Assembly (NCBI GenBank): GCA_902622595.1
Contig: CACNQM010000002.1
Coordinates: 62,001 to 126,000, forward strand
Source: an uncultured Bacteroidota bacterium
Lineage (GTDB): Bacteria > Bacteroidota > Bacteroidia > Flavobacteriales > Flavobacteriaceae
Direction of reading: 5' to 3'
Length of the DNA stretch: 64,000 bases
A program made the translations under genes and the position numbers. This document shows positions 1 through 64,000 of the stretch, one piece after another. The notes beneath the pieces were generated by a model that was given only the letters and a program-made list of their open reading frames with translations, was not told where the DNA came from and ran no database searches. How positions within the stretch are numbered: position 1 is the stretch's first letter; each line of letters starts with the position of its first letter.

Positions 1-1
1 A

Positions 2-2224
2 GATATTTTTCCAACTAATCTTCTAGATAATATTTTGATTAGTAAGTCTGCAAGTGCTGAGTTAAATGCAGACTTTACTGGAGGTATTGTCGATATACTT
101 TTAAAAGACTTTTCTGCATTACCAGAGTACAGTTTCTCTGTAAGCGGTTCATTTAATCCAGAGATGAACTTTAATAGTAATTTTATAGGAAACGAAAAAA
201 GTGCTTTTAACTCTTTAGGATTTGATAATGGATATTTTGATCGCCCCTTGGCATCAAGTCAACCAATTCCAGATGTTGAAACATTTAATTTAAGTCAAAC
301 TAATCTAACTATGTTTCTTACAAATATGTTTCAAAAAACTATGTCAGTTTCTAGATTTGATAGCTTTTTAGACTTTAGTATTGGCGCTACTGCAAGTAAT
401 CAATACAATATCTCCAATGAAAAAACTATCGGATTTATAGCAGCTTTAGGTTATAAAAGGGATTACGAATATTATGAAGATTTTTTTAATGGAACAGTTG
501 AAAAAGAGAACATAAACAGACCATTAGAGCCATATGGTGAACAAAGAGGAGAACTCGGGACAGTTCAAAATTTAGCTAGTAGTTTACTTGGGGTTTCATA
601 CAAGACCAGAAATTCAAAATATAAATTAAACCTACTTGCATTAAATTCAGGGGAGTCAACTGCAATAAAGGGTATTTATAAAGAGTTTATTGAAAACCCT
701 TATGTTGGTCAAGCTGATATTTTAACCTATACAGAAAGAAATATTTTATCAATTCCTTTTTCATCTCTTCATACATTCAACAATGGGAATACTAATCTAG
801 AGATAAAAATTTCGCCATCAATTGCTAGAGTTTATGATAAAGACTTTAAAAAAACAATCTTTGAGGAAAATCCAACTGGTCTGCAAATTGCTCCCAATAC
901 TACTCAAAACCCTAGCAGATTGTGGAGAGATTTGGAAGAGGATGCATTGTCATCAAACATTATGTTAAGTTTTGATTTGAATAGCAAAAAAATTGATGGT
1001 AAAATAAAGATTGGAGGGGCTTACACAATAAAAGAAAGAATCTATAGAACAAATAACTATGAAATAAATTATCGTGTAAACCCGTTCAGCACTGTTGGAA
1101 CACTCCCACTGGGAGGTAATGCAAATAATCTTCTTAATTCAACTTTTTTGTATGATATCAATACAAATGAAGGATCATATATAAAAGGATCATATCAGAG
1201 AACCAATCAATTTGATTCAGAAGGAAAAACAATGGCAGGATTCCTTTCTGCTGAACTTATATTTTCTGAAAAATGGAAATCTACTTTTGGTTTAAGATTT
1301 GAAGAATATACAATTAGATATACCGGTGAAGATATTGAAGGAATAAAATTTAATAATCAACTTCTTGTTGATTCCAGTGATTTTTACCCATCCATTAACT
1401 TAATTAGAACAATAAATGAGGATATAAACCTAAGACTTTCTTACTCTAAATCAACTGCTAGGCCTAGTTTTAAAGAAGCTTCTGCAGCACAAATTTTTGA
1501 TCCAATAACTGAAAGATATTTTCTAGGTAATCCAAATTTAAAACCAGCAATTATCAATAATTTTGATTTAAGATATGAGTCGTATGGAGACGGAAATCAA
1601 ATATTTGCCATTAGTGGTTTTTACAAGATATTTAATGACCCCATTGAAATCGGTGCAAATGATGCTAATCAACCTAAAATTTTTATTGCAAGAAACAACA
1701 AAGAAGCGTCTGTTATTGGAGCTGAAATTGAACTGAGAAAAGACATAATAAACACTACTAAAAATAAGTTTTCAATAAATCTTAACGCATCAGTAATTAG
1801 CTCTGATTTAACAATGAGTGAAGCTGAATTTACTGGAAGAGTTATAAGTAATCCTGATAAGGAAATTGAAAGTTCAAGAGAATTACAAGGACAATCTCCA
1901 TACCTTATTAATTCTGGTATAATATACAATTCATTTGAAAATAATGTTGAAATCGGAGCATATTATAATGTTCAAGGAAAGACTTTAGAGGTAGTTGGGA
2001 TTGGTAACCTACCAGATGTATACACTCTTCCTTACCATAATTTAAATTTAAATATTTCAAAAAGTTTTGGGAAAAACTTGGATCAAAGTTTAACATTTAA
2101 GGCTGAAAACTTGTTGAATTCAAAAAGAGAGAGTGAATATGACTACTACAATATTGAGACAAGTCCTTTTTCAATATATAATCCAGGACAAAGTTTTTCT
2201 CTGGGTTATAGTATAAAGTTCTAA
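2..2224 (+). CDS. TonB-dependent outer-membrane receptor (5' end outside window)
   Basis: The reading frame is open to the left edge, so the N-terminus (signal peptide, probable carboxypeptidase-like domain, start of the plug) is missing. The first visible residues include the plug-type stretch ADFTGGIVDI, and the rest is a beta-barrel of alternating polar and hydrophobic strands. A typical TBDR segment (YSKSTARPSFKE) lies about two thirds along, and the protein ends in SLGYSIKF with the terminal aromatic needed for barrel insertion. Such receptors import a bound ligand across the outer membrane with TonB energy. The substrate cannot be read. The PiT phosphate transporter starts 19 bases downstream, which hints at a phosphorus-containing ligand (inference). 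Confidence 0.9.
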   Translation, partial: DIFPTNLLDNILISKSASAELNADFTGGIVDILLKDFSALPEYSFSVSGSFNPEMNFNSNFIGNEKSAFNSLGFDNGYFDRPLASSQPIPDVETFNLSQTNLTMFLTNMFQKTMSVSRFDSFLDFSIGATASNQYNISNEKTIGFIAALGYKRDYEYYEDFFNGTVEKENINRPLEPYGEQRGELGTVQNLASSLLGVSYKTRNSKYKLNLLALNSGESTAIKGIYKEFIENPYVGQADILTYTERNILSIPFSSLHTFNNGNTNLEIKISPSIARVYDKDFKKTIFEENPTGLQIAPNTTQNPSRLWRDLEEDALSSNIMLSFDLNSKKIDGKIKIGGAYTIKERIYRTNNYEINYRVNPFSTVGTLPLGGNANNLLNSTFLYDINTNEGSYIKGSYQRTNQFDSEGKTMAGFLSAELIFSEKWKSTFGLRFEEYTIRYTGEDIEGIKFNNQLLVDSSDFYPSINLIRTINEDINLRLSYSKSTARPSFKEASAAQIFDPITERYFLGNPNLKPAIINNFDLRYESYGDGNQIFAISGFYKIFNDPIEIGANDANQPKIFIARNNKEASVIGAEIELRKDIINTTKNKFSINLNASVISSDLTMSEAEFTGRVISNPDKEIESSRELQGQSPYLINSGIIYNSFENNVEIGAYYNVQGKTLEVVGIGNLPDVYTLPYHNLNLNISKSFGKNLDQSLTFKAENLLNSKRESEYDYYNIETSPFSIYNPGQSFSLGYSIKF

Positions 2225-2243
2225 ATTTGAATAAATAATTCAA

Positions 2244-3851
2244 TTGGAAAGCACTTATATATTTATAATTGGAATAATAATCTTTTTAGCAATTAGTGAT
2301 TTAATTGTAGGTGTAAGCAATGATGCTGTTAATTTTTTAAACTCTGCGATTGGGTCTAAAGTAATTTCTTTTGAAAACATAATGATTCTTGCAAGCTTAG
2401 GAGTTGCAATCGGTGCAATCTCATCGAGTGGGATGATGGAAATTGCAAGGAAAGGAATCTTTAACCCTGAAGCTTTTTTCTTTAGTGATATCATAATCAT
2501 TTTCCTTTCGGTAATGATAACAGATATATTAATTCTGGATTTATTTAATTCATGGGGTCTGCCTACCTCTACAACTGTATCAATTGTTTTTGAGTTACTT
2601 GGAGCTGCAGTAATTATGTCTATTATAAAAATTATGGGTTCAGATGGAAATATGGCAGAAATTGAAAATTATATTAACGTTCAAAAAGCCACAGAAATTG
2701 TAATAGGAATTCTCCTATCTGTTTTGGTTGCCTTTTCTATTGGTGCAATTATTCAATGGTTATCAAGATTAGTCTTAACGTTTGATTTTGAGTCAAAAAG
2801 CATCCTGCTGAATTCAATATTCGGTTCACTCTCTTTTACATCTATTATAAATTTTATTTTAATTAAAGGAATTAAGGGGACTCCTTATTCCTCAGAGAGT
2901 TTCTCCGCTTTAAATAATATGACGATAAATGAATTTATTGACTCAAATATTATTTTGTTTTGGATTATAAGTTTAATCTTTTGGTTTCTTATATCTTTTT
3001 TAATCTGTAAACTGTTTAAGCTTGATATTTATAAAATTATAATTGCAATTGGCACCTTTTCATTAGCACTAGCTTTTGCAGGAAATGATCTAGTAAATTT
3101 TATAGGAGTTCCAATTGCTGCAATAGAATCTTTTCAATCTTGGTCATCTTCATCTATAAGTGCTACTGAGTTTTCTATGATATCATTATCAGAGAAAGTT
3201 AATACACCACCTATCTATCTTTTTATCTCTGGTTTAATTATGGTAATTACTTTATGGTTTTCATCTAAAGCAAAGAATGTTGTTAAGACAAGCTTGGACT
3301 TATCAAATCAGAATGAAATAGATGAGAAATTTCAATCTAATTTTATTGGAAGACTACTTGTAAATTTTGGATTGAGTTTAAATAAAGTATTCATTAAAAT
3401 CATTCCAGATAAGATTTTACATAAGATTAATCAATCTTTTAAATTTAATTCAAATCTAAATATTGAAAAATCTATTGATGGAACTAGGCCATCATTTGAT
3501 AAATTAAGAGCAAGCTTAAACCTTGTAATTGCAGCAATTTTAATATCAGTTGCAACATCATATAAATTACCCCTTTCTACAACATATGTTACTTTTATGG
3601 TAGCAATGGGGACATCTTTATCTGACAGAGCTTGGACTAATAATAGTGCAGTTTACAGAGTATCCGGAGTAGTGAGTGTTATTGGTGGTTGGTTTTTTAC
3701 AGCCTTTTCTGCTTTTTCAATTTGTGGATTAATTGTTTTCATTATCCACTCAACTGGATTAATCGGTGTTATTATTACCCTAGCCATTGTAGCTTTAATG
3801 ATAGTAAGAAATCATATTAATTTTAAGAAAAAGGGTGAGATAAAAATCTAA
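2244..3851 (+). CDS. PiT-family inorganic phosphate transporter
   Basis: A 535-residue polytopic inner-membrane protein. It carries both PiT signatures, GVSNDAVNFLNSAIGSK at about residues 23-39 and AFAGNDLVNFIGVP at about 277-290, arranged as an inverted duplication with a hydrophilic loop between the halves. PiT proteins take up phosphate with cations. The start is a TTG: the encoded MESTYIF matches the usual N-terminal length of Bacteroidota homologues, and no ATG is near. It lies 19 bases after the TonB receptor and is probably cotranscribed with it. It overlaps the convergent MORN-repeat gene by 4 bases. Confidence 0.93.
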   Translation: MESTYIFIIGIIIFLAISDLIVGVSNDAVNFLNSAIGSKVISFENIMILASLGVAIGAISSSGMMEIARKGIFNPEAFFFSDIIIIFLSVMITDILILDLFNSWGLPTSTTVSIVFELLGAAVIMSIIKIMGSDGNMAEIENYINVQKATEIVIGILLSVLVAFSIGAIIQWLSRLVLTFDFESKSILLNSIFGSLSFTSIINFILIKGIKGTPYSSESFSALNNMTINEFIDSNIILFWIISLIFWFLISFLICKLFKLDIYKIIIAIGTFSLALAFAGNDLVNFIGVPIAAIESFQSWSSSSISATEFSMISLSEKVNTPPIYLFISGLIMVITLWFSSKAKNVVKTSLDLSNQNEIDEKFQSNFIGRLLVNFGLSLNKVFIKIIPDKILHKINQSFKFNSNLNIEKSIDGTRPSFDKLRASLNLVIAAILISVATSYKLPLSTTYVTFMVAMGTSLSDRAWTNNSAVYRVSGVVSVIGGWFFTAFSAFSICGLIVFIIHSTGLIGVIITLAIVALMIVRNHINFKKKGEIKI

Positions 3852-4204
3852 TCATTCACTGTACCAAGAGTTACTGGTGTATCCCAGTTAACTACATTAA
3901 CAATGGTATTGTCAGAGTACTCTACTTCTTTAATTTTTCCATTATTTCTGAAAATCCATCTTCCAACTTTTTTTCCTTTTTCATATTGACCAGAAATAAT
4001 TTTAATTCCAGTTTTATTAAAACTAGACCATTTACCGTGAAGTTTATTATTCTTTATAAAACCTTGTTGCATAATATTACCATCCTCATTTAGATAAACT
4101 ACTTTAAAAGTATTGTTGTCTTCTTTAGTAATTATCTTTTGCTCTTGCGCACAGAGGGATCCTGTAGTAAGTACAAGGGTAAGAATAAGCAATAAATGTC
4201 TCAT
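3848..4204 (-). CDS. Exported MORN-repeat protein
   Basis: A 118-residue protein with a cleavable signal peptide (LLLILTLVLTTGSLCAQ) followed by MORN-type repeats, for example GKWSSFNKTGIKIISGQYEKG and GRWIFRNNGKIKEVEYSD in adjacent blocks. It resembles the YwqK-like 'toxin-antitoxin system antitoxin' annotation that is common in Bacteroidota, but no toxin gene is adjacent, so that name says little about its role. It is likely periplasmic. Function unknown. Confidence 0.75.
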   Translation of the reverse strand: MRHLLLILTLVLTTGSLCAQEQKIITKEDNNTFKVVYLNEDGNIMQQGFIKNNKLHGKWSSFNKTGIKIISGQYEKGKKVGRWIFRNNGKIKEVEYSDNTIVNVVNWDTPVTLGTVND

Positions 4205-4308
4205 AATTGTCAGTTTTATAACATAAAGTTAACTATAAATTAACAATTATCAAACTTTTACATAACATTAAATTAACATTGGAATGTAAAGTACTGATTT
4301 AAAATGAA

Positions 4309-6786
4309 TTAAGAACCACACATAAGGCAGTCATCATCCTCATTTTCTTTTGATTGTGACAGGATTTGCTTTAGTTCCTCCGGTGATAATGGCTCAACCG
4401 CAACAGGTTTTTCTTTAGATTTTGATGCTGCTGCTTTCTCTGTTCTTGTAATTTCAACCTCACCCACTTCTTCTGTTTCAACTTCAACTTTTGGCTCTAC
4501 AGGTTTTGCTTCCTTTTTCTTCAAAGTAAATTTGATAGCATCAACAGCAGACTTAGTCCTTAAATAATACATTCCAGTTTTTAAGCCTGACTTCCATGCA
4601 TAAAAGTGCATTGATGTTAGCTTAGACATTGTAGCGCCTTCCATAAATAAGTTAAGTGATTGAGACTGGTCAATAAAGAACCCTCTGTGTCTTGCCATAT
4701 CAATTATATCCTTCATACTCATTTCCCATACAGTTTTATATAATTCTTTAAGATCATCTGGTATACCTTCAATATCTTGAATTGATCCGTTTGCTGCCAT
4801 AAGATCTTGTTTCATATCCTCATTCCATAGATTAAGCTCAACCAAGTCATTTAAAAGATGCTTGTTCACAATAATAAACTCTCCAGAAAGAACTCTTCTT
4901 GTATATATATTTGATGTATAAGGTTCAAAACACTCATTGTTACCTAAAATTTGAGAAGTACTAGCAGTAGGCATTGGAGCTACCAGCAGAGAGTTTCTTA
5001 CACCGTGTTTTAGAACATCTTTTCTTAATTTTTTCCAATCCCATCTTCCACTTAGGTCTTTATCTTCAACGCCCCACATGTTGTGTTGAAATTCTCCTTT
5101 TGAAATAGGTGAACCTTTGTAAGACTCATATACTCCATCTTTTTTTGCTTCTTCAACTGAAGCATTTAAAGCTGCATAGTATATTGTTTCAAAAATTTCT
5201 TGATTCAGCTCTTTTGCTTTATCAGAAGTAAAAGGAAGTCTTAGAAGAATAAACGCATCAGCTAATCCCTGAACTCCAAGACCAACAGGTCTGTGTCTAA
5301 AGTTTGAATTTTCTGCCTCTTTTACCGGGTAGTAATTCATATCAATAACCTTATTCAAATTCTTAGTTACTCTAACAGTAACATCATAAAGTTTTTTATG
5401 ATTAAATTCCCCATCTTCTACAAACATAGGTAGAGCAATAGATGCAAGATTACAAACAGCTATTTCATCTTTTGATGTGTACTCCAATATCTCTGTACAT
5501 AAATTTGAAGATCTGATTGTACCAAGATTTTTTTGATTAGATTTTCTGTTTGCAGAATCTTTATAAAGCATGTAAGGTGTACCAGTCTCAATTTGAGATT
5601 CTAGAATCTTTTCCCAAAGCTCTCTTGCTTTAATTGATTTTCTACCCTTAGATTTCTTTTCATATTTAACATATAGTTTATCAAACTCATCACCATGACA
5701 ATCATATAAACCTGGACATTCATTCGGACACATTAAAGTCCACTCTTCATTATTCTCTACTCTTTTCATAAATAGATCTGGGACCCACATTGCATAGAAT
5801 AAGTCTCTGGCTCTCATTTCCTCTTTCCCATGGTTTTTCTTTAAGTCGAGGAAATCATAAATATCAGCATGCCATGGCTCAATGTAGATTGCGAATGAAC
5901 CTTTTCTTTTTCCACCACCCTGATCAACATATCTTGCTGTGTCATTAAAAACTCTCAGCATAGGGACAATCCCATTAGAAGTTCCGTTAGTTCCTGATAT
6001 GTATGATCCAGTAGATCTAATATTATGAATTGAAAGACCTATACCTCCTGCTGACTGAGATATTTTAGCAGTTTGTTTTAGTGTATCATATATTCCGTCA
6101 ATACTATCATCTTGCATAGTCAAGAGGAAACATGAAGACATTTGAGGTTTTGGTGTACCTGCGTTAAAAAGAGTTGGTGTAGCATGAGTAAAATATTTTT
6201 TAGACATCAACTCATAAGTATCGATAACTGCATCAATGTCATTTAAGTGAATTCCAACTGAGACCCTCATCAACATATGTTGTGGTCTCTCAACTATCTT
6301 TCCGTTAATTTTAAGTAAATAAGATCTTTCAAGAGTTTTAAATCCAAAGTAATCATATCCAAAGTCCCTATTGTAAATAATTTTTGAGTCCAAGAGCTCT
6401 GCATTTTTCTTAATTACTTTATAAACTTCATCTGAAAGTAGAGGAGCTTTTTTTCCTGAGATTGGATTCACATATTCGTGTAGATCCTTCATAGTGGATG
6501 AAAAAGACTTATTGGTATTTTTATGTAAGTTAGAGACAGAAATTCTGGCTGCAAGTGAAGCATAATCTGGATGAGTAGTTGTCATTGTTGCAGCAATTTC
6601 TGCAGCAAGATTATCTAACTCAGAAGTAGTAACACCATCATAAAGACCTTCAATAACCCTCATAGCTACTCTGACAGGGTCGACTAGCTCATTGAAACCA
6701 TAGCAAAGCTTTTTTATCCTTGCGGTTATTTTGTCAAACATTATGGGTTCCTTCTTCCCATCTCTTTTAATTACATACATACTCAT
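4309..6786 (-). CDS. nrdA: Ribonucleoside-diphosphate reductase, large (alpha) subunit, class Ia
   Basis: The 825-residue catalytic subunit that reduces ribonucleoside diphosphates to deoxy forms. Residues 1-90 form an ATP-cone allosteric domain ([16 protein letters not shown]). The catalytic barrel shows [14 protein letters not shown] (Asn, Cys, Glu of the active site), CNLASIALP and the loop [19 protein letters not shown]. The tail ends in CLMCGS, with the C820/C823 pair that re-reduces the active site. A Glu/Lys/Val-rich linker at about 755-810 joins the barrel to this tail. No intein is present. nrdB lies 43 bases upstream on the same strand, so the order is nrdB-nrdA. Confidence 0.97.
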
Positions 6787-6829
6787 TCCATTACCATATT
6801 ATATTATTTAAAAAATTTAAATGATTATT

Positions 6830-7807
6830 TTAAAAATCGTCGTCAAGACCAAAGTTTGACTCGTCTTTTTTATCATTATTTAAAACACCTGCTTTCTGAT
6901 ACTCTGAAACTCTTTTTTCAAAGAAGTTAGTTTTACCCTGGAGGTTGATCATATCCATAAAATCAAATGGATTTGAAACATTAAATTCTTTCTCACAACC
7001 AAATTGATCTAAAAGTCTGTCTGTAACAAACTCTAAATATTGAGTCATTAATTTAGCATTCATACCTATTAAACTTACAGGCAACGATTCTGTAATAAAT
7101 TCTCTTTCAATATTAAGTGCATCAACTAATATTTCCTTAATTCTTTCCTTTGGAACTTTATTGATCATATGATTATTATGCAAGTGAACCGCAAAATCAC
7201 AATGAACTCCTTCATCACGAGAAATTAACTCATTGGAAAAAGTTAGTCCTGGCATAAGACCTCTTTTCTTAAGCCAAAATATTGAGCAAAATGAGCCTGA
7301 GAAGAATACTCCTTCAACACCTGCAAAAGCAATAAGTCTTTCAGCAAAAGAATCTGACTCAATCCATTTTAGAGCCCAGTCAGCTTTCTTTTTAATTGCA
7401 GGGAAATTCTCTATTGCCTTAAATAATGTATCTTTTTCTTTATCATCCTTAACATAAGTGTCAATTAAAAGTGAGTATGTTTCTGAATGGATATTCTCCA
7501 TCATAATTTGAAAACCATAGAAAAATTTTGCCTCAGAATATTGAACTTCGTTTACAAAATTTTCAGCTAAGTTTTCATTTACAATACCGTCAGATGCAGC
7601 AAAAAAAGCAAGAATATGTTTTATGAAGTATCTCTCGTCATCATTTAATTTCGTATTCCAATCATTTAAATCTTGGTGTAAATCAATTTCTTCAGCTGTC
7701 CAAAAGCTTGCTTCACATTTTTTATACCATTCCCAAATGTCATGATGCTTAATTGGAAAAATTACAAATCTATCTTTGTTTTCTTGTAAAAGGGGTTCTT
7801 GCTGCAT
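6830..7807 (-). CDS. nrdB: Ribonucleoside-diphosphate reductase, small (beta) subunit
   Basis: A 325-residue ferritin-like subunit that holds the di-iron centre and tyrosyl radical. It is strikingly like eukaryotic R2: [13 protein letters not shown] carries the first Asp ligand (D73), [11 protein letters not shown] carries Glu104, His107 and the probable radical Tyr111, and [15 protein letters not shown] carries the last Glu and His. This eukaryote-like form is usual in Bacteroidota. It is followed by nrdA, with dCMP deaminase nearby. The 268-base gap upstream is AT-rich and I found no confident NrdR box in it. Confidence 0.97.
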
Positions 7808-8056
7808 AATAAATAATTTTTGATTTACGATTTTTTATTACTTCAAATATTTAAAATTCTATTGAAAATTGAAAGAGGATTTTTCAAAGATTAACATAAA
7901 GTTTTTAACATTAAAAAAGAATAACTTTTTTAGATGAAATTTTATTAGTTTTTAAGAATACATTGAGCAAAAAAAAAAATAAATTTTCTAAATTTCTTCA
8001 ATATCTTTGGGCATTAAAATGAATTAAAAAAATATTAATGATAGCTTTTTTTAGCT

Positions 8057-8064
8057 TATGTTTG
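8057..8064 (+). promoter_or_regulatory. Candidate -7 element (TATGTTTG)
   Basis: A perfect match to the Bacteroidota -7 consensus TAnnTTTG, ending 11 bases before the ATG at 8076. No clear TTTG lies at the expected -33 distance. The rest of the 7808-8075 intergenic region is AT-rich with nothing else recognisable. Confidence 0.4.
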
Positions 8065-8075
8065 CATAACAAAAA

Positions 8076-8273
8076 ATGAAATATTTAGATAAAATTTTAT
8101 TGTTTTTAACAATTTTGATTGTAGTATTTAATTTAACTCAACTAAATATTTATAATTTTTTAGATGATGAAAACAGAATCGCACTAATATGTTTCATTCT
8201 TTCACTATGTGCTCTTATCCTTATTTTAATTTTAATGATTTCAAAAAAAATAAGGGATAAATACAATAGTTAA
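8076..8273 (+). CDS. Small two-helix membrane protein
   Basis: 65 residues with two predicted membrane helices (about residues 7-23 and 37-55), an acidic DDEN loop between them and a basic C-terminus (SKKIRDKYNS). I do not recognise the family. It is preceded by a -7 element and overlaps the convergent dCMP deaminase by 4 bases. The membrane pattern and promoter favour a real gene. Confidence 0.55.
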   Translation: MKYLDKILLFLTILIVVFNLTQLNIYNFLDDENRIALICFILSLCALILILILMISKKIRDKYNS

Positions 8274-8689
8274 ATCTCAATAAAATCAACCTCTACACCT
8301 GACTTCAATAAAAAATCAATTCCTGATTGATCTTTATATTTTTTTGAGTAAACAATCCTTTTTATGCCAGACTGAAAAATAAGTTTACTGCATTCCCTAC
8401 ATGGTGATAATGTGATGTAAAGTGTGGCTCCGTTTGTAGACTGTGTTGAGCCAGAGACTTTTGCTATGGCATTAGCTTCTGCATGCAGAACATACCATTT
8501 AGTATAACCTTCGTCATCTTCGCAAGGATTTTCAAATCCTGTTGGGGTTCCATTATATCCATCAGATATGATCATCTTATCTTTTACAATCAATGCACCA
8601 ACTTGTCTTCTTTTACAATGAGATAGTTTAGCCCATTCTTCAGCCATTTTTAGATAAGCAATATCATATTTTAACTGTTTGTTTTTCAA
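8270..8689 (-). CDS. dCMP deaminase (ComEB-like cytidine/deoxycytidylate deaminase)
   Basis: A 139-residue zinc-dependent deaminase. HAEANAI (His69, Glu71) and SPCRECSK (Cys97, Cys100) supply the zinc ligands and the proton shuttle. The N-terminal CKRRQVGALIV and GYNGTPTGFENPCED segments are typical of dCMP deaminases. It converts dCMP to dUMP for thymidylate synthesis, which fits its place near nrdAB. It is divergent from the bacilliredoxin gene. Confidence 0.92.
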   Translation of the reverse strand: MKNKQLKYDIAYLKMAEEWAKLSHCKRRQVGALIVKDKMIISDGYNGTPTGFENPCEDDEGYTKWYVLHAEANAIAKVSGSTQSTNGATLYITLSPCRECSKLIFQSGIKRIVYSKKYKDQSGIDFLLKSGVEVDFIEI

Positions 8690-8754
8690 ATCTGATTATT
8701 CATTAATGATTGCTAAATATAAGTTAATCTGAATTTATTTTTTCACTTTCTTTA

Positions 8755-8762
8755 TATATTTG
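8755..8762 (+). promoter_or_regulatory. Candidate -7 element (TATATTTG) for the bacilliredoxin gene
   Basis: A match to TAnnTTTG placed 13 bases before the ATG at 8776, giving a short A-rich leader as is common in Flavobacteriia. No convincing -33 TTTG is visible. Confidence 0.45.
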
Positions 8763-8775
8763 TAAAAAAATAAAA

Positions 8776-9186
8776 ATGTATCCAGAAGAAATTGTAAAAC
8801 CAATGAAACTTGAGTTAACTAATTCAGGTTTTTCAGAACTAACCTCATCAGAAGATGTTAAATCAGCTTTGGAAAAAGAAGGAACAACACTTATAGTTGT
8901 TAATTCTGTATGCGGATGTGCAGCAAGAAATGCTAGGCCTGGAGTAATTATGTCTTTATCAAACGAGTCTAAACCTGACAACCTTTGTACTGTATTTGCT
9001 GGATTTGATATTGAGGCAACCAATACTGCAAGAGAAGAAATGCTTCCATTTCCTCCTTCGTCTCCGTCCATTGCTTTATTCAAAGATGGTGAGCTTGTTC
9101 ATATGGTTGAAAGACATCACATTGAAGGAAGAGAAGCTGACTTAATTGCTGACAACCTTATTCAAGCTTACAACCAGTTTTGTTAA
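8776..9186 (+). CDS. BrxA/BrxB family bacilliredoxin
   Basis: 136 residues of the YphP/DUF1094 family: an N-terminal MYPEEIVKPM, the redox CGC motif at Cys46-Gly-Cys48 (NSVCGCAARNARPG), and a C-terminal part (ALFKDGELVHMVERHHIEG) of thioredoxin fold. In Firmicutes these proteins remove bacillithiol from proteins, and many Bacteroidota also make bacillithiol. It ends exactly where the convergent histidine kinase ends, with no gap. Confidence 0.9.
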   Translation: MYPEEIVKPMKLELTNSGFSELTSSEDVKSALEKEGTTLIVVNSVCGCAARNARPGVIMSLSNESKPDNLCTVFAGFDIEATNTAREEMLPFPPSSPSIALFKDGELVHMVERHHIEGREADLIADNLIQAYNQFC

Positions 9187-10632
9187 TTATTTAGGTAGCG
9201 AAATTTTAAAGTCTGTACCTTTTTTACTTTTTGATTTATAAGAAATTTTGCCTCTGTGAGAATTTATAATACTTCTTACAATACCTAACCCAAGACCCAT
9301 TCCATCAGATTTGGTGGTAAACTTTGGCTCAAAAATTTTGTCTCTATTAATTTTAGAGACTCCTAGTCCATTATCTGATACAATAACCTTAACTGTCTTT
9401 GAGTTCTCAGTAATTTTAACATTAATTAATGGTTCTCTGTCGTGAGGTATAGCCTGAATACTATTTTTTATCAAATTTGTCATTACTCTAATCCACTGCT
9501 CTTTATCTAGTTTAACGAATATGTTTTCACTTGAAGTCTCAAGTGATATATTATTTTGCTCAAAAATTTCAACAACCTTTTTTGTTGCGTCAACAATATC
9601 TGTTTTTTCTAGCTGCGTCTTTGGAAGTGTTGCAAAATCTGAAAAAGATGTGGCGACATTACTCATTGTATCAATTTGTTCGATTAAAGTATCACAGAAA
9701 TCATTTAACTTCCCATTCTGATCTGAACCTTTTAAACCACTGTTTTTTTGAAAGCTTTGAACAGTCAGCCTCATAGGTGTTAAAGGGTTTTTTATTTCAT
9801 GTGCAACTTGTTTAGCCATTTCCTGCCAAGCTTGTTCCCTCTCTGTTTTTGCCAATCTTTCTGCACTATCTTCAAGATCATCAATCATTTTATTATATGA
9901 GTTTACTAAACTATCGATTTCCTTTGTTGCATTACTCAAATAAATCTTTTCATTTTTCTTAAGCAATCCTGCTTGTCCAATTTTTAGGCGTATAGTCTCA
10001 ATTGATCTAGTAACATATCTTGATATAAAATATGCAAGAACAATAGCAACCACTAGCATAATGAAATATATCTGGTAGAGAGTAGATAAGAACACATTCA
10101 ATTCACTCTCAGCAAAGGAAACATCTTGAAAATATGGGAAGAAAAGAATTGCATATTTTTCTCCAACATCATTTTTAAGAACACTGTATGAGGCTTGAAA
10201 TTTTCCAACATCTGTAAAATTCTCTGATGTGAATTTTCCTTCATCAGTTGAAACTAACATATCTGCAAATTCCTCCTCTAAAGAATAATTATTAGATATA
10301 ACGTCAAGAGGTAAATATGAATAAAAAAGTGGGCTGCCCCCTGTTGTAAAAATTGAGTACTCAACACTATGTATTTTAGTTATCTCCTCAAAATCTTTTT
10401 CGTACTCATCCCACAATTCGTACCTGTCTGAAATATCATATTTATTTACTATATAATTTATTTGTCTTTTTAATTGGTTTTCCTTTCTCTCTTGCCTGTA
10501 TGAATTATATTGATCGGATTCTGTTCTATACTGATAATAAGTTGAACCTAAAACCAAAAGTGTAGCAGTAAAAACTAACAATATCATTGAGATGAAGATC
10601 CTCAATCTCAAAGACATTTTATTTTTAAACAT
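9187..10632 (-). CDS. NtrY-like sensor histidine kinase (orphan)
   Basis: 481 residues. A first transmembrane helix at about 10-30 and a second at about 185-205 enclose a roughly 150-residue periplasmic domain. A HAMP-like segment follows, then the HisKA box VAHEIKNPLTPMRL with phospho-acceptor His278, the N box NLIKNSIQAIP and ATP-lid motifs DNGLGVS and GMGLGLGIV. The NPLTPMRLTVQ form is typical of NtrY-type kinases. No response regulator is adjacent, so its partner must lie elsewhere. Signal unknown. Confidence 0.92.
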   Translation of the reverse strand: MFKNKMSLRLRIFISMILLVFTATLLVLGSTYYQYRTESDQYNSYRQERKENQLKRQINYIVNKYDISDRYELWDEYEKDFEEITKIHSVEYSIFTTGGSPLFYSYLPLDVISNNYSLEEEFADMLVSTDEGKFTSENFTDVGKFQASYSVLKNDVGEKYAILFFPYFQDVSFAESELNVFLSTLYQIYFIMLVVAIVLAYFISRYVTRSIETIRLKIGQAGLLKKNEKIYLSNATKEIDSLVNSYNKMIDDLEDSAERLAKTEREQAWQEMAKQVAHEIKNPLTPMRLTVQSFQKNSGLKGSDQNGKLNDFCDTLIEQIDTMSNVATSFSDFATLPKTQLEKTDIVDATKKVVEIFEQNNISLETSSENIFVKLDKEQWIRVMTNLIKNSIQAIPHDREPLINVKITENSKTVKVIVSDNGLGVSKINRDKIFEPKFTTKSDGMGLGLGIVRSIINSHRGKISYKSKSKKGTDFKISLPK

Positions 10633-10775
10633 AGCTACTCAATTATTAAGTAAATATATTAAAGTTTTAGCCAAATGGTTTAAGCCATTGGTTTAAATGA
10701 ATAGAAATAGTATAATGAATACCATTTCAGATAAATAAAATTATAGAAGTAGATAAATTGTGAAGAGTACTTATG

Positions 10776-10898
10776 CTATCCTTTTACTTGGTGATCTCCA
10801 CAAACGTTATTAGCCTCAACTTCAACATTGTGTTTTGCACAAAGCGATGACTCTGTCATATTTGTACAATTTATACATGTATTAACTGTTTGAATCAT
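10776..10898 (-). CDS. Small Cys-rich protein, probable metal-binding
   Basis: A 40-residue frame starting MIQTVNTCINCTN and ending HQVKG. It has four Cys and two His in the order CxxC, C, H, C, H (C8, C11, C20, H23, C33, H36), the layout of a compact zinc- or iron-binding fold. It lies about 100 bases downstream of fbpC on the same strand and could be the last gene of the iron-import operon. The rest of the 10633-11002 interval has no other gene. Very short, but the regular Cys spacing makes chance unlikely. Confidence 0.5.
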   Translation of the reverse strand: MIQTVNTCINCTNMTESSLCAKHNVEVEANNVCGDHQVKG

Positions 10899-11002
10899 TT
10901 TAAATAATTTTTGATAAAAATAAATTAAAAAACGTTTAGAATGATTTTAAATTACTCATTTACAGTAATTTATAATGATTATAAATAAAGGTATTAATTG
11001 GT

Positions 11003-11965
11003 TTATGTAAAGAAGTTGCTACACCTCCTATCGAATTCCAAGAGATCACTTTTATCGAAATCAATAAACAAATTATTCGTATCCTTAATTGGTGCTGAAT
11101 TATAAAAGTGTATTTCATCTTTATTTAAGGTTCCTTTTATTTTGTATTCTTTTCCAATAAATGAGGTCTTTTCAACTTTTATTTTGTGCTCTGATTTATC
11201 TACAATCTTAATTTTCTCAGGTCTGATGTAAAGTTCTTTTCCATCTATGTGGATTCTATTTAAATCTCCTAAAATTTTAGCACAATAGCAATTTACTGGA
11301 TTACAATACATCTCCTCAGGCTTATCATATTGTTGGACTATTCCTGCTTTAAAAACAAGTATTCTATCAGAAATATCAAAGGTGTCTTTTATATCATGAG
11401 TAACTAAAATTGTAGTAGTATTTGTGCTTTTTAATATCTTATAAACTTCACTTTGAATTTTTGATTTAATACTAACATCCAGATTGCTAAATGGTTCATC
11501 CATTAGAAGTAGATCTGGCTCTCTAATTAAAGCCCTTGTTATACAAACTCTTTGTTGTTCACCACCAGATAGCTCATGAGGGTATCGATTTAATAAGTTA
11601 TCTAAGCCTGTCAGTTCAACATAATACTTGATATTTTTCTCATACTGTCCGTCAAGATTTATTTTTAAATTTTCTAAAACACTTAAATGAGGGAAAAGAG
11701 GATAGTCCTGAAAAATAAAACCAATTTTTCTATGATTTGGTTTAATAAATGTTGCCTTATCATCTAATACTCGATTGTTTAAAGTAATTTTTCCAGAGTT
11801 TATTTTTTCTAGACCTGCTAAGCATTTTAAAAAAGTTGTTTTTCCAGATCCACTTTCCCCAATAAAAGAGACAAATTCGCCTTTATTAACAGAAAAGTTT
11901 AAATCCTTAATCAATGGATCATCTTTGCTGTAAAACTTAATTAAATTTTCAATGTTAAGAAACAT
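11003..11965 (-). CDS. fbpC: Fe3+ ABC transporter ATP-binding protein
   Basis: 320 residues. Walker A GESGSGKTT (about 37-45), Q-loop FIFQDYPLFPH, signature LSGGEQQR (about 132-139), Walker B LLLMDEPFSNLD and switch His LVTHD. A C-terminal regulatory domain follows (about 235-320). An unusual cluster of three Cys (C221, C226, C228) sits just after the ATPase core. It overlaps fbpB by 11 bases. With FbpB and FbpA it forms a FutABC/FbpABC-type ferric-iron importer of the inner membrane. Confidence 0.92.
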   Translation of the reverse strand: MFLNIENLIKFYSKDDPLIKDLNFSVNKGEFVSFIGESGSGKTTFLKCLAGLEKINSGKITLNNRVLDDKATFIKPNHRKIGFIFQDYPLFPHLSVLENLKINLDGQYEKNIKYYVELTGLDNLLNRYPHELSGGEQQRVCITRALIREPDLLLMDEPFSNLDVSIKSKIQSEVYKILKSTNTTTILVTHDIKDTFDISDRILVFKAGIVQQYDKPEEMYCNPVNCYCAKILGDLNRIHIDGKELYIRPEKIKIVDKSEHKIKVEKTSFIGKEYKIKGTLNKDEIHFYNSAPIKDTNNLFIDFDKSDLLEFDRRCSNFFT

Positions 11966-13562
11966 TTACGCCTTTGTTTATAATTTTTCTTAAAAATATC
12001 AATAATACTGCACCTAATAAAATAATAATTAAAGAGTATATAGAAGATTTTGCAATCATTTCTTCTATTGCATATTCATATGTCCTTACGGCTAGGGTAT
12101 CAAAATTAAATGGTCTTAAAATTAATGTAATTGGCAACTCCTTGATTATGTCAACAAAGCACAAAATAAATGCAATGTATATTGCACTAATGTTTATTGG
12201 CAGATGAATTTTTTTAAACAATTTAAAATTTGTCATCCCCAAATTCTTTCCTGTGTCATCAAATGTTTCTGGATGTTTATCAAAGCTTGATCGTAATGGA
12301 GAAATTCCAACTGCCATATATCTCATAACGTAAGCATACACCAAAATTAACACTGATCCAAAAGCTATTGAAATTCCTATTAATTTTGTTAAAAATGCTA
12401 AAAAAATTATAAGTGACAGAGCAATTACTGCACCTGGCAAGGCATATGTAAGTGAGACTATCTCACTTAAGTAAAAAACAATTTTACTTTTAGCAATCTT
12501 TTTTATATACTGAAACAAAATTGCAATAGCAACAATTATTAGAGATGAAACTGAAGCTAAAAAGAATGAGTTCAGAGAAAGATTTAATAGCTCACTAAAG
12601 TCTATAACATTTATAGTCTTAAAAACATTATTTATTATGTAAATAACAGGAATAAAAAAGCCCAAGATAAATGGGAATAAACAGATCAAATAGATAACTA
12701 TTCTTGAAAATTTATTTGTTGAATAGTTGCCAGATACTTTATCATTGGGTTTGTAGTTATATCTATATTTTGAAGTTGAATATCTCTCAAGTAAAAAGAA
12801 AATCGAAACAATAATAAGAAGACAAACAGCCAAAATAGATGCCGTATTAATGTCTTCCATTGAATACCAAGATCTAAATATTCCACTTGTAAAAGTATTT
12901 ACCCCAAAGTACTTTACAGCACCATATTCATTTAACACCTCCATTATAATTAAGAACAAGCCTGAGAAAATCGATACTCTAGATATTGGCAGAATAATTT
13001 TAAAAAAAGTTTGAAACTGTGACATCCCAAGGTTCTTGGAAATATTAATATAATTTGAACCCAGCAGTGAAAAAGAAATTCTACATGCAGTATATAAATA
13101 AGGATATAAAACAAGCGCCATTAAAAATGCCAGAATTTCAATTTGCAAATAATCATGATTTACATACTTATATAAATCAGGGTAATTATTCCTTACTATA
13201 CTTTGAATTGGACCAGTATAACTTAAAAGGTCACTGTATGTGAAAGCAATTATATAAGAAGGAATAGCTAAAGGCAAGAATAGTATAATATCAAAAAAGC
13301 TTTTCCCTTTAAAATTTGTTGTAGAAACAAACCATGCAGGTATAATTCCTAGTATTAAAGAAAAAAAAACTGTAAGTAATAAAAGGTAAAGTGTGTTTAA
13401 TGAATAACCCAATAAAAGATTATTCCATAGATAAACAAATGTATCAAGACTAAGTCCAATAACACTAAATAAAAGATAAATTAGTGGACATAATAAAAAA
13501 ACAGAAATAAGTGATGTTAATAATTTAACATTCATCTTTTGAAGTTTAGGTTCTACTTCCAA
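11955..13562 (-). CDS. fbpB: Fe3+ ABC transporter permease (fused double permease)
   Basis: 535 residues with about 12 membrane helices: two homologous permease halves in one chain, as usual for FbpB/FutB proteins. Each half carries an EAA-type coupling loop, NLGMSQFQTFFKIILPIS in the first and NLGMTNFKLFKKIHLPIN in the second. It overlaps fbpC by 11 bases and fbpA by 10, so the three are translated from one message. Confidence 0.93.
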   Translation of the reverse strand: MEVEPKLQKMNVKLLTSLISVFLLCPLIYLLFSVIGLSLDTFVYLWNNLLLGYSLNTLYLLLLTVFFSLILGIIPAWFVSTTNFKGKSFFDIILFLPLAIPSYIIAFTYSDLLSYTGPIQSIVRNNYPDLYKYVNHDYLQIEILAFLMALVLYPYLYTACRISFSLLGSNYINISKNLGMSQFQTFFKIILPISRVSIFSGLFLIIMEVLNEYGAVKYFGVNTFTSGIFRSWYSMEDINTASILAVCLLIIVSIFFLLERYSTSKYRYNYKPNDKVSGNYSTNKFSRIVIYLICLFPFILGFFIPVIYIINNVFKTINVIDFSELLNLSLNSFFLASVSSLIIVAIAILFQYIKKIAKSKIVFYLSEIVSLTYALPGAVIALSLIIFLAFLTKLIGISIAFGSVLILVYAYVMRYMAVGISPLRSSFDKHPETFDDTGKNLGMTNFKLFKKIHLPINISAIYIAFILCFVDIIKELPITLILRPFNFDTLAVRTYEYAIEEMIAKSSIYSLIIILLGAVLLIFLRKIINKGVNVS

Positions 13563-14572
13563 CCCCCAGCATCAAATATACGAATTGCATCATTTCTTTT
13601 AGAGCCTAACATATTCAAATCAAGAGGATCCTTTTTAAAAGTTCCCCACTCTTTTACTATATCATTTGGCTCTATATTTGGTTTTACTGAATATTCATAT
13701 GTATTATTTACATATATCTCTTGAGCCTCATCACTAGTTAAATATTCAATAAGCTTTAAAGCATTTGATTTGTTGGGAGCATTTTTGGCAAGAGCAACTC
13801 CAGAAACATTAATATGAGAACCTCTCTGTCCATCACCTTGATTTGGGAAAAAAACTGATATTGATTTACCAGCATTTACTTCTTCTTCATTTTCTGATGA
13901 AAGTAGAAGCCCAATATAATATGAGTTAACGATAGCAACATCTCCTTGACCAGCTGCAATTGCTTTTACTTGATCTCTATCATTTCCTTTAGGATCTCTT
14001 GCAAAGTTTGAGACTACTGCTTCGGTCCAATTTTGAGTGGCCTCCTCTCCTAAGTTAGCAACAAGTGAAGATAGGAGCGCTTGATTATATGAGTTAGATG
14101 ATGACCTGACTAAAAGTCTTCCTTTCCATTTTTCATTTGCTAGATCTTCATATGTAGATAGATCACTTTCTTGAACCCTCTCATTACTGTATACAAGAAT
14201 TCTTGATCTATAAGTTACTGGAACCCAAAACCCATTTGGGTCTGTTAAGCTTTCTGTAATTCCATCTGTTAAACTTTCATCATTATACTTTTGAAGTAGA
14301 TTCATATCAGATGCTTGCCATAATTTACCAACATCAACTGTTATGAATAAATCTGCAGGACTATTTTCTCCTTCATTTTTCATTCTTTGAATCAATTCAT
14401 CAGCATTAGCTTTAATTACATTTACTTTAATTCCTGTTTTTTTTTCAAAATTATCATATTGAAGCTGATCAACATCATAGTGTCTCTGACTATACATATT
14501 TACAATTTGTTCTGAATTGTTATTAGAACAAGCTAAAATAAATAGTGCAAAAAGAGGGAATAATTTTTTCAT
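13553..14572 (-). CDS. fbpA: Fe3+ ABC transporter substrate-binding lipoprotein
   Basis: 339 residues with a lipoprotein signal ending in ILACSNN, so the mature protein is anchored at Cys15. The mature part matches the FbpA/FutA extracellular solute-binding fold (NMYSQRHYDVDQLQYDNF, WVPVTYRSRILVYS, GQGDVAIVNSYYIG), with the Tyr residues that usually bind ferric iron (VNSYYIG). It is the first gene of fbpABC and is read away from the operator region shared with the divergent FecA-like receptor. Confidence 0.93.
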   Translation of the reverse strand: MKKLFPLFALFILACSNNNSEQIVNMYSQRHYDVDQLQYDNFEKKTGIKVNVIKANADELIQRMKNEGENSPADLFITVDVGKLWQASDMNLLQKYNDESLTDGITESLTDPNGFWVPVTYRSRILVYSNERVQESDLSTYEDLANEKWKGRLLVRSSSNSYNQALLSSLVANLGEEATQNWTEAVVSNFARDPKGNDRDQVKAIAAGQGDVAIVNSYYIGLLLSSENEEEVNAGKSISVFFPNQGDGQRGSHINVSGVALAKNAPNKSNALKLIEYLTSDEAQEIYVNNTYEYSVKPNIEPNDIVKEWGTFKKDPLDLNMLGSKRNDAIRIFDAGGWK

Positions 14573-14613
14573 AATTGATTAATTAAAGCACAATATTAAA
14601 AAAATTATTTTTA

Positions 14614-14630
14614 TTTAGACTAATTCTAAA
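14614..14630. promoter_or_regulatory. Iron-box-like palindrome 1 (TTTAG-N7-CTAAA)
   Basis: TTTAGACTAATTCTAAA, 17 bp, lies 42 bases before fbpA in the divergent fbpA/fecA intergenic region. Its half-sites resemble DtxR/MntR-family operators (TTTAGG..CCTAAA). It is one of three copies spaced 45 and 46 bases apart. Binding by a DtxR-type regulator is inferred from shape and context. Confidence 0.6.
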
Positions 14631-14658
14631 TAAATATTTAAATTGGCATCGAAAATAA

Positions 14659-14675
14659 TTTAGAATGGTTCTAAA
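14659..14675. promoter_or_regulatory. Iron-box-like palindrome 2 (perfect arms)
   Basis: TTTAGAATGGTTCTAAA has perfect 7-base inverted arms (TTTAGAA and TTCTAAA) around TGG. It is the central and best copy of the three operators. A further half-site (TTTAGAA) follows at about 14680. Confidence 0.65.
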
Positions 14676-14704
14676 TAATTTAGAAATCATATAAGCATAA
14701 ACCA

Positions 14705-14721
14705 CTTAGGACCGTTCTAAA
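14705..14721. promoter_or_regulatory. Iron-box-like palindrome 3
   Basis: CTTAGGACCGTTCTAAA keeps the TTAG-N7-CTAAA frame. It ends 25 bases before the ATG of the FecA-like receptor, where it would overlap promoter or leader, as expected for a repressor site. Confidence 0.6.
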
Positions 14722-14746
14722 TGTATTAACAAATACAACAAAAAAT

Positions 14747-16957
14747 ATGAGAAATTTATTATATATATCAATTATTTTATATAGCACTAATTTAATTTCA
14801 CAAAATTCAGATCAAATCATAGTTAACGATAGCATTACCAATCTTGATGAAGTTATCATAAAATCAAATACAATTCTTGGAAATAAGTTTGTGGCAAGAA
14901 ACAGGACAGGTGCTGCCTATTATCTTTCAACAGATGAGTTAGCAGATTTTAATTATACTGATATAAATAGAGCATTAAACAAAATATCAGGAGTTAATTT
15001 TTATGAAGAAGATGGATTTGGTTTACGACCCAACATAAGTATACGTGGGACATCTCCAGAAAGAAGCTCAAAAATTGCAATAATGGAAGATGGTATTTTA
15101 ATTTCTCCCGCCCCTTATAGTGCATCCTCTGCATATTATTTTCCATCAGTTGCAAGAATGCAAGCGGTTGAGGTTTTAAAAGGAAGTAGTCAAATTCAAT
15201 ATGGGCCATATACAACTGGTGGTGCTATTAATTTTGTTTCTACTGAAATACCAAAATCATTTAAAGGTAAAATATCAAGTAGTTACGGAAGCTTTAACAC
15301 AGGACAAACTTATTCAACAGTAGGAAGCAGCAATGGTAATTTTGGATATATGATTGAATATTTAAATTATAATTCTAATGGATTTAAAGACCTAGGCGAA
15401 AATTTAAATACTGGTTTTGATATTAATGAAATAACATCAAAAGTTAGATTTAATTCATCAAAAGATGCAAAAATTGATCAAAGTTTAGAATTCAAATTTC
15501 ACTATTATGATGAGACATCCAATGAAACATACCTTGGCTTGACTGATTCAGATTTTAAAAAAACTCCCTTTCTAAGATACATTGGATCTGGAAAAGATAA
15601 AATGGATGCTGAACATAACCAATATATTATAACTCATGAAATTAAAATTTCGGAAAAATTTAATATAACATCAATCTTATATCATAATGGATTTAAAAGA
15701 AATTGGTATAAACTTGACGATATTGTTCATAATGGAGAATCACAAAAAATTTCAAAAGTTATCTCAAATCCAGATTTATATTCTGGACATTTATCATTTG
15801 TCAAAGGAGAAATCAATGGAGCAAGTAATTTTTTAAAAGTAAAAGCTAATAACAGAAAATATGTTTCACAAGGTGTTCAGACAAAAATAGACTATCATTG
15901 GTATGGGAAAAACAACTCTTTCAATGATTTAGAAATTGGACTAAGATTTCATTATGATGAAGAAGATAGGTTTCAATGGGAAGATATTTATACAATGAAT
16001 TATGGTGTAATTGATATAGATAAATTTGGAGAAAAAGGTTCTAAAGGTAATAGAGTTAGTTCAGCTAATTCATTTGCATCATATGTAATGTATAAATACA
16101 AATACAATGGTTTCACAATAACACCTGGAATTAGATATGAATCTATAAAGTTGGAAAGGAATGATTGGGGAAAATCTAATCCATCAAGAAATGAAAGTGG
16201 TTTATCATTTAGGGAAAATAATATTTCTGTTTTAATCCCGGGTATTGGACTTAATTATAATCTCAATAACAAGATTTCAATATTTGGAGGAATTCACAAA
16301 GGTTATTCACCTCCTGGAAGCTCAGATGGTCAAAAAGCTGAGCAGAGCTTAAATTCTGAGCTTGGGGCAAGACTTGCATTTAATAATGTTAACTCTGAAA
16401 TAATTTTCTTTCAAAACAATTACTCTAATTTACTTGGAAATGATTTAGCAGCAACAGGTGGATTTGGTGAACTTGATCCATTCAATGCAGGAGAAGCGCT
16501 GGTTAATGGTTTTGAATTTCTTTTAAGAAGTAATCTGATTGATAATGACAAGACTATGATTCCCCTTTCCCTTTCCTACACTCTGACAAATGCAAAATTT
16601 TTAACTGACTTTGGTAGTACTCAGGATATTTGGGGAGAAGTTAGAGACGGTGACAGAATTCCATATATCCCACAACATCAATTTAATTCTTCATTAAGCA
16701 TTCAAACTAAAGATTATGAAATTAATTTAAGCGCAAACTATAATGGAAAATTCTCAACAGTTGCAAATGGTTCGTTTGAAATACCGTCTTATTTAGTTTT
16801 TGATATTTCATTTATATATAATCTTCGTTCAGACTTAATATTTAGATCCAAAATTCTTAATCTTTTTGATAAAAAATATTCAGTTTCAAGAGAACCTGCA
16901 GGTCTTAGACCTGGCCATCCTTTTGGAATTTATGCTGGATTTGAATACAAATTTTAA
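14747..16957 (+). CDS. FecA-like TonB-dependent siderophore/ferric citrate receptor
   Basis: A 736-residue outer-membrane receptor with a signal peptide (about 1-18). A short TonB-box-like stretch (LDEVIIKS, about 33-40) leads straight into the plug. The plug contains IRGTSPERSSKIAIMEDGIL and APAPYS-like text, characteristic of FecA and related ferric citrate or hydroxamate receptors. VEVLKGSSQIQYGPYTTGGAIN closes the plug before the barrel, and the C-terminus is YAGFEYKF. Neither an N-terminal signalling (STN) domain nor a carboxypeptidase-like domain is present, so it probably does not signal to a sigma factor. It is divergent from fbpABC across three shared operators. Confidence 0.92.
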   Translation: MRNLLYISIILYSTNLISQNSDQIIVNDSITNLDEVIIKSNTILGNKFVARNRTGAAYYLSTDELADFNYTDINRALNKISGVNFYEEDGFGLRPNISIRGTSPERSSKIAIMEDGILISPAPYSASSAYYFPSVARMQAVEVLKGSSQIQYGPYTTGGAINFVSTEIPKSFKGKISSSYGSFNTGQTYSTVGSSNGNFGYMIEYLNYNSNGFKDLGENLNTGFDINEITSKVRFNSSKDAKIDQSLEFKFHYYDETSNETYLGLTDSDFKKTPFLRYIGSGKDKMDAEHNQYIITHEIKISEKFNITSILYHNGFKRNWYKLDDIVHNGESQKISKVISNPDLYSGHLSFVKGEINGASNFLKVKANNRKYVSQGVQTKIDYHWYGKNNSFNDLEIGLRFHYDEEDRFQWEDIYTMNYGVIDIDKFGEKGSKGNRVSSANSFASYVMYKYKYNGFTITPGIRYESIKLERNDWGKSNPSRNESGLSFRENNISVLIPGIGLNYNLNNKISIFGGIHKGYSPPGSSDGQKAEQSLNSELGARLAFNNVNSEIIFFQNNYSNLLGNDLAATGGFGELDPFNAGEALVNGFEFLLRSNLIDNDKTMIPLSLSYTLTNAKFLTDFGSTQDIWGEVRDGDRIPYIPQHQFNSSLSIQTKDYEINLSANYNGKFSTVANGSFEIPSYLVFDISFIYNLRSDLIFRSKILNLFDKKYSVSREPAGLRPGHPFGIYAGFEYKF

Positions 16958-16988
16958 TTAATTTTAGATTAGAGTTACTTTAAATTAT

Positions 16989-17384
16989 ATGACTAAAAAT
17001 TACGAGATTGTAATTTATGATGGTATATGTGTACTATGTAATTACTTTATTCAATTCATTTTGAAGGTAGATAAAAAAGCTCATTTTAAAGTAACAAATC
17101 TTCAAAGTGATTTTACAAAAACAAAATATCCAGAAATTTTAGCTGTTGATTCAGTTGCAGTTATTTTGGAAAGTGGAAAAATTTTGCAAAAAAGTAAAGC
17201 TGTTTACTACATTTTACAAAAAGTTAAAGTCTTACTATTAGTCAGAATTTTAATTTATGTTTTTCCAACATTTTTTTCAAATATTGTCTATGACTTTATT
17301 GCTCTAATTAGATACAAATTATTTGGAAAATACTCCTATTGTCCCGTACTCAAAGGGGATTTAAAAAATAGAATAATTGAATAA
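16989..17384 (+). CDS. DCC family thiol-disulfide oxidoreductase-like protein (DUF393)
   Basis: 131 residues with the family motif D11-G-I-C14-V-L-C17 near the N-terminus, a thioredoxin-like core and a hydrophobic helix at about 80-100. The family is named for the DxxCxxC motif, and substrates are unknown. It sits 31 bases after the FecA-like receptor and just before the heme operon, so it may be cotranscribed with iron-uptake genes. Confidence 0.88.
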   Translation: MTKNYEIVIYDGICVLCNYFIQFILKVDKKAHFKVTNLQSDFTKTKYPEILAVDSVAVILESGKILQKSKAVYYILQKVKVLLLVRILIYVFPTFFSNIVYDFIALIRYKLFGKYSYCPVLKGDLKNRIIE

Positions 17385-17509
17385 GAAAAACTTATGAACC
17401 TATAACGATATTTTTTAACTACTATTTAGAATAAATATATATTAAATAAAGGAACTTCAAACAATACTTTTAGAACCTTTAGCGTTATTAATTGTATCAA
17501 TCTTAAAAT

Positions 17510-17517
17510 TAAATTTG
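17510..17517 (+). promoter_or_regulatory. Candidate -7 element (TAAATTTG) of the heme operon
   Basis: A perfect TAnnTTTG match. Transcription would begin near 17524, which excludes the TTG at 17515 as a start and supports TTG 17530 or 17536 for hemA. A TTG at 17492 is a weak candidate for the -33 element. Confidence 0.4.
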
Positions 17518-17529
17518 CAATTATTAATT

Positions 17530-18810
17530 TTGATTTTGGTTGGTTTAATAAGTCTTAATTATAAAGTTGCCCCTATTGAACTTAGAGAAAAGTTCTACCT
17601 AGATGATGCACAAAAAATTGTTTTTCATAATCTTTTGAAAAAAAAGGTTGGTATAGAGGGATTGATGCTCATATCTACTTGTAATAGAACTGAAATATAC
17701 TTCGAGTTTGAGAATCATATTGGGAAAGAAAATAAGTTTATTCACAACATAGTTAAAGAGCTCGCAGAATTTAGAAATTTTAACGATAGTCTCTCACCTT
17801 ACCTATTAAAGCATACTGGATCATACAACGTATCAAGGCATTTGTTTAGACTTGCATGCGGGCTAGAATCAATGATAATTGGAGAATTTCAAATTGTTGA
17901 ACAACTTAAAGAAGCTTACGACTTCTCCTACAGACACAAAATGCTAGGGCCAATTTTAAATAGAATGGTTCAGAAATCTTTAGAGACAGGAAAGTTCATT
18001 AGAACAAATACACAAATCGATAAAGGAGCAGTATCAGTTAGTTATGCTGCTGTTGAAAAAGTACATAAATCTGTAGAGATTCTTGAGCCTGAATTTTTAT
18101 GTGTTGGCCTTGGGGAAACCTCTAAGTTATCAATCAAACACCTTCATCAAAAAGATTATTCCAATATTAAAATTGCAAATAGGACAGATAGTAAATCTGT
18201 AGATTTTGCAAAATCTCTAGGTCTTACTGCAATAGAATTTAAATTGTTTAAAAAAGAGTTAGCAAATGTAGATGTTGCGATTTTTTCAACTTCATCAAAA
18301 GAACCTTTAATATCAAAAAACGAATTAGCTAAAATTAGAAAAGAAAGTCAAAAAGAGCTTTTAATTATAGACTTGTCAGTCCCAAGAAATATTCCAAATA
18401 ACTGCAGTGATATTGAAAATATTAAATTAATAAATGTTGATGATCTTAAAGATGCAGTAAATCATAATTACAAAAAAAGAAAGAGTCAGATTATAAAAGC
18501 TGAAAAATTTATTGAAGATTTCTTGTCTGATTTTGATGACTGGACTAATTCTCGTCAGTTGAGACCTTCAATATTATCTATAAAGAAACAAATAAAGAAC
18601 ATCGTTATTGAAGAAACAATTGAAAACGTAAATTCATCTTCAAGTGAAACAGATGCAAACCTTTTTGATTCTGATGGATTCAACAAAAGACTAGATAAGG
18701 TCTATGAAAAATTTTCAGACAATCTGGTGAGAAAAATTAGACAGGCAAGTAACAATGGGAAAGATGAAAAAGCAATTAGTATAATTAATCAAATATTTCT
18801 CGATGATTAA
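17530..18810 (+). CDS. hemA: Glutamyl-tRNA reductase
   Basis: First step of C5 heme synthesis: glutamyl-tRNA to glutamate-1-semialdehyde. Motifs are LNYKVAPIELREKF near the N-terminus, STCNRTEIYF with the catalytic Cys at about residue 51, MIIGEFQIVEQLKEAY, and a C-terminal dimerisation helix region. No ATG lies near the conserved N-terminus. In-frame TTG codons occur at 17515, 17530 and 17536; I choose 17530 from alignment with the usual N-terminal length and from the -7 element at 17510. It overlaps hemC by 8 bases. Confidence 0.92.
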   Translation: MILVGLISLNYKVAPIELREKFYLDDAQKIVFHNLLKKKVGIEGLMLISTCNRTEIYFEFENHIGKENKFIHNIVKELAEFRNFNDSLSPYLLKHTGSYNVSRHLFRLACGLESMIIGEFQIVEQLKEAYDFSYRHKMLGPILNRMVQKSLETGKFIRTNTQIDKGAVSVSYAAVEKVHKSVEILEPEFLCVGLGETSKLSIKHLHQKDYSNIKIANRTDSKSVDFAKSLGLTAIEFKLFKKELANVDVAIFSTSSKEPLISKNELAKIRKESQKELLIIDLSVPRNIPNNCSDIENIKLINVDDLKDAVNHNYKKRKSQIIKAEKFIEDFLSDFDDWTNSRQLRPSILSIKKQIKNIVIEETIENVNSSSSETDANLFDSDGFNKRLDKVYEKFSDNLVRKIRQASNNGKDEKAISIINQIFLDD

Positions 18811-19729
18811 ATCAGTTAAAATTGGTACTAGATCTAGTAAGCTGGCATTATATCAGTCTAATTTGGTTAAAGAAAAATTATCAAGTTTGTTGCCAAGCAT
18901 AAAAATTTCAATAGTTGAGATTAAAACCAAAGGTGATAAAATCCAAGACAGAAATTTAGATAGAAGTATTGATAAAGGTTTTTTTGTCAAAGAGATTCAA
19001 GAACATTTACTAGATGATAAAATTGATATAGCTGTTCACAGTCTTAAAGATTTACCTGTTGAGAATTATTCAGGTGATTTAACCTCAATAATTTTAGAAA
19101 GAGGTAATCATTGTGATGTTTTTTTAAGTAGAAATAAAAAAAAACTCTCAGATTTTGATCATACATTAAAAATTGGAACATCTTCTCTTAGAAGAAAGGC
19201 ACAATTACTAAATATTAATTCTGATTTAAATATTGATGATATAAGGGGTAATGTTGATACAAGAATCTCTAAAATGCTAAATGGAGAATTTGATGGTTTA
19301 GTAATGGCAGCAGCTGGAATAGAAAGACTTGGACTCCAAAAGCATGTTACTGAATATTTTAACACTGATCAAATGCTTCCAGCGCCAGGTCAAGGGGCTA
19401 TTTCAGTTGAGGTTAAGAAAACAAATAATGAATTATTTGAAATGCTTAAAAATATATGTGACCAGGAAACAGATCTTTGCACTTACTATGAAAGATCGTT
19501 TATGAATGAATTAGGAGGTGGTTGTAATTCACCAATTGGTGCGTATTCATTTATTTCAAACAATAAAAAGAAAATTACTGGTTCTATTCTTTCATTAGAT
19601 GGAAAACAAGTTTATAAAAGAAGCCTGGAAAAGGATCTTAGTGATGATATCAATATTGGGAAACTATTAGCTGAAGATTTAATTAAATCTGGAGCTAAAG
19701 AAATTATTAAAAAATTAACAATTGAATAA
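18803..19729 (+). CDS. hemC: Hydroxymethylbilane synthase (porphobilinogen deaminase)
   Basis: 308 residues. It polymerises four porphobilinogen units onto a dipyrromethane cofactor. It starts VKIGTRSSKLALYQ, has VHSLKDLPV with the catalytic Asp/Lys loop and SLRRKAQLL and RGNVDTRI substrate-binding segments, and GGGCNSPIGAYS with the cofactor-attaching Cys at about residue 238. The ATG overlaps the hemA stop by 8 bases and the TAA overlaps the hemD start. Confidence 0.96.
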   Translation: MIKSVKIGTRSSKLALYQSNLVKEKLSSLLPSIKISIVEIKTKGDKIQDRNLDRSIDKGFFVKEIQEHLLDDKIDIAVHSLKDLPVENYSGDLTSIILERGNHCDVFLSRNKKKLSDFDHTLKIGTSSLRRKAQLLNINSDLNIDDIRGNVDTRISKMLNGEFDGLVMAAAGIERLGLQKHVTEYFNTDQMLPAPGQGAISVEVKKTNNELFEMLKNICDQETDLCTYYERSFMNELGGGCNSPIGAYSFISNNKKKITGSILSLDGKQVYKRSLEKDLSDDINIGKLLAEDLIKSGAKEIIKKLTIE

Positions 19730-20441
19730 AACTAATATTATAATAACTGGAGAAGAATTCGACTATAGCTTCGATAAATTGAAAGCTATGGAAGTTAACA
19801 TTTTTCACTATCCAATGATTTTCACATCAGGTATTGATATGACTATTAATCCCAATATTTATAACTATATAATCTTTACCTCAAAAAATGGTGTTAAATA
19901 TTTTCTGAAAAATATTTCAACTTCTATTAACAGAGATATAAAGTTTATATGTATTGGTAAAAAAACCGCTGAAGTATTAAAGAGAAATAAATTTAACCCT
20001 GACATAGTTGTAAGAAGAAATTATTCAAAGTTTATGTGTGATGAAATTAAAAATATGGGAATAAGCAAAAACAAAAAATTATTACTAATTCAAGGAAATC
20101 TAGCAAAAAAAGAACTTTATGAGTGCTTATCCGAATCCTTTAATATTGATCATAAAATAGTCTATACTACTAACCATGTAGTTGAAAAAGCTGACGATTT
20201 AACAGAAAAAATTATTAATGAGAATACTTATGTTGTCTTTACAAGTCCCTCAACATTTAACTCATTTATTGATAAGTATAATCCTAAAGACAAGATAATA
20301 AGTATTGGCGATACAACAACAGATCATATTAGAGACAGAGGTTTTGAGCCGTTAATAACTGCAAAAATGCAGTCATACGAAGGTATAAGTAACTCAATTA
20401 TAGACTATTTAAATAAAAAATTAAATCATGAACTATCCTAA
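19722..20441 (+). CDS. hemD: Uroporphyrinogen-III synthase
   Basis: 239 residues. It closes and inverts ring D of hydroxymethylbilane. The family has little sequence conservation; the call rests on the two-domain layout with IIFTSKNGVKYFL (about residues 47-59), YVVFTSPSTFNSF (about 167-179) and its position after hemC. The start is TTG at 19722 within the hemC stop region (8-base overlap); the next in-frame Met would remove the first strand. Confidence 0.88.
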   Translation: MNKTNIIITGEEFDYSFDKLKAMEVNIFHYPMIFTSGIDMTINPNIYNYIIFTSKNGVKYFLKNISTSINRDIKFICIGKKTAEVLKRNKFNPDIVVRRNYSKFMCDEIKNMGISKNKKLLLIQGNLAKKELYECLSESFNIDHKIVYTTNHVVEKADDLTEKIINENTYVVFTSPSTFNSFIDKYNPKDKIISIGDTTTDHIRDRGFEPLITAKMQSYEGISNSIIDYLNKKLNHELS

Positions 20442-21408
20442 TTCAAGATTAAGAAGACTGAGGTATAATCCAAATGTCAGAAGACTAGTAGAAGATATTG
20501 ATTTGAAGACATCTGATTTAATATATCCAATTTTTGTATGTGAGGGTGAAAATATAAAGGAAGAGATTGTATCCCTTCCTGGACAATATAGATATTCTAT
20601 TGACAAATTATTGATATTGACTGAAGAGCTAATTAGTCTTGATATAAGATCGGTTTTATTATTTGGAGTATCAGATAATAAAGATGATAATGGTAAAATA
20701 GCTTGTAGCCATAAAAGTATTATCCCAAAAGCAGTTAAAAAGATTAAAGAGAAGCACAACAATGATATACTTGTTATTGCTGATTTGTGCAATTGTAGTT
20801 ATACATCTCATGGACATTGTGGGACTTTAATTGATGGTGATGTTGATAATGATTTAACTATTGAGACATTATGTAGACAAGGGGTTATTCTTGCAGAATC
20901 TGGTGTTGATATCATAGCTCCCTCTGATATGATGGATGGAAGAACTGGAGAGATTAGAAAAGAATTGGATAAAAACGGATTTCACAAAATTCCAATTTTT
21001 CCCTACTCAGTAAAATATGCATCCTCTTTTTATGGACCATTCAGAGGTGCTGTATCAAATTCCTTAGATGAAGGTGACAGAAAAACTCATCAGATGAGCT
21101 TTAAAAATTCATCTGATTATTTGAGAGAAATTGAACAAGATATAAATGAAGGATGTGATGCAGTAATTGTAAAACCTGCTTTATCATATTTAGATGTTAT
21201 TTCAAAAGTAAAAGATAGATTTAGTATCCCAATAATTGGATACTGCGTTAGTGGTGTTTATTCAATGATTAAATCTGCCTCAAGAGAAAATTTAATTGAA
21301 GAAATTGATGTAACAATGGAGATATTATTTTCCATTAAAAGAGCTGGTGCAACTGCAATTATTACATATAGTGCAATAGAAATTGCAAGAAAACTTAATA
21401 AAGAATGA
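20428..21408 (+). CDS. hemB: Delta-aminolevulinic acid dehydratase (porphobilinogen synthase)
   Basis: 326 residues. It condenses two 5-aminolevulinate molecules. The zinc-type triple Cys motif DLCNCSYTSHGHCG lies at about 118-131, so this is a Zn-dependent form. Schiff-base lysines lie in FPYSVKYASSFYGPFR (about 196) and VIVKPALSYLD (about 249). It starts inside hemD (14-base overlap) and abuts hemL. Confidence 0.97.
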   Translation: MNYPNSRLRRLRYNPNVRRLVEDIDLKTSDLIYPIFVCEGENIKEEIVSLPGQYRYSIDKLLILTEELISLDIRSVLLFGVSDNKDDNGKIACSHKSIIPKAVKKIKEKHNNDILVIADLCNCSYTSHGHCGTLIDGDVDNDLTIETLCRQGVILAESGVDIIAPSDMMDGRTGEIRKELDKNGFHKIPIFPYSVKYASSFYGPFRGAVSNSLDEGDRKTHQMSFKNSSDYLREIEQDINEGCDAVIVKPALSYLDVISKVKDRFSIPIIGYCVSGVYSMIKSASRENLIEEIDVTMEILFSIKRAGATAIITYSAIEIARKLNKE

Positions 21409-22692
21409 ATGTTTTATAATAGTCAATTAGCATACAAACAGGCAATAAAATCAATTCCAGGTGGAGTAAACTCGCCTGTTAGAGCATTTAGAAGTGTTGA
21501 TTCAACGCCAATATTTTTCAAGAGTGGAAATGGAAGCAAAATGATTGATATAGATGACAATGAATATATAGATTGTGTTGGTTCTTGGGGGCCATTAATT
21601 TTTGGTCACGCGGATAATCACACCATTGAAGCTATTGTTAATTGCTCAAAAAATGGAACAACTTTTGGAGCACCAACTGAGCTTGAAACAAAAATGGCTT
21701 CTAAGATAATTGAAATGGTTCCTTCCATTGAAAAGGTCAGGATGGTAAGCTCTGGAACAGAAGCTACAATGAGTGCTATTAGACTTGCTAGAGGTTATAC
21801 TAGAAAAAACCTAATAATCAAATTTTCTGGAAACTATCATGGTCATTTTGATGGTTTTTTAATAAAAGCTGGATCTGGAGCAATGACTTTAGGAACTCCA
21901 GATAGTCAAGGGGTAACTGAAAATATTGCTAAGGATACTTTAGTGGCAGAATTTAATGATATTGATTCTGTAAATAAACTATTTAATGAAAATAAAGATA
22001 AAATTGCAGCAGTTATTGTTGAGCCAATTGCAGGAAATATGGGTTTAGTAATTCCAGAAAATAATTTTTTGAATGAATTAAGAGCTATTTGTACTGAAAA
22101 CAATAGCCTGTTAATCTTTGATGAGGTTATGAGTGGATTCAGAGTTTCAAAAGGTGGTGCTCAAGAATTATATGATGTAATACCAGATATTACAACGCTT
22201 GGAAAAATTATTGGTGGAGGACTACCAGCTGGTGCATATGGTGGTAAATCTGAAATTATGGATCATGTTGCTCCAGACGGTCCAGTATATCAAGCTGGTA
22301 CATTATCTGGAAATCCCTTGGCAATGGCTGCTGGATTGAGTGTTCTTGAAAGATTAAATGATAATATATATCAAAGTCTAGAGAGTATATCCTCAAAAAT
22401 TAATGACGGATTTCAAACAAATATTGAAAAAACTGGAATTAATGCAAATGTTGCAAGAGTCGGTTCCATGATGACATTATTTTTCTCTAATTCAGACAGG
22501 GTAAAAAATTATACTGAGGCAAAAAAATGTAATACCAATCATTATTCTCAATATTTTAAATCAATGCTTGAACTTGGGATATATCTCCCCCCGTCCCAAT
22601 ATGAATGTCTTTTTCTTTCAAATAAAATTGATGAAAATGATATTGAAAAAATTATAGATAGTAATCTCAAATCACTGAAAAAAATTAAATAA
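21409..22692 (+). CDS. hemL: Glutamate-1-semialdehyde 2,1-aminomutase
   Basis: 427 residues. This PLP enzyme of the class III aminotransferase fold makes 5-aminolevulinate. Motifs are IPGGVNSPVRAF at the N-terminus, SSGTEATMSAIRLARG for phosphate binding, IFDEVMSGFR, and TTLGKIIGGGLPAGAYGG with the PLP lysine at about 266. Its ATG follows the hemB stop with no gap. Confidence 0.97.
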   Translation: MFYNSQLAYKQAIKSIPGGVNSPVRAFRSVDSTPIFFKSGNGSKMIDIDDNEYIDCVGSWGPLIFGHADNHTIEAIVNCSKNGTTFGAPTELETKMASKIIEMVPSIEKVRMVSSGTEATMSAIRLARGYTRKNLIIKFSGNYHGHFDGFLIKAGSGAMTLGTPDSQGVTENIAKDTLVAEFNDIDSVNKLFNENKDKIAAVIVEPIAGNMGLVIPENNFLNELRAICTENNSLLIFDEVMSGFRVSKGGAQELYDVIPDITTLGKIIGGGLPAGAYGGKSEIMDHVAPDGPVYQAGTLSGNPLAMAAGLSVLERLNDNIYQSLESISSKINDGFQTNIEKTGINANVARVGSMMTLFFSNSDRVKNYTEAKKCNTNHYSQYFKSMLELGIYLPPSQYECLFLSNKIDENDIEKIIDSNLKSLKKIK

Positions 22693-23718
22693 ATGGAATC
22701 AATACTACTTAAAACAATTAAGGGAGAGAAAACGAGTAGACCACCTGTATGGTTCATGAGACAGGCAGGTAGAATTCTTCCAAATTATATGAAGCTGAAG
22801 GAATCCTTCTCTTTTCATGAACTTATGAATGATAAAGAGCTAGCTTCAAAAGTCACTCTTTTACCCATTAGTGATCTTTCAGTTGATGCAGCTATTCTCT
22901 TTAGTGATATTCTAGTTATACCTCATGCCTTAGGCCTAGAAGTTGAATTTAAAAAAACAGGGCCTATTTTTAATAATCCATTAAATATTGGTTCAAAAGC
23001 ATCAGATTTAATCTTTGATTCCAAAAAATTAGATTACATATACAACAATATCAAACAAATAAATCTAGATAAAAATGAGCAAACGCCATTAATTGGATTT
23101 TGTGGAGGTCCACTAACTGTTTTTCTTTTTATGTTTAAATATGAGGGTTCTAAAGATCACATGAAAAAAGCTATCAAATTTTTATATAAAAACAGAAATG
23201 AAAGCAAAATGATTCTTGAGCAAATAACACAAGCTTCAATTGAATATGTTGAAAACCAATGTAAATCAGGAATAAATGTTTTTCAACTTTTCGAGACTTA
23301 TTGTGGGTCAATACCATATGAGTTATATAATAATCTAATCCTTCCATATTCAAAAAGAATATTGGATGCTGCAAGAAAAAATAATTGCCCAACAATTTTC
23401 TTCCCAAAAGATATAGGCAAAGGAGTATCTATTATTAATAAGACAATTTGTGATTTTATAAGTGTTGACTGGCACACATCAATTGAGCACGCAAGAGAAA
23501 TCATTGATGATAAAATTGGAATACAAGGGAACATGGATCCTCGTATATTCTATCAAGATTACAATGAAATCGAAAAATATTTAAATAGTTTAACTAATTT
23601 TGGCAGCCAAAATCAAAACTGGATTTTTAATCTTGGTCATGGTTTTCTTCCTGATATTGACCATAAAAAAGTGAAATTTGTAGTTGATTGGATAAAAGAT
23701 AAAGACTGGAATAGATAA
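22693..23718 (+). CDS. hemE: Uroporphyrinogen decarboxylase
   Basis: 341 residues. It decarboxylates the four acetate side chains of uroporphyrinogen III. The signature PVWFMRQAGRILPNY (about 19-33) carries the substrate-binding Arg, followed by LFSDILVIPHALG and GFCGGPLTVFLFM. GIQGNMDPRI and FNLGHGFLPD near the end are also typical. It starts directly at the hemL stop. Confidence 0.96.
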   Translation: MESILLKTIKGEKTSRPPVWFMRQAGRILPNYMKLKESFSFHELMNDKELASKVTLLPISDLSVDAAILFSDILVIPHALGLEVEFKKTGPIFNNPLNIGSKASDLIFDSKKLDYIYNNIKQINLDKNEQTPLIGFCGGPLTVFLFMFKYEGSKDHMKKAIKFLYKNRNESKMILEQITQASIEYVENQCKSGINVFQLFETYCGSIPYELYNNLILPYSKRILDAARKNNCPTIFFPKDIGKGVSIINKTICDFISVDWHTSIEHAREIIDDKIGIQGNMDPRIFYQDYNEIEKYLNSLTNFGSQNQNWIFNLGHGFLPDIDHKKVKFVVDWIKDKDWNR

Positions 23719-23723
23719 TAAAG

Positions 23724-25103
23724 ATGAATAAAATAAATGAAAAGTTATTAAATAAGTATAGTACTACTGGACCAAGGTATACATCCTATCCTCCTGCTAC
23801 ATTTTTTGATACAAATTTTACAAATAATGAATATGAAGAAAAACTTATTCAATCTAACGATGAATTTCCTCAGAGTATTTCAGTTTACATTCATATTCCT
23901 TTCTGTCCCCAAATATGTCATTTCTGTGGCTGTACAACTGAAACAGGTTTTACAAAACCATTTCTTGAAAGATATATAGATGCATTAATCAAAGAAATTG
24001 AATATGTATCAAAAAAAATTGATTCAAAAAGAATTTTAACTCAAGTTCATTGGGGAGGGGGTACACCAAATGCAATTTCATACAAATATATTGAGAGAGT
24101 CACTAAAAAGCTTTTTGAAATATTTACATTTTCAAAAAACTATGAGATGGCTATTGAATGTAACCCGGCACACTTGGAATTCAAGCATATTGAATTGCTA
24201 AAAAAGTTTGGATTTAATCGAATTTCACTGGGAATTCAGGATTTTAGATTAGATGTTCTTGAAGGAATAAACAGGAAACCATCTAAACATCCAATTAAAA
24301 AAATAATTAAAAAAATTAGTGACGAAGGCTTTACAGGAACTAATATAGATCTTGTTTATGGGTTGCCATATCAAACTCCTGAGAGCTTTAGTAATACTGT
24401 CGACAAAGCTATCGACCTTAATACTGATAGGATTGTAACCTTTTCATATGCTCACGTTCCAAGTATTTTACCACGACAAAAAATACTTGAAAAAATTGGT
24501 TTCCCAAGCTCAAGTGAAAAGGCAATGATGTATGAGACTGCTTATGAAAAATTGGTCAATGCAGGTTACATTTCTATTGGAATGGATCATTATTCAAAAC
24601 CTCATGATGAGTTTGCAGTTGCTTTGAAAAACAAACAATTACACAGGAATTTTCAAGGTTATTGTACTCGAGAAACAACTGGTCAAGTATATGCATTTGG
24701 TGCTTCATCAATTTCACAGCTTGACTCAGCATATATTCAGAATATAAAGAATGCAAGTCAGTATATTAAATCTATTGAAAAGGATAATCTTGCTGTATTA
24801 CGTGGATATTCTGTTGATAAAGATCAAAAAATTATTCGTGAAATTATTAATTCAATAATGTGTAACTATTATGTTGACATTAAGAGTATTGCTAAGAAAT
24901 ATAATCTACAAGTATCAGAGCTTTATGGTCTAATAAAGTTCAAAAAGGATAATTTAGATGATTTTATTGAAGATGAAATTCTTGAATTTAAACAAGATAT
25001 AATATCAGTAAAAGAAAGTGGAAGATTATTTACTAGAAATATTGCTATGAGATTTGATCCATTAATTGATAAAAAGATTGGTAGCTACTCAAATACTGTA
25101 TAA
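23724..25103 (+). CDS. hemN: Oxygen-independent coproporphyrinogen III dehydrogenase (radical SAM)
   Basis: 459 residues. The radical SAM motif C61-x3-C65-x2-C68, followed by G-C70 as in HemN proper, binds the 4Fe-4S cluster. WGGGTPN, ISLGIQDF and the C-terminal HemN domain (RGYSVDKDQKIIREIINSIM) separate it from HemW-type relatives. It acts in the step before protoporphyrinogen. No hemF is seen here, so coproporphyrinogen oxidation seems to rest on the anaerobic-type enzyme. The stop shares one base with the hemH ATG. Confidence 0.95.
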   Translation: MNKINEKLLNKYSTTGPRYTSYPPATFFDTNFTNNEYEEKLIQSNDEFPQSISVYIHIPFCPQICHFCGCTTETGFTKPFLERYIDALIKEIEYVSKKIDSKRILTQVHWGGGTPNAISYKYIERVTKKLFEIFTFSKNYEMAIECNPAHLEFKHIELLKKFGFNRISLGIQDFRLDVLEGINRKPSKHPIKKIIKKISDEGFTGTNIDLVYGLPYQTPESFSNTVDKAIDLNTDRIVTFSYAHVPSILPRQKILEKIGFPSSSEKAMMYETAYEKLVNAGYISIGMDHYSKPHDEFAVALKNKQLHRNFQGYCTRETTGQVYAFGASSISQLDSAYIQNIKNASQYIKSIEKDNLAVLRGYSVDKDQKIIREIINSIMCNYYVDIKSIAKKYNLQVSELYGLIKFKKDNLDDFIEDEILEFKQDIISVKESGRLFTRNIAMRFDPLIDKKIGSYSNTV

Positions 25104-26122
25104 TGAAAGGTTTATTAATGATAAATTTAGGCTCTCCTGACAGCACATCCATTCCAGATGTAAAGAGATACTTGGATGAGTTTTTAATGGACAAAAGGGT
25201 AATTGGTAAAAGTTATCTCTTTAGATGGATTCTTGTTAAATTAATAATTTTAAACATTAGACCTAGAAAATCCGCTAAGGCGTATAAAAAAATCTGGTGG
25301 AAAGAGGGATCTCCTCTAATAGTTCTCTCTAAAAGGTTATTCAATAAAGTAACCCAGTTGCTTGACATTCCTGTTGCACTTGCAATGAGGTATGGATCAA
25401 TTAGTATTAAAAAGGGGTTAAATGAATTAAATAAAAAAGGGGTTAAAGATGTCTTAGTGCTCCCACTATACCCTCATTACGCAATGTCATCATATGAGAC
25501 TGTAGTTGAAAAAGTAAAAGAAGAAAAAGAAACTAATTTTCCGAGTCTTAATATAGATATTATTCCTCCATTCTATAAGGATAAACAATACATTGATATA
25601 TTGAGTGCAAAAATAAAAGAGTCCATTAAGAATATCGAGTATGACCATCTACTTTTCTCATATCATGGAATTCCAGTTAGTCATCTTAAAATATCTGATC
25701 CAACAAATACTCACTGTTACAAAGTAAATGATTGTTGTAATGTAGATTCTCAAGCCCATAGTACTTGTTATAAACATCAGTGTCTTGAAACTACCAAAAA
25801 AGTTATAGAAAAACTTAATATTGGAGAAGATAAACATAGTAACTCATTTCAATCTAGACTTCCCAATGAACCTTGGTTAAAACCATATACAGATAGTGAA
25901 CTTGAAAGACTTGCTAAAGCTGGTAAAAAGAAACTAGTCATAGTAACTCCAGCTTTTGTTACAGATTGTCTTGAAACTCTAGAAGAAATTGCGATGGAAG
26001 GAAAAGAAGAATTTTTAGAAGCTGGGGGCGAACAATATACATATGTTCCTTGTTTAAATGAAGATGATAATTGGGCTGAATTAATATCAAAATGGACAAA
26101 GGACTATATTAAATTAAACTAG
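25103..26122 (+). CDS. hemH: Ferrochelatase
   Basis: 339 residues. It inserts ferrous iron into protoporphyrin. It starts GLLMINLGSPDS, has LPLYPHYAMSSYE, the catalytic FSYHGIPVSHL and VTPAFVTDCLETLEEI near the end. Between them a Cys-rich stretch (HCYKVNDCC...TCYKHQC, about 206-230) matches the insertion usual in Bacteroidota ferrochelatases and may bind a cluster (inference). It overlaps hemN by one base. Confidence 0.96.
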   Translation: MKGLLMINLGSPDSTSIPDVKRYLDEFLMDKRVIGKSYLFRWILVKLIILNIRPRKSAKAYKKIWWKEGSPLIVLSKRLFNKVTQLLDIPVALAMRYGSISIKKGLNELNKKGVKDVLVLPLYPHYAMSSYETVVEKVKEEKETNFPSLNIDIIPPFYKDKQYIDILSAKIKESIKNIEYDHLLFSYHGIPVSHLKISDPTNTHCYKVNDCCNVDSQAHSTCYKHQCLETTKKVIEKLNIGEDKHSNSFQSRLPNEPWLKPYTDSELERLAKAGKKKLVIVTPAFVTDCLETLEEIAMEGKEEFLEAGGEQYTYVPCLNEDDNWAELISKWTKDYIKLN

Positions 26123-26126
26123 TGCT

Positions 26127-27449
26127 TTGAAAGTTAATACTGTAATTATTGGAGCTGGTATTTCTGGATTAAGTACAGCAAACTTTTTATCCAAAAAAAC
26201 TTCAGATTTTATTATTATTGAGTCAAGTAATAGAGTAGGTGGTACAATAAATAGCTCCAAAGTTGATGGCTATATACTTGAAAATGGACCAAATACAGTA
26301 TTGGATAACAACAGTGCAATTCAAGAACTTTTATCTGACCTTAATATTACAGATAAATTAATATACCCCGATTTAAAAAAAATCAGTAGCAGATACTTAT
26401 TAATAAATAATAAGTTAGAAAAAATACCCTTAACTATTATTGAATTTATTTTAACTCCCATATTGAGTATTTTTTCAAAAATTAAAATCTTTTCTGAACT
26501 ATTAGTTCCAAGGCATATAAATGATACTGATGTCGAAAGTTTTATCAAAAGAAGATTTGGAAAAGAGTTTCATGACAATTTGGTTGTACCATTTCTAACA
26601 GGAATTTATGCAGATACCACAAGTAAAATGAGTACAAAAAGTACGCTAAAAAAAATGTGGGAACTTGAGCAAAAGCATGGGAGTATTATAATTGGTTTAA
26701 TTAAAGAAAAAAATAAAAATTCAAGGGCAAAGATTTTTACAATTAACGGAGGGCTATCAAAAATAACTGAATTACTTTCTAAGAAGTTTATTAATCAATT
26801 AATGCTAAATGCAAAAGTTTCAAGTATTGTTAAATTTAATGGGTCATATAAAATTACTTTAAATGAAGGTGATGATATAATTTGTAAAAACATTATATCT
26901 ACAATACCCGCATACTCCCTTAAAGACTTAGTCTTTGATGATAAGCTTAAGAATATTTTATCTAATGTAAATTATAATCCTATTGATGTGTTTCATTTTG
27001 GTTTTGATAGAGATTCCTTAGAGATAAAAATTGATGGATTTGGACTACTTACAAAGCCGCAAGATGAAAAGAGCTTTTTAGGTGTATTATTTAGTTCAAA
27101 TATTTTTGAGCATGTCTCTGACAAGAAAAAATTTTTAATTACTGTATTAGCTGGAGGAGATAGACAGAAAGATTTATACAAAGAGTCTCCTAAATCTCTT
27201 GAGAGGCAAATTTTAAGTGAAATTTTGCCTCTACTTAGGTTAAAATCTGGACCTGAATTCAAAAATCATTTCAGATGGCCAGAAGGTATCCCCTCCTATT
27301 CCATGACAGTAGAAAAATTAAAAAAGGGTATAGAGTTTTTTGAAGAAAATAATAAAGGATTTTATATAATTGGAAATTATCATCTTGGTGTTTCTGTAAG
27401 TGACTGTATTAAAAATTCTAAAGAACTAATAGAAACTAGGTTCAAATAG
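26127..27449 (+). CDS. hemG: Protoporphyrinogen oxidase, HemY-type flavoprotein
   Basis: 440 residues. An N-terminal Rossmann FAD site (VIIGAGISGLSTANFL, about 5-20) is followed by ESSNRVGGTINS, and YIIGNYHLGVSVSDCI at the C-terminus closes the FAD site. This is the oxygen-dependent HemY family, often annotated hemG in Bacteroidota. The start is TTG at 26127, four bases after the hemH stop; the encoded MKVNTVIIGAG fits the family. It overlaps the convergent AraC gene by 8 bases. Confidence 0.93.
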   Translation: MKVNTVIIGAGISGLSTANFLSKKTSDFIIIESSNRVGGTINSSKVDGYILENGPNTVLDNNSAIQELLSDLNITDKLIYPDLKKISSRYLLINNKLEKIPLTIIEFILTPILSIFSKIKIFSELLVPRHINDTDVESFIKRRFGKEFHDNLVVPFLTGIYADTTSKMSTKSTLKKMWELEQKHGSIIIGLIKEKNKNSRAKIFTINGGLSKITELLSKKFINQLMLNAKVSSIVKFNGSYKITLNEGDDIICKNIISTIPAYSLKDLVFDDKLKNILSNVNYNPIDVFHFGFDRDSLEIKIDGFGLLTKPQDEKSFLGVLFSSNIFEHVSDKKKFLITVLAGGDRQKDLYKESPKSLERQILSEILPLLRLKSGPEFKNHFRWPEGIPSYSMTVEKLKKGIEFFEENNKGFYIIGNYHLGVSVSDCIKNSKELIETRFK

Positions 27450-28293
27450 ATCTTAGATATTTTTTTGGTGTAGTGCCAAACCTGTTTTTAAAAGCATTAA
27501 TAAAATGACTTGATGTACTGTATCCAATATGATCTGCAACTTCATTAACATTGTAATTCTTAGTAGATAACATTTTACTTGCAATATTCATTTTATATTC
27601 TAATAGAAATCCATAAACTGTATAACCATAAATTTCTTTAAATCCCTCCTTTAGATTCTTAAGAGAAATATCAACTTCAGCAGATAATTCTTTTAGAGAG
27701 GGGGGGTCTGACATTCTTTTTATTATTATTTCCTTTGCCATTTTTATTTTTACAACATTTTTCTCATCTGCTAAAAACGGGCATTGTTCAATATCTAATT
27801 CGTTAGACTCATTAAAGAATAGTCCTAATAATTCAAATATCTTTCCTTTTAAATAAAGATTTTTTACATTTTCACTGAGCTTCTCATTTAAAATTTGATT
27901 AAGAATTGTACTAATCTGTGGAGAGATAGTGTTCTCCTTGTAATATTTTTTTCCTGAATTTTCACTTGATAAAAAAGAAATATTATCTGTTAATTCTGAA
28001 AATAAACTATGAAATTTTTTAATTGTAATTAATAGGCTCACATACTTGGTTTTTTCACTTAATGATCCATCGATAGGCAAATTAGTCGATGGATTAAATA
28101 AAATAATTGAATTGTTCTCTAGAAGATTAAATGTGTATGCTCCTTTATTATAGTTGAGTGAAATTTTACCTTGTAAACAAAAATGGAACTGAATAAAATT
28201 TATATCAGTACTTAGTAGTATATCCTTAGAATCTTTTTCAAAATTTGAACAAGTATTAATTAAAATATCATTATCAATTTTTAAAGTGTTCAT
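27442..28293 (-). CDS. AraC-family transcriptional regulator (PchR-like)
   Basis: 283 residues. A poorly conserved N-terminal sensing domain (about 1-160) is followed by a C-terminal AraC pair of helix-turn-helix motifs (about 190-283). The spacing of PPSLKELSAEVDISLKNLKEGF and the second motif VNEVADHIGYSTSSHFINAFKNRFG resemble PchR/AlcR regulators that sense siderophores. An AraC regulator next to hemA-type genes is common in Bacteroidota. It converges on hemG with an 8-base overlap and is a candidate regulator of the heme or iron genes (inference). Confidence 0.88.
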   Translation of the reverse strand: MNTLKIDNDILINTCSNFEKDSKDILLSTDINFIQFHFCLQGKISLNYNKGAYTFNLLENNSIILFNPSTNLPIDGSLSEKTKYVSLLITIKKFHSLFSELTDNISFLSSENSGKKYYKENTISPQISTILNQILNEKLSENVKNLYLKGKIFELLGLFFNESNELDIEQCPFLADEKNVVKIKMAKEIIIKRMSDPPSLKELSAEVDISLKNLKEGFKEIYGYTVYGFLLEYKMNIASKMLSTKNYNVNEVADHIGYSTSSHFINAFKNRFGTTPKKYLRSI

Positions 28294-28311
28294 GTTTTAT
28301 CTATATATAGA

Positions 28312-28319
28312 CAAATATA
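28312..28319 (-). promoter_or_regulatory. Candidate -7 element for the AraC gene (TATATTTG)
   Basis: Read on the minus strand this is TATATTTG, a TAnnTTTG match lying 18 bases before the ATG at 28293. A TATATATAG stretch lies between it and the start codon. Confidence 0.4.
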
Positions 28320-28365
28320 AAATTGTTAAATAACATATAGAATTAATTTCATTAAATTAGCTAAT

Positions 28366-29634
28366 ATGGATGTTAGCTCAATTTTAATAGTACTTCCTTT
28401 ACTGATAATATTTTCTTATCTATTTGATATTTTTGCAAGAAGAACAAAATTTCCTTCAGTTATATTATTAGTTCTTACTGGTATTATTGCTAGGTTTGTA
28501 ACTTCACTTTATGGGTATGACAATTTTACCTTTTTGGATAACTTAGTTCCTGTTCTAGGAACAATTGGTTTGATATTAATTGTACTTGAAGCCGCAATTG
28601 AACTTGAAATAAAAAAGGAAAAAACTGAAATAATAATTAAAGGGTTTCTAGCAGCTTTAGTTATACTCGTTATTAATATTGTCCTGGTTAGCGTCTTTTT
28701 TAATCAAGTGATAGGATTACCATACCCTACGTCAGTAATATATGCAATTCCATTATCAATTATAAGTAGTGCAGTTGCAATTCCGTCCGCTACAGGATTA
28801 ATTACAAAAAATAAAGAGTTTGTAGTATATGAATCGACATTCTCAGATATTTTAGGAATTATGTTTTTCTATTATTGTATTAGACAAGCAGAAAAGGGAG
28901 AAGCACTAATAGGAATAGAACCCATTATAACACTTATCGGTCAAATATTCTTAATCATCATAATATCTATTGCCATTACTTATCTTCTTTTTCAATTAAT
29001 TCAAAGAATTGAACATCACGTAAAATTCTTTTTAATCCTGGCTCTTTTAATATTGGCATATGAAATAGGTAAAGATTTCCTTAAGTTACCATCCTTAGTG
29101 CTAATATTCATATTTGGAATCTTTTTATCAAATTTTACAAACCTAATACCTAAGAGACTAAAAAAATATATTAAAACAGATAAAGTGGGTAAATCTGATT
29201 TACATGAATTTCATCTTCTTACAGCTGAATCTACTTTTTTAGTTAGAACTTTTTTCTTTTTATTTTTTGGTTTCTCTATTCCAATTGAAAGTTTTCTAGA
29301 ATTTGAGCCCTATATAATTGGAGCTACAGTTTTACTTATAATGTATGGCATTAGATATTTCTATTTGGCGCTTGTACTAAATGATGAAGATTCAAAACCA
29401 CTACTTTACTTTTCACCAAGGGGATTAATTACTATTCTACTATTTCTAAGTATTTCAGATTATGATATTCAAAAAAGTAACATAGTTGATGAAAAGGTAC
29501 TTTTAGTAATAATTATTGCCTCTATGCTCATCATGATTCAAGGATCTATTAAAAGAAAAAAGAAAGAGGAACCTGATCCAGAACCTCAACAATCTTTTTC
29601 AGAAATAGTTGACTCACAAATTGACAAAAAATGA
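28366..29634 (+). CDS. Cation:proton antiporter (CPA family, Na+/H+ exchanger-like)
   Basis: A 422-residue membrane protein with about 11-12 helices matching the Na_H_Exchanger fold: FARRTKFPSVILLVLTGIIA near the start, LVVLE-like LIVLEAAIELE, and SSAVAIPSATGL in the ion-binding region. A charged soluble tail of about 30 residues follows (KRKKKEEPDPEPQQ). It overlaps the next gene by 4 bases (ATGA). Ion specificity cannot be read. Confidence 0.9.
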   Translation: MDVSSILIVLPLLIIFSYLFDIFARRTKFPSVILLVLTGIIARFVTSLYGYDNFTFLDNLVPVLGTIGLILIVLEAAIELEIKKEKTEIIIKGFLAALVILVINIVLVSVFFNQVIGLPYPTSVIYAIPLSIISSAVAIPSATGLITKNKEFVVYESTFSDILGIMFFYYCIRQAEKGEALIGIEPIITLIGQIFLIIIISIAITYLLFQLIQRIEHHVKFFLILALLILAYEIGKDFLKLPSLVLIFIFGIFLSNFTNLIPKRLKKYIKTDKVGKSDLHEFHLLTAESTFLVRTFFFLFFGFSIPIESFLEFEPYIIGATVLLIMYGIRYFYLALVLNDEDSKPLLYFSPRGLITILLFLSISDYDIQKSNIVDEKVLLVIIIASMLIMIQGSIKRKKKEEPDPEPQQSFSEIVDSQIDKK

Positions 29635-30767
29635 AAACATTAAAAAATATTATAATTGGATCAGCAATCATTTTTGCTCTTATCTATACTCTTAACTTAG
29701 AATACTTTGTAAAAGGAATTAGAGTAGTTTATTTAAATTTACAAACAACTGTTTTTATTGATGATCTTAAATATTTTGATCATGAGGTAATTGAATCAAC
29801 TCCAGAAAAATCACCTTGGCCTTCTAGCGAAAACGTAATTGATAGTTTTTCAGATAAATTTGAGAAGTACAATGAAGATTTTGGAACGGTTGCTTATGTT
29901 GTAATACACAAAGACACAATCATTGCAGAAAAGTATTATAAAGGGTATTCATCTAATTCATCTACAAATTCTTTTTCAATGGCAAAAACTTTAGTTTCAG
30001 CATCAATGGCTAAAGCTCTTGAACTTGGTTACATAGAAAGTCTAAATGACAAAGTCATAGACTATATACCTAATTTAAGAGGTGAATTTGCAAATCAAGT
30101 TCGTGTAATTGATCTTGCTACAATGACATCTGGTTTAAAATGGGATGAAGGTACATCTGATCCATTTAGTCCAGTTGCAAAACAATATTTTATCAATGAT
30201 GTTGAGGAACTGATGTTAAATCAGCCATTTATTGAAAAACCTGGTGAAAAGTATCATTATTCAAGTGGGAACACACAACTCCTCTCAATTTTGATTGAGA
30301 AAGCATCTGGTATTAAGTTTGATAAATTTTTTGAGAAAGAAATTTGGTTTAAAATTAATCCAGATAATGATGCTTACTGGCAACTTGACAGTAAAGAAAA
30401 AGGGAATATAAAATCTTTTTGTTGTTTCCACTCCAATGCTCGTGATTTTTCAAGACTAGGTAGACTTTACCTTAATTATGGAAAATGGAATGGGGATCAA
30501 ATTATTGACTCTCTATTTATAAAAAGATCAATGACTCCATTTTTAGAGAGTTTTGATGCATATGGAATTGGAGTTTGGTTATCAAATCATAAAGACTTGA
30601 ATATATCTTTAATGAGTGGGCATCAGGGACAATACGTAATTATGATTCCAGAAAAAGATCTAATTATTACAAGATTAGGAGAAAGGGATATTGATCTTGG
30701 TGGTCCAGGTGTATCAGGAGATGTTTTGGTATATATTGATGAAGCACTAAGTTTAATTAAAGACTAA
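29631..30767 (+). CDS. Serine hydrolase of the beta-lactamase/esterase fold
   Basis: 378 residues with an N-terminal membrane anchor (about 5-22). Class C beta-lactamase-type motifs: S-x-x-K in SFSMAKTLVSA (about residue 122), Y-S-S in KYHYSSGNTQLL, and SGHQGQYVIMIP in the third-motif position. Family members cleave diverse esters or peptides, and true beta-lactamase activity is unlikely from sequence alone. It is translationally coupled to the antiporter and overlaps the convergent exonuclease gene by 4 bases. Confidence 0.88.
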   Translation: MKTLKNIIIGSAIIFALIYTLNLEYFVKGIRVVYLNLQTTVFIDDLKYFDHEVIESTPEKSPWPSSENVIDSFSDKFEKYNEDFGTVAYVVIHKDTIIAEKYYKGYSSNSSTNSFSMAKTLVSASMAKALELGYIESLNDKVIDYIPNLRGEFANQVRVIDLATMTSGLKWDEGTSDPFSPVAKQYFINDVEELMLNQPFIEKPGEKYHYSSGNTQLLSILIEKASGIKFDKFFEKEIWFKINPDNDAYWQLDSKEKGNIKSFCCFHSNARDFSRLGRLYLNYGKWNGDQIIDSLFIKRSMTPFLESFDAYGIGVWLSNHKDLNISLMSGHQGQYVIMIPEKDLIITRLGERDIDLGGPGVSGDVLVYIDEALSLIKD

Positions 30768-31525
30768 ATATTCAGATCTAATTTAACTGGGCAGTGGTCT
30801 GAGTGATGAACATCACTTAAAATTTCAGAATTATTTATTTTATTGACTAATGGTTTAGAGACAATGTTATAATCAATTCTCCAGCCTTTGTTGTTAGCCC
30901 TGGAGTTAGCTCTATAACTCCACCAGCTATATTGATGAGGAGACTTATTAATGTGTCTGAAGGAATCAATAAAATCATTCCCAATGAAAAGATCTAACCA
31001 CTTTCTTTCTTCGGGTAAAAAGCCAGATACATTTTTGTTTCTTACTGGATCATGAATGTCAATTGCATTATGGCATATGTTATAATCCCCACATATTACC
31101 AAGTTTTTTATTTCTTTATTTAAGGAATAGATATATTCTTTAAAGTCATACATAAATCGAAATTTAAATTCTAATCTATCAGTATTTGTTCCAGATGGAA
31201 GATACAAACTCATAACAGAGAATTGGTCAAAATCAATTCTTAAAACTCTACCTTCAAAATCCATATAGTCAATACCGGTTCCATATTCAACATGATTTGG
31301 AGCTTGTTTGGAAAAAATAGCAACTCCACTATAGCCTTTTTTTTGTGCTGAAAACCAATATGTTTTATATCCAAGATTCTCAATTAATTCAAATTCAACT
31401 TGGTCTTTGTTTGCCTTTGTTTCTTGAATACATATGACATCAGGATATTCATCACTGAGCCAGTCAACAAATCCTTTTTTCATTGCAGCCCTTATACCAT
31501 TCACGTTGTAAGTAATTATATTCAA
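30764..31525 (-). CDS. xth: Exodeoxyribonuclease III (AP endonuclease family)
   Basis: 253 residues, the usual length for this family. Metal and catalytic motifs are YNVNGIRAAMKKG, CIQETKA (Glu), CGDYNICHNAIDIHDP (Asp/Asn) and SDHHSDHCPV with the catalytic His near the end. It repairs abasic sites. Its start overlaps the glyS stop by 4 bases, so the two form a unit. Confidence 0.95.
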   Translation of the reverse strand: MNIITYNVNGIRAAMKKGFVDWLSDEYPDVICIQETKANKDQVEFELIENLGYKTYWFSAQKKGYSGVAIFSKQAPNHVEYGTGIDYMDFEGRVLRIDFDQFSVMSLYLPSGTNTDRLEFKFRFMYDFKEYIYSLNKEIKNLVICGDYNICHNAIDIHDPVRNKNVSGFLPEERKWLDLFIGNDFIDSFRHINKSPHQYSWWSYRANSRANNKGWRIDYNIVSKPLVNKINNSEILSDVHHSDHCPVKLDLNI

Positions 31526-33063
31526 TTGTTGAGATTTTTTAATAAGCTTTTAAGTGTAAGCTCATCTTCCACAATCTTTTTTAATTGATCAATTTTGATT
31601 CTTTTTTGCTCCATTGAATCTCTATCTCTAATAGTGAATGTATCATCTTCTAGTGTTTGGTGATCTATTGTAATGCAGTATGGAGTACCTATTGCATCTT
31701 GCCTTCTGTACCTTCTACCAATTGCATCTTTTTCGTCATAATCAATTTTAATTTCATGCTTAAAGTCTTTCATTATTTTATTTGTATACTCAGGTAATCC
31801 ATCTTTCTTTAGCAGTGGTAAAAATGCTAATTTATTTGGTGCTAACTGTTTTGGAATACTCATTACATTTCTTGTTGATCCATCATCTAAGGTTTCCATT
31901 TTAAATGAGTAAGTCAGAATAGCTAGAAACATTCTGTCTAACCCAATTGATGTTTCAACCACATATGGAATGTAATTTTTATCAAGCACTGGATCAAAAT
32001 ATTGTATTTTTTTTCCTGAGAGTTCCTCATGACTTTTAAGGTCAAAGTCTGTTCTAGAATGAATACCCTCAAGTTCCTTGAATCCGAAAGGGAAGAGAAA
32101 CTCAATATCGCATGCAGCGTCAGCATAATGAGCTAATTTGTCATGGTCATGATACCTGAATGAACTATCATCAATTCCAATATTTAAATGCCAATCAAGA
32201 CGCTTTTTCTTCCATATATCAAACCATTTACTTTGTGATCCAGGTTGAATAAAGAATTGCATTTCCATTTGTTCAAATTCTCTCATTCTAAAAATAAACT
32301 GTCGGGCGACTATCTCGTTTCTAAAGGCTTTACCTGTTTGAGCAATACCAAATGGAATTTTCATTCTAGATGTTTTTTGAACATTTAGATAATTAAGAAA
32401 GATTCCTTGTGCAGTTTCAGGTCGTAAATATAAATCCATACTTGAATCCTCAGATGCACCAAGTTTTGTTTTGAACATCAAATTAAACTGTCTAACTTCT
32501 GTCCAGTTACATGTACCTGAAATAGGACATTTGATTTCAAGCTCATCTATAAGGTTTTTAACTTTGGCTAAATCATCTTTTTCAAATGCAGATACCATTT
32601 TAGACTTAATGTCTTCAACAGAGGATAATATTTGTTTTACTCGTGGACTAGTTTCAATAAACTGTTTTTTATCAAATTTTTCTTTAAATCGTTTCTCTGC
32701 TTTATTAATTTCTTTTTGAATTTTTAAATTCAATTTTTCAATATGTTCTTCAATTAATACATCAGCTCTATATCTTTTCTTTGAATCTTTATTGTCAATT
32801 AAAGGATCATTGAAAGCATCAACATGACCTGATGCAACCCATGTTTTAGGATGCATGAAAATAGCAGAATCTATTCCAACTATGTCATCATTTAACTGAA
32901 CCATTGATTTCCACCAATACTCTCTTATATTGTTTTTAAGTAGAGTCCCATTATGAGCATAATCATAAATAGCATTTAGACCTTCATATATCTCACTTGA
33001 GGGAAATATAAATCCATATTCTTTTGAGTGTGATACTATTTTTTTTAGTGAATCCTTGTCCAT
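31522..33063 (-). CDS. glyS: Glycine--tRNA ligase (single-chain alpha2 type)
   Basis: A 513-residue class II synthetase of the dimeric type shared with eukaryotes, archaea and Bacteroidota. FPSSEIYEGLNAIYDYAHNGTLLKNNI begins the catalytic domain, LRPETAQGIFLNYLN and GIAQTGKAFRNEIVARQFIFRMREFEQME carry motif 2, and GLDRMFLAIL carries motif 3. The C-terminal anticodon-binding domain (about 400-513) follows. Confidence 0.97.
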   Translation of the reverse strand: MDKDSLKKIVSHSKEYGFIFPSSEIYEGLNAIYDYAHNGTLLKNNIREYWWKSMVQLNDDIVGIDSAIFMHPKTWVASGHVDAFNDPLIDNKDSKKRYRADVLIEEHIEKLNLKIQKEINKAEKRFKEKFDKKQFIETSPRVKQILSSVEDIKSKMVSAFEKDDLAKVKNLIDELEIKCPISGTCNWTEVRQFNLMFKTKLGASEDSSMDLYLRPETAQGIFLNYLNVQKTSRMKIPFGIAQTGKAFRNEIVARQFIFRMREFEQMEMQFFIQPGSQSKWFDIWKKKRLDWHLNIGIDDSSFRYHDHDKLAHYADAACDIEFLFPFGFKELEGIHSRTDFDLKSHEELSGKKIQYFDPVLDKNYIPYVVETSIGLDRMFLAILTYSFKMETLDDGSTRNVMSIPKQLAPNKLAFLPLLKKDGLPEYTNKIMKDFKHEIKIDYDEKDAIGRRYRRQDAIGTPYCITIDHQTLEDDTFTIRDRDSMEQKRIKIDQLKKIVEDELTLKSLLKNLNN

Positions 33064-33073
33064 GAGTATATTG

Positions 33074-33081
33074 CAAAAATA
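33074..33081 (-). promoter_or_regulatory. Candidate -7 element for glyS (TATTTTTG)
   Basis: TAnnTTTG on the minus strand, 10 bases before the glyS ATG. It would give an almost leaderless message of only a few nucleotides. Confidence 0.35.
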
Positions 33082-33129
33082 GTTCTTTTTACTATTTTAA
33101 ATACGTTAATTTGTAATTGAATTAATGTA

Positions 33130-34764
33130 ATGAGAAAAATTATATATTCAATTTTATCATTAGCTATCATAAGTGGATGTGCTAAAAGAGGTAATCCAAC
33201 TGGAGGCCCTTTAGATAGCTTACCTCCTGTTCTTGTTAATGCTAATCCTAAACTCAACTCTACAAATTTTGACTCAGAGGAAATTAGGTTAACTTTCGAT
33301 GAATTTGTAAAGCTAGATAAGGTCCAAGATCAATTAATAATATCTCCACCTCTTGATAAGAGTGCTTACGAAATAAAACCTCTTACTGGTGTTACTAAAA
33401 AGGTATTTTTAAAATTCATTGACTCACTGGATCAAAATATTACATACACTATAAATTTTGGAAACAGTATAAAGGATAATAATGAAGGTAATCCATTAAC
33501 TTTTTTCAGCTATACTTTTTCAACAGGGGAGACAATTGATTCGCTATATGTAAAAGGAAACATTTCAGATGCATATGACATTGAAACCGATGAATATGTT
33601 TCAATTCATCTTTACAGAATTGATTCTACACTGAATGACTCCATAATTTATAATAAACAACCTACCTATATTTCTAATTCTCTCGATTCAACGTCATATA
33701 GATTCAAGAATTTAAGAGAGGGTAAATATCTTATAGTAGCAATGAAAGATGTTGACAACAATTATTACTTTGATCCATTTTATGATAAAATTGGCTTTAT
33801 TGATTCACTTATTACTCTTCCAAAAGATTCAATTATTGACTTAAAATTATTTAAAGAAGAAACAGACTTGATTTGGGATAAACCACATTTTATAAATAGT
33901 GAAAAAATAGGGTTCGGGTATTATGGAAAACTTGATTTTAGTAGATTAGTTATTGACTCAAATCTTCCAGATAGTGTTGATTATATTTTTACAAAAGAAA
34001 TAGAAAAAGATACAATCTATGTTTGGCTGACTAAGAATAGTTTTGACTCATTAAACTTTAACTTAATAGAAAAAGATACTATCAAGCTAACTACTGTTAA
34101 ATTTGATAGAAAAAGAGATACTCTAATTGATTCTCTAAGCATAAGTGCAAAAACAGCAAATGTTATTCATCTCAGAGAATCATTTAAACTTTCAACTAAT
34201 ACCCCAATTAAAAAAATTGAAGATTCATTAATTACAGTAAGAGACATTGATTCAATTTTAGTCCCTTTTGTAAGCTCTATAAATGATAACTTGGATGAAA
34301 TTGATATAAAGTTTGAAGTTTCTCCAACTGATAATTACACAATATTTATTCTACCTGATGCTATTAAGGACATTAAAGGTGTGACAAATGATACTCTTCA
34401 ATTTAACTTAGTAAGTCAGTCATTAGAAGATTATGGGAATATTTTTCTGGATGTTATAAGAAATAATCAGTCCAAATTTATCTTACATCTAATTGATTCA
34501 AATGAAGAAATCATTAGAGAATATAAAAATGTAGACCAAAATACAGCTTATAATTTCGAATACATAAAGCCAGGAAAATATACCTTTAGATTAATTGAAG
34601 ATTTGAATAAAAACGACATTTGGGATACTGGAAATTATTTAAAGAAAATTAAGCCTGAACCTGTTTATTATTTTCCATCTGAACTTGAAGTAAGAGCAAA
34701 TTGGGATTTAAATGAAACTTTTAATTTAAACATTAATCAATCAGTCAATGATTCAATAAACTAA
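33130..34764 (+). CDS. Bacterial Ig-like domain (Big_5) lipoprotein
   Basis: 544 residues with a lipoprotein signal ending ISGCAKRG. The mature start CAKRGNPTGGPLDSLPPVL and the following ITFDEFV-like strands (IRLTFDEFVKLDKV) are typical of a widely conserved Bacteroidota lipoprotein annotated as Ig-like domain-containing. The rest is beta-rich and Asp/Ser-rich, with a DxNxNDxxDTG calcium-loop-like stretch (LNKNDIWDTGNYL) near the end. Role unknown; it is probably at the outer-membrane surface or in the periplasm. Confidence 0.85.
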   Translation: MRKIIYSILSLAIISGCAKRGNPTGGPLDSLPPVLVNANPKLNSTNFDSEEIRLTFDEFVKLDKVQDQLIISPPLDKSAYEIKPLTGVTKKVFLKFIDSLDQNITYTINFGNSIKDNNEGNPLTFFSYTFSTGETIDSLYVKGNISDAYDIETDEYVSIHLYRIDSTLNDSIIYNKQPTYISNSLDSTSYRFKNLREGKYLIVAMKDVDNNYYFDPFYDKIGFIDSLITLPKDSIIDLKLFKEETDLIWDKPHFINSEKIGFGYYGKLDFSRLVIDSNLPDSVDYIFTKEIEKDTIYVWLTKNSFDSLNFNLIEKDTIKLTTVKFDRKRDTLIDSLSISAKTANVIHLRESFKLSTNTPIKKIEDSLITVRDIDSILVPFVSSINDNLDEIDIKFEVSPTDNYTIFILPDAIKDIKGVTNDTLQFNLVSQSLEDYGNIFLDVIRNNQSKFILHLIDSNEEIIREYKNVDQNTAYNFEYIKPGKYTFRLIEDLNKNDIWDTGNYLKKIKPEPVYYFPSELEVRANWDLNETFNLNINQSVNDSIN

Positions 34765-34768
34765 TATT

Positions 34769-35926
34769 ATGAAAAAAAATTTATCAATTATATTAATTAT
34801 CTTTTTTTTATACGCAAACTCTCAAGATTCATATTTTCCAGGCAAGAATAATTGGGATGTAAAATCACCTTCAGAATTTAATTATGACTCAAAAAAAATT
34901 CAAAAAGCAATTGACTTTGTTATTGATAATCAAAACAGAGGTGATAAAGATTTAAGAGTAGAGATATTGAAAGGATTCTCAACGGAGCCATATCATAGCA
35001 TTAAAGGACCTACCAAGAAAAGAGGTGAGTCAAATGGTTTGATTATTAAGGATGGGTATATAATAGCATCATGGGGTGATACTAAAAGAGTTGATATGAC
35101 TTTTAGTGTTACTAAAAGTTATCTTTCTGCTATTACTGGAATTGCAGTTGATAAAAAACTTATTAGATCAGAAAAAGATTTTGTATCTAATTATGTTTGG
35201 GACAAAACATTTGATGGAGAAAAAAATAGTCTAATTACATGGGAACATCTTTTAAATCAGTCTTCAGATTGGTTTGGAAATTTATTTGGAATAAACCACT
35301 GGGAAGATAGGCCAGATACTAGTAAAAGCATCGATGAATGGAGGTCTGAACCACAGAAACAACCTGGAACACATTATAAATATAATGATGTAAGGGTAAA
35401 TGTTCTAGCATATTCACTTCTTCAGGTTTTTAGAGAGTCTTTACCAAAGGTTTTAAAAAATACAATTATGGATCCAATTAATGCATCAGATACCTGGAGA
35501 TGGTATGGTTATGAAAATTCATGGGTAAATATTGATGGAGTAAAAACACAATCTGTATCTGGAGGAGGTCATAATGGTGGTGGAATATTTATTAGCTCTG
35601 AAGATCATGGAAGATTTGGACTCTTATTTTTAAACAATGGAATTTGGGATGGCAAAAGAGTAATTTCTGAAGAATGGATACAAAAATCTATTACACCATC
35701 AGAAACAAATCCAGAGTATGGTTATATGTGGTGGATTAATTCTAAGTTAGGCGAAGATTATCAAACCACAGATTGGAAAAATGTGCCAACAAATATTTTT
35801 TACGGAAGTGGTTTTGGAGGAAATAAAGTAATTATAATTCCTGATGAAAATATGGTAGTTGTTGGAAGATGGTTTGGTAGAAATACCGAAAGCACTTTTA
35901 TAAAAATGATTTTAGACTCTAAATGA
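34769..35926 (+). CDS. Exported serine hydrolase (beta-lactamase fold)
   Basis: 385 residues with a signal peptide (about 1-18). Catalytic motifs are S-V-T-K in TFSVTKSYLSA (about residue 114) and Y-x-N in HYKYNDVRVN, with GSGFGGNKVIIIP near the C-terminus. It follows the Ig-like lipoprotein by 4 bases. It differs from the hydrolase at 29631, so the window holds two paralogous folds, not a recent duplication. Confidence 0.88.
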   Translation: MKKNLSIILIIFFLYANSQDSYFPGKNNWDVKSPSEFNYDSKKIQKAIDFVIDNQNRGDKDLRVEILKGFSTEPYHSIKGPTKKRGESNGLIIKDGYIIASWGDTKRVDMTFSVTKSYLSAITGIAVDKKLIRSEKDFVSNYVWDKTFDGEKNSLITWEHLLNQSSDWFGNLFGINHWEDRPDTSKSIDEWRSEPQKQPGTHYKYNDVRVNVLAYSLLQVFRESLPKVLKNTIMDPINASDTWRWYGYENSWVNIDGVKTQSVSGGGHNGGGIFISSEDHGRFGLLFLNNGIWDGKRVISEEWIQKSITPSETNPEYGYMWWINSKLGEDYQTTDWKNVPTNIFYGSGFGGNKVIIIPDENMVVVGRWFGRNTESTFIKMILDSK

Positions 35927-35927
35927 T

Positions 35928-36668
35928 TTAGATTTTAGCTTTATAAAACTCTCGATTCATCCTGGCTATATTTTTTATTGAAATTCCTTTTGGACATTCT
36001 ACCTCACAAGCACCAGTATTTGTACAGTTTCCAAAACCTTCATCATCCATTTGTTTAACCATATTTAGTACTCTTTCTTTTGCCTCAACCTTTCCTTGTG
36101 GTAGATAAGAAAATTGTGAAACTTTTGCAGATACATAAAGCATAGCAGATGCATTTTTACATGTTGCAACACATGCACCACACCCAATACAGGTAGCAGC
36201 ATCAAAAGCACTATCTGCATCCTCTTTTCTAATTGGTGTAGTATTTGCATCTTGTGTATTTCCAGAAGTATTAATACTTATATAGCCCCCTGAATGTTGA
36301 ATCCTATCAAAGGCTGACCTATCAACAACTAAATCTTTAATAATAGGAAAAGATTTAGCTCTAAAAGGCTCAATAACTATTGAATCCCCGTCTTTAAATT
36401 TTCTCATATGAAGTTGACATGTAGTGATTCCCTTATCAGGACCATGAGCTCTTCCATTTATAAATAGTGAACAGCTACCACAAATACCTTCTCTACAATC
36501 ATGATCAAATGAAATTGGATCAATATTTTCATAGATTAACTTTTGATTAAGCACATCCATCATTTCAAGAAAAGACATATCTGGGGTAATATCATCTATA
36601 ACATAATTTTCAAAGCCACCTTTTGACTCCGAATTCTTTTGTCTCCAAATTTTGAGGTTAAGTTTCAT
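35928..36668 (-). CDS. sdhB: Succinate dehydrogenase/fumarate reductase iron-sulfur subunit
   Basis: 246 residues. [2Fe-2S] ligands C58, C63, C66 and C84; [4Fe-4S] motif [11 protein letters not shown] (C160-C170) and a last cluster motif with C215, C221 and C225. It is the non-classical form found with a single cytochrome b subunit (SdhC) in Bacteroidota. Uniquely here, a peptidase gene separates it from sdhA, with one base before its start. Confidence 0.96.
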
Positions 36669-36669
36669 A

Positions 36670-38196
36670 TCAATATTTTGCTGGGGTATTATTGGTTATA
36701 GTTTTAAGAATAAAATCTCTGAGATCTTGATTTGATTTTTGTAAGTCTCCTCGCCTTAAATACATCATATGACCACTTTCATATCCTTTAAATGTAAATC
36801 TATCTTTTAATTTACCTGAAGGGTCAACTTGTTGCATTGTGTACTTGGCAGCAGAAAAAGTTGTTGCTCCATCATAATATCCAGACTGAATCAACACATT
36901 CAGGAACGGATTTTCAGCTAGAGCTTCTCTAAATTTACTCCTAATGTTAATGTTTTCTCTATCCCATGGACGAACTGATAGTTCTCCTCTAGCCCAAGTA
37001 TTATACTTGACATCTGTATTGAAATTCAACACATTCTTCATATAAGAATTGATTGCTGGAGTAAAAGCGTGATCCCATGCTGCAAGCTCTGGTGCATACT
37101 CTATTGAGTCACCTGAATCTCTAGAATCAATACCCTTATATCTTGAATCTAATCTTCCAATTGTATATCCTTCTTCTCTTAGTAGATCTTTCCAAAAAAA
37201 GGATGGTGAAATCCTTAAATTATTATCAATTATATCTTCGTAACTAATTCCAGTCAAATCTTTAATTTTTTGGGCTACTTCTCTTTTTGTGTTCATATCA
37301 ACATATCCTCCTTTTGCAATAGCAGGAAGTAATTTGTTATAAGCGAAATCCTCTGAGATTTGTATGAGGTTTTCTAAGTCCATTGACTGATACTCCACTT
37401 TTAATTTCTTGTGATACCATGCAGTTGCACTTAAGTAAGGAAAGTCACCAATTAATTGTATTACATCTCCATCTGAATAAAAATATTCATAATCAGCAGG
37501 TGATACTAAAATAACCCCATTAAGATATAACCAATGATTTTGTTGTAATTCATGAGCAAGACCCATCACTCTAACACCTCCATAACTTTCTCCAATTAGA
37601 TATTTTGGAGAACTCCACCTATTCTGTCTAGAAACAAAAGTGCTTATCCATTCTGCTAGATAATTTATATCCTGGTTAACCCCAAAGAACATTTCACTCT
37701 CTTTTTCTTCACAATCATCTTCCTCACATAATTTTCCAAGGATTCTGGAATAACCTACATTTACTGGATTTACAAACACAATATCCGCAACATCAAGGAT
37801 TGAATACGGATTAGTCTTAAATCCATATGGCTGAATAGGATAACCTTCATCATCAACTATTAGATTGTAAGGACCGGTATACCCCATATGCATCCAAACT
37901 GATGCAGCTCCTGGACCACCGTTAAACGAAAAAACTAGAGGCCTGTTTGAATCATCTTCTATATCTTTCCTTTTATATAATGTATAATGGAGAGTTGCAT
38001 AGATTGTGTCACCTGATGAATTCCATATAGGCTGAGTACCGACTTGAGCTTCATAGTTAACTTTTTTCCCTAGAATAATTGATGAATGGTCGGAAATTAC
38101 CTTAATATCCGGAGATATTTGTCTACTAGAAGTATAGCTTTGAGCAGAAATATTCATAATACTGAAAAAAAGGAATATGGTTAGAAGGTATCTCAT
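36670..38196 (-). CDS. S10-family serine carboxypeptidase-like protein
   Basis: 508 residues with a signal peptide (about 1-19). Family motifs: [11 protein letters not shown] for the oxyanion hole (about 91-101), GESYGGVR with nucleophile Ser204, [10 protein letters not shown] with the catalytic Asp and [10 protein letters not shown] with the catalytic His near the C-terminus. The protein is predicted to be exported and to remove C-terminal residues from peptides. It is placed between sdhA and sdhB with gaps of two and one bases, so it is almost certainly cotranscribed with them. Confidence 0.92.
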
Positions 38197-38198
38197 AT

Positions 38199-40538
38199 TT
38201 ATTTATAGGATCTAGTTTTGACTTCTATTTCTTCGTATTTAAGATCTTCCTTATGTAACTTTGCATCTGATGGCTCTCCCATATATTCCCAGGCTGAAAC
38301 AAATTTAAAATTCTTGTCATCTCTAATTGCTTCTCCATCTTTAGTTTGGTATTCTTCTCTAAAATGTCCTCCGCATGATTCATTTCTTTCTAATGCATCT
38401 TTTGCAAATAACTCACCTAGCTCAAGAAAATCTGCAACTCTTACTGCTTTTGCAAGTTCCTCATTATATTCAGTAATCTTTCCAGTTACATTCACGTTTT
38501 TATAAAAGTCATTTCTTAATTTTTTTATTTCATTAATTGCATCAACTAAATCATTTTGATTCCTTGACATACCACATTTATTCCACATTATCTTTCCTAA
38601 TTTTTTATGATAATGATCAACAGAATTTTTCCCTTTATTCGATATTAGCTTTTTAAGCAAGTCTTGAACGCCATTTTCACTGTCCTCAAATTCTTTAGTG
38701 TCAGTACTAATTTTACCTGTACTTATATCATCAGACAAATAGTCACCTATTGTATATGGTAGAACAAAATATCCATCAGCCAATCCTTGCATTAGTGCAG
38801 AAGCTCCTAACCTATTTGCTCCATGATCAGAAAAGTTTGCCTCACCTATTGCAAAACAACCTGGAATTGTAGTCATTAAGTTGTAGTCAACCCAGACACC
38901 ACCCATTGTGTAATGAACAGCTGGATAAATTTTCATTGGCATGACATATGGATCTTCATCAACTATTTTCTCATACATCTGGAACAAGTTCCCATATTTT
39001 TGTTTTATAATTTCTCTACCTAATTTTTTAACTATCTCAATATTATTCTCATCTTGACCATTTAATAATGCTTTCTCCTTCCCGTATCTTATAATTGCAT
39101 GAGAGAAATCTAAGTATACTGCCTCTCCCGTTTTATTAACTCCGAAGCCATTATCACATCTTTCCTTAGCAGCTCTTGAGGCAATATCTCTTGGAACAAG
39201 ATTCCCAAATGCAGGATATCGTCTTTCTAAATAATAATCTCTGTCTTCTTCCTTTATATCAAGGGGTGATAATTTACCCTCTTGGACTAATTTGGCATCT
39301 GTTAAATCTTTTGGCACCCATATTCTTCCATCATTTCTTAATGATTCAGACATTAGAGTTAATTTTGACTGATAATCACCTGATACTGGAATACAGGTTG
39401 GATGAATTTGAGTAAAACATGGATTTGCAAAGTAGGCCCCTTTTTTATGAATCTTCCATGAGGCAGTCACATTACTCCCCATTGCATTTGTAGATAAATA
39501 AAAAATATTTCCATATCCACCAGAAGCAATTACGACTGCATGTGCTGAGAATCTCTCAAGTTTACCAGTAATATGATTTCTTGCAATAATTCCTCTTGCT
39601 TTCCCATCAACTTTAACAAGATCCATCATCTCATGTCTACTGAACATCTCAATTTTACCTCTAGCAATTTGTCTGTTCATAGCAGAGTATGCACCCAAAA
39701 GTAGTTGTTGACCAGTTTGACCTTTAGCATAAAATGTTCTTGAAACTTGAACTCCTCCAAATGATCGATTGTCAAGAAGACCTCCATAATCTCTTGCAAA
39801 AGGCACACCTTGAGCAACACATTGATCAATTATATTCCCAGATACTTCAGCTAGCCTATAGACATTTGCCTCCCTTGACCTATAATCTCCTCCTTTGATT
39901 GTATCATAAAAAAGTCTATAATCTGAATCTCCATCACCTTGATAATTTTTGGAGGCATTTATTCCTCCTTGAGCAGCAATTGAGTGAGCTCTTCTTGGAG
40001 AATCCTGAAAACAAAAAGCTTTAACATTATAGCCTAGCTCAGCAAGAGTTGCTGAGGCAGATGCACCGGCTAAACCTGTACCAACAACTATAATATCAAT
40101 ATTTCTCTTATTAGAAGGGCTAACAAGGTTTATACTTCCTTTATGAGATTCCCATTTTGAGGAAAGAGGGCCATTAGGGATTTTAGAATTTATTGTATGT
40201 TTTGTTTTAATTGTTTTTATCTCAGTATCTAGTAGCTTAATAATCTCAAATTCTGATTTTAATTTATCAGGAGTTAGAGGTTCTTTTTTATTTTCAAAAG
40301 ATGAAATAATAGATTCAAGTTGAGACTTGATTGTCTTTATCTTTCTGTTTTTTATACCAGACTCTTTGTCAGTTGACTTAACTTTCTTTTTGTCAAAGCA
40401 CCAATTTTTGTTATTTACCTTAAGGCTACAAAAAAATTTAGCCCTTTTATTATTATTGTGATAGATGAAAAAAGGTGAAACATGGTCATCTTTACCATCT
40501 TTATACTTAATGTGCTTTTCTGTAAGATATAATCCCAT
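38199..40538 (-). CDS. sdhA: Succinate dehydrogenase flavoprotein subunit with N-terminal recombinase arm-like extension
   Basis: 779 residues. From about residue 117 (SKIPNGPL) it is a standard Bacteroidota SdhA of about 663 residues: [10 protein letters not shown] for [15 protein letters not shown] with the covalent FAD His185, the HPTCIPVSG substrate-site region and [11 protein letters not shown]. Residues 1-115 are not part of any SdhA I know and look like an arm-type DNA-binding domain (separate entry). No Met is present at the normal start: residue 116, where Met is expected, is encoded ATA. Translation from the upstream ATG at 40538 would make a fusion. It oxidises succinate on the cytoplasmic face of the membrane. 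Confidence 0.95.
40194..40538 (-). other. Region encoding arm-type DNA-binding-like domain fused to SdhA
   Basis: These 115 codons stay open in very AT-rich DNA. The encoded pattern matches arm domains of Bacteroidota tyrosine recombinases: basic strand segments ([30 protein letters not shown]), a NNKNW-x-x-KKKVK turn where recombinases have a 'W-D-KKK-RVK' motif, then a long amphipathic helix ([18 protein letters not shown]) and [11 protein letters not shown], like the usual 'FTxEELK'. The match is from memory of family consensus, not a search. It starts 55 bases after the sdhC stop. Confidence 0.65.
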
Positions 40539-40567
40539 AATACAAATATATAACTTTTAATTTAGTT

Positions 40568-40586
40568 GTACCCCATTTTGTGCCCC
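40568..40586 (-). repeat. Tandem GGGGYACA repeats between sdhC and sdhA
   Basis: Read on the minus strand this is GGGGCACAAAATGGGGTAC: two GGGGYACA units 12 bases apart, GC-rich in an AT-rich gap of 54 bases. They lie 30 bases upstream of the sdhA ATG. Similar units lie before the gene at 57379. They may be former arm-binding sites of the recombinase whose 5' end seems to be fused to sdhA (inference). Confidence 0.5.
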
Positions 40587-40592
40587 AATATA

Positions 40593-41258
40593 TTAATGCA
40601 TTATATTATGAAAAACTGCAATAAAAATAAACCCAAAAGGAATAAGAATAGAAAAAATAAATGTAAGTGATTTAATAGGTTTGTAATATTTAGAATCAAC
40701 ACCAATAGTTTTAAATGATGAACTGAAACCATGTAAGAGATGAAGAGCTAAAAAGATAAATGAAACAGAATAAATTGAGGTCCTAATTGGACTTTCAAAT
40801 TTATGAATTAACTCTTCATAGTATCTGTTTGGATCTTCCGGTCTGAACTCAATATATTTATAATTCATCTCTGGAACCCAAAAATCATAAAAATGAAGAA
40901 TTAAAAATAAGAGTACTACACCACCAGTGAAAATCATATTTCTGGAGATCCAAGGAGCATTATCGCCACCAGCATATCTTGAATAATTAGCACCTCTAGA
41001 TTTTCTATTTATAATTTCTAAATAAAAGCCCATTACAAAATGAAAAATTACACCAAATATTAATATTGGTTGTAATATAAATTGGACAACAGGGTTATTT
41101 CCCATAAAATGGGATAAGAAATTAAATATTTCTTCACTAAAAACTGAAGTAATATTGATTAGAAAATGCTGAGTTAAAAAAACTACAAGAAAGATACCTG
41201 ATAAAGCCATTAATAGCTTCTTTCCAATAGAAGATTTAAATATAGAAATCAAAGACAT
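40593..41258 (-). CDS. sdhC: Succinate dehydrogenase cytochrome b subunit
   Basis: 221 residues, five membrane helices. The pattern SSIGKKLLMALSGIFLVVFLTQHFLINI, with heme-ligand His in the early helices and FHFVMGFYLEI and LHLLHGFSSSF later, is typical of the single-chain cytochrome b558 of SdhABC. It is first in the sdhC-sdhA-peptidase-sdhB unit. Confidence 0.95.
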   Translation of the reverse strand: MSLISIFKSSIGKKLLMALSGIFLVVFLTQHFLINITSVFSEEIFNFLSHFMGNNPVVQFILQPILIFGVIFHFVMGFYLEIINRKSRGANYSRYAGGDNAPWISRNMIFTGGVVLLFLILHFYDFWVPEMNYKYIEFRPEDPNRYYEELIHKFESPIRTSIYSVSFIFLALHLLHGFSSSFKTIGVDSKYYKPIKSLTFIFSILIPFGFIFIAVFHNIMH

Positions 41259-41303
41259 AATAATTTTTCAGGGTGTAAAATTAAATCATAAAACTTAAAA
41301 TAA

Positions 41304-44129
41304 CTATTTTATTTTAAATTGATTTTCTATTGCAGTATTATCTGTTTTTATAGAGATGGAATAAACACCTTTCTGCAAATAATGTTCTCCATTTTGAGAT
41401 TTATCGATTAAATCTATATTTGAATCATCTAATATTGTCAGGTCATAATCAATAAAATTATATCCCTTGTCAAGTGAAATTGATTTTGAAAATAAAACGT
41501 CTTTATTATTGTTAATAATCTCAAAAGACACATTATGACTTGATTTAGAGAAAATTGAAAACTTCAGACTTGGTGTAAAATAATTTTTATCTGTACTCCT
41601 CTTTGTGCCCCATCTCTCAGAAAACCTAACATCCTTAATATCAAAAATCTTAATTTCAGCTTTCTGATTAGCAATATCATGATTCTGAATTATAGCTATA
41701 TCAGCTAGATATATTGATCTACCGTGTGTTCCAACTAATAGGTGCTGTTCCTCTTCTTGTATAACTAAATCATGGACTGCTGCAGATGTAAGACCTTTAT
41801 TAAACGGCTCCCAAGTTTTTCCTTGATCTAATGAAATATATACCCCATGATCATTTCCAACGTATAGAATATCTTCGTTAACGTTATCTTCTATCACAAC
41901 ATTGATAGGTGAGTCTGGTAGGTTAGAACTAATTGATTCCCAAGTCTTACCATAATTCTTACTTTGAAAAAGATAAGGAGAAAAGTTATCCCATCTATAT
42001 CCATCAAGAGATAAATAAACAACTTTTTCATCATGATTTGAAGCATAAACATTACTTACCCAAAGTTCCTTTGGAAGATTTCCTGAGATATTCTTCCATG
42101 TTTTCCCACTATTTTTTGATACATACACATGGCCATCGTCACTTCCAGTATAAAGGACTCCCTCTTTAACTGGTGATTCAGAAATCGTTGTAATTGTTCC
42201 ATAGGGGACATTCCCTTTTTTCCCACCATTAGTTAAGTCTTCAGAAATAGTCTGCCAGTCATCTCCTTGATTAGTGGATTTATGTAAAAAATTTGATCCA
42301 AGGTATAGAACATCCTGATTATGAGGTGAGAGAAGAATAGGTGTTTGCCAATTAAATCTAAAAGGAGAATTACCAAGTTCATGAATTGGTTTAATAGATT
42401 TTCTCCTCCCAGTGTCTAAATCTAAACGAGCATAAAAACCAAACTGAGATCCAGTAAAGACAATATTTGGGTTTCTATTATCAATTTGAACTTCCATTCC
42501 ATCTCCTCCAAGAATCCCCTTCCATGGGTATTGACCTGTCATATTCCATCTTTTATTCTCTAATGAATTATGTGGTCCCATCCAAACTCCATTATCTTGG
42601 AGTCCACCATAAACATTATATGGTGTTTGATTATCTACATTAATAGCATAAAACTGGCCAACTTCAGTAGAGTTATTTTTTATCCAGTTTTTTCCATCAT
42701 CGTAAGTTATATTAACCCCTCCATCATTTCCATTTATCAGGTGCCCAGGTTTATCAGGATTTATCCATAAGTCATGATGATCAGCATGAACATTTTCCTT
42801 GCCTATCCTATAAAAAGTTTTTCCGCCATCATCTGATGTCAAAATTGGAACGCCATAAGTATATATCTTTTGACTATTACTTGGATCTACATGGATTTTT
42901 CCAAAATAATATCCATATGTATTATATACTCCATCTAAAAATGAGTTATGTGTTTTAGCCCAAGTTTTTCCACCATTTTCACTTTTATATACCTCTGCTC
43001 CAATTATTGGAGTATCGAATAACTCTGAGTTTGCATTTACTAAATATTTGTATAAATCATCAGGTTGAAGTTTACCATCATTCATATCTTTTTTAATTGC
43101 CTCAGCTTTGTACTTAGATGGAAACCTGTTAGATCTTAAAAAAGCTTTAAGATCACTAACACTTAATTTATTAAAATTTTCAAGTGACATTCCTATAAAT
43201 GACTCTTTTGTTAAACCTTGATCTAATTTTTTTTCAGTGGTTTCTCTAAAGTTCTGATTATCGACAACTGCATAAACTATGTCTTTATCAAAAACTGCTA
43301 TTCCAATCCTTCCTACTCCAGCTCCTGTTGGGAAGCCAGATTCGTCATTAGACATTAAGCTCCAATTAGCTCCTCCATCAATACTTTTATATATTCCTGA
43401 ACCATGCCCATCCTCGTCAAAGTTCCAAGACTTTCTATCTTTTTCCCAAGATGTTGCATACATTATGTTAAAATCTCCTGGTGTTTCAGACATATCGATA
43501 ATTCCACTAACATCATTTATATATAATTTCCTATTCCAATTTTTTCCACCATCTTTTGTTACATATACACCTCTATTTTCATTCTTTGAGTATAAGTGTC
43601 CAGTAACCCCAATTACCAAATGATTAGAATTTTCGGGATTTATTAGAATTTTTCCAATATGATGACTATCATGCAAACCAACATTTTTCCAGTTTGAGCC
43701 ATCAGCATTTGTCTTTAAGATTCCAATCCCAGAGTATGAAGATCTTGAAGAATTATTTTCTCCTGTTCCAACCCATAATATACCATTATTCCAATCCATT
43801 GCTATTTCACCAATATTTTGAGTTGGCCAATCATCAGATATAGAATTAAATGATGTTCCATTATTATCTGTGTACCAAACTCCCCCAGAAGCATATGCAA
43901 CATAGAATTTTGTTGGATCTTCAGGATTGACCTCGAGTGCAACAACTCTTCCACTCATTATTGTAGGACCTATATTTTTAAATTCAATGTTTTTAACCCT
44001 AGATGATTTTACTAAGATCTCTTTATTCTCATATGCTTCAATAATACTTCCAGCATCCGTTGGATTTGGTTGAGAAAACACTAAAAAAGAGCTAATTAAA
44101 CTTAGTGAAATTGATAAAAGCTGTCTCAT
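41304..44129 (-). CDS. Exported VPS10/sortilin-like Asp-box beta-propeller protein
   Basis: 941 residues with a signal peptide (about 1-19). At least eight Asp-box motifs of the S-x-D-x-G-x-T-W type are visible, for example SENGGKTWAKT, SDDGGKTFYRI, SKNSGKTWKNI, SKNYGKTWESI and SLDQGKTWEPF, giving a probable double propeller as in sortilin/BNR proteins. A beta-rich C-terminal domain (about 830-941) follows. Such proteins are common in marine Flavobacteriia and their substrates are unknown. It is convergently spaced from sdhC by 45 bases on the same strand. Confidence 0.88.
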   Translation of the reverse strand: MRQLLSISLSLISSFLVFSQPNPTDAGSIIEAYENKEILVKSSRVKNIEFKNIGPTIMSGRVVALEVNPEDPTKFYVAYASGGVWYTDNNGTSFNSISDDWPTQNIGEIAMDWNNGILWVGTGENNSSRSSYSGIGILKTNADGSNWKNVGLHDSHHIGKILINPENSNHLVIGVTGHLYSKNENRGVYVTKDGGKNWNRKLYINDVSGIIDMSETPGDFNIMYATSWEKDRKSWNFDEDGHGSGIYKSIDGGANWSLMSNDESGFPTGAGVGRIGIAVFDKDIVYAVVDNQNFRETTEKKLDQGLTKESFIGMSLENFNKLSVSDLKAFLRSNRFPSKYKAEAIKKDMNDGKLQPDDLYKYLVNANSELFDTPIIGAEVYKSENGGKTWAKTHNSFLDGVYNTYGYYFGKIHVDPSNSQKIYTYGVPILTSDDGGKTFYRIGKENVHADHHDLWINPDKPGHLINGNDGGVNITYDDGKNWIKNNSTEVGQFYAINVDNQTPYNVYGGLQDNGVWMGPHNSLENKRWNMTGQYPWKGILGGDGMEVQIDNRNPNIVFTGSQFGFYARLDLDTGRRKSIKPIHELGNSPFRFNWQTPILLSPHNQDVLYLGSNFLHKSTNQGDDWQTISEDLTNGGKKGNVPYGTITTISESPVKEGVLYTGSDDGHVYVSKNSGKTWKNISGNLPKELWVSNVYASNHDEKVVYLSLDGYRWDNFSPYLFQSKNYGKTWESISSNLPDSPINVVIEDNVNEDILYVGNDHGVYISLDQGKTWEPFNKGLTSAAVHDLVIQEEEQHLLVGTHGRSIYLADIAIIQNHDIANQKAEIKIFDIKDVRFSERWGTKRSTDKNYFTPSLKFSIFSKSSHNVSFEIINNNKDVLFSKSISLDKGYNFIDYDLTILDDSNIDLIDKSQNGEHYLQKGVYSISIKTDNTAIENQFKIK

Positions 44130-44193
44130 ATTATTTAATTTTACCTTTAATTTAAAAACATTAAATTAAATAAGGGTAATTGATAAAGATAAA

Positions 44194-45483
44194 ATGAGAT
44201 ATATTCCACTAAGTAATTCAGTATATAACAGGAACAGAAGAAATTTCATGGATGAAATGAAGGGTAACTCTCTAGCTGTCTTCAACTCTAATGATATATA
44301 TCCAGTAAGTGCAGACTCTGAATTACCTTTTGAACAACATAGAGATATTTTTCATCTCACTGGTATTGATCAAGAAGAAACCATTTTAATACTATATCCT
44401 GCATCAAAAAATCATAAAACAAGAGAAATACTTTTTATAAGAAAATCTGATAATCATACTAAGGTTTGGGAAGGTGAGAAACTTAGTAAAAAACAAGCAA
44501 ATGAATTATCTGGTATTAATAACATATGTTATATAGAAGACTTTAAAGATGTCCTCAGCTCAATTGCAACTGAAGTTGATACTTTTTATATCAATAAAAA
44601 TGAACATTACAGGGCAAACTCCCCTGTTGAAACAAGAGAAGATAGATTTATTTCATGGCTTTTAAAAAAATATCCTGCTCACAATGTTGCAAAAAGTAAT
44701 CCTATACTTCAAAGACAAAGATCTATAAAACATCCTTATGAAATTGATCAAATAAAAAGAGCATGTGAAATAACAGAGAAGGGTTTTAATAGAGTATTAA
44801 AGTTCATTAAACCAAATATTTGGGAATATGAAATTGAAGCAGAGTTTATCCATGAATTTATTAATAATTCATCAAAAGGATTTGCATATTCTCCAATCAT
44901 TGCTAGTGGTAATGATAATAATGTACTTCACTACATTAAAAATAACAAGCAATGTAAGAGTGGAGAATTAATATTGATGGATGTTGGAGCAGAATATGGA
45001 AATTATTCAAGTGATATGACAAGGACTGTCCCTGTTTCAGGAAAGTTTTCAAAAAGACAAAAGCAGGTATACAATGCTGTTTTAAGAGTTAAGAACGAAG
45101 CAACTAAATTGTTAACTGTCGGCAACAATTGGAAATTATTTCATGAGCAAGTAGGTGAAATTATGACAAAGGAATTACTTGATATTGGGCTTATTGATAA
45201 AAATGATATAAAAAATCAGACTAAGAAGAATCCAGCCTATAAAAAATATTTTATGCATGGTACATCTCATCATCTTGGACTTGATACTCATGATTATGGA
45301 CTACTTGAAGATCCATTTCAAGAGAATATGGTATTTACTGTTGAACCTGGAATATATGTTCCAGATGAAGGCTTTGGTGTAAGGCTTGAGGATGATGTAG
45401 TAATCCAGAGTAAAGGAGATCCAATTAACTTAATGGAAAATATTCCTATAGAGACTGGTCACATTGAAGAACTTATGAACTAG
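44194..45483 (+). CDS. pepP: Xaa-Pro aminopeptidase (M24B, aminopeptidase P)
   Basis: 429 residues. An N-terminal creatinase-like AMP_N domain (about 1-150) is followed by a pita-bread metallopeptidase domain. Metal ligands lie in LMDVGAEYGNYSSDMTRTVP (two Asp), HGTSHHLGLDTHD (His), FTVEPGIYVP (Glu) and GVRLEDDV (Glu). There is no signal peptide, so it is cytoplasmic. It removes N-terminal residues next to proline. It ends 4 bases inside the convergent SCO1 gene. Confidence 0.93.
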   Translation: MRYIPLSNSVYNRNRRNFMDEMKGNSLAVFNSNDIYPVSADSELPFEQHRDIFHLTGIDQEETILILYPASKNHKTREILFIRKSDNHTKVWEGEKLSKKQANELSGINNICYIEDFKDVLSSIATEVDTFYINKNEHYRANSPVETREDRFISWLLKKYPAHNVAKSNPILQRQRSIKHPYEIDQIKRACEITEKGFNRVLKFIKPNIWEYEIEAEFIHEFINNSSKGFAYSPIIASGNDNNVLHYIKNNKQCKSGELILMDVGAEYGNYSSDMTRTVPVSGKFSKRQKQVYNAVLRVKNEATKLLTVGNNWKLFHEQVGEIMTKELLDIGLIDKNDIKNQTKKNPAYKKYFMHGTSHHLGLDTHDYGLLEDPFQENMVFTVEPGIYVPDEGFGVRLEDDVVIQSKGDPINLMENIPIETGHIEELMN

Positions 45484-46145
45484 TTAGATTCTTCTTTTTT
45501 TAGAATTTTTATATCATTTATTAGATCATCCATCACATCAACATCCGTTCCATCATAAAAGCCTCTAATTCTTCTCTTTGAGTCTACCAGTACAAAATTC
45601 TCGGTGTGAATCATATCATATTTGACAGGACTCTCAATATCTTCAGCAACCAAATATGATTTTCTGGCTAAATCATAAATTTGCTTTTTATCTCCTGTAA
45701 CCATATTCCATTTGGAGTCTATAACTCCTTGTTCTTGTGAATATTCTTTTAAAATAGGAACTGAATCAATTTCGGGGGTAACAGTATGAGATAAAAGCAG
45801 AATATCATCATCATTAAAGAACTCATCTTGAAGAATGATCATATTTTCTTTCATAATTGGACAAATACCTGGACATGTTGTGAAAAAAAAGTCTGCTATG
45901 TATATTTTACCATCATAAGTTTCATTAGTAATAATCTCATTATTTTGATTTACTAATGAAAAGTCATCGATTTTATGGAACCTTTTAATATGCTGAATGG
46001 TACTATCAACTAATTGAAACTTGACCATATTAGGTTGATATATAGGTAATTTTTTTTCAGGAGTTAATACATTGTAAAACATAATTATAGCTGACAATGA
46101 TATTATCAGCATTATAGAAGCAAAAAGACCATACCTTTTTAACAT
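45480..46145 (-). CDS. SCO1/SenC family copper chaperone
   Basis: A membrane-anchored thioredoxin-fold protein. From ATG 46145 it has one N-terminal helix (about 5-24), the copper motif TTCPGICP with Cys91 and Cys95, LLSHTVTPEID and the ligand-type His in HTENFVLVD. SCO proteins deliver copper to cytochrome c oxidase. An in-frame TTG at 46169 would add 8 residues, but the -7 element at 46167-46174 places transcription start after it, so I prefer ATG 46145. Confidence 0.92.
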   Translation of the reverse strand: MLKRYGLFASIMLIISLSAIIMFYNVLTPEKKLPIYQPNMVKFQLVDSTIQHIKRFHKIDDFSLVNQNNEIITNETYDGKIYIADFFFTTCPGICPIMKENMIILQDEFFNDDDILLLSHTVTPEIDSVPILKEYSQEQGVIDSKWNMVTGDKKQIYDLARKSYLVAEDIESPVKYDMIHTENFVLVDSKRRIRGFYDGTDVDVMDDLINDIKILKKEESN

Positions 46146-46166
46146 ATATTTTTTATTTGGGGATAA

Positions 46167-46174
46167 CAAAGATA
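46167..46174 (-). promoter_or_regulatory. Candidate -7 element for the SCO1 gene (TATCTTTG)
   Basis: TAnnTTTG on the minus strand. Transcription would start near 46161, giving a leader of about 16 bases before ATG 46145. Confidence 0.45.
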
Positions 46175-46196
46175 ATTCAAGGAATTAAAAAAATAT

Positions 46197-46204
46197 TAAA
46201 TTTG
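46197..46204 (+). promoter_or_regulatory. Candidate -7 element for rseP (TAAATTTG)
   Basis: TAnnTTTG on the plus strand, 19 bases before the rseP ATG, back-to-back with the SCO1 promoter in a 78-base divergent region. Confidence 0.45.
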
Positions 46205-46223
46205 CAGTTCAAAAATTAAAAAT

Positions 46224-47546
46224 ATGTTTTCACCAGAATTTTTTATTAAAGCAGGCCAGTTATTATTATCGTTATCAATATTGATTGCACTGCATGAACT
46301 TGGTCACTTTATTCCTGCAAGAATATTTGGATGTAGAGTTGAAAAATTTTATCTATTCTTCGATGTAAAATATTCTTTATTTAAAAAGAAAATTGGTGAA
46401 ACAGTTTACGGAATTGGTTGGTTGCCACTTGGAGGTTATGTTAAGATCTCCGGTATGATTGATGAAAGCTTTGATAAAGAACAAATGCAAAAACCACCTA
46501 AACCATGGGAATTTCGTTCAAAACCAGCTTGGCAAAGACTAATAATTATGCTCGGTGGAGTAACAGTTAATTTACTGCTTGGTTTTCTTATTTATATGAT
46601 GGTTCTTTTTGTTTGGGGGAAAGAAACACTTCCACAAGAGAATATTCCACTTGGTTTAGAACCATCTGCCTTTATTCAGAAAATCGGATTTGATAAAGGT
46701 GACAAAATAATTGATGTTGATGGTGAAGAATTAGACTTTGTTTTAGATATAAACAAAATGTTACTACTAAGACCCGTTGATAAAGTAAAAGTTGAAAAGA
46801 TTGATGGGTCTATATCTGAAATTAATATTCCAGATAATATTGGCAACGACATATTCCAAAGCGGACAAATAAATAGTTTTACTCCAATTTTTAGCGCTAC
46901 TATTGATTCTGTTTTTAATGACTCTCCTGCAATATATGCTGGTATGCAATCTGGAGATGTTATTGTATCCGTAAATGGACAAAGTATATATGATTGGGGA
47001 GATTTCTCAAATTGGATGACTGATAACACTGATAATTTAATAAATGTTGAAGTTGAAAGAGGAAGCTCAATATATAAATTAAATATTGATAGGAATGACG
47101 ATGGATCAATTGGAGTTTTGAGAAGAAATGAAATTAAGACAATAAATAAAAAACTTGGTTTATTTGAAAGTATTGCTCAAGGTTTCAATTACGGTTATTG
47201 GACATTATACGAGTATGTAGCTGGATTTTCATTTGTTTTCACAAAAAAAGGAGCATCACAACTAGGAGGCTTTGGTACTATTGGTAATATTTTTCCTGCA
47301 AAATGGGACTGGAAAGGCTTCTGGTTATCAACTGCTCTTATTTCAATTATCCTGGCTTTTATGAATGTATTACCAATCCCTGCATTAGATGGTGGACATG
47401 TTATGTTTCTTTTATATGAAATGGTTTCTGGAAGAAAACCCAGCGATAGATTTATGGAAATTTCAACTATGATAGGATTTTTTATCTTAATCGCAATTGT
47501 TCTATATGCTAATGGAAATGATATAGTCAGAGCATTTGCAAATTAA
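46224..47546 (+). CDS. rseP: RseP-type site-2 zinc metalloprotease
   Basis: 440 residues. HELGHF (His24, Glu25, His28) is the zinc site in the first membrane helix, and the third ligand Asp is in VLPIPALDGGHV (about 390). PDZ-type segments occupy about 145-310. The protease cuts membrane-embedded anti-sigma factors or signal-peptide remnants. It is followed by a bidirectional terminator. Confidence 0.95.
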   Translation: MFSPEFFIKAGQLLLSLSILIALHELGHFIPARIFGCRVEKFYLFFDVKYSLFKKKIGETVYGIGWLPLGGYVKISGMIDESFDKEQMQKPPKPWEFRSKPAWQRLIIMLGGVTVNLLLGFLIYMMVLFVWGKETLPQENIPLGLEPSAFIQKIGFDKGDKIIDVDGEELDFVLDINKMLLLRPVDKVKVEKIDGSISEINIPDNIGNDIFQSGQINSFTPIFSATIDSVFNDSPAIYAGMQSGDVIVSVNGQSIYDWGDFSNWMTDNTDNLINVEVERGSSIYKLNIDRNDDGSIGVLRRNEIKTINKKLGLFESIAQGFNYGYWTLYEYVAGFSFVFTKKGASQLGGFGTIGNIFPAKWDWKGFWLSTALISIILAFMNVLPIPALDGGHVMFLLYEMVSGRKPSDRFMEISTMIGFFILIAIVLYANGNDIVRAFAN

Positions 47547-47548
47547 AA

Positions 47549-47574
47549 AAGGCTAGATTAAAAAACCTAGCCTT
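47549..47574. terminator. Bidirectional terminator between rseP and the TonB receptor
   Basis: AAGGCTAG and CTAGCCTT form a perfect 8-base stem around a 10-base A-rich loop, with A-rich and T-rich flanks. It sits between convergent genes ending at 47546 and 47602. Confidence 0.8.
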
Positions 47575-47601
47575 GTTTAAGTTCCTAATATTTAATTAAT
47601 A

Positions 47602-49524
47602 TTAAAAATTATATTTCAATCCAATTGAAATGTTTCTTCCCAATTCATGGATTCCAGCTTCTTTTAGTCTAGATAAGTGATCAAAGTATTCTTTATCAAA
47701 TACATTGTCTATACTCCAAAAAATATTTAAATCATTCCCTAAAAGTGAAGTCATCCAATTTCCAGAAAGATTTAAAAGTGAATAACCATCAGTTTCTTCT
47801 TCAAACTGTGAAATTCTAGTTTGTTTAGCCTTAGCCACAAAGTCAATTTCTAAAGAGTAATTTTCTGAAAAGTCTAAGTCAAAGACCTGCTTAAAGGTTA
47901 AAGGAGCAATAAAAGGTAAAGGGATACCATCGGCAGATTTTCCATTGATATATTCAAAAGAGGTATTAAAAGATAACCATTCAATAGCAGTTTGTTTTGA
48001 GTAAATAATCTCTGAACCCCATAAAGTTGCATTTTGCTGCAAAAAATTGTACAACTTATATCCATCCACTTGCTCATTAGAAGGAGCGATATATATATAA
48101 TTAGATATATCGTTATAGAATACATCGAAAGCTAGAGATGAATCTTCATTCATCATGTCTAGTGAAATCTCACTTTGAAAACTTGTCTCAGCCTCAAGAT
48201 TAGGATTTCCTTTTTCATATCTAAAAGTTCCTTCATGAATTCCATCAGCAAATAATTCAATAAGGTTTGGTGCTCTGTATCCAGATCCAAGGTTTAATCT
48301 AATTGAAGAGTTATTATAGTCTTTCTTCAATCCAATTGATCCATTAAAGTTTGAAAAATCAGCAGAACCCCTTTCAGATATTATTGATCTTGAATCATAT
48401 CTCATACCAATTAATGCTGAACCATTTTCCAAAGAGATTTGAGCCAATCCATAAACTCCAAAGTCATTCATATCAGCATCAGGAATTAATTGTTCAAGGC
48501 CAAAGTTTTTATTTTCTTGTGAAAGTATGTTGGTTCCTAATATCATGTTAAAATTATCTGACTGTGGCATGGTTAAATTAGCATCAATTGTATTTGTTGT
48601 TAATTCCATATCAAGTTCTGCTGTACTACCACCAAGACCTGAAAATTCTTTTCTCTCATTAAATTGTCTACCATAAGTTGCTTCTAGTTCATGATTGTTT
48701 CCAAGATCAATACTATTTTTCCAAGTTAACATTGTATGAGATAACTCTTGATAACTGCCTTTTTGACCTTCCTCAATTTCTGGATCAGGAATACCAAGCT
48801 CTATAGTATTCTTTGATATTCTAAGATCAGAAAAAAAGTTTTCAGATTGATACTTTAAACCAGTTTGAATGTCGTTTTCTTTAAACCAAGTGTTCTCAAC
48901 TTCACCTTGTGGAGTTGAAAAATTTTGATTATCAGTCATATTCCCTCTTAGTATATATGAGAAATTACCAGAACTTCCCTTCACTCCAATATTATTGGTT
49001 ATACCGCTGTAATTAGAATTATAAATCCCCATATAATCAACAGAGAAATCTCTAGAGTATCTTTCTGGCTCTGTATAAAGAACTCCACCCATAGCATCAC
49101 TTCCATAGAGTACATATGCTGGACCTTTGATTAACTCAACAGAACTTATTCCAGAAGTTGATATACCTACTCCATGCTCATCTCCCCATTGATGATTCTC
49201 TAACCTTACACCTTGAGAATAAATTATTACTCTACTTGCACTTAGCCCTCTTATAGATGGTTTTGCAATACCTGGCCCTGTGGTAATTAAACTAATTCCA
49301 GGAAGTTTAGATAAAGATTTACCTATATATGATTTTAATATTGGGTTAATACTGTTTAAGTTGATTTTATTTACTTTGATTACGGACTTTCCACGATCTT
49401 GATTGAAAGGCAGTGATAAAACAATTTCATCCAGTTCTACTTGGCTGCTACTAACCTGTGAAAAAGAAGAGTGAGATATAAATAGCACCATCAAAAGTGT
49501 AATTAATATTTTTTTTGTTTTCAT
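47602..49524 (-). CDS. TonB-dependent receptor, metal/siderophore type
   Basis: 640 residues with a signal peptide (about 1-22). A TonB-box-like segment (LDEIVLSLPF) precedes a plug with PSIRGLSASRVIIYSQGVRLENHQWG and VELIKGPAYVLYGSDAMGG, the form seen in vitamin B12, heme, zinc and copper receptors. The barrel ends in NISIGLKYNF. An iron-box-like palindrome lies 88 bases upstream, and a His-rich exported protein is encoded just before it. The ligand is most likely a metal complex (inference). Confidence 0.92.
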   Translation of the reverse strand: MKTKKILITLLMVLFISHSSFSQVSSSQVELDEIVLSLPFNQDRGKSVIKVNKINLNSINPILKSYIGKSLSKLPGISLITTGPGIAKPSIRGLSASRVIIYSQGVRLENHQWGDEHGVGISTSGISSVELIKGPAYVLYGSDAMGGVLYTEPERYSRDFSVDYMGIYNSNYSGITNNIGVKGSSGNFSYILRGNMTDNQNFSTPQGEVENTWFKENDIQTGLKYQSENFFSDLRISKNTIELGIPDPEIEEGQKGSYQELSHTMLTWKNSIDLGNNHELEATYGRQFNERKEFSGLGGSTAELDMELTTNTIDANLTMPQSDNFNMILGTNILSQENKNFGLEQLIPDADMNDFGVYGLAQISLENGSALIGMRYDSRSIISERGSADFSNFNGSIGLKKDYNNSSIRLNLGSGYRAPNLIELFADGIHEGTFRYEKGNPNLEAETSFQSEISLDMMNEDSSLAFDVFYNDISNYIYIAPSNEQVDGYKLYNFLQQNATLWGSEIIYSKQTAIEWLSFNTSFEYINGKSADGIPLPFIAPLTFKQVFDLDFSENYSLEIDFVAKAKQTRISQFEEETDGYSLLNLSGNWMTSLLGNDLNIFWSIDNVFDKEYFDHLSRLKEAGIHELGRNISIGLKYNF

Positions 49525-49611
49525 TTTTATTTTAAGAATTTAATTTTTTGATTATAGATTAATTATACCCTCTAATAAAAGATGGTATAATATTTATTTT
49601 ACAATATTAAA

Positions 49612-49628
49612 CTTAGTCTTAGACTAAA
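49612..49628. promoter_or_regulatory. Iron-box-like palindrome 4 (CTTAG-N7-CTAAA)
   Basis: CTTAGTCTTAGACTAAA has the same 17-bp frame as the three operators at 14.6-14.7 kb. It lies between the His-rich gene and the receptor at 47602, in the receptor's promoter region. Confidence 0.55.
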
Positions 49629-49658
49629 TCTCAGTTTAATATTCTAAATTGATAAAAG

Positions 49659-49967
49659 TTAAATCTTTACTGGCGGGCCTCTATAATGTATAAAATTATA
49701 ATCGGTATTAAGTTTTAATACTTTATAACTATTTAAATGAAGTCTTGGCTTTTGAAATGAGATTGATTCATACAAATTATTTAAGAAAAAGTCTATATCA
49801 TCATCTAGGTTAGAAAATAAAGTTATCTGACAGTGAAATTCACTATTATGAATACTTGATTTTTCTTCAGTGTGAATATCATGATGATCATATATAGCAT
49901 GAAAAGTTTCGACTACTGTTGGAAACAACAAAGAAATCAACAGAACGTAACTAAAATAATTTCTCAC
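49659..49967 (-). CDS. Small His-rich exported protein upstream of a metal receptor
   Basis: 102 residues. A signal peptide (about 1-20) is followed by a His-rich stretch (FHAIYDHHDIHTEE, then H..FHC) and a conserved-looking ending HYRGPPVKI. I recall similar small proteins upstream of metal-type TonB receptors in Flavobacteriia; no function is established. The His/Cys cluster suggests periplasmic metal binding (inference). Confidence 0.7.
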   Translation of the reverse strand: MRNYFSYVLLISLLFPTVVETFHAIYDHHDIHTEEKSSIHNSEFHCQITLFSNLDDDIDFFLNNLYESISFQKPRLHLNSYKVLKLNTDYNFIHYRGPPVKI

Positions 49968-50017
49968 TTCGATTTCAAATATAGGAATAAGATTGAATTT
50001 AAATGTAAAAAAAAAAT

Positions 50018-50025
50018 TATATTTG
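50018..50025 (+). promoter_or_regulatory. tRNA-Asn promoter -7 element (TATATTTG)
   Basis: TATATTTG ends 8 bases before the mature tRNA 5' end. A TTG at 49993-49995, 22 bases upstream of it, is a possible -33 element. This fits the Bacteroidota promoter form. Confidence 0.55.
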
Positions 50026-50033
50026 CCGACTAT

Positions 50034-50107
50034 TCCTCCTTAGCTCAGTTGGTTAGAGCATCTGACTGTTAATCAGAGGGTCCTTGGTTCGAGTCCAAGA
50101 GGGGGAG
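50034..50107 (+). tRNA. tRNA-Asn (anticodon GUU)
   Basis: A 74-nt cloverleaf. The acceptor TCCTCCT pairs with AGGGGGA (50100-50106), discriminator G at 50107. D arm with AGCTCAGTTGGTTAGAGC, anticodon stem TCTGA/TCAGA around CTGTTAA with GTT at the anticodon, T arm CTTGG-TTCGAGT-CCAAG. The CCA end is not encoded. Confidence 0.97.
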
Positions 50108-50138
50108 CATGCTAACCGTTTAATTACACAAATTTTAT

Positions 50139-50166
50139 AACCCTTCACCTACTGGAGGGTTTTTTC
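50139..50166 (+). terminator. Rho-independent terminator after tRNA-Asn
   Basis: AACCCT (50139-50144) pairs with AGGGTT (50156-50161), followed by a T run. It ends the tRNA transcript about 50 bases downstream of the gene. Confidence 0.7.
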
Positions 50167-50385
50167 TTTTACGACTCTTAAGACAACATTAATTTACAAA
50201 AAATAGCTCAAAAATGCTACTAATTGGCAGTACTGAGACAGTTGAATTAAGGTAAAATGGATGTTTAGGGGTTGTAGTTATCTGTTTAGAAAAATTCAAG
50301 CTATTTTCTTAACCTATTTAACTTTTCCTTTAAAAAATAACATACTAAATAAGCTTAAATTTGTTGTATTGAATTAGTTTAATTA

Positions 50386-50465
50386 GAGTCCCCATCTCTT
50401 ATTCTCATTTATTGTTAAATTGGTTTCAGTTTATTTGATTTGTTTCTATTAAGAGGTGAGGACTC
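50386..50465. repeat. Imperfect inverted repeat in the gene-free region behind tRNA-Asn
   Basis: GAGTCCCCATCTCTT (50386-50400) and AAGAGGTGAGGACTC (50451-50465) pair at 13 of 15 positions with 50 bases between. The stretch 50167-50765 holds no gene I can support. Confidence 0.45.
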
Positions 50466-50594
50466 ACTTTCAAGTTTGCAGTGTGTAGAAGTTCTAGCTA
50501 TATATTCTAGGGGTTATTGAAAATACAACAGATTAAAAAAAATTAGTTATATAATCGAAGATTCATCTTTTCAAAATACTCAACTATGTAATGA

Positions 50595-50622
50595 GTACAT
50601 CTTTAAATCTTCTTAGATGTAC
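50595..50622. repeat. Small hairpin (8-base arms)
   Basis: GTACATCT and AGATGTAC are perfect arms around a 12-base loop. No T run follows, so it is not an obvious terminator. It lies in the decayed region behind tRNA-Asn. Confidence 0.35.
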
Positions 50623-50765
50623 ATCGTTAGACTTAGGATAACTCTGTCTTTTTTAGAAAAAGAGTATTCTGTCTCAACTATTCAAAACAATTTCCATTAT
50701 CAGATGTTTAAGGGAAGATGTTTTAAATCAAAAAAAAATCTAATTTCTTAAAAATCACTATGCTT

Positions 50766-50882
50766 TTATGACACAGGCATATCTTCTTCTTTCAATTCAG
50801 GTATTTCAAGTCCTCTTAAATAAGTCAAACTAACGTTTATAGATGAATGTCCCATTCCTAAGGTTTGGGGCAAAGGGACAGT
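50766..50882 (-). pseudogene. Remnant of a tyrosine recombinase C-terminus (copy A)
   Basis: The minus strand encodes a fragment of 38 residues and then TAA. It includes QTLGMGHSSINVSLTYLRGL, which holds the GHSS box and the Tyr-containing strand typical of Bacteroidota integrase ends (LGHSSIxTTxxYL), followed by EIPELKEEDMPVS. An in-frame TGA lies just upstream, and no rest of the gene is found. It is 660 bases behind tRNA-Asn, a usual place for integrative elements. Confidence 0.75.
50776..50824. repeat. 49-bp direct repeat, copy A
   Basis: Matches 51422-51470 at 41 of 49 positions. It lies within the recombinase remnant. The differences leave the encoded peptide LRGLEIPELKEEDMP unchanged, apart from the Tyr-to-stop change at the upstream end. 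Confidence 0.8.
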
Positions 50883-50964
50883 TCAATATTAAGCTTACGT
50901 TAATTAGTTGCATATTGAAATTAAACTTCTTAAATTTAAGATTATCAACTATAAATCAATTTAA

Positions 50965-51399
50965 ATGATTCCAATAAAGTTACTAATGCATATAAATTCA
51001 CCAAAAGAAGAAGTATTTGAGGCTCTTACTGAATCCGATAAACTTTCAAAATGGTATACAACTATTGTTAAAGGAGTATTTAAGTTAGATGAAATTATCA
51101 CTTTTGAATTTATAAATTTTGCAGAGTTTAAATTTAAAGTAATTGCTATAACACAAAACGAATCTGTTCATCTTGAAATTGTAGAATCTGAATTTGATAA
51201 TGTTGGACATATAATGAAGTATGATTTAGATGAAAATGATGGTAAAACAAGAGTACGCTTTACTTATGAGGGCTTTGGAGAAATGGATGATTCTTATGCC
51301 AATATGAACTATAGTTCTGCTAAATATCTTGAAAGTTTAAGACAATATTGTCATACAGGAAATGGTGAAGCATTTGGCTCACCTTCTTACAGGTCTTGA
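50965..51399 (+). CDS. SRPBCC (AHSA1/START-like) domain protein
   Basis: 144 residues. INSPKEEVFEALTESDKLSKWYTT is the classic N-terminal strand and helix of activator-of-Hsp90/START-like domains, and a helix-rich C-terminus with YLESLRQYC completes the single-domain fold with its hydrophobic pocket. No signal peptide. It is flanked on both sides by recombinase 3'-end remnants, so it may have come as cargo of an integrated element. Confidence 0.8.
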   Translation: MIPIKLLMHINSPKEEVFEALTESDKLSKWYTTIVKGVFKLDEIITFEFINFAEFKFKVIAITQNESVHLEIVESEFDNVGHIMKYDLDENDGKTRVRFTYEGFGEMDDSYANMNYSSAKYLESLRQYCHTGNGEAFGSPSYRS

Positions 51400-51411
51400 T
51401 AAACAACAAAC

Positions 51412-51471
51412 TTAAATAATCGGCATATCCTCTTCTTTCAATTCAGGAATTTCCAACCCCCTCAATTAAGT
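51412..51471 (-). pseudogene. Remnant of a tyrosine recombinase C-terminus (copy B)
   Basis: The minus strand encodes T-stop-LRGLEIPELKEEDMPII and a TAA. Compared with copy A, Tyr (TAT) has become TAA, while the following codons differ only at synonymous positions. It therefore derives from a related coding gene and is now dead. Confidence 0.7.
51422..51470. repeat. 49-bp direct repeat, copy B
   Basis: The partner of 50776-50824, 646 bases away in the same orientation. The SRPBCC gene lies between the two copies. Confidence 0.8.
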
Positions 51472-51613
51472 ATTCTTAAAAAATTGATATATAGAACTTT
51501 AACTATTGATTTTTAGATTAATAGATGATAACTTAATCATATTAATTAAAATTTAAGATATGCGTAACATAATTATAGTTTTTTATAATTAAGTTTAAAT
51601 AATTAAACAAACA

Positions 51614-52048
51614 ATGAAAAATCTTTTACTCTTTACATTTATATGTTCATTATTTATTTCTTGTGCCTCAGGAGATAATAATCAAATGGCTGAGACTATA
51701 ATTAATAGTACAGAAAATAAAATAGTCTTATTAGAAATTCCTTCTGAGTTGACATATTTAAGTGATGATGAGCAATACGGTAATTTTGAAATTCCTGTGC
51801 CCGAAATTACTGAAGATGTATATAGCAACGCATTAATATCTGCTTACATCCAAAGAACATATGATGATGACACTCCTGAAAGGTGGAGTCAGCTTCCTCA
51901 AGTTTTTATTAACAAAGATTCAAGTACTTCTGCATACTTAAGTTTTGGAGAAGGATTTATTAGAATTTCTTTTCAATCCAATGAATCTGTAGGGAATTTA
52001 TTTGATAGATTTTCAGGCAGAGTACTAAAACTAATTATAGTTAATTAA
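51614..52048 (+). CDS. Lipoprotein of unknown function
   Basis: 144 residues with a lipoprotein signal (LFISCASGDNN, Cys17). The mature part is acidic, with mixed beta-like segments (KIVLLEIPSELTYL, FIRISFQS). I do not recognise a family. It overlaps the convergent ribbon-helix-helix pseudogene by 4 bases. Confidence 0.65.
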   Translation: MKNLLLFTFICSLFISCASGDNNQMAETIINSTENKIVLLEIPSELTYLSDDEQYGNFEIPVPEITEDVYSNALISAYIQRTYDDDTPERWSQLPQVFINKDSSTSAYLSFGEGFIRISFQSNESVGNLFDRFSGRVLKLIIVN

Positions 52049-52188
52049 ATAATTTCTTTTTCTTCTTTAAAAAGTAATAATCTGACATAAGAAGAAACTG
52101 GTAAATGATATTTACTTGCTTCTTGTTTTAGAATTTCAATCTAACCTTTTTTTAGTCTCACTAAAATTTGTTCTGTGTAGTTCTGCAT
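52045..52188 (-). pseudogene. Ribbon-helix-helix DNA-binding protein with in-frame amber stop
   Basis: The minus strand reads MQNYTEQILVRLKKG, then TAG, then IEILKQEASKYHLPVSSYVR and LLLFKEEKEII. A strand with alternating residues, a helix and an S-x-YVRLLL second helix form a ribbon-helix-helix fold as in MobC-like relaxosome proteins or antitoxins. The TAG falls at the strand-helix junction. It is probably a decayed mobile-element gene. Confidence 0.65.
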
Positions 52189-52293
52189 AGATATATTTTA
52201 TCTATATAACTAAAAGAAAGGAAATTGTTTAAGATTTAATATATACTCAACAGATAATGGTTTTCTTGTCTAACCGTTTTTTTATTTTTGAAT

Positions 52294-52563
52294 ATGTCCA
52301 GAAAAATTTTTTACCCTCTACTGTTGTTAATTATTCCATTTATCGGAATGAAATTTACTGATCAAATAAATTGGAATCTTTCTGATTTTTTTTTATCAGC
52401 TATAATACTTTTGAGTTTTAGCCTACTTGCCAATTTTATAATCAAGAAAATAGATAATAAAAATACCAGAATATTTTCATTAACAATTATAATAATATTT
52501 TTGATTTTAGTATGGGCAGAGCTTGCAGTTGGAATATTTGGTAGTGTCTTAGCTGGAAGCTAG
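52294..52563 (+). CDS. Small three-helix membrane protein
   Basis: 90 residues from ATG 52294 (a TTG at 52288 would add two). Three membrane helices lie at about 5-20, 29-49 and 58-85. Marine Flavobacteriia often carry such short proteins with a WAELAVGIFG-type last helix. Function not known. It ends one base before the convergent RNA methyltransferase gene. Confidence 0.6.
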   Translation: MSRKIFYPLLLLIIPFIGMKFTDQINWNLSDFFLSAIILLSFSLLANFIIKKIDNKNTRIFSLTIIIIFLILVWAELAVGIFGSVLAGS

Positions 52564-52564
52564 T

Positions 52565-53293
52565 TTAGACCTTTGAACCTCTAAATAATTCACTTAAAAA
52601 AATTGCAGTAGCATTTGCAACATTCAAACTCTCAGCTCTATTATCTCCATCCCTAAATGAGGGAATAGAAAACTCACCTTTTAAATGATTAAATAATGGT
52701 TTTGATATTCCATGAGATTCACTACCAAAAATATAAGAGGCTTTATGTGGCAGTTTTGTTGAATATATAGAATCTCCATGTATAGTTGCACCATAGATTG
52801 GCTTTTGCATCTTAGTTAAAACTGCTCCAAGATCAGTTACATAATGACACCTAACTCTAGCTATTGAACCCATTGAAGCTTGGATTACTTTAGCATTAAA
52901 ACAGTCAACCGTATTTTTACTACAAATCAATTCTGATATCCCAAACCAATCACATAATCTTATAATAGTACCAAGATTTCCTGGATCACTTATACCGTCA
53001 ACACCAATTGAAATAGGTTCAGATAATATTTTTTGAGGTTCAGGTAAAACAAATACACCTAATGCTTGACTAGGTGTTTTGAATTTTGTAATCTTTTTCA
53101 TCTCAGATGATGTCAAAAGTTCAACATCTGGATGAAAATCTTCTTCAGTAGAAAATAGGTTTTTAAATGGCCAATCAGAATTTATTAATTCATATACAAC
53201 TTTTTTCCCTTCTGCTACAAAAAGATTTTTTTCTAAACGGTATTTTTTTTTATCTAATTGTGAAATTAATTTACGTTGATTGGAAGATAGCAT
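52565..53293 (-). CDS. TrmH/SpoU-family RNA 2'-O-methyltransferase
   Basis: About 242 residues with an N-terminal substrate-binding domain and the SPOUT catalytic knot: DPGNLGTIIRLCDWFGI, ASMGSIARV, YIFGSESHGIS and IPSFRDGDNRAESLNVANATAIFL. It methylates a ribose in rRNA or tRNA; which one is not readable. The frame extends to 53317, but MLSSNQRKLI at ATG 53293 is the usual start and avoids overlap with the MerC gene. Confidence 0.92.
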   Translation of the reverse strand: MLSSNQRKLISQLDKKKYRLEKNLFVAEGKKVVYELINSDWPFKNLFSTEEDFHPDVELLTSSEMKKITKFKTPSQALGVFVLPEPQKILSEPISIGVDGISDPGNLGTIIRLCDWFGISELICSKNTVDCFNAKVIQASMGSIARVRCHYVTDLGAVLTKMQKPIYGATIHGDSIYSTKLPHKASYIFGSESHGISKPLFNHLKGEFSIPSFRDGDNRAESLNVANATAIFLSELFRGSKV

Positions 53294-53301
53294 GAATAAA
53301 T

Positions 53302-53700
53302 TTATGATGCACAACAATCTTCATCGTCACACCTACAGTATCTTAAATTATAAATGTGAAGACAAATTAATGAAGATGCTGAAAAATAAGTTGCAGCTTC
53401 TGGAATAGAGAATATTTCTAAACTTTCATTAATAATCAATCCTGATAATACTACCCAGAAAAGATAAAGGAATATCCTTATAAATCTATTTGTTGAGTTT
53501 TTAACTGAGTGGTAAATTGCAATAAATGAAATAAATAAGAAAACATAATTAAGGATAAACCATGTTAATGTAAAATCTACTGAAATGAATATCAAAGAGG
53601 ATTGTGATAAAAATAAAAATGGTGTTGCAAAACAATGAAGCATACAAAGTCCAGATGATAAAGCGCCAATTCTATCTGAATTTCTTATAATTAATTTCAT
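53302..53700 (-). CDS. MerC domain membrane protein with Cys-rich tail
   Basis: 132 residues with four membrane helices. DRIGALSSGLCMLHCFATPFL is the MerC-type start with a Cys/His pair in the first helix. The tail ends CRCDDEDCCAS, with four Cys among acidic residues, a likely soft-metal site (inference). MerC proteins were named from mercury transport, but most Bacteroidota members have no known substrate. Confidence 0.88.
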   Translation of the reverse strand: MKLIIRNSDRIGALSSGLCMLHCFATPFLFLSQSSLIFISVDFTLTWFILNYVFLFISFIAIYHSVKNSTNRFIRIFLYLFWVVLSGLIINESLEIFSIPEAATYFSASSLICLHIYNLRYCRCDDEDCCAS

Positions 53701-53709
53701 AAACTTTCA

Positions 53710-53717
53710 CAAATGTA
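53710..53717 (-). promoter_or_regulatory. Candidate -7 element for the MerC gene (TACATTTG)
   Basis: TAnnTTTG on the minus strand, 9 bases before the ATG at 53700, implying a very short leader. Confidence 0.4.
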
Positions 53718-53759
53718 TATGTTTTATTTAACTTACAACATAATCTTAAAATCAATAAA

Positions 53760-54680
53760 ATGAAAAAAATATTATTAATACTTACAGTTTTATTTTCATT
53801 TACTGTGTTTTCTCAAAAACAAACAAATGGAAAAATATATATAGAACATCCTGCTATTGATATTGTGAATCAATTTAATGAGGCATATATATCTGGAGAT
53901 CTTGATAAACTTAGAGAACTTGTTACAGATGATGTTAAAGTTTGGACGCTAAGAAACAGACAGGCAAATGGTCTTAACTGGATACTTGGAACATCAAATT
54001 ATTTAAGTAAGAATTTGATAAATTTTGAAATTAAGCATTATGGAGGAGCTTATCCTGATGTTTTTGAATATAAACAAGATGATGTTGTGGATGTGAAAAC
54101 ATATGAGTTGCTGACCGGATATGATAAGAATACTGGATTAGATTTAAATATGCCAAGGTATGGAACATATAGAATGACAGCTAAAGGAGATAGAATCCAA
54201 ACATTATGGATTAATGATGATCAAATACTATGGCAGAAAAATTGGGATGCATACGAGACTAGTGAAAATGGTGTTATTTATAAAGATCATCCATTAGTAA
54301 CAAAGGTAAGACTACTTTATCAGTCATATAAAACTGGTGATGTAGAAAAAATTAAAGCAAATTATACTGAGAATACAATTTTTTATGATGTTATGAACTC
54401 TGGAATTGATGAGTTTAAAAATTTAGAAGAAGAATTTGCTCAGTTTGATAATTACATGGAGATGTTTGAAATAGTTGACATTAAAGAGAGTGGTTTCCCT
54501 GATGTGTTAGATTATTCTGGAGATGGAGCTGTTGTAATTTCTTGGACTGATATTACTTTTAAGAATAAAAAATCAGGGAATACAAAGACAGTCAGTCAAC
54601 ATATCCAACACTGGTTTAATGATGAAGGGGAGATTATGAGGGAAGATTATTATTTTAATCCAGCACAACTTCCTCAGTAA
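53760..54680 (+). CDS. Exported protein with two tandem SnoaL/NTF2-like domains
   Basis: 306 residues with a signal peptide (about 1-19). Two similar units follow: HPAIDIVNQFNEAYISGDLD at about residue 29 and HPLVTKVRLLYQSYKTGDVE at about 178, each followed by a beta-rich cone ending in a conserved-looking sheet. This is an internal duplication of an NTF2-like fold, placed in the periplasm. Ligand or activity unknown. Confidence 0.8.
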   Translation: MKKILLILTVLFSFTVFSQKQTNGKIYIEHPAIDIVNQFNEAYISGDLDKLRELVTDDVKVWTLRNRQANGLNWILGTSNYLSKNLINFEIKHYGGAYPDVFEYKQDDVVDVKTYELLTGYDKNTGLDLNMPRYGTYRMTAKGDRIQTLWINDDQILWQKNWDAYETSENGVIYKDHPLVTKVRLLYQSYKTGDVEKIKANYTENTIFYDVMNSGIDEFKNLEEEFAQFDNYMEMFEIVDIKESGFPDVLDYSGDGAVVISWTDITFKNKKSGNTKTVSQHIQHWFNDEGEIMREDYYFNPAQLPQ

Positions 54681-54698
54681 TTTTAAAATTAAGATTAG

Positions 54699-54727
54699 TT
54701 AACCTCTAAATTATAATTAGAGGTTAA
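54699..54727. terminator. Bidirectional terminator
   Basis: TTAACCTCTAA (54699-54709) and TTAGAGGTTAA (54717-54727) form a perfect 11-base stem with a 7-base loop. It separates the NTF2-like gene from the convergent amidohydrolase, whose stop is at its edge. Confidence 0.8.
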
Positions 54728-56185
54728 TTAATTTTTATAAATCAATGAATCTAATGATTCTCTTGATAAGAACTCACCGTTTTTTATTACTGCAGATATA
54801 TCCTGAGTATTTCTGATATTATCTAAAGGGTTTGAATTCAAAATTACAAGGTCTGCCTTATATCCATCTTTAATTCTTCCCTCTTTATTTTCTAATCCAA
54901 AAAACTTAGCAGGATTTACAGTTGCACTTTTAATTGCTTCAAGATTTGAGAATCCACTTTCAACCATGACTTCCAACTCAATATGTAAGCTTCTACCAGG
55001 AATTAAATATCCAATTGGGGTATCAGTACCTGCCATAAAAGGAACATTTTTTTTATGAAGTTTACCAGTGGCTTCCTCTAACCATTTAGAATATCTCAAA
55101 CTATTTTTATCAATTATTGTATCAGTTTCTGAAATCTCTTTAATCCATTTTTGTTTAATTTGATTAGGTAGTTTATTTAACTCATTTTTAAAAGAGGGGT
55201 CTTTAAAAGTTTTTTGAGAAGAATTTCTGTATAAAAAAAGAGTTGGTGTTTGCCATACATTTTTTGATGCCAAAAGATTTGCTGCTTCTTCAAACTTATT
55301 ATAATCAATTGAGTCAAGCGCTTTCATTCTTTGTTTGGAATGAATTTGAGATCTTAAATCACTCCCTGGTAAATCATCTGGATTTTTTAGTAACTCTAAT
55401 CTCTCCTTGTAAAGTTCATCTGAATTACTTGCAATTGAAAGTGCAAAGTTTCGAAGATGTTCTATTCCATTTAAACCTGAGTCAATAGCAGAAAATAATG
55501 TCATACTTAAAGGAATATGTCCAGTTACCTTCAGGTTTGCTTTTTTTGCAATTCTCATTATGGCTAAAAACTGATTTTCAGTAAGCATTTCATAAGCCTT
55601 TAAAAGATCGACCTCTCTTTCTACTATTCCTATTACATTAGATTCAATATCAATAATGTCATTGTTCTCAATTGAGAGAAGTGGAAATGATGGGCTTGAA
55701 TTGTTATATACATTTGGAGTTCCATCTATTAGTGGTCCTGCGATATATACTGTTGGATTATAAATCGGGTCCATCAATGATAAATCTTTCATTTTAACTA
55801 CCAAGTCAATTGGTCCACCCGTATCACGAACACTTGTTACTCCATGAGCTAAAAAAAGTCCTGGCATAAATGGTGCAAGGTTAGTATCAAAAGAAAAATG
55901 AATGTGAGCATCCCATAACCCTGGAATTAAATATTTCCCAGTTGCATCAATTATATTTTTATTATCAGCTATAAACTCATTATCATCATCTAGTATCTTA
56001 GTTATAATATTGTTAGTTATGACTACACTTTTATTTGATTGAAGTCCATCTATTGGATCAATAATGGATATGTATTTTATAACATATGAGTCCTCTGAAA
56101 TTGTTACTTGGTTTGAACAACCCCAGATGAAAAAAGTCAAAAATATAAATGTGAACTTTTTAAAAGACTTGAAATAATAATCCAT
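54728..56185 (-). CDS. Amidohydrolase family lipoprotein
   Basis: 485 residues with a lipoprotein signal (FFIWGCSNQ). The imidazolonepropionase-like fold is shown by LIPGLWDAHIHFSF (HxH metal pair), VTGHIPLS, GIEHLRNF with a further His, and the catalytic Asp in MAGTDTPIGY; KADLVILNSNPLDNI closes the small beta domain. It is exported, so it probably acts on peptides or cyclic amides outside the cytoplasm. Exact substrate unknown. Confidence 0.9.
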   Translation of the reverse strand: MDYYFKSFKKFTFIFLTFFIWGCSNQVTISEDSYVIKYISIIDPIDGLQSNKSVVITNNIITKILDDDNEFIADNKNIIDATGKYLIPGLWDAHIHFSFDTNLAPFMPGLFLAHGVTSVRDTGGPIDLVVKMKDLSLMDPIYNPTVYIAGPLIDGTPNVYNNSSPSFPLLSIENNDIIDIESNVIGIVEREVDLLKAYEMLTENQFLAIMRIAKKANLKVTGHIPLSMTLFSAIDSGLNGIEHLRNFALSIASNSDELYKERLELLKNPDDLPGSDLRSQIHSKQRMKALDSIDYNKFEEAANLLASKNVWQTPTLFLYRNSSQKTFKDPSFKNELNKLPNQIKQKWIKEISETDTIIDKNSLRYSKWLEEATGKLHKKNVPFMAGTDTPIGYLIPGRSLHIELEVMVESGFSNLEAIKSATVNPAKFFGLENKEGRIKDGYKADLVILNSNPLDNIRNTQDISAVIKNGEFLSRESLDSLIYKN

Positions 56186-56209
56186 AATATTCTAAAAAAT
56201 TTAGAAGGT

Positions 56210-56380
56210 TTAGTTACCTCTTCCAACTTTTCTAACACCAGTCATTTTCGTTTTCCCTACACCTTTAGATTGAAGCTTACTACTATAATTTTTTTTTGAA
56301 TTCTTATTTGAGTTTTTAACTTGACGTTTTCCGTTTGTCTCTCTGTTAGCGTTTTTGTTTCCAAAGAATTTACTTCCCAT
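56210..56380 (-). CDS. Small basic protein
   Basis: A 56-residue frame starting MGSKFFGNKNANRE and ending VRKVGRGN, with many Lys, Arg, Asn and Ser and almost no hydrophobic core, so it is strongly cationic. I recall comparable short proteins with GNK and VRKxGRG ends in Flavobacteriia; function unknown, with nucleic-acid binding possible. It fills the gap between the amidohydrolase and the Kazal-type gene. Confidence 0.6.
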   Translation of the reverse strand: MGSKFFGNKNANRETNGKRQVKNSNKNSKKNYSSKLQSKGVGKTKMTGVRKVGRGN

Positions 56381-56474
56381 ATTAATTTGTTTTTAATACT
56401 GAATGTGTACAATTTATGAAAGAATATTTAAATCAATCCATTGTATTTTGAATAATTATAATATTTTTAAAAAT

Positions 56475-56714
56475 ATGAAACTATTATCAAAGCTGTTCAT
56501 AACTTCTTTAATCTGTGTTTTATCATGCTCATCTGAAGAAACTGAAGAAACTGCATGTATAGATGAAACTAAAATTGATGGGTTAGTTTTATGTATTGAA
56601 GTTTATGAACCAGTATGTGGTTGTAATGGAATTACATATCCAAACGTATGCTATGCAAGTAGTGTTGGTGGAGTAACTTCATTTATTAGTGGACCATGTG
56701 TTAAGCCTGATTAG
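56475..56714 (+). CDS. Kazal-type serine protease inhibitor domain lipoprotein
   Basis: 79 residues from ATG 56475; the frame extends to 56403, but the lipoprotein signal (LICVLSCSSEE) needs this start. The mature part has a Kazal signature: Cys residues around YEPVCGCNGITYPNVCYA and a final GPC. Bacterial Kazal proteins are thought to block foreign serine proteases at the cell surface. Confidence 0.85.
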   Translation: MKLLSKLFITSLICVLSCSSEETEETACIDETKIDGLVLCIEVYEPVCGCNGITYPNVCYASSVGGVTSFISGPCVKPD

Positions 56715-56811
56715 ATTTCAATTAGCTATTATTAAAATATAAAATGATATAATACTAATTAAGATCCATATTCCAAAAGCAGACTAATCAATGATATAAA
56801 GTTCATATTAT

Positions 56812-57228
56812 TTAATTAAGTAACTTCTCTGCTTCGTTTTTAATTCTTGATTTATTCAAAATACTATCTTTCAAAATAGATTTTCTGTCAAATTCTTTAT
56901 CCGTAATATTAATTCGCATTTTTTCTCTATTAACAGTAAATATCTCATAATTAAAGAGTGCTTGATTAAGAAACTCTAAAGCTTTAATTTCATTATCAAC
57001 ACCACCAAGACTATTGTCTTTATTGAGAGCATCTGAGTAAACGGATATGATTTCATCAGCAATTATCTCATAAGCTTCTGTGAAAGCCCCCTCAAGATCT
57101 TCTGCTTCAAGTTCTTTAGTCTCATATGTAGCTTCGCCAGATTGGCTGTAATTAAAACTATCTAAATAATAAATTTCTCCACCACATCCAATTAGAAGAA
57201 AATATATAAGAAATAGTATTTTTTTCAT
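56812..57228 (-). CDS. Lipoprotein of unknown function
   Basis: 138 residues with a lipoprotein signal (LLIGCGGEI, Cys15) and an acidic, mostly helical mature part (AEDLEGAFTEAYEIIADEIISVY). No family recognised. It is preceded by a -7 element and a perfect 20-base palindrome directly in front of the ATG. Confidence 0.65.
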   Translation of the reverse strand: MKKILFLIYFLLIGCGGEIYYLDSFNYSQSGEATYETKELEAEDLEGAFTEAYEIIADEIISVYSDALNKDNSLGGVDNEIKALEFLNQALFNYEIFTVNREKMRINITDKEFDRKSILKDSILNKSRIKNEAEKLLN

Positions 57229-57229
57229 G

Positions 57230-57249
57230 ATTTGTAAACTTTTACAAAT
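57230..57249. promoter_or_regulatory. Perfect 20-base palindrome, candidate operator
   Basis: ATTTGTAAACTTTTACAAAT: 9-base inverted arms around CT. It lies between the candidate -7 element (57251-57258) and the ATG at 57228, so it would cover the transcription start, a classical repressor position. Confidence 0.5.
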
Positions 57250-57250
57250 A

Positions 57251-57258
57251 CAAAGATA
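57251..57258 (-). promoter_or_regulatory. Candidate -7 element (TATCTTTG)
   Basis: TAnnTTTG on the minus strand, upstream of the lipoprotein gene starting at 57228. Confidence 0.4.
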
Positions 57259-57295
57259 TTAAATGAAAATAATTAATTAAAAATTCAAAAAATAC

Positions 57296-57327
57296 TATAA
57301 GGGGCACAGAAATAATATAAGGGCACA
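57296..57327 (+). repeat. Direct repeat TATAAGGG(G)CACA
   Basis: TATAAGGGGCACA (57296-57308) and TATAAGGGCACA (57316-57327) start 20 bases apart, two helical turns. They resemble the GGGGYACA units in front of sdhA. They lie about 50 bases before the ATG at 57379. Confidence 0.5.
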
Positions 57328-57378
57328 AATTATCACTATATATATAAAATAAATTGTATATTTAGTATAGTATAAAAT

Positions 57379-57927
57379 ATGAAAAAATTAGAAAGAATTT
57401 CTCAAGAAAAATTTGATTCACTTAAAAAAGATGAAAAAGATTTATTATTAATTTATTACAAAACTTATGAAAAGGAAAATAAATTATCAAAGTCTTTAAG
57501 TAAATCTAGAAAAAAGATAAAAAAAGTAAAAGAGAAATTGAATAATATTCAAATAAAGAAAAAAGAAATTTTAGAAAAAATTAAGTCCACCAATAAGAGT
57601 TTATTTACAACATCTACTATCGTATGTGACAAAAGATGGAATTCATATATCTGCATATTTAAAAATAGTGAATCACAAAAATCTTTATATCTTGGAAACC
57701 ACAAAAGTATAATTAAAGCACTTACACCCTTTTATTCAAAAGAAGAACTTAATGATTCTCAAGATTTTTTAAAAAAGGAGTTAAAAAAAATTATATCTAC
57801 AGTTCAAGATAAATTAATTAAGCATAATGATAATAATGAGATAACTTTTAAAAAAAATAAATTTAAAAGTATAATAGAGTTATATGCTGAAAGTGGTAAA
57901 TGGGATTATTGGTCCATTGAAGATTAG
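57379..57927 (+). CDS. Unrecognised coiled-coil protein with compact C-terminal domain
   Basis: 182 residues, very Lys-rich. Residues about 15-70 form a charged coiled coil (KLSKSLSKSRKKIKKVKEKL). About 75-110 has a beta-like stretch (KRWNSYICIF, KSLYLGNHKSIIKAL) whose W...LG...AL pattern is loosely like small DNA-binding AP2 or arm folds. The rest is helical and ends WDYWSIED. The family is not recognised, and DNA binding is a guess. It is preceded by GGGGCACA repeats and followed after 38 bases by the ADP-ribosylglycohydrolase gene. Confidence 0.6.
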   Translation: MKKLERISQEKFDSLKKDEKDLLLIYYKTYEKENKLSKSLSKSRKKIKKVKEKLNNIQIKKKEILEKIKSTNKSLFTTSTIVCDKRWNSYICIFKNSESQKSLYLGNHKSIIKALTPFYSKEELNDSQDFLKKELKKIISTVQDKLIKHNDNNEITFKKNKFKSIIELYAESGKWDYWSIED

Positions 57928-57965
57928 AAATAATAATTAAAGTATGCAAATATTAAATTAGTAAT

Positions 57966-59273
57966 ATGAGTTTTATGAAAAATATAAGTCTGTTTTTAAT
58001 TATATCTATAGTTACTTCATGTACTTCATTAAATAAAGAGGAACAAGCATTTATTGAAATATCAAAAGAAAATTATCAAGATCAACTTGAAGGTTTTTGG
58101 TTAGGCCAACTAATTGCAAATTGGACTGGATTAATAACAGAAAATGATAAAATTGGAAATATTGGAGAAATTAAGACTGGTGATTTCTATACTAGAGAAG
58201 ATTGGGGTAAAACTGATCAAAGAAGTATTTGGGAGGATGATTCAGTTGATAAATCAAACATTAAAATTGATTATATATTAAAATCAGAAGATGAAATTTG
58301 GGGATCAGATGATGATACAGATATTGAGTATATGTATCAGTATTTACAAAATTTTTATAAAACTAATATTTTAACTCCATCTCAAATAAGAGAAGGGTGG
58401 TTAAGACATATTTACATTGAGGAGGAGAATTATTTATGGGTTTCAAACCAACGAGCATTTGATTTAATGTTAGAAGGTTTTGAACCACCAGAGACAAGTA
58501 ACCCTGAAAAAAATGAATTCTATGATATGATTGACGCTCAATTAACAACTGAAATTTTTGGTTTATTCTCACCTACAAAACCAGAATTTGCAATTGAAAT
58601 GTCAAGACTTCCAATCCAGACAACAGCAAGGGAGGAAGCTCAGGAAATTGCTGAATTTTATGTTAGAATGTATTCAAATGCATCAAACACAAAAAATTTA
58701 AAATCAATTAAAGAAAAAATGATTTGGCTTGCTAATGAGTCTAGATCTAAACTCAATAATAATTTATACCCTTCAAAAATGTACGATTACATTAAAGACT
58801 TACACGACTCTGGAATTAAATGGGAACAAACAAGAGATTCCATATATTACAGATATCAAGTCAATCAAAAAGATGGATATAATATAACTTCAAAAAATTT
58901 ATATTGTAACGGTTGTTATGCGGCTGGAATTAATTTTGCCTCTAGTCTTGTAAGTTTATTTTATGGTGAAGGTGAACTAAAAGAAACAATAAAAATTGGA
59001 ACACTTGCTGGTTGGGACTCTGATAATCCCACATCTACATGGGGTGGATTAATTGGATTTTTAATAGGCAGGGAAATGGTTGAAAAAGAATTTAATATGA
59101 AACTATCGAACAAGTTTAATATTCATAGAACAAGAAAAAATTTCCCCAACGATGGCATTGATACATTTGAAAATATGGCAAAAAATGGAATCAAGATAGT
59201 TGACAAAGTTGTTCTTGAAGAGCTTAATGGGAAGATTGATTCAGAAAATAAATTATGGTTAATTCCTAAATAA
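57966..59273 (+). CDS. Exported ADP-ribosylglycohydrolase-family lipoprotein
   Basis: 435 residues with a lipoprotein signal (IVTSCTSLN). The all-helical family fold is shown by EGFWLGQLIANWTG, GSDDDTDIEYMY (metal-binding acidic cluster) and LAGWDSDNPTSTWGGLIGFLIG, equivalent to the GxDxDTxxxxxGxxxG motif of DraG/ARH proteins. Most relatives are cytoplasmic and remove ADP-ribose from proteins; this one should be outside the cytoplasm, so its substrate may be a nucleoside- or sugar-linked compound (inference). The start is ATG 57966; ATG 57975 is also possible. Confidence 0.85.
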   Translation: MSFMKNISLFLIISIVTSCTSLNKEEQAFIEISKENYQDQLEGFWLGQLIANWTGLITENDKIGNIGEIKTGDFYTREDWGKTDQRSIWEDDSVDKSNIKIDYILKSEDEIWGSDDDTDIEYMYQYLQNFYKTNILTPSQIREGWLRHIYIEEENYLWVSNQRAFDLMLEGFEPPETSNPEKNEFYDMIDAQLTTEIFGLFSPTKPEFAIEMSRLPIQTTAREEAQEIAEFYVRMYSNASNTKNLKSIKEKMIWLANESRSKLNNNLYPSKMYDYIKDLHDSGIKWEQTRDSIYYRYQVNQKDGYNITSKNLYCNGCYAAGINFASSLVSLFYGEGELKETIKIGTLAGWDSDNPTSTWGGLIGFLIGREMVEKEFNMKLSNKFNIHRTRKNFPNDGIDTFENMAKNGIKIVDKVVLEELNGKIDSENKLWLIPK

Positions 59274-59278
59274 TATAT

Positions 59279-59764
59279 ATGATCTTACCTGTAAGCTGTT
59301 CAATTGACTTGGATTTTGACAATAAACAAGTATGGCAAATTATCTCAGAGCCCGGAAACTTGAATAAAACTCATCCATTCTGTAAATCAAACACAGTTGT
59401 CAAATGGGATAATGATAATCATGAGGATATATTAGAGTATTTAAATGGGGTTGTGCTTCATAGAAATTTCTATAAATGGGATGAAGGCAACGGTTATGAG
59501 TTAAACATTGGAAGGAAAACTGGGAGGAAATCTAAAGTTATTTGGAAAATTACAGGTGATAAAAAATCAAATCTAAATATTACTGTTTATCCACATGTCT
59601 TCAGCAATAGAAATAAATTAAGCTATTATCTAATTTATACTTTCTTTATTAAGCCAGGATTAAAAAAATATTTAAATTCTGTTTTAAAAGGTTACAAATG
59701 GTATTTAGAAAATAAGCAGTCTGTACCAAGAAATCATTTCGGTAAACACAAATGGTTTTCCTAA
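59279..59764 (+). CDS. SRPBCC family protein
   Basis: 161 residues. FDNKQVWQIISEPGNLNKTHPFC is the N-terminal strand-helix of polyketide-cyclase-like SRPBCC domains, and a long C-terminal helix (KKYLNSVLKGYKWYLEN) closes the pocket. It starts 5 bases after the ADP-ribosylglycohydrolase gene. It is not closely similar to the SRPBCC gene at 50965. Confidence 0.75.
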   Translation: MILPVSCSIDLDFDNKQVWQIISEPGNLNKTHPFCKSNTVVKWDNDNHEDILEYLNGVVLHRNFYKWDEGNGYELNIGRKTGRKSKVIWKITGDKKSNLNITVYPHVFSNRNKLSYYLIYTFFIKPGLKKYLNSVLKGYKWYLENKQSVPRNHFGKHKWFS

Positions 59765-59767
59765 AAA

Positions 59768-60268
59768 CTAATTATGATTGGAATGATCCATGTTGTGGTT
59801 CATATGCATTTTTTTCCCAATGTTGAAAATTGGCATCATTAATCCTAAAGTTTTCATCGACTCTGAGGTATTGAAAAATATCCTAACTTTTTTACTTTTA
59901 AAGAGCTTGTAGTCAATTCCAATATATGGTTCATTATGATTATCATGTGAGCTGTGCATAGACCCCATGCCCATATGCATTCCCATGTGGTCGTCTGGCA
60001 TTTCGTGAAACATATATCCAGCCGCAAGATTAAATCTTCCAAGGTTATATTTTACATTTAACATTATTTCATAATCATCATCCACATCAAAAGGAGTTAT
60101 CATAACCATTCCACCAACCATAACCTTCGGAAGTGGCATGAAGTTTATACCTACTCCTAACTTGGAGTATTCATTTTCAAGATCAAATCCACCCATTACA
60201 CCAATGTGCGCTTGAGAGTATAAATTATAAGAAGCTAAAGTTAACAGGGTTATAAGTAAATTTTTCAT
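59768..60268 (-). CDS. Exported beta-barrel-like protein with Met/His-rich loop
   Basis: 166 residues with a signal peptide (about 1-18). Alternating strands (IGVMGGFDLEN, KLGVGINFM, RFNLAAGYMF) suggest a small outer-membrane barrel. A loop at about 90-112 (DDHMGMHMGMGSMHSSHD) and the tail (KKMHMNHNMDHSNHN) are very rich in Met and His, the typical make-up of copper-binding segments (inference). Not matched to a known family. Confidence 0.7.
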   Translation of the reverse strand: MKNLLITLLTLASYNLYSQAHIGVMGGFDLENEYSKLGVGINFMPLPKVMVGGMVMITPFDVDDDYEIMLNVKYNLGRFNLAAGYMFHEMPDDHMGMHMGMGSMHSSHDNHNEPYIGIDYKLFKSKKVRIFFNTSESMKTLGLMMPIFNIGKKMHMNHNMDHSNHN

Positions 60269-60274
60269 AATAAG

Positions 60275-60448
60275 TTATTTAGGTAAAGAACCATGACGAT
60301 CATAATAATCTTTATCATAGTCCATTTTTTCTTTGTTTGATAAAATTATTGAAATTAAAACCAAGACAGTAACAATTACACCAAAAATAAATATGGATGT
60401 TGTTAAATCTCCTAATAGTAAATCTCTAATTTGACCGTATCTGTTCAT
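60275..60448 (-). CDS. Small single-helix membrane protein
   Basis: A 57-residue frame: MNRYGQIRDLLLGDL, one strong membrane helix (about 17-36), then a charged tail KEKMDYDKDYYDRHGSLPK. It lies 6 bases before the Met/His-rich gene on the same strand, so the two are probably cotranscribed. Family not recognised. Confidence 0.55.
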   Translation of the reverse strand: MNRYGQIRDLLLGDLTTSIFIFGVIVTVLVLISIILSNKEKMDYDKDYYDRHGSLPK

Positions 60449-60546
60449 AGAACAAAATTATTTATATAAAGCTAAATTAATTTAATTGATTTATAATTAA
60501 CAAAAATTTTGGATTTTCATGTTTAACTAAAATATACATTTGTAAT

Positions 60547-60660
60547 GTGTTTAGAATAAAAAAAATTCCCAAAGAATATTACCCAGAAATCCTTTTTGTG
60601 ATCTTCTTAATTGTCATGTTTAGTAAGGTCTACATAATGGTTCAACTTGCAAACTCTTGA
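60547..60660 (+). CDS. Possible 37-residue membrane peptide (GTG start)
   Basis: GTG start, then FRIKKIPKEYYPEI followed by one hydrophobic helix (LFVIFLIVMFSKVYIMV). The amphipathic basic start and helix look protein-like, but the frame is short and has no clear promoter. The rest of the 60449-60768 interval holds nothing I can support. Confidence 0.25.
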   Translation: MFRIKKIPKEYYPEILFVIFLIVMFSKVYIMVQLANS

Positions 60661-60768
60661 ACAGCAAATTTTACTACTCTTAGTCAATAGCTAACACTCT
60701 ATTTCTAACTCACTAATTTTATTAATAACAGTTTATGAAATAAGTTTTAAAAATTATACCTTAGGGAT

Positions 60769-61542
60769 ATGAGACACATTATACATATTAGCTTAATCTG
60801 CATACTTTCAATTAACTGTGATAGAGACAATCAAGGATGGACATATCTTTTTGATGGCGAGAGTCTTAATGGTTGGGAAATGAAAATTGCTGGATATGAA
60901 TTAAATAACAATTATCGAAATACATTTAGTGTTAAAGATGGTGCAATCAGAGTTTCCTACAAAGATTACGACTCATTTGATGAAAGATTTGGTCATATTT
61001 TTTTTACAAAAAATAAATTTAAAAATTATCACTTAAAGATGGACTACAGATTCTATGGTGAGCATGCAAATTCATTTAAAAACGAAGATGAAGCATGGAA
61101 CTACAAGAACAGTGGCGTTATGCTTCACTCTGAGGACCCATCAAAAATGTTTTTAGATCAAGAGTTTCCTGTAAGTATTGAAGCACAATTTCTTGGTGGA
61201 TCAGGAGTAAAAGATAGACCAACTCTGAATATGTGCTCACCAGGAACTGAGGTTGATATTAATGGATCTCAAGCCACGAAACATTGTATTCCTTCAAATT
61301 CCAAAACATATCATAATGAAGATTGGATTAGTGTTGAATTTATTGTTTACTCAGATTCCATTGTTCACCATGTAATAGATAGAGATACAGTTATGACTTA
61401 CTCAAATATTAAAATTGGTGGAGAATATTTATCCGACAACTTTAAGGATCGAATTGGCGAGCCGCTCAAGGAGGGATATATTTCACTACAATCGGAAGGC
61501 CATCCAATAGAATTTAAAAACATAAGAGTAAAAGAACTTTGA
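60769..61542 (+). CDS. Lipoprotein-like 3-keto-disaccharide hydrolase (DUF1080)
   Basis: 257 residues. A signal sequence (ICILSINCDRD) is followed by TYLFDGESLNGWEMK, the standard DUF1080 opening, then a jelly-roll fold with NSGVMLHSEDP, SIEAQFLGG and GYISLQSEGHPIEFKNIRVKEL. Some members hydrolyse 3-keto-glucosides; the precise substrate is not readable. Confidence 0.92.
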   Translation: MRHIIHISLICILSINCDRDNQGWTYLFDGESLNGWEMKIAGYELNNNYRNTFSVKDGAIRVSYKDYDSFDERFGHIFFTKNKFKNYHLKMDYRFYGEHANSFKNEDEAWNYKNSGVMLHSEDPSKMFLDQEFPVSIEAQFLGGSGVKDRPTLNMCSPGTEVDINGSQATKHCIPSNSKTYHNEDWISVEFIVYSDSIVHHVIDRDTVMTYSNIKIGGEYLSDNFKDRIGEPLKEGYISLQSEGHPIEFKNIRVKEL

Positions 61543-61552
61543 GAGTAATTCT

Positions 61553-61996
61553 ATGAGAGTAAGAGAAGCAAAATTGTCTGATCTTAAAAATCTGTCAGTT
61601 TTATTTAATTCATACAGAATGTTTTATGGAAAAAAGTCTGATTTAAAAGTTGCAAAAGAATTCTTAAGATCCCGAATTGAAAAAAAAGACTCTAAAATAT
61701 TTGTTTGTGATTTTAATAATGAATTATCTGGATTTGTACAATTATATCCATTATTCTCATCAACAAGAGTTAGCAAATATTGGTTACTAAATGACTTATA
61801 TGTTGATGTTAATAAAAGAGGAAAAGGGTTCTCGAAGTTTCTAATAGAGAGGTCTAAAGAACTTGTTATTGAGTCGAAGGCATGTGGCATGATGCTGGAA
61901 ACTGAAAAGTCTAATGATATTGGTAATAAGTTATATCCTTCAACAGGTTTTAAAAAAAATGAGTTGAGTAATTTTTATGAATGGATTCCTACATAA
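61553..61996 (+). CDS. GNAT family N-acetyltransferase
   Basis: 147 residues. VREAKLSDLKNLSVLF opens the fold, LNDLYVDVNKRGKGFSKFLI is motif A with the acetyl-CoA R/G-x-G-K/F loop, and NKLYPSTGFKKNE is motif B. It starts 10 bases after the DUF1080 gene. Acceptor substrate unknown. Confidence 0.92.
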   Translation: MRVREAKLSDLKNLSVLFNSYRMFYGKKSDLKVAKEFLRSRIEKKDSKIFVCDFNNELSGFVQLYPLFSSTRVSKYWLLNDLYVDVNKRGKGFSKFLIERSKELVIESKACGMMLETEKSNDIGNKLYPSTGFKKNELSNFYEWIPT

Positions 61997-62773
61997 TTAT
62001 TCATTTAAGTACATGAAAGTAGCTTTATGTGCAATTTCTTGAAGCAGTTTCTTATCATCTTTATTGATAGCTCCATAATAATCATATTTTAAACCTATTG
62101 GGGATTCTCCATATATACTAGCAAAAACAGTACACGCTGCTAGATATGTTCCTTTTAAATTTGGATGTGTCCCATCATTATGATGAAGTTTTATTTCAGG
62201 AATTTCCTTATATGCAATATCAAAAGCCAAACCAACTGGGATAACAAGAACATTATTTTCTTTACCAACTTTTGTGTAAATGTCCTCTATAATACTTATT
62301 TGATTTATTTCAAAATCTTTATGTGGTTCTACAAATGCATGAGTCATATATAGAGCTGCTTTAGAATTATTAGCTTTGATTGACTCTATGTGTTTTTTAG
62401 CGTAAAATGAAAACTCTTCACGATTTTCTTGAGTTAATGGTTCAGAACTTCCTCCTTGAAGAATAACTAAGTCAAACTTTTCAATTGAACTTATTGCTTT
62501 AGGCATGATTAGTCTCTCTACATCGTGATGCTTTAATCTAGAGCCACCAATTGTTGCAGATTTTACTGATGCCGAACCATCATAGTCTTCTAGATACTCT
62601 TCGGCCATGCGCTTAAAATGATTGTGAAGACTATCGCCATAATATAGATAACTATTGCCAATAAATAATATCGTTCTTGGCTTATGATTTTTATCCTGCT
62701 CAAAATCCCCTTGAGAAATTAAAGAGTTTGAAAATAATAGTCCAATTAATAAAAATTTATAAATATTTTTCAT
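61997..62773 (-). CDS. SGNH/GDSL-like hydrolase, exported
   Basis: 258 residues with a signal peptide (about 1-20). TILFIGNSYLYYGDSL carries the nucleophile Ser in block I (GNSY in place of GDS), LVILQGGSSEP is the block with the oxyanion Gly/Asn region, and DGTHPNLKGTYLAAC carries the catalytic Asp-x-x-His. Probably an ester- or acetyl-hydrolase in the periplasm. It converges on the GNAT gene with no gap. Confidence 0.85.
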   Translation of the reverse strand: MKNIYKFLLIGLLFSNSLISQGDFEQDKNHKPRTILFIGNSYLYYGDSLHNHFKRMAEEYLEDYDGSASVKSATIGGSRLKHHDVERLIMPKAISSIEKFDLVILQGGSSEPLTQENREEFSFYAKKHIESIKANNSKAALYMTHAFVEPHKDFEINQISIIEDIYTKVGKENNVLVIPVGLAFDIAYKEIPEIKLHHNDGTHPNLKGTYLAACTVFASIYGESPIGLKYDYYGAINKDDKKLLQEIAHKATFMYLNE

Positions 62774-62846
62774 GAATTTATTCCAAGAAGGTAAATATTC
62801 TTTTAATTTTAACCAAGTTTCGTTTAATCCCCAATAAATTTTATAT

Positions 62847-64000
62847 ATGTCACTAGATAAAAGAGAATTTGATGTTATAGTGTGGGGTGCATCTGGATTT
62901 ACTGGAAGACTTGTTGCTGAGTATTTATTTCAAAATTATGATCATAATGAATTAAATTGGGCGATTGCAGGAAGAGATAATAATAAACTTATTGGATTAA
63001 GGGATAAATACTTGAATCAAAATATTCCTATAATTATTGCAGATAGTTTTGATGATGATAGCTTAACAAAAATGTCTAAAAGAACAAAAGTAATTTGTAC
63101 TACAGTTGGTCCATATGCAAAATATGGTTCTCAACTTGTAAAGTCATGTGTAAAATCAAAAACTCATTATTGCGATTTAGCAGGTGAAGCACAGTGGATT
63201 AGAAAAATGATTGATAACTATCACAAAGCTGCTAAAGTTAATCAAATAAGAATTGTTAATTCTTGTGGCTTTGATTCTGTACCATCAGATTTAGGAGTCT
63301 ATTATATTCATAAGATTATTTCAAAAAAAAATCTCTCAATAAGAATGAGAGTAACAGGTGCAAAAGGAACCTACAGTGGTGGAACATATGCAAGTATGAA
63401 GAATATTATTAATGAGGCATATAAAGATAAAGAAGTGAGAAAGAGTTTAACCAATCCATATGGGCTTAATCCAAAAGGCCAGCAAGATGGTCTTGACACA
63501 AGGGATTTAAGATCTGTTAAGTATGATAAAAAAATTAATAGCTGGATATCTCCTTTTTTGATGGCCGGAATAAATACTAGAATTGTAAGAAGAAGTAATG
63601 CGCTAAGTAATTTTAGTTATGGACAAAAGTTTCAATATGACGAGGCTGTTATGACCGGTAAAGGACTGAAAGGAAGAATAAATGGAATAATTTTATCAAT
63701 TCCATTGATGTTTCTTGCCGCAAAACCAGGATCTTTTTCTGATAAAATTTTTAATATTATTTCACCTAAGCCTGGACAGGGACCAAATAAAAAGGAAAGA
63801 GAAAATGGATATTTTAGTTTTAGGTTTTTTGTTTTTGATGAGCAAGGTGTTAAGTCAACTTTTAAAGTAACTGGCGATAGAGATCCAGGTTATGGGTCTA
63901 CCTCGAAAATGTTAGCAGAAAGTGCAGTTTGTCTTGCAAAAGATAAACTAGATGATAAATATGGTGTGTTAACACCATCTTATGCCATGGGTGATAAAAT
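62847..64000 (+). CDS. Saccharopine dehydrogenase-like NAD(P)-binding protein (3' end outside window)
   Basis: 384 codons are visible from ATG 62847 to the right edge. FDVIVWGASGFTGRLVAEYL is a Rossmann dinucleotide site, followed by CTTVGPYAKYGSQLVKSC, THYCDLAGEAQWIRKMI and SCGFDSVPSDLGVYY. This pattern is that of the trans-acting enoyl reductase and saccharopine-dehydrogenase-like family, about 390-420 residues long, so only a short end is missing. Substrate unknown in bacteria of this type. Confidence 0.9.
   Translation, partial: MSLDKREFDVIVWGASGFTGRLVAEYLFQNYDHNELNWAIAGRDNNKLIGLRDKYLNQNIPIIIADSFDDDSLTKMSKRTKVICTTVGPYAKYGSQLVKSCVKSKTHYCDLAGEAQWIRKMIDNYHKAAKVNQIRIVNSCGFDSVPSDLGVYYIHKIISKKNLSIRMRVTGAKGTYSGGTYASMKNIINEAYKDKEVRKSLTNPYGLNPKGQQDGLDTRDLRSVKYDKKINSWISPFLMAGINTRIVRRSNALSNFSYGQKFQYDEAVMTGKGLKGRINGIILSIPLMFLAAKPGSFSDKIFNIISPKPGQGPNKKERENGYFSFRFFVFDEQGVKSTFKVTGDRDPGYGSTSKMLAESAVCLAKDKLDDKYGVLTPSYAMGDK

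Follow-up and report, generated by a model that had tools for sequence, protein, structure and literature searches.

SdhA has been fused, probably twice, to an integrase arm domain in marine Flavobacteriales: tandem repeats kept beside the sdh genes suggest an autoregulating enzyme

RESULTS AND DISCUSSION

An sdhA gene that begins with a recombinase arm domain

The window analyzed here, 64,000 nucleotides of contig CACNQM010000002.1 from an uncultured member of the Flavobacteriaceae (assembly GCA_902622595.1, a draft of 9 contigs that is 85.7% complete), carries sdh genes on the reverse strand. The open reading frames around sdhA are those that we take to be sdhC, sdhB, and a carboxypeptidase-like gene. 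The features of the locus are as follows.

35928..36668, reverse strand: presumed sdhB, downstream of sdhA and in the same direction (open reading frame)
36670-38196, reverse strand: presumed carboxypeptidase-like gene between sdhA and sdhB (open reading frame; named from an FNGGPG motif)
38199..40538, reverse strand: sdhA fusion gene with an ATG start, 779 aa, comprising an arm-type DNA-binding domain, a linker, and a complete SdhA flavoprotein
38202..40184, reverse strand: SdhA body, residues 119-779 (Pfam domains, pN/pS)
40185..40256, reverse strand: linker, residues 95-118, the quickest-evolving part (pN/pS 0.48)
40257..40538, reverse strand: Arm-DNA-bind_5 domain, residues 1-94 (Pfam match over residues 20-94)
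40543..40550, reverse strand: promoter-like box TATATTTG, separated by 4 nt from the ATG, in a layout common to all 12 fusion genomes
40567..40586, reverse strand: tandem GGGGCACAAAATGGGGTACA with a period of 12, a candidate operator or arm-type site (pattern and conservation)
40593..41258, reverse strand: presumed sdhC, the upstream neighbor of sdhA (open reading frame)

An earlier note on this DNA, made from the sequence alone, had described SdhA as carrying an in-frame N-terminal extension that it took to be a recombinase arm domain. The 779-aa open reading frame confirms the extension, and a profile search supports this identity: residues 1-116 alone match the Pfam family Arm-DNA-bind_5 (PF17293) with an E value of 4.4e-9 and 37.2 bits, over the cutoff of 22.6. 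The span of 38199-40595 given in that note needs correction, as the reading frame ends at 40538 and position 40595 already lies in sdhC. The remainder of the protein is a complete SdhA, with FAD_binding_2 (PF00890) and Succ_DH_flav_C (PF02910) matches far over their cutoffs; both flavoprotein domains and the sdhC-sdhA-sdhB neighborhood, with its presumed flanking genes, are present. Neither a core-binding (SAM-like) nor a catalytic recombinase domain appears among the Pfam matches of the protein even at an E value of 10; it is not a recombinase. A PutA protein can be set aside on the same kind of evidence, the PRODH, P5CDH, and ribbon-helix-helix domains being missing from the Pfam matches.

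The arm (residues 1-94) has a net charge of +12, and the SdhA body has one of +2. Its predicted structure has the order strand-strand-strand-helix-helix at low confidence (pLDDT 53). Neither this arm model nor that of the second fusion described below has a fold match in the PDB at an E value of 0.001, and sequence searches of the PDB with the arm domains gave no significant match. The fusion protein has a single match in the window genome, at its completeness of 85.7%. The spacing of sdhA and sdhB, measured in 16 genomes, is about 1.4 to 1.5 kb in 12 of them, 14 bp in three (G008, G012, and G009), and 115 bp in the remaining one, G002. Only in G000 and G006 was the FNGGPG motif seen.

All 11 fusion genes examined lack an ATG at residues 2-175; a GTG or TTG occurs between residues 60 and 146 in three of the 11. 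From the start to the Rossmann motif there are about 147 residues in these fusions and about 34 to 48 at other loci. The claim that an ATA stands where the Met of SdhA should be held in part: ATA is codon 116 (Ile116), and no ATG substitutes for it, but the NKLNSK of nonfused congeners aligns with HTINSK, and their Met, when the alignment is extended without a gap, falls opposite Lys113.

Distribution, selection, and history within the genus

We surveyed 40 genomes, the window genome and its relatives, of which 25 belong to the genus. The fusion protein has a match in 34 of the 40, that in G007 being only a distant paralogue. The search for the same fusion in related genomes that the earlier note had proposed was productive: 12 of the 25 genus genomes have it. 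Ten of these, including that of the window, hold all 779 residues on one contig, G013 holds residues 1-617 on a contig-cut copy, and in G006 residues 1-32 and 125-779 are split over two contigs. The same junction is present in nine other genomes, with 80 to 98% identity across the 779 residues, and in one cut contig. Five congeners are nonfused and have a short sdhA with its own ATG overlapping the sdhC stop; related strains with stops in the extension, which that note had named as a sign of error, were not seen. In the other eight genus genomes, sdhA is missing, represented by a paralogue alone, or interrupted by the end of a contig (G001 and G023). The SdhA body of the fusion is full length, with 62 to 85% identity to nonfused relatives.

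The extension is protein, and its arm is under purifying selection, as the check on selection proposed in the earlier note brought out. In 55 pairs, for which the ratios are rough because dS is saturated in many of them, the pooled pN/pS is 0.25 over residues 1-94 (0.13 for residues 1-47 and 0.39 for residues 48-94), 0.48 over the linker, and 0.10 over the SdhA body.

In a DNA tree of the SdhA body with outgroups, the five nonfused genes fall in two groups within the fused ones; a single clade of fused genes was rejected (p-AU 0.0015) and one of nonfused genes was weakly rejected (0.036), in a data set where four of 15 outgroup loci passed the motif filter, one of them identical to G029, and from which G006 and G023 were left out. 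Both groups are also split in a tree of the upstream gene (16 rows), and an SdhB tree (15 rows) places them on two sides with weak support (70/34). The simplest account of these trees is one gain and two losses, with recombination possible. The fusion would then be dispensable in the two groups from which it seems to have disappeared. Comparison of these loci indicates that the fusion is real and old.

A conserved tandem at the presumed promoter of the fused gene

Between sdhC and the fused ATG, all 12 fusion genomes carry the tandem GGGGYACAnnnnGGGGYACA. It is found in none of the 13 other genus genomes, five of which were seen to be nonfused and eight of which are without an intact sdhA locus, and a backward control of the pattern was never found in the 25. 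When seven diverged members of these 12 genomes are aligned, 13 of the 14 half-site columns are invariant, as against seven of 199 fourfold sites, and the flanks have 0 of 10 invariant columns on the 5' side and three of 17 on the 3' side. Although the site was found by its pattern, this conservation is not produced by the choice of rows, because no fusion genome is without it. In every one of the 12 fusion genomes, 17 to 18 bp separate the end of the tandem from a TAnnTTTG box, and 4 nt separate the end of this box from the ATG. We take TAnnTTTG to be the Bacteroidota -7 promoter consensus, and a leaderless start at this box is possible. At this spacing the tandem would cover the -33 region, a position that fits a repressor.

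In 11 of the 12 fusion genomes, the tandem between sdhC and sdhA is the sole such site in the draft genome; G021 has two more, the first of them 1 kb upstream and the second on a different contig. A near-copy at 41592-41611 (up to two mismatches allowed), present with one mismatch or, in G021, exactly in nine of the 12, was considered as a second site and rejected: it lies within conserved W-G codons at the C-terminal end of the upstream gene, four nonfused congeners read WGVKRS, WGVQRS, or WGAQRS at that position, and coincidence is likely. The third G021 tandem (L159:5140-5158) lies between a 187-aa open reading frame with no convincing Pfam match and an aminotransferase-like gene. By eye, this frame resembles a 186-aa frame upstream of sdhC in L055, one of the loci of the second fusion. 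Family-wide, the pattern occurs in 12 of 199 genomes, two of which are fusions, and the backward control occurs in seven. Seven of the 10 nonfusion matches are in coding sequence, and a single locus, L172, was kept.

Tandem repeats in front of arm-domain genes

At L172, GTACCCC occurs twice at a period of 12 and is followed by TATATTTG, with 4 nt between this box and the ATG. The 5' arrangement matches that of the fusion except that the repeats are inverted. Its product has Arm_5 and SAM_5 domains and no Phage_integrase match at an E value of 0.1. More generally, an exact 7-mer tandem with a period of 10 to 14 occurs in the 150 bp 5' of 14 of the 30 genes with the best PF17293 matches, and of 15 of 34 when four loci added by other routes are included (2.1 expected); the 30 loci chosen by domain include near relatives, so that not all are independent, and the expectation comes from mononucleotide shuffles. 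In viral contigs, the GGGGYACA tandem was found at 37 loci, seven of them no more than 600 bp 5' of a recombinase gene, where 1.1 would be expected, a count biased by the fact that four of the seven search seeds were taken from those neighbors. We therefore rely on the 7-mer count in genes chosen by domain.

Searches for a close donor recombinase, with arm profiles in viral contigs and with single arm sequences in phages, found none. A weak phage match to the arm is an annotated Bacteroides phage integrase (E value of 0.04), and recombinase matches within the order are likewise weak, at 22 to 27% identity. As a side observation, seven Flavobacteriales arm-domain genes (L386, L392, L395, L399, L405, L407, and L410) have group-specific 11- to 12-bp tandems just 5' of them, GTTGTACC and GTGACCTA being examples. 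Such tandems could allow arm-type sites to be read off on a large scale.

A second fusion with a different repeat

We call the fusion of the window type 1. Among the best 80 SdhA loci from named records, drawn from at least 592 relatives, two are of type 1 and three (L055, L061, and L073, the last contig cut) have a different extension, type 2, of which four more cases (G248, G092, G218, and G258) were found in 395 genomes of the order. Six type-2 arms share 24 invariant columns of 94. Against PF17293, L055 and L335 score 20.7 and 18.9 bits, both under the cutoff of 22.6, and L061 (at an E value of 1) and L334, L336, and L337 (at an E value of 0.1) have no match. Since it falls under the cutoff, we call this extension arm-like; its closest matches outside the fusions are the arms of three recombinases (L338-L340; E values of 3e-4 to 8e-4) with Arm_5, SAM_5, and Phage_integrase domains. 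The L055 arm is predicted to fold into three strands and a helix (pLDDT 85); the order of elements predicted for the two types, at low confidence for type 1, would fit the three-stranded sheet and helix of an arm domain.

The type-2 arm is patchy, being strong in three of 52 and one of 10 genomes of its two families, and an analysis of 35 of 44 rows (nine without the start motif were dropped) did not separate vertical loss from operon transfer. Profile comparison of the two types gave a weak match (probability 37, E value of 3.5e-4, 39 columns). The type-2 profile scores type 1 at 15.9 bits, no better than the recombinase arms L338 (18.7) and L340 (17.0), which makes it likelier that the two types arose by separate capture.

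Four type-2 loci have an sdhC-sdhA gap of 158 to 179 bp with exact copies of GTGTTACA/TGTAACAC, three each in L055, G248, and G092 and four in L061. This gap contains no GTGTTACA in any of 17 genomes that lack the type-2 arm. The gap measures 4 bp in G218 and 1 bp in G258 and is without GTGTTACA in both; the 400 bp upstream of sdhC instead has GTGTTA on one strand four and five times, respectively (0.21 and 0.10 expected), with pairs 33 to 34 bp apart. The 17 genomes that lack this arm supplied 18 upstream regions, which hold two GTGTTA in total (4.3 expected), never two in one region; the analysis upstream of sdhC leaves out G248, where sdhC is cut, covers only 138 bp for G146, and follows an SdhC search in which nine of 30 genomes gave no match. 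Arm and repeats thus co-occur, in the gap or upstream of sdhC, in all six type-2 fusions with a usable region. In a scan of eight whole genomes, spaced GTGTTA pairs did not outnumber their backward control (11 versus 12). Five of the 11 belong to the sdh loci of G218, G258, and G092, and that of G248 has no pair with this spacing; these pairs are notable only for their place at sdh. In a limited search of viral contigs, no recombinase was detected beside GTGTTACA pairs among the 80 loci listed, and the sites among these matches that could be judged mostly resemble coding repeats, so that the type-2 repeat is tied to arms through the fusions only.

A candidate autoregulator and the competing explanations

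The earlier note had offered two alternatives, namely, capture of an integrase 5' end that now supplies the start and promoter, or a DNA-binding flavoprotein comparable to PutA. Our observations favor the two together. Promoter-like box, repeats, and arm form one block between sdhC and sdhA, in keeping with capture. A DNA-binding role is a candidate in view of the purifying selection on the arm, a site present in 12 of 12 fusion and 0 of five nonfused genomes, and a second fusion with a repeat that differs in sequence but is similar in style. A DNA-binding-type domain on an enzyme and a conserved candidate site at that enzyme's own promoter, by which an autogenous enzyme-regulator would be recognized in sequence, are both found here.

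On the basis of these observations, we propose that sdhC and sdhA came to flank the captured 5' end of a tyrosine-recombinase gene, which brought arm-type repeats, a promoter, a start codon, and an arm-binding domain; the arm would have been fused in frame to SdhA and the remaining recombinase lost. Selection would then have retained the arm through its binding to the repeats beside the promoter of its own gene. The arm-bearing SdhA would regulate transcription of its own gene. Most likely it would act as a repressor when free in the cytoplasm, off its SdhC anchor: bound to its own tandem, it would lower transcription of sdhA and the downstream genes, and assembly into complex II would draw it off. 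We consider it likely that SdhA carries a domesticated integrase arm that still binds arm-type sites and makes the enzyme autoregulating and PutA-like. More speculative, and to us somewhat doubtful, is the extended reading that arm and sites were domesticated at least twice and that free SdhA binds its own promoter until assembly with SdhB and SdhC on the membrane removes it, the enzyme itself thereby serving the cell as a gauge of complex II assembly, and the operator having moved in two lineages to serve the whole sdhCAB operon.

If only the start and promoter were captured, the arm could be a tolerated passenger that binds nothing. In favor of this, the captured block includes a promoter-like box together with the sole ATG start, and evolution is faster in the linker and the later half of the arm than in SdhA. 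We nevertheless regard this as unlikely, given the pN/pS of 0.13 for residues 1-47, repeat half-sites far more conserved than their flanks, and the retention of the type-2 arm in G218 and G258, which have almost no sdhC-sdhA gap and carry the repeats upstream of sdhC. The repeats could also be operators of an unrelated regulator, with the arm in a structural or protein-contact role. Short direct repeats are bound by other regulators too, and the link of arm to repeat is drawn from sequence; yet two different arms pair with two different repeats, genomes lacking the arm showed no such repeat, and many arm-domain genes have tandem repeats of their own, which makes this explanation quite improbable. 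An assembly chimera or annotation artifact, which the draft state of the window genome might suggest, is scarcely credible given the recurrence of the junction described above and the presence of the fusion in AG-435-G19 (L031), from its name presumably a single-cell genome.

Comparison with known systems

Among the papers listed in the literature searched, with subscription papers mostly outside the search, we found no report of an SdhA with a DNA-binding or integrase domain, of arm-type sites with GGGGTAC, or of a comparable domesticated integrase domain. New here are the type-1 tandem site, the second fusion with its own repeat, and the tandem 7-mers 5' of arm-domain genes. If the proposal is true, a core respiratory enzyme of marine bacteria would act as a transcription factor on the gene that encodes it, by virtue of a phage-type part; this would be a clear and repeated case of a recombinase DNA-binding domain domesticated together with its sites, as well as a natural test of a membrane enzyme that reports its own assembly state. 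The candidate sites are short and defined and are suited to EMSA.

With ordinary Flavobacteriales SdhA, the fusion shares the full-length catalytic body and differs in its N-terminal extension. In recombinases, arm DNA sites are recognized by the arm-binding domain (PMC8138268). The fusion resembles the arm domains of tyrosine recombinases, e.g., those of the IntCTnDOT subgroup of Bacteroidetes (PMC8138268), in its PF17293 match, its 5' tandems, and the strands and helix predicted for it, at low confidence for type 1. The core-binding and catalytic domains are missing from the fusion, where SdhA takes their place. A functional parallel would be PutA, described in PMC5293562 as a trifunctional protein whose N-terminal DNA-binding domain makes it an autogenous repressor and which switches to a membrane-associated enzyme. 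Both are flavoenzymes with an N-terminal DNA-binding-type domain; in PutA, as described there, this is a ribbon-helix-helix, whereas the fusion, known from sequence, has a recombinase arm domain and tandem candidate sites on a subunit of complex II.
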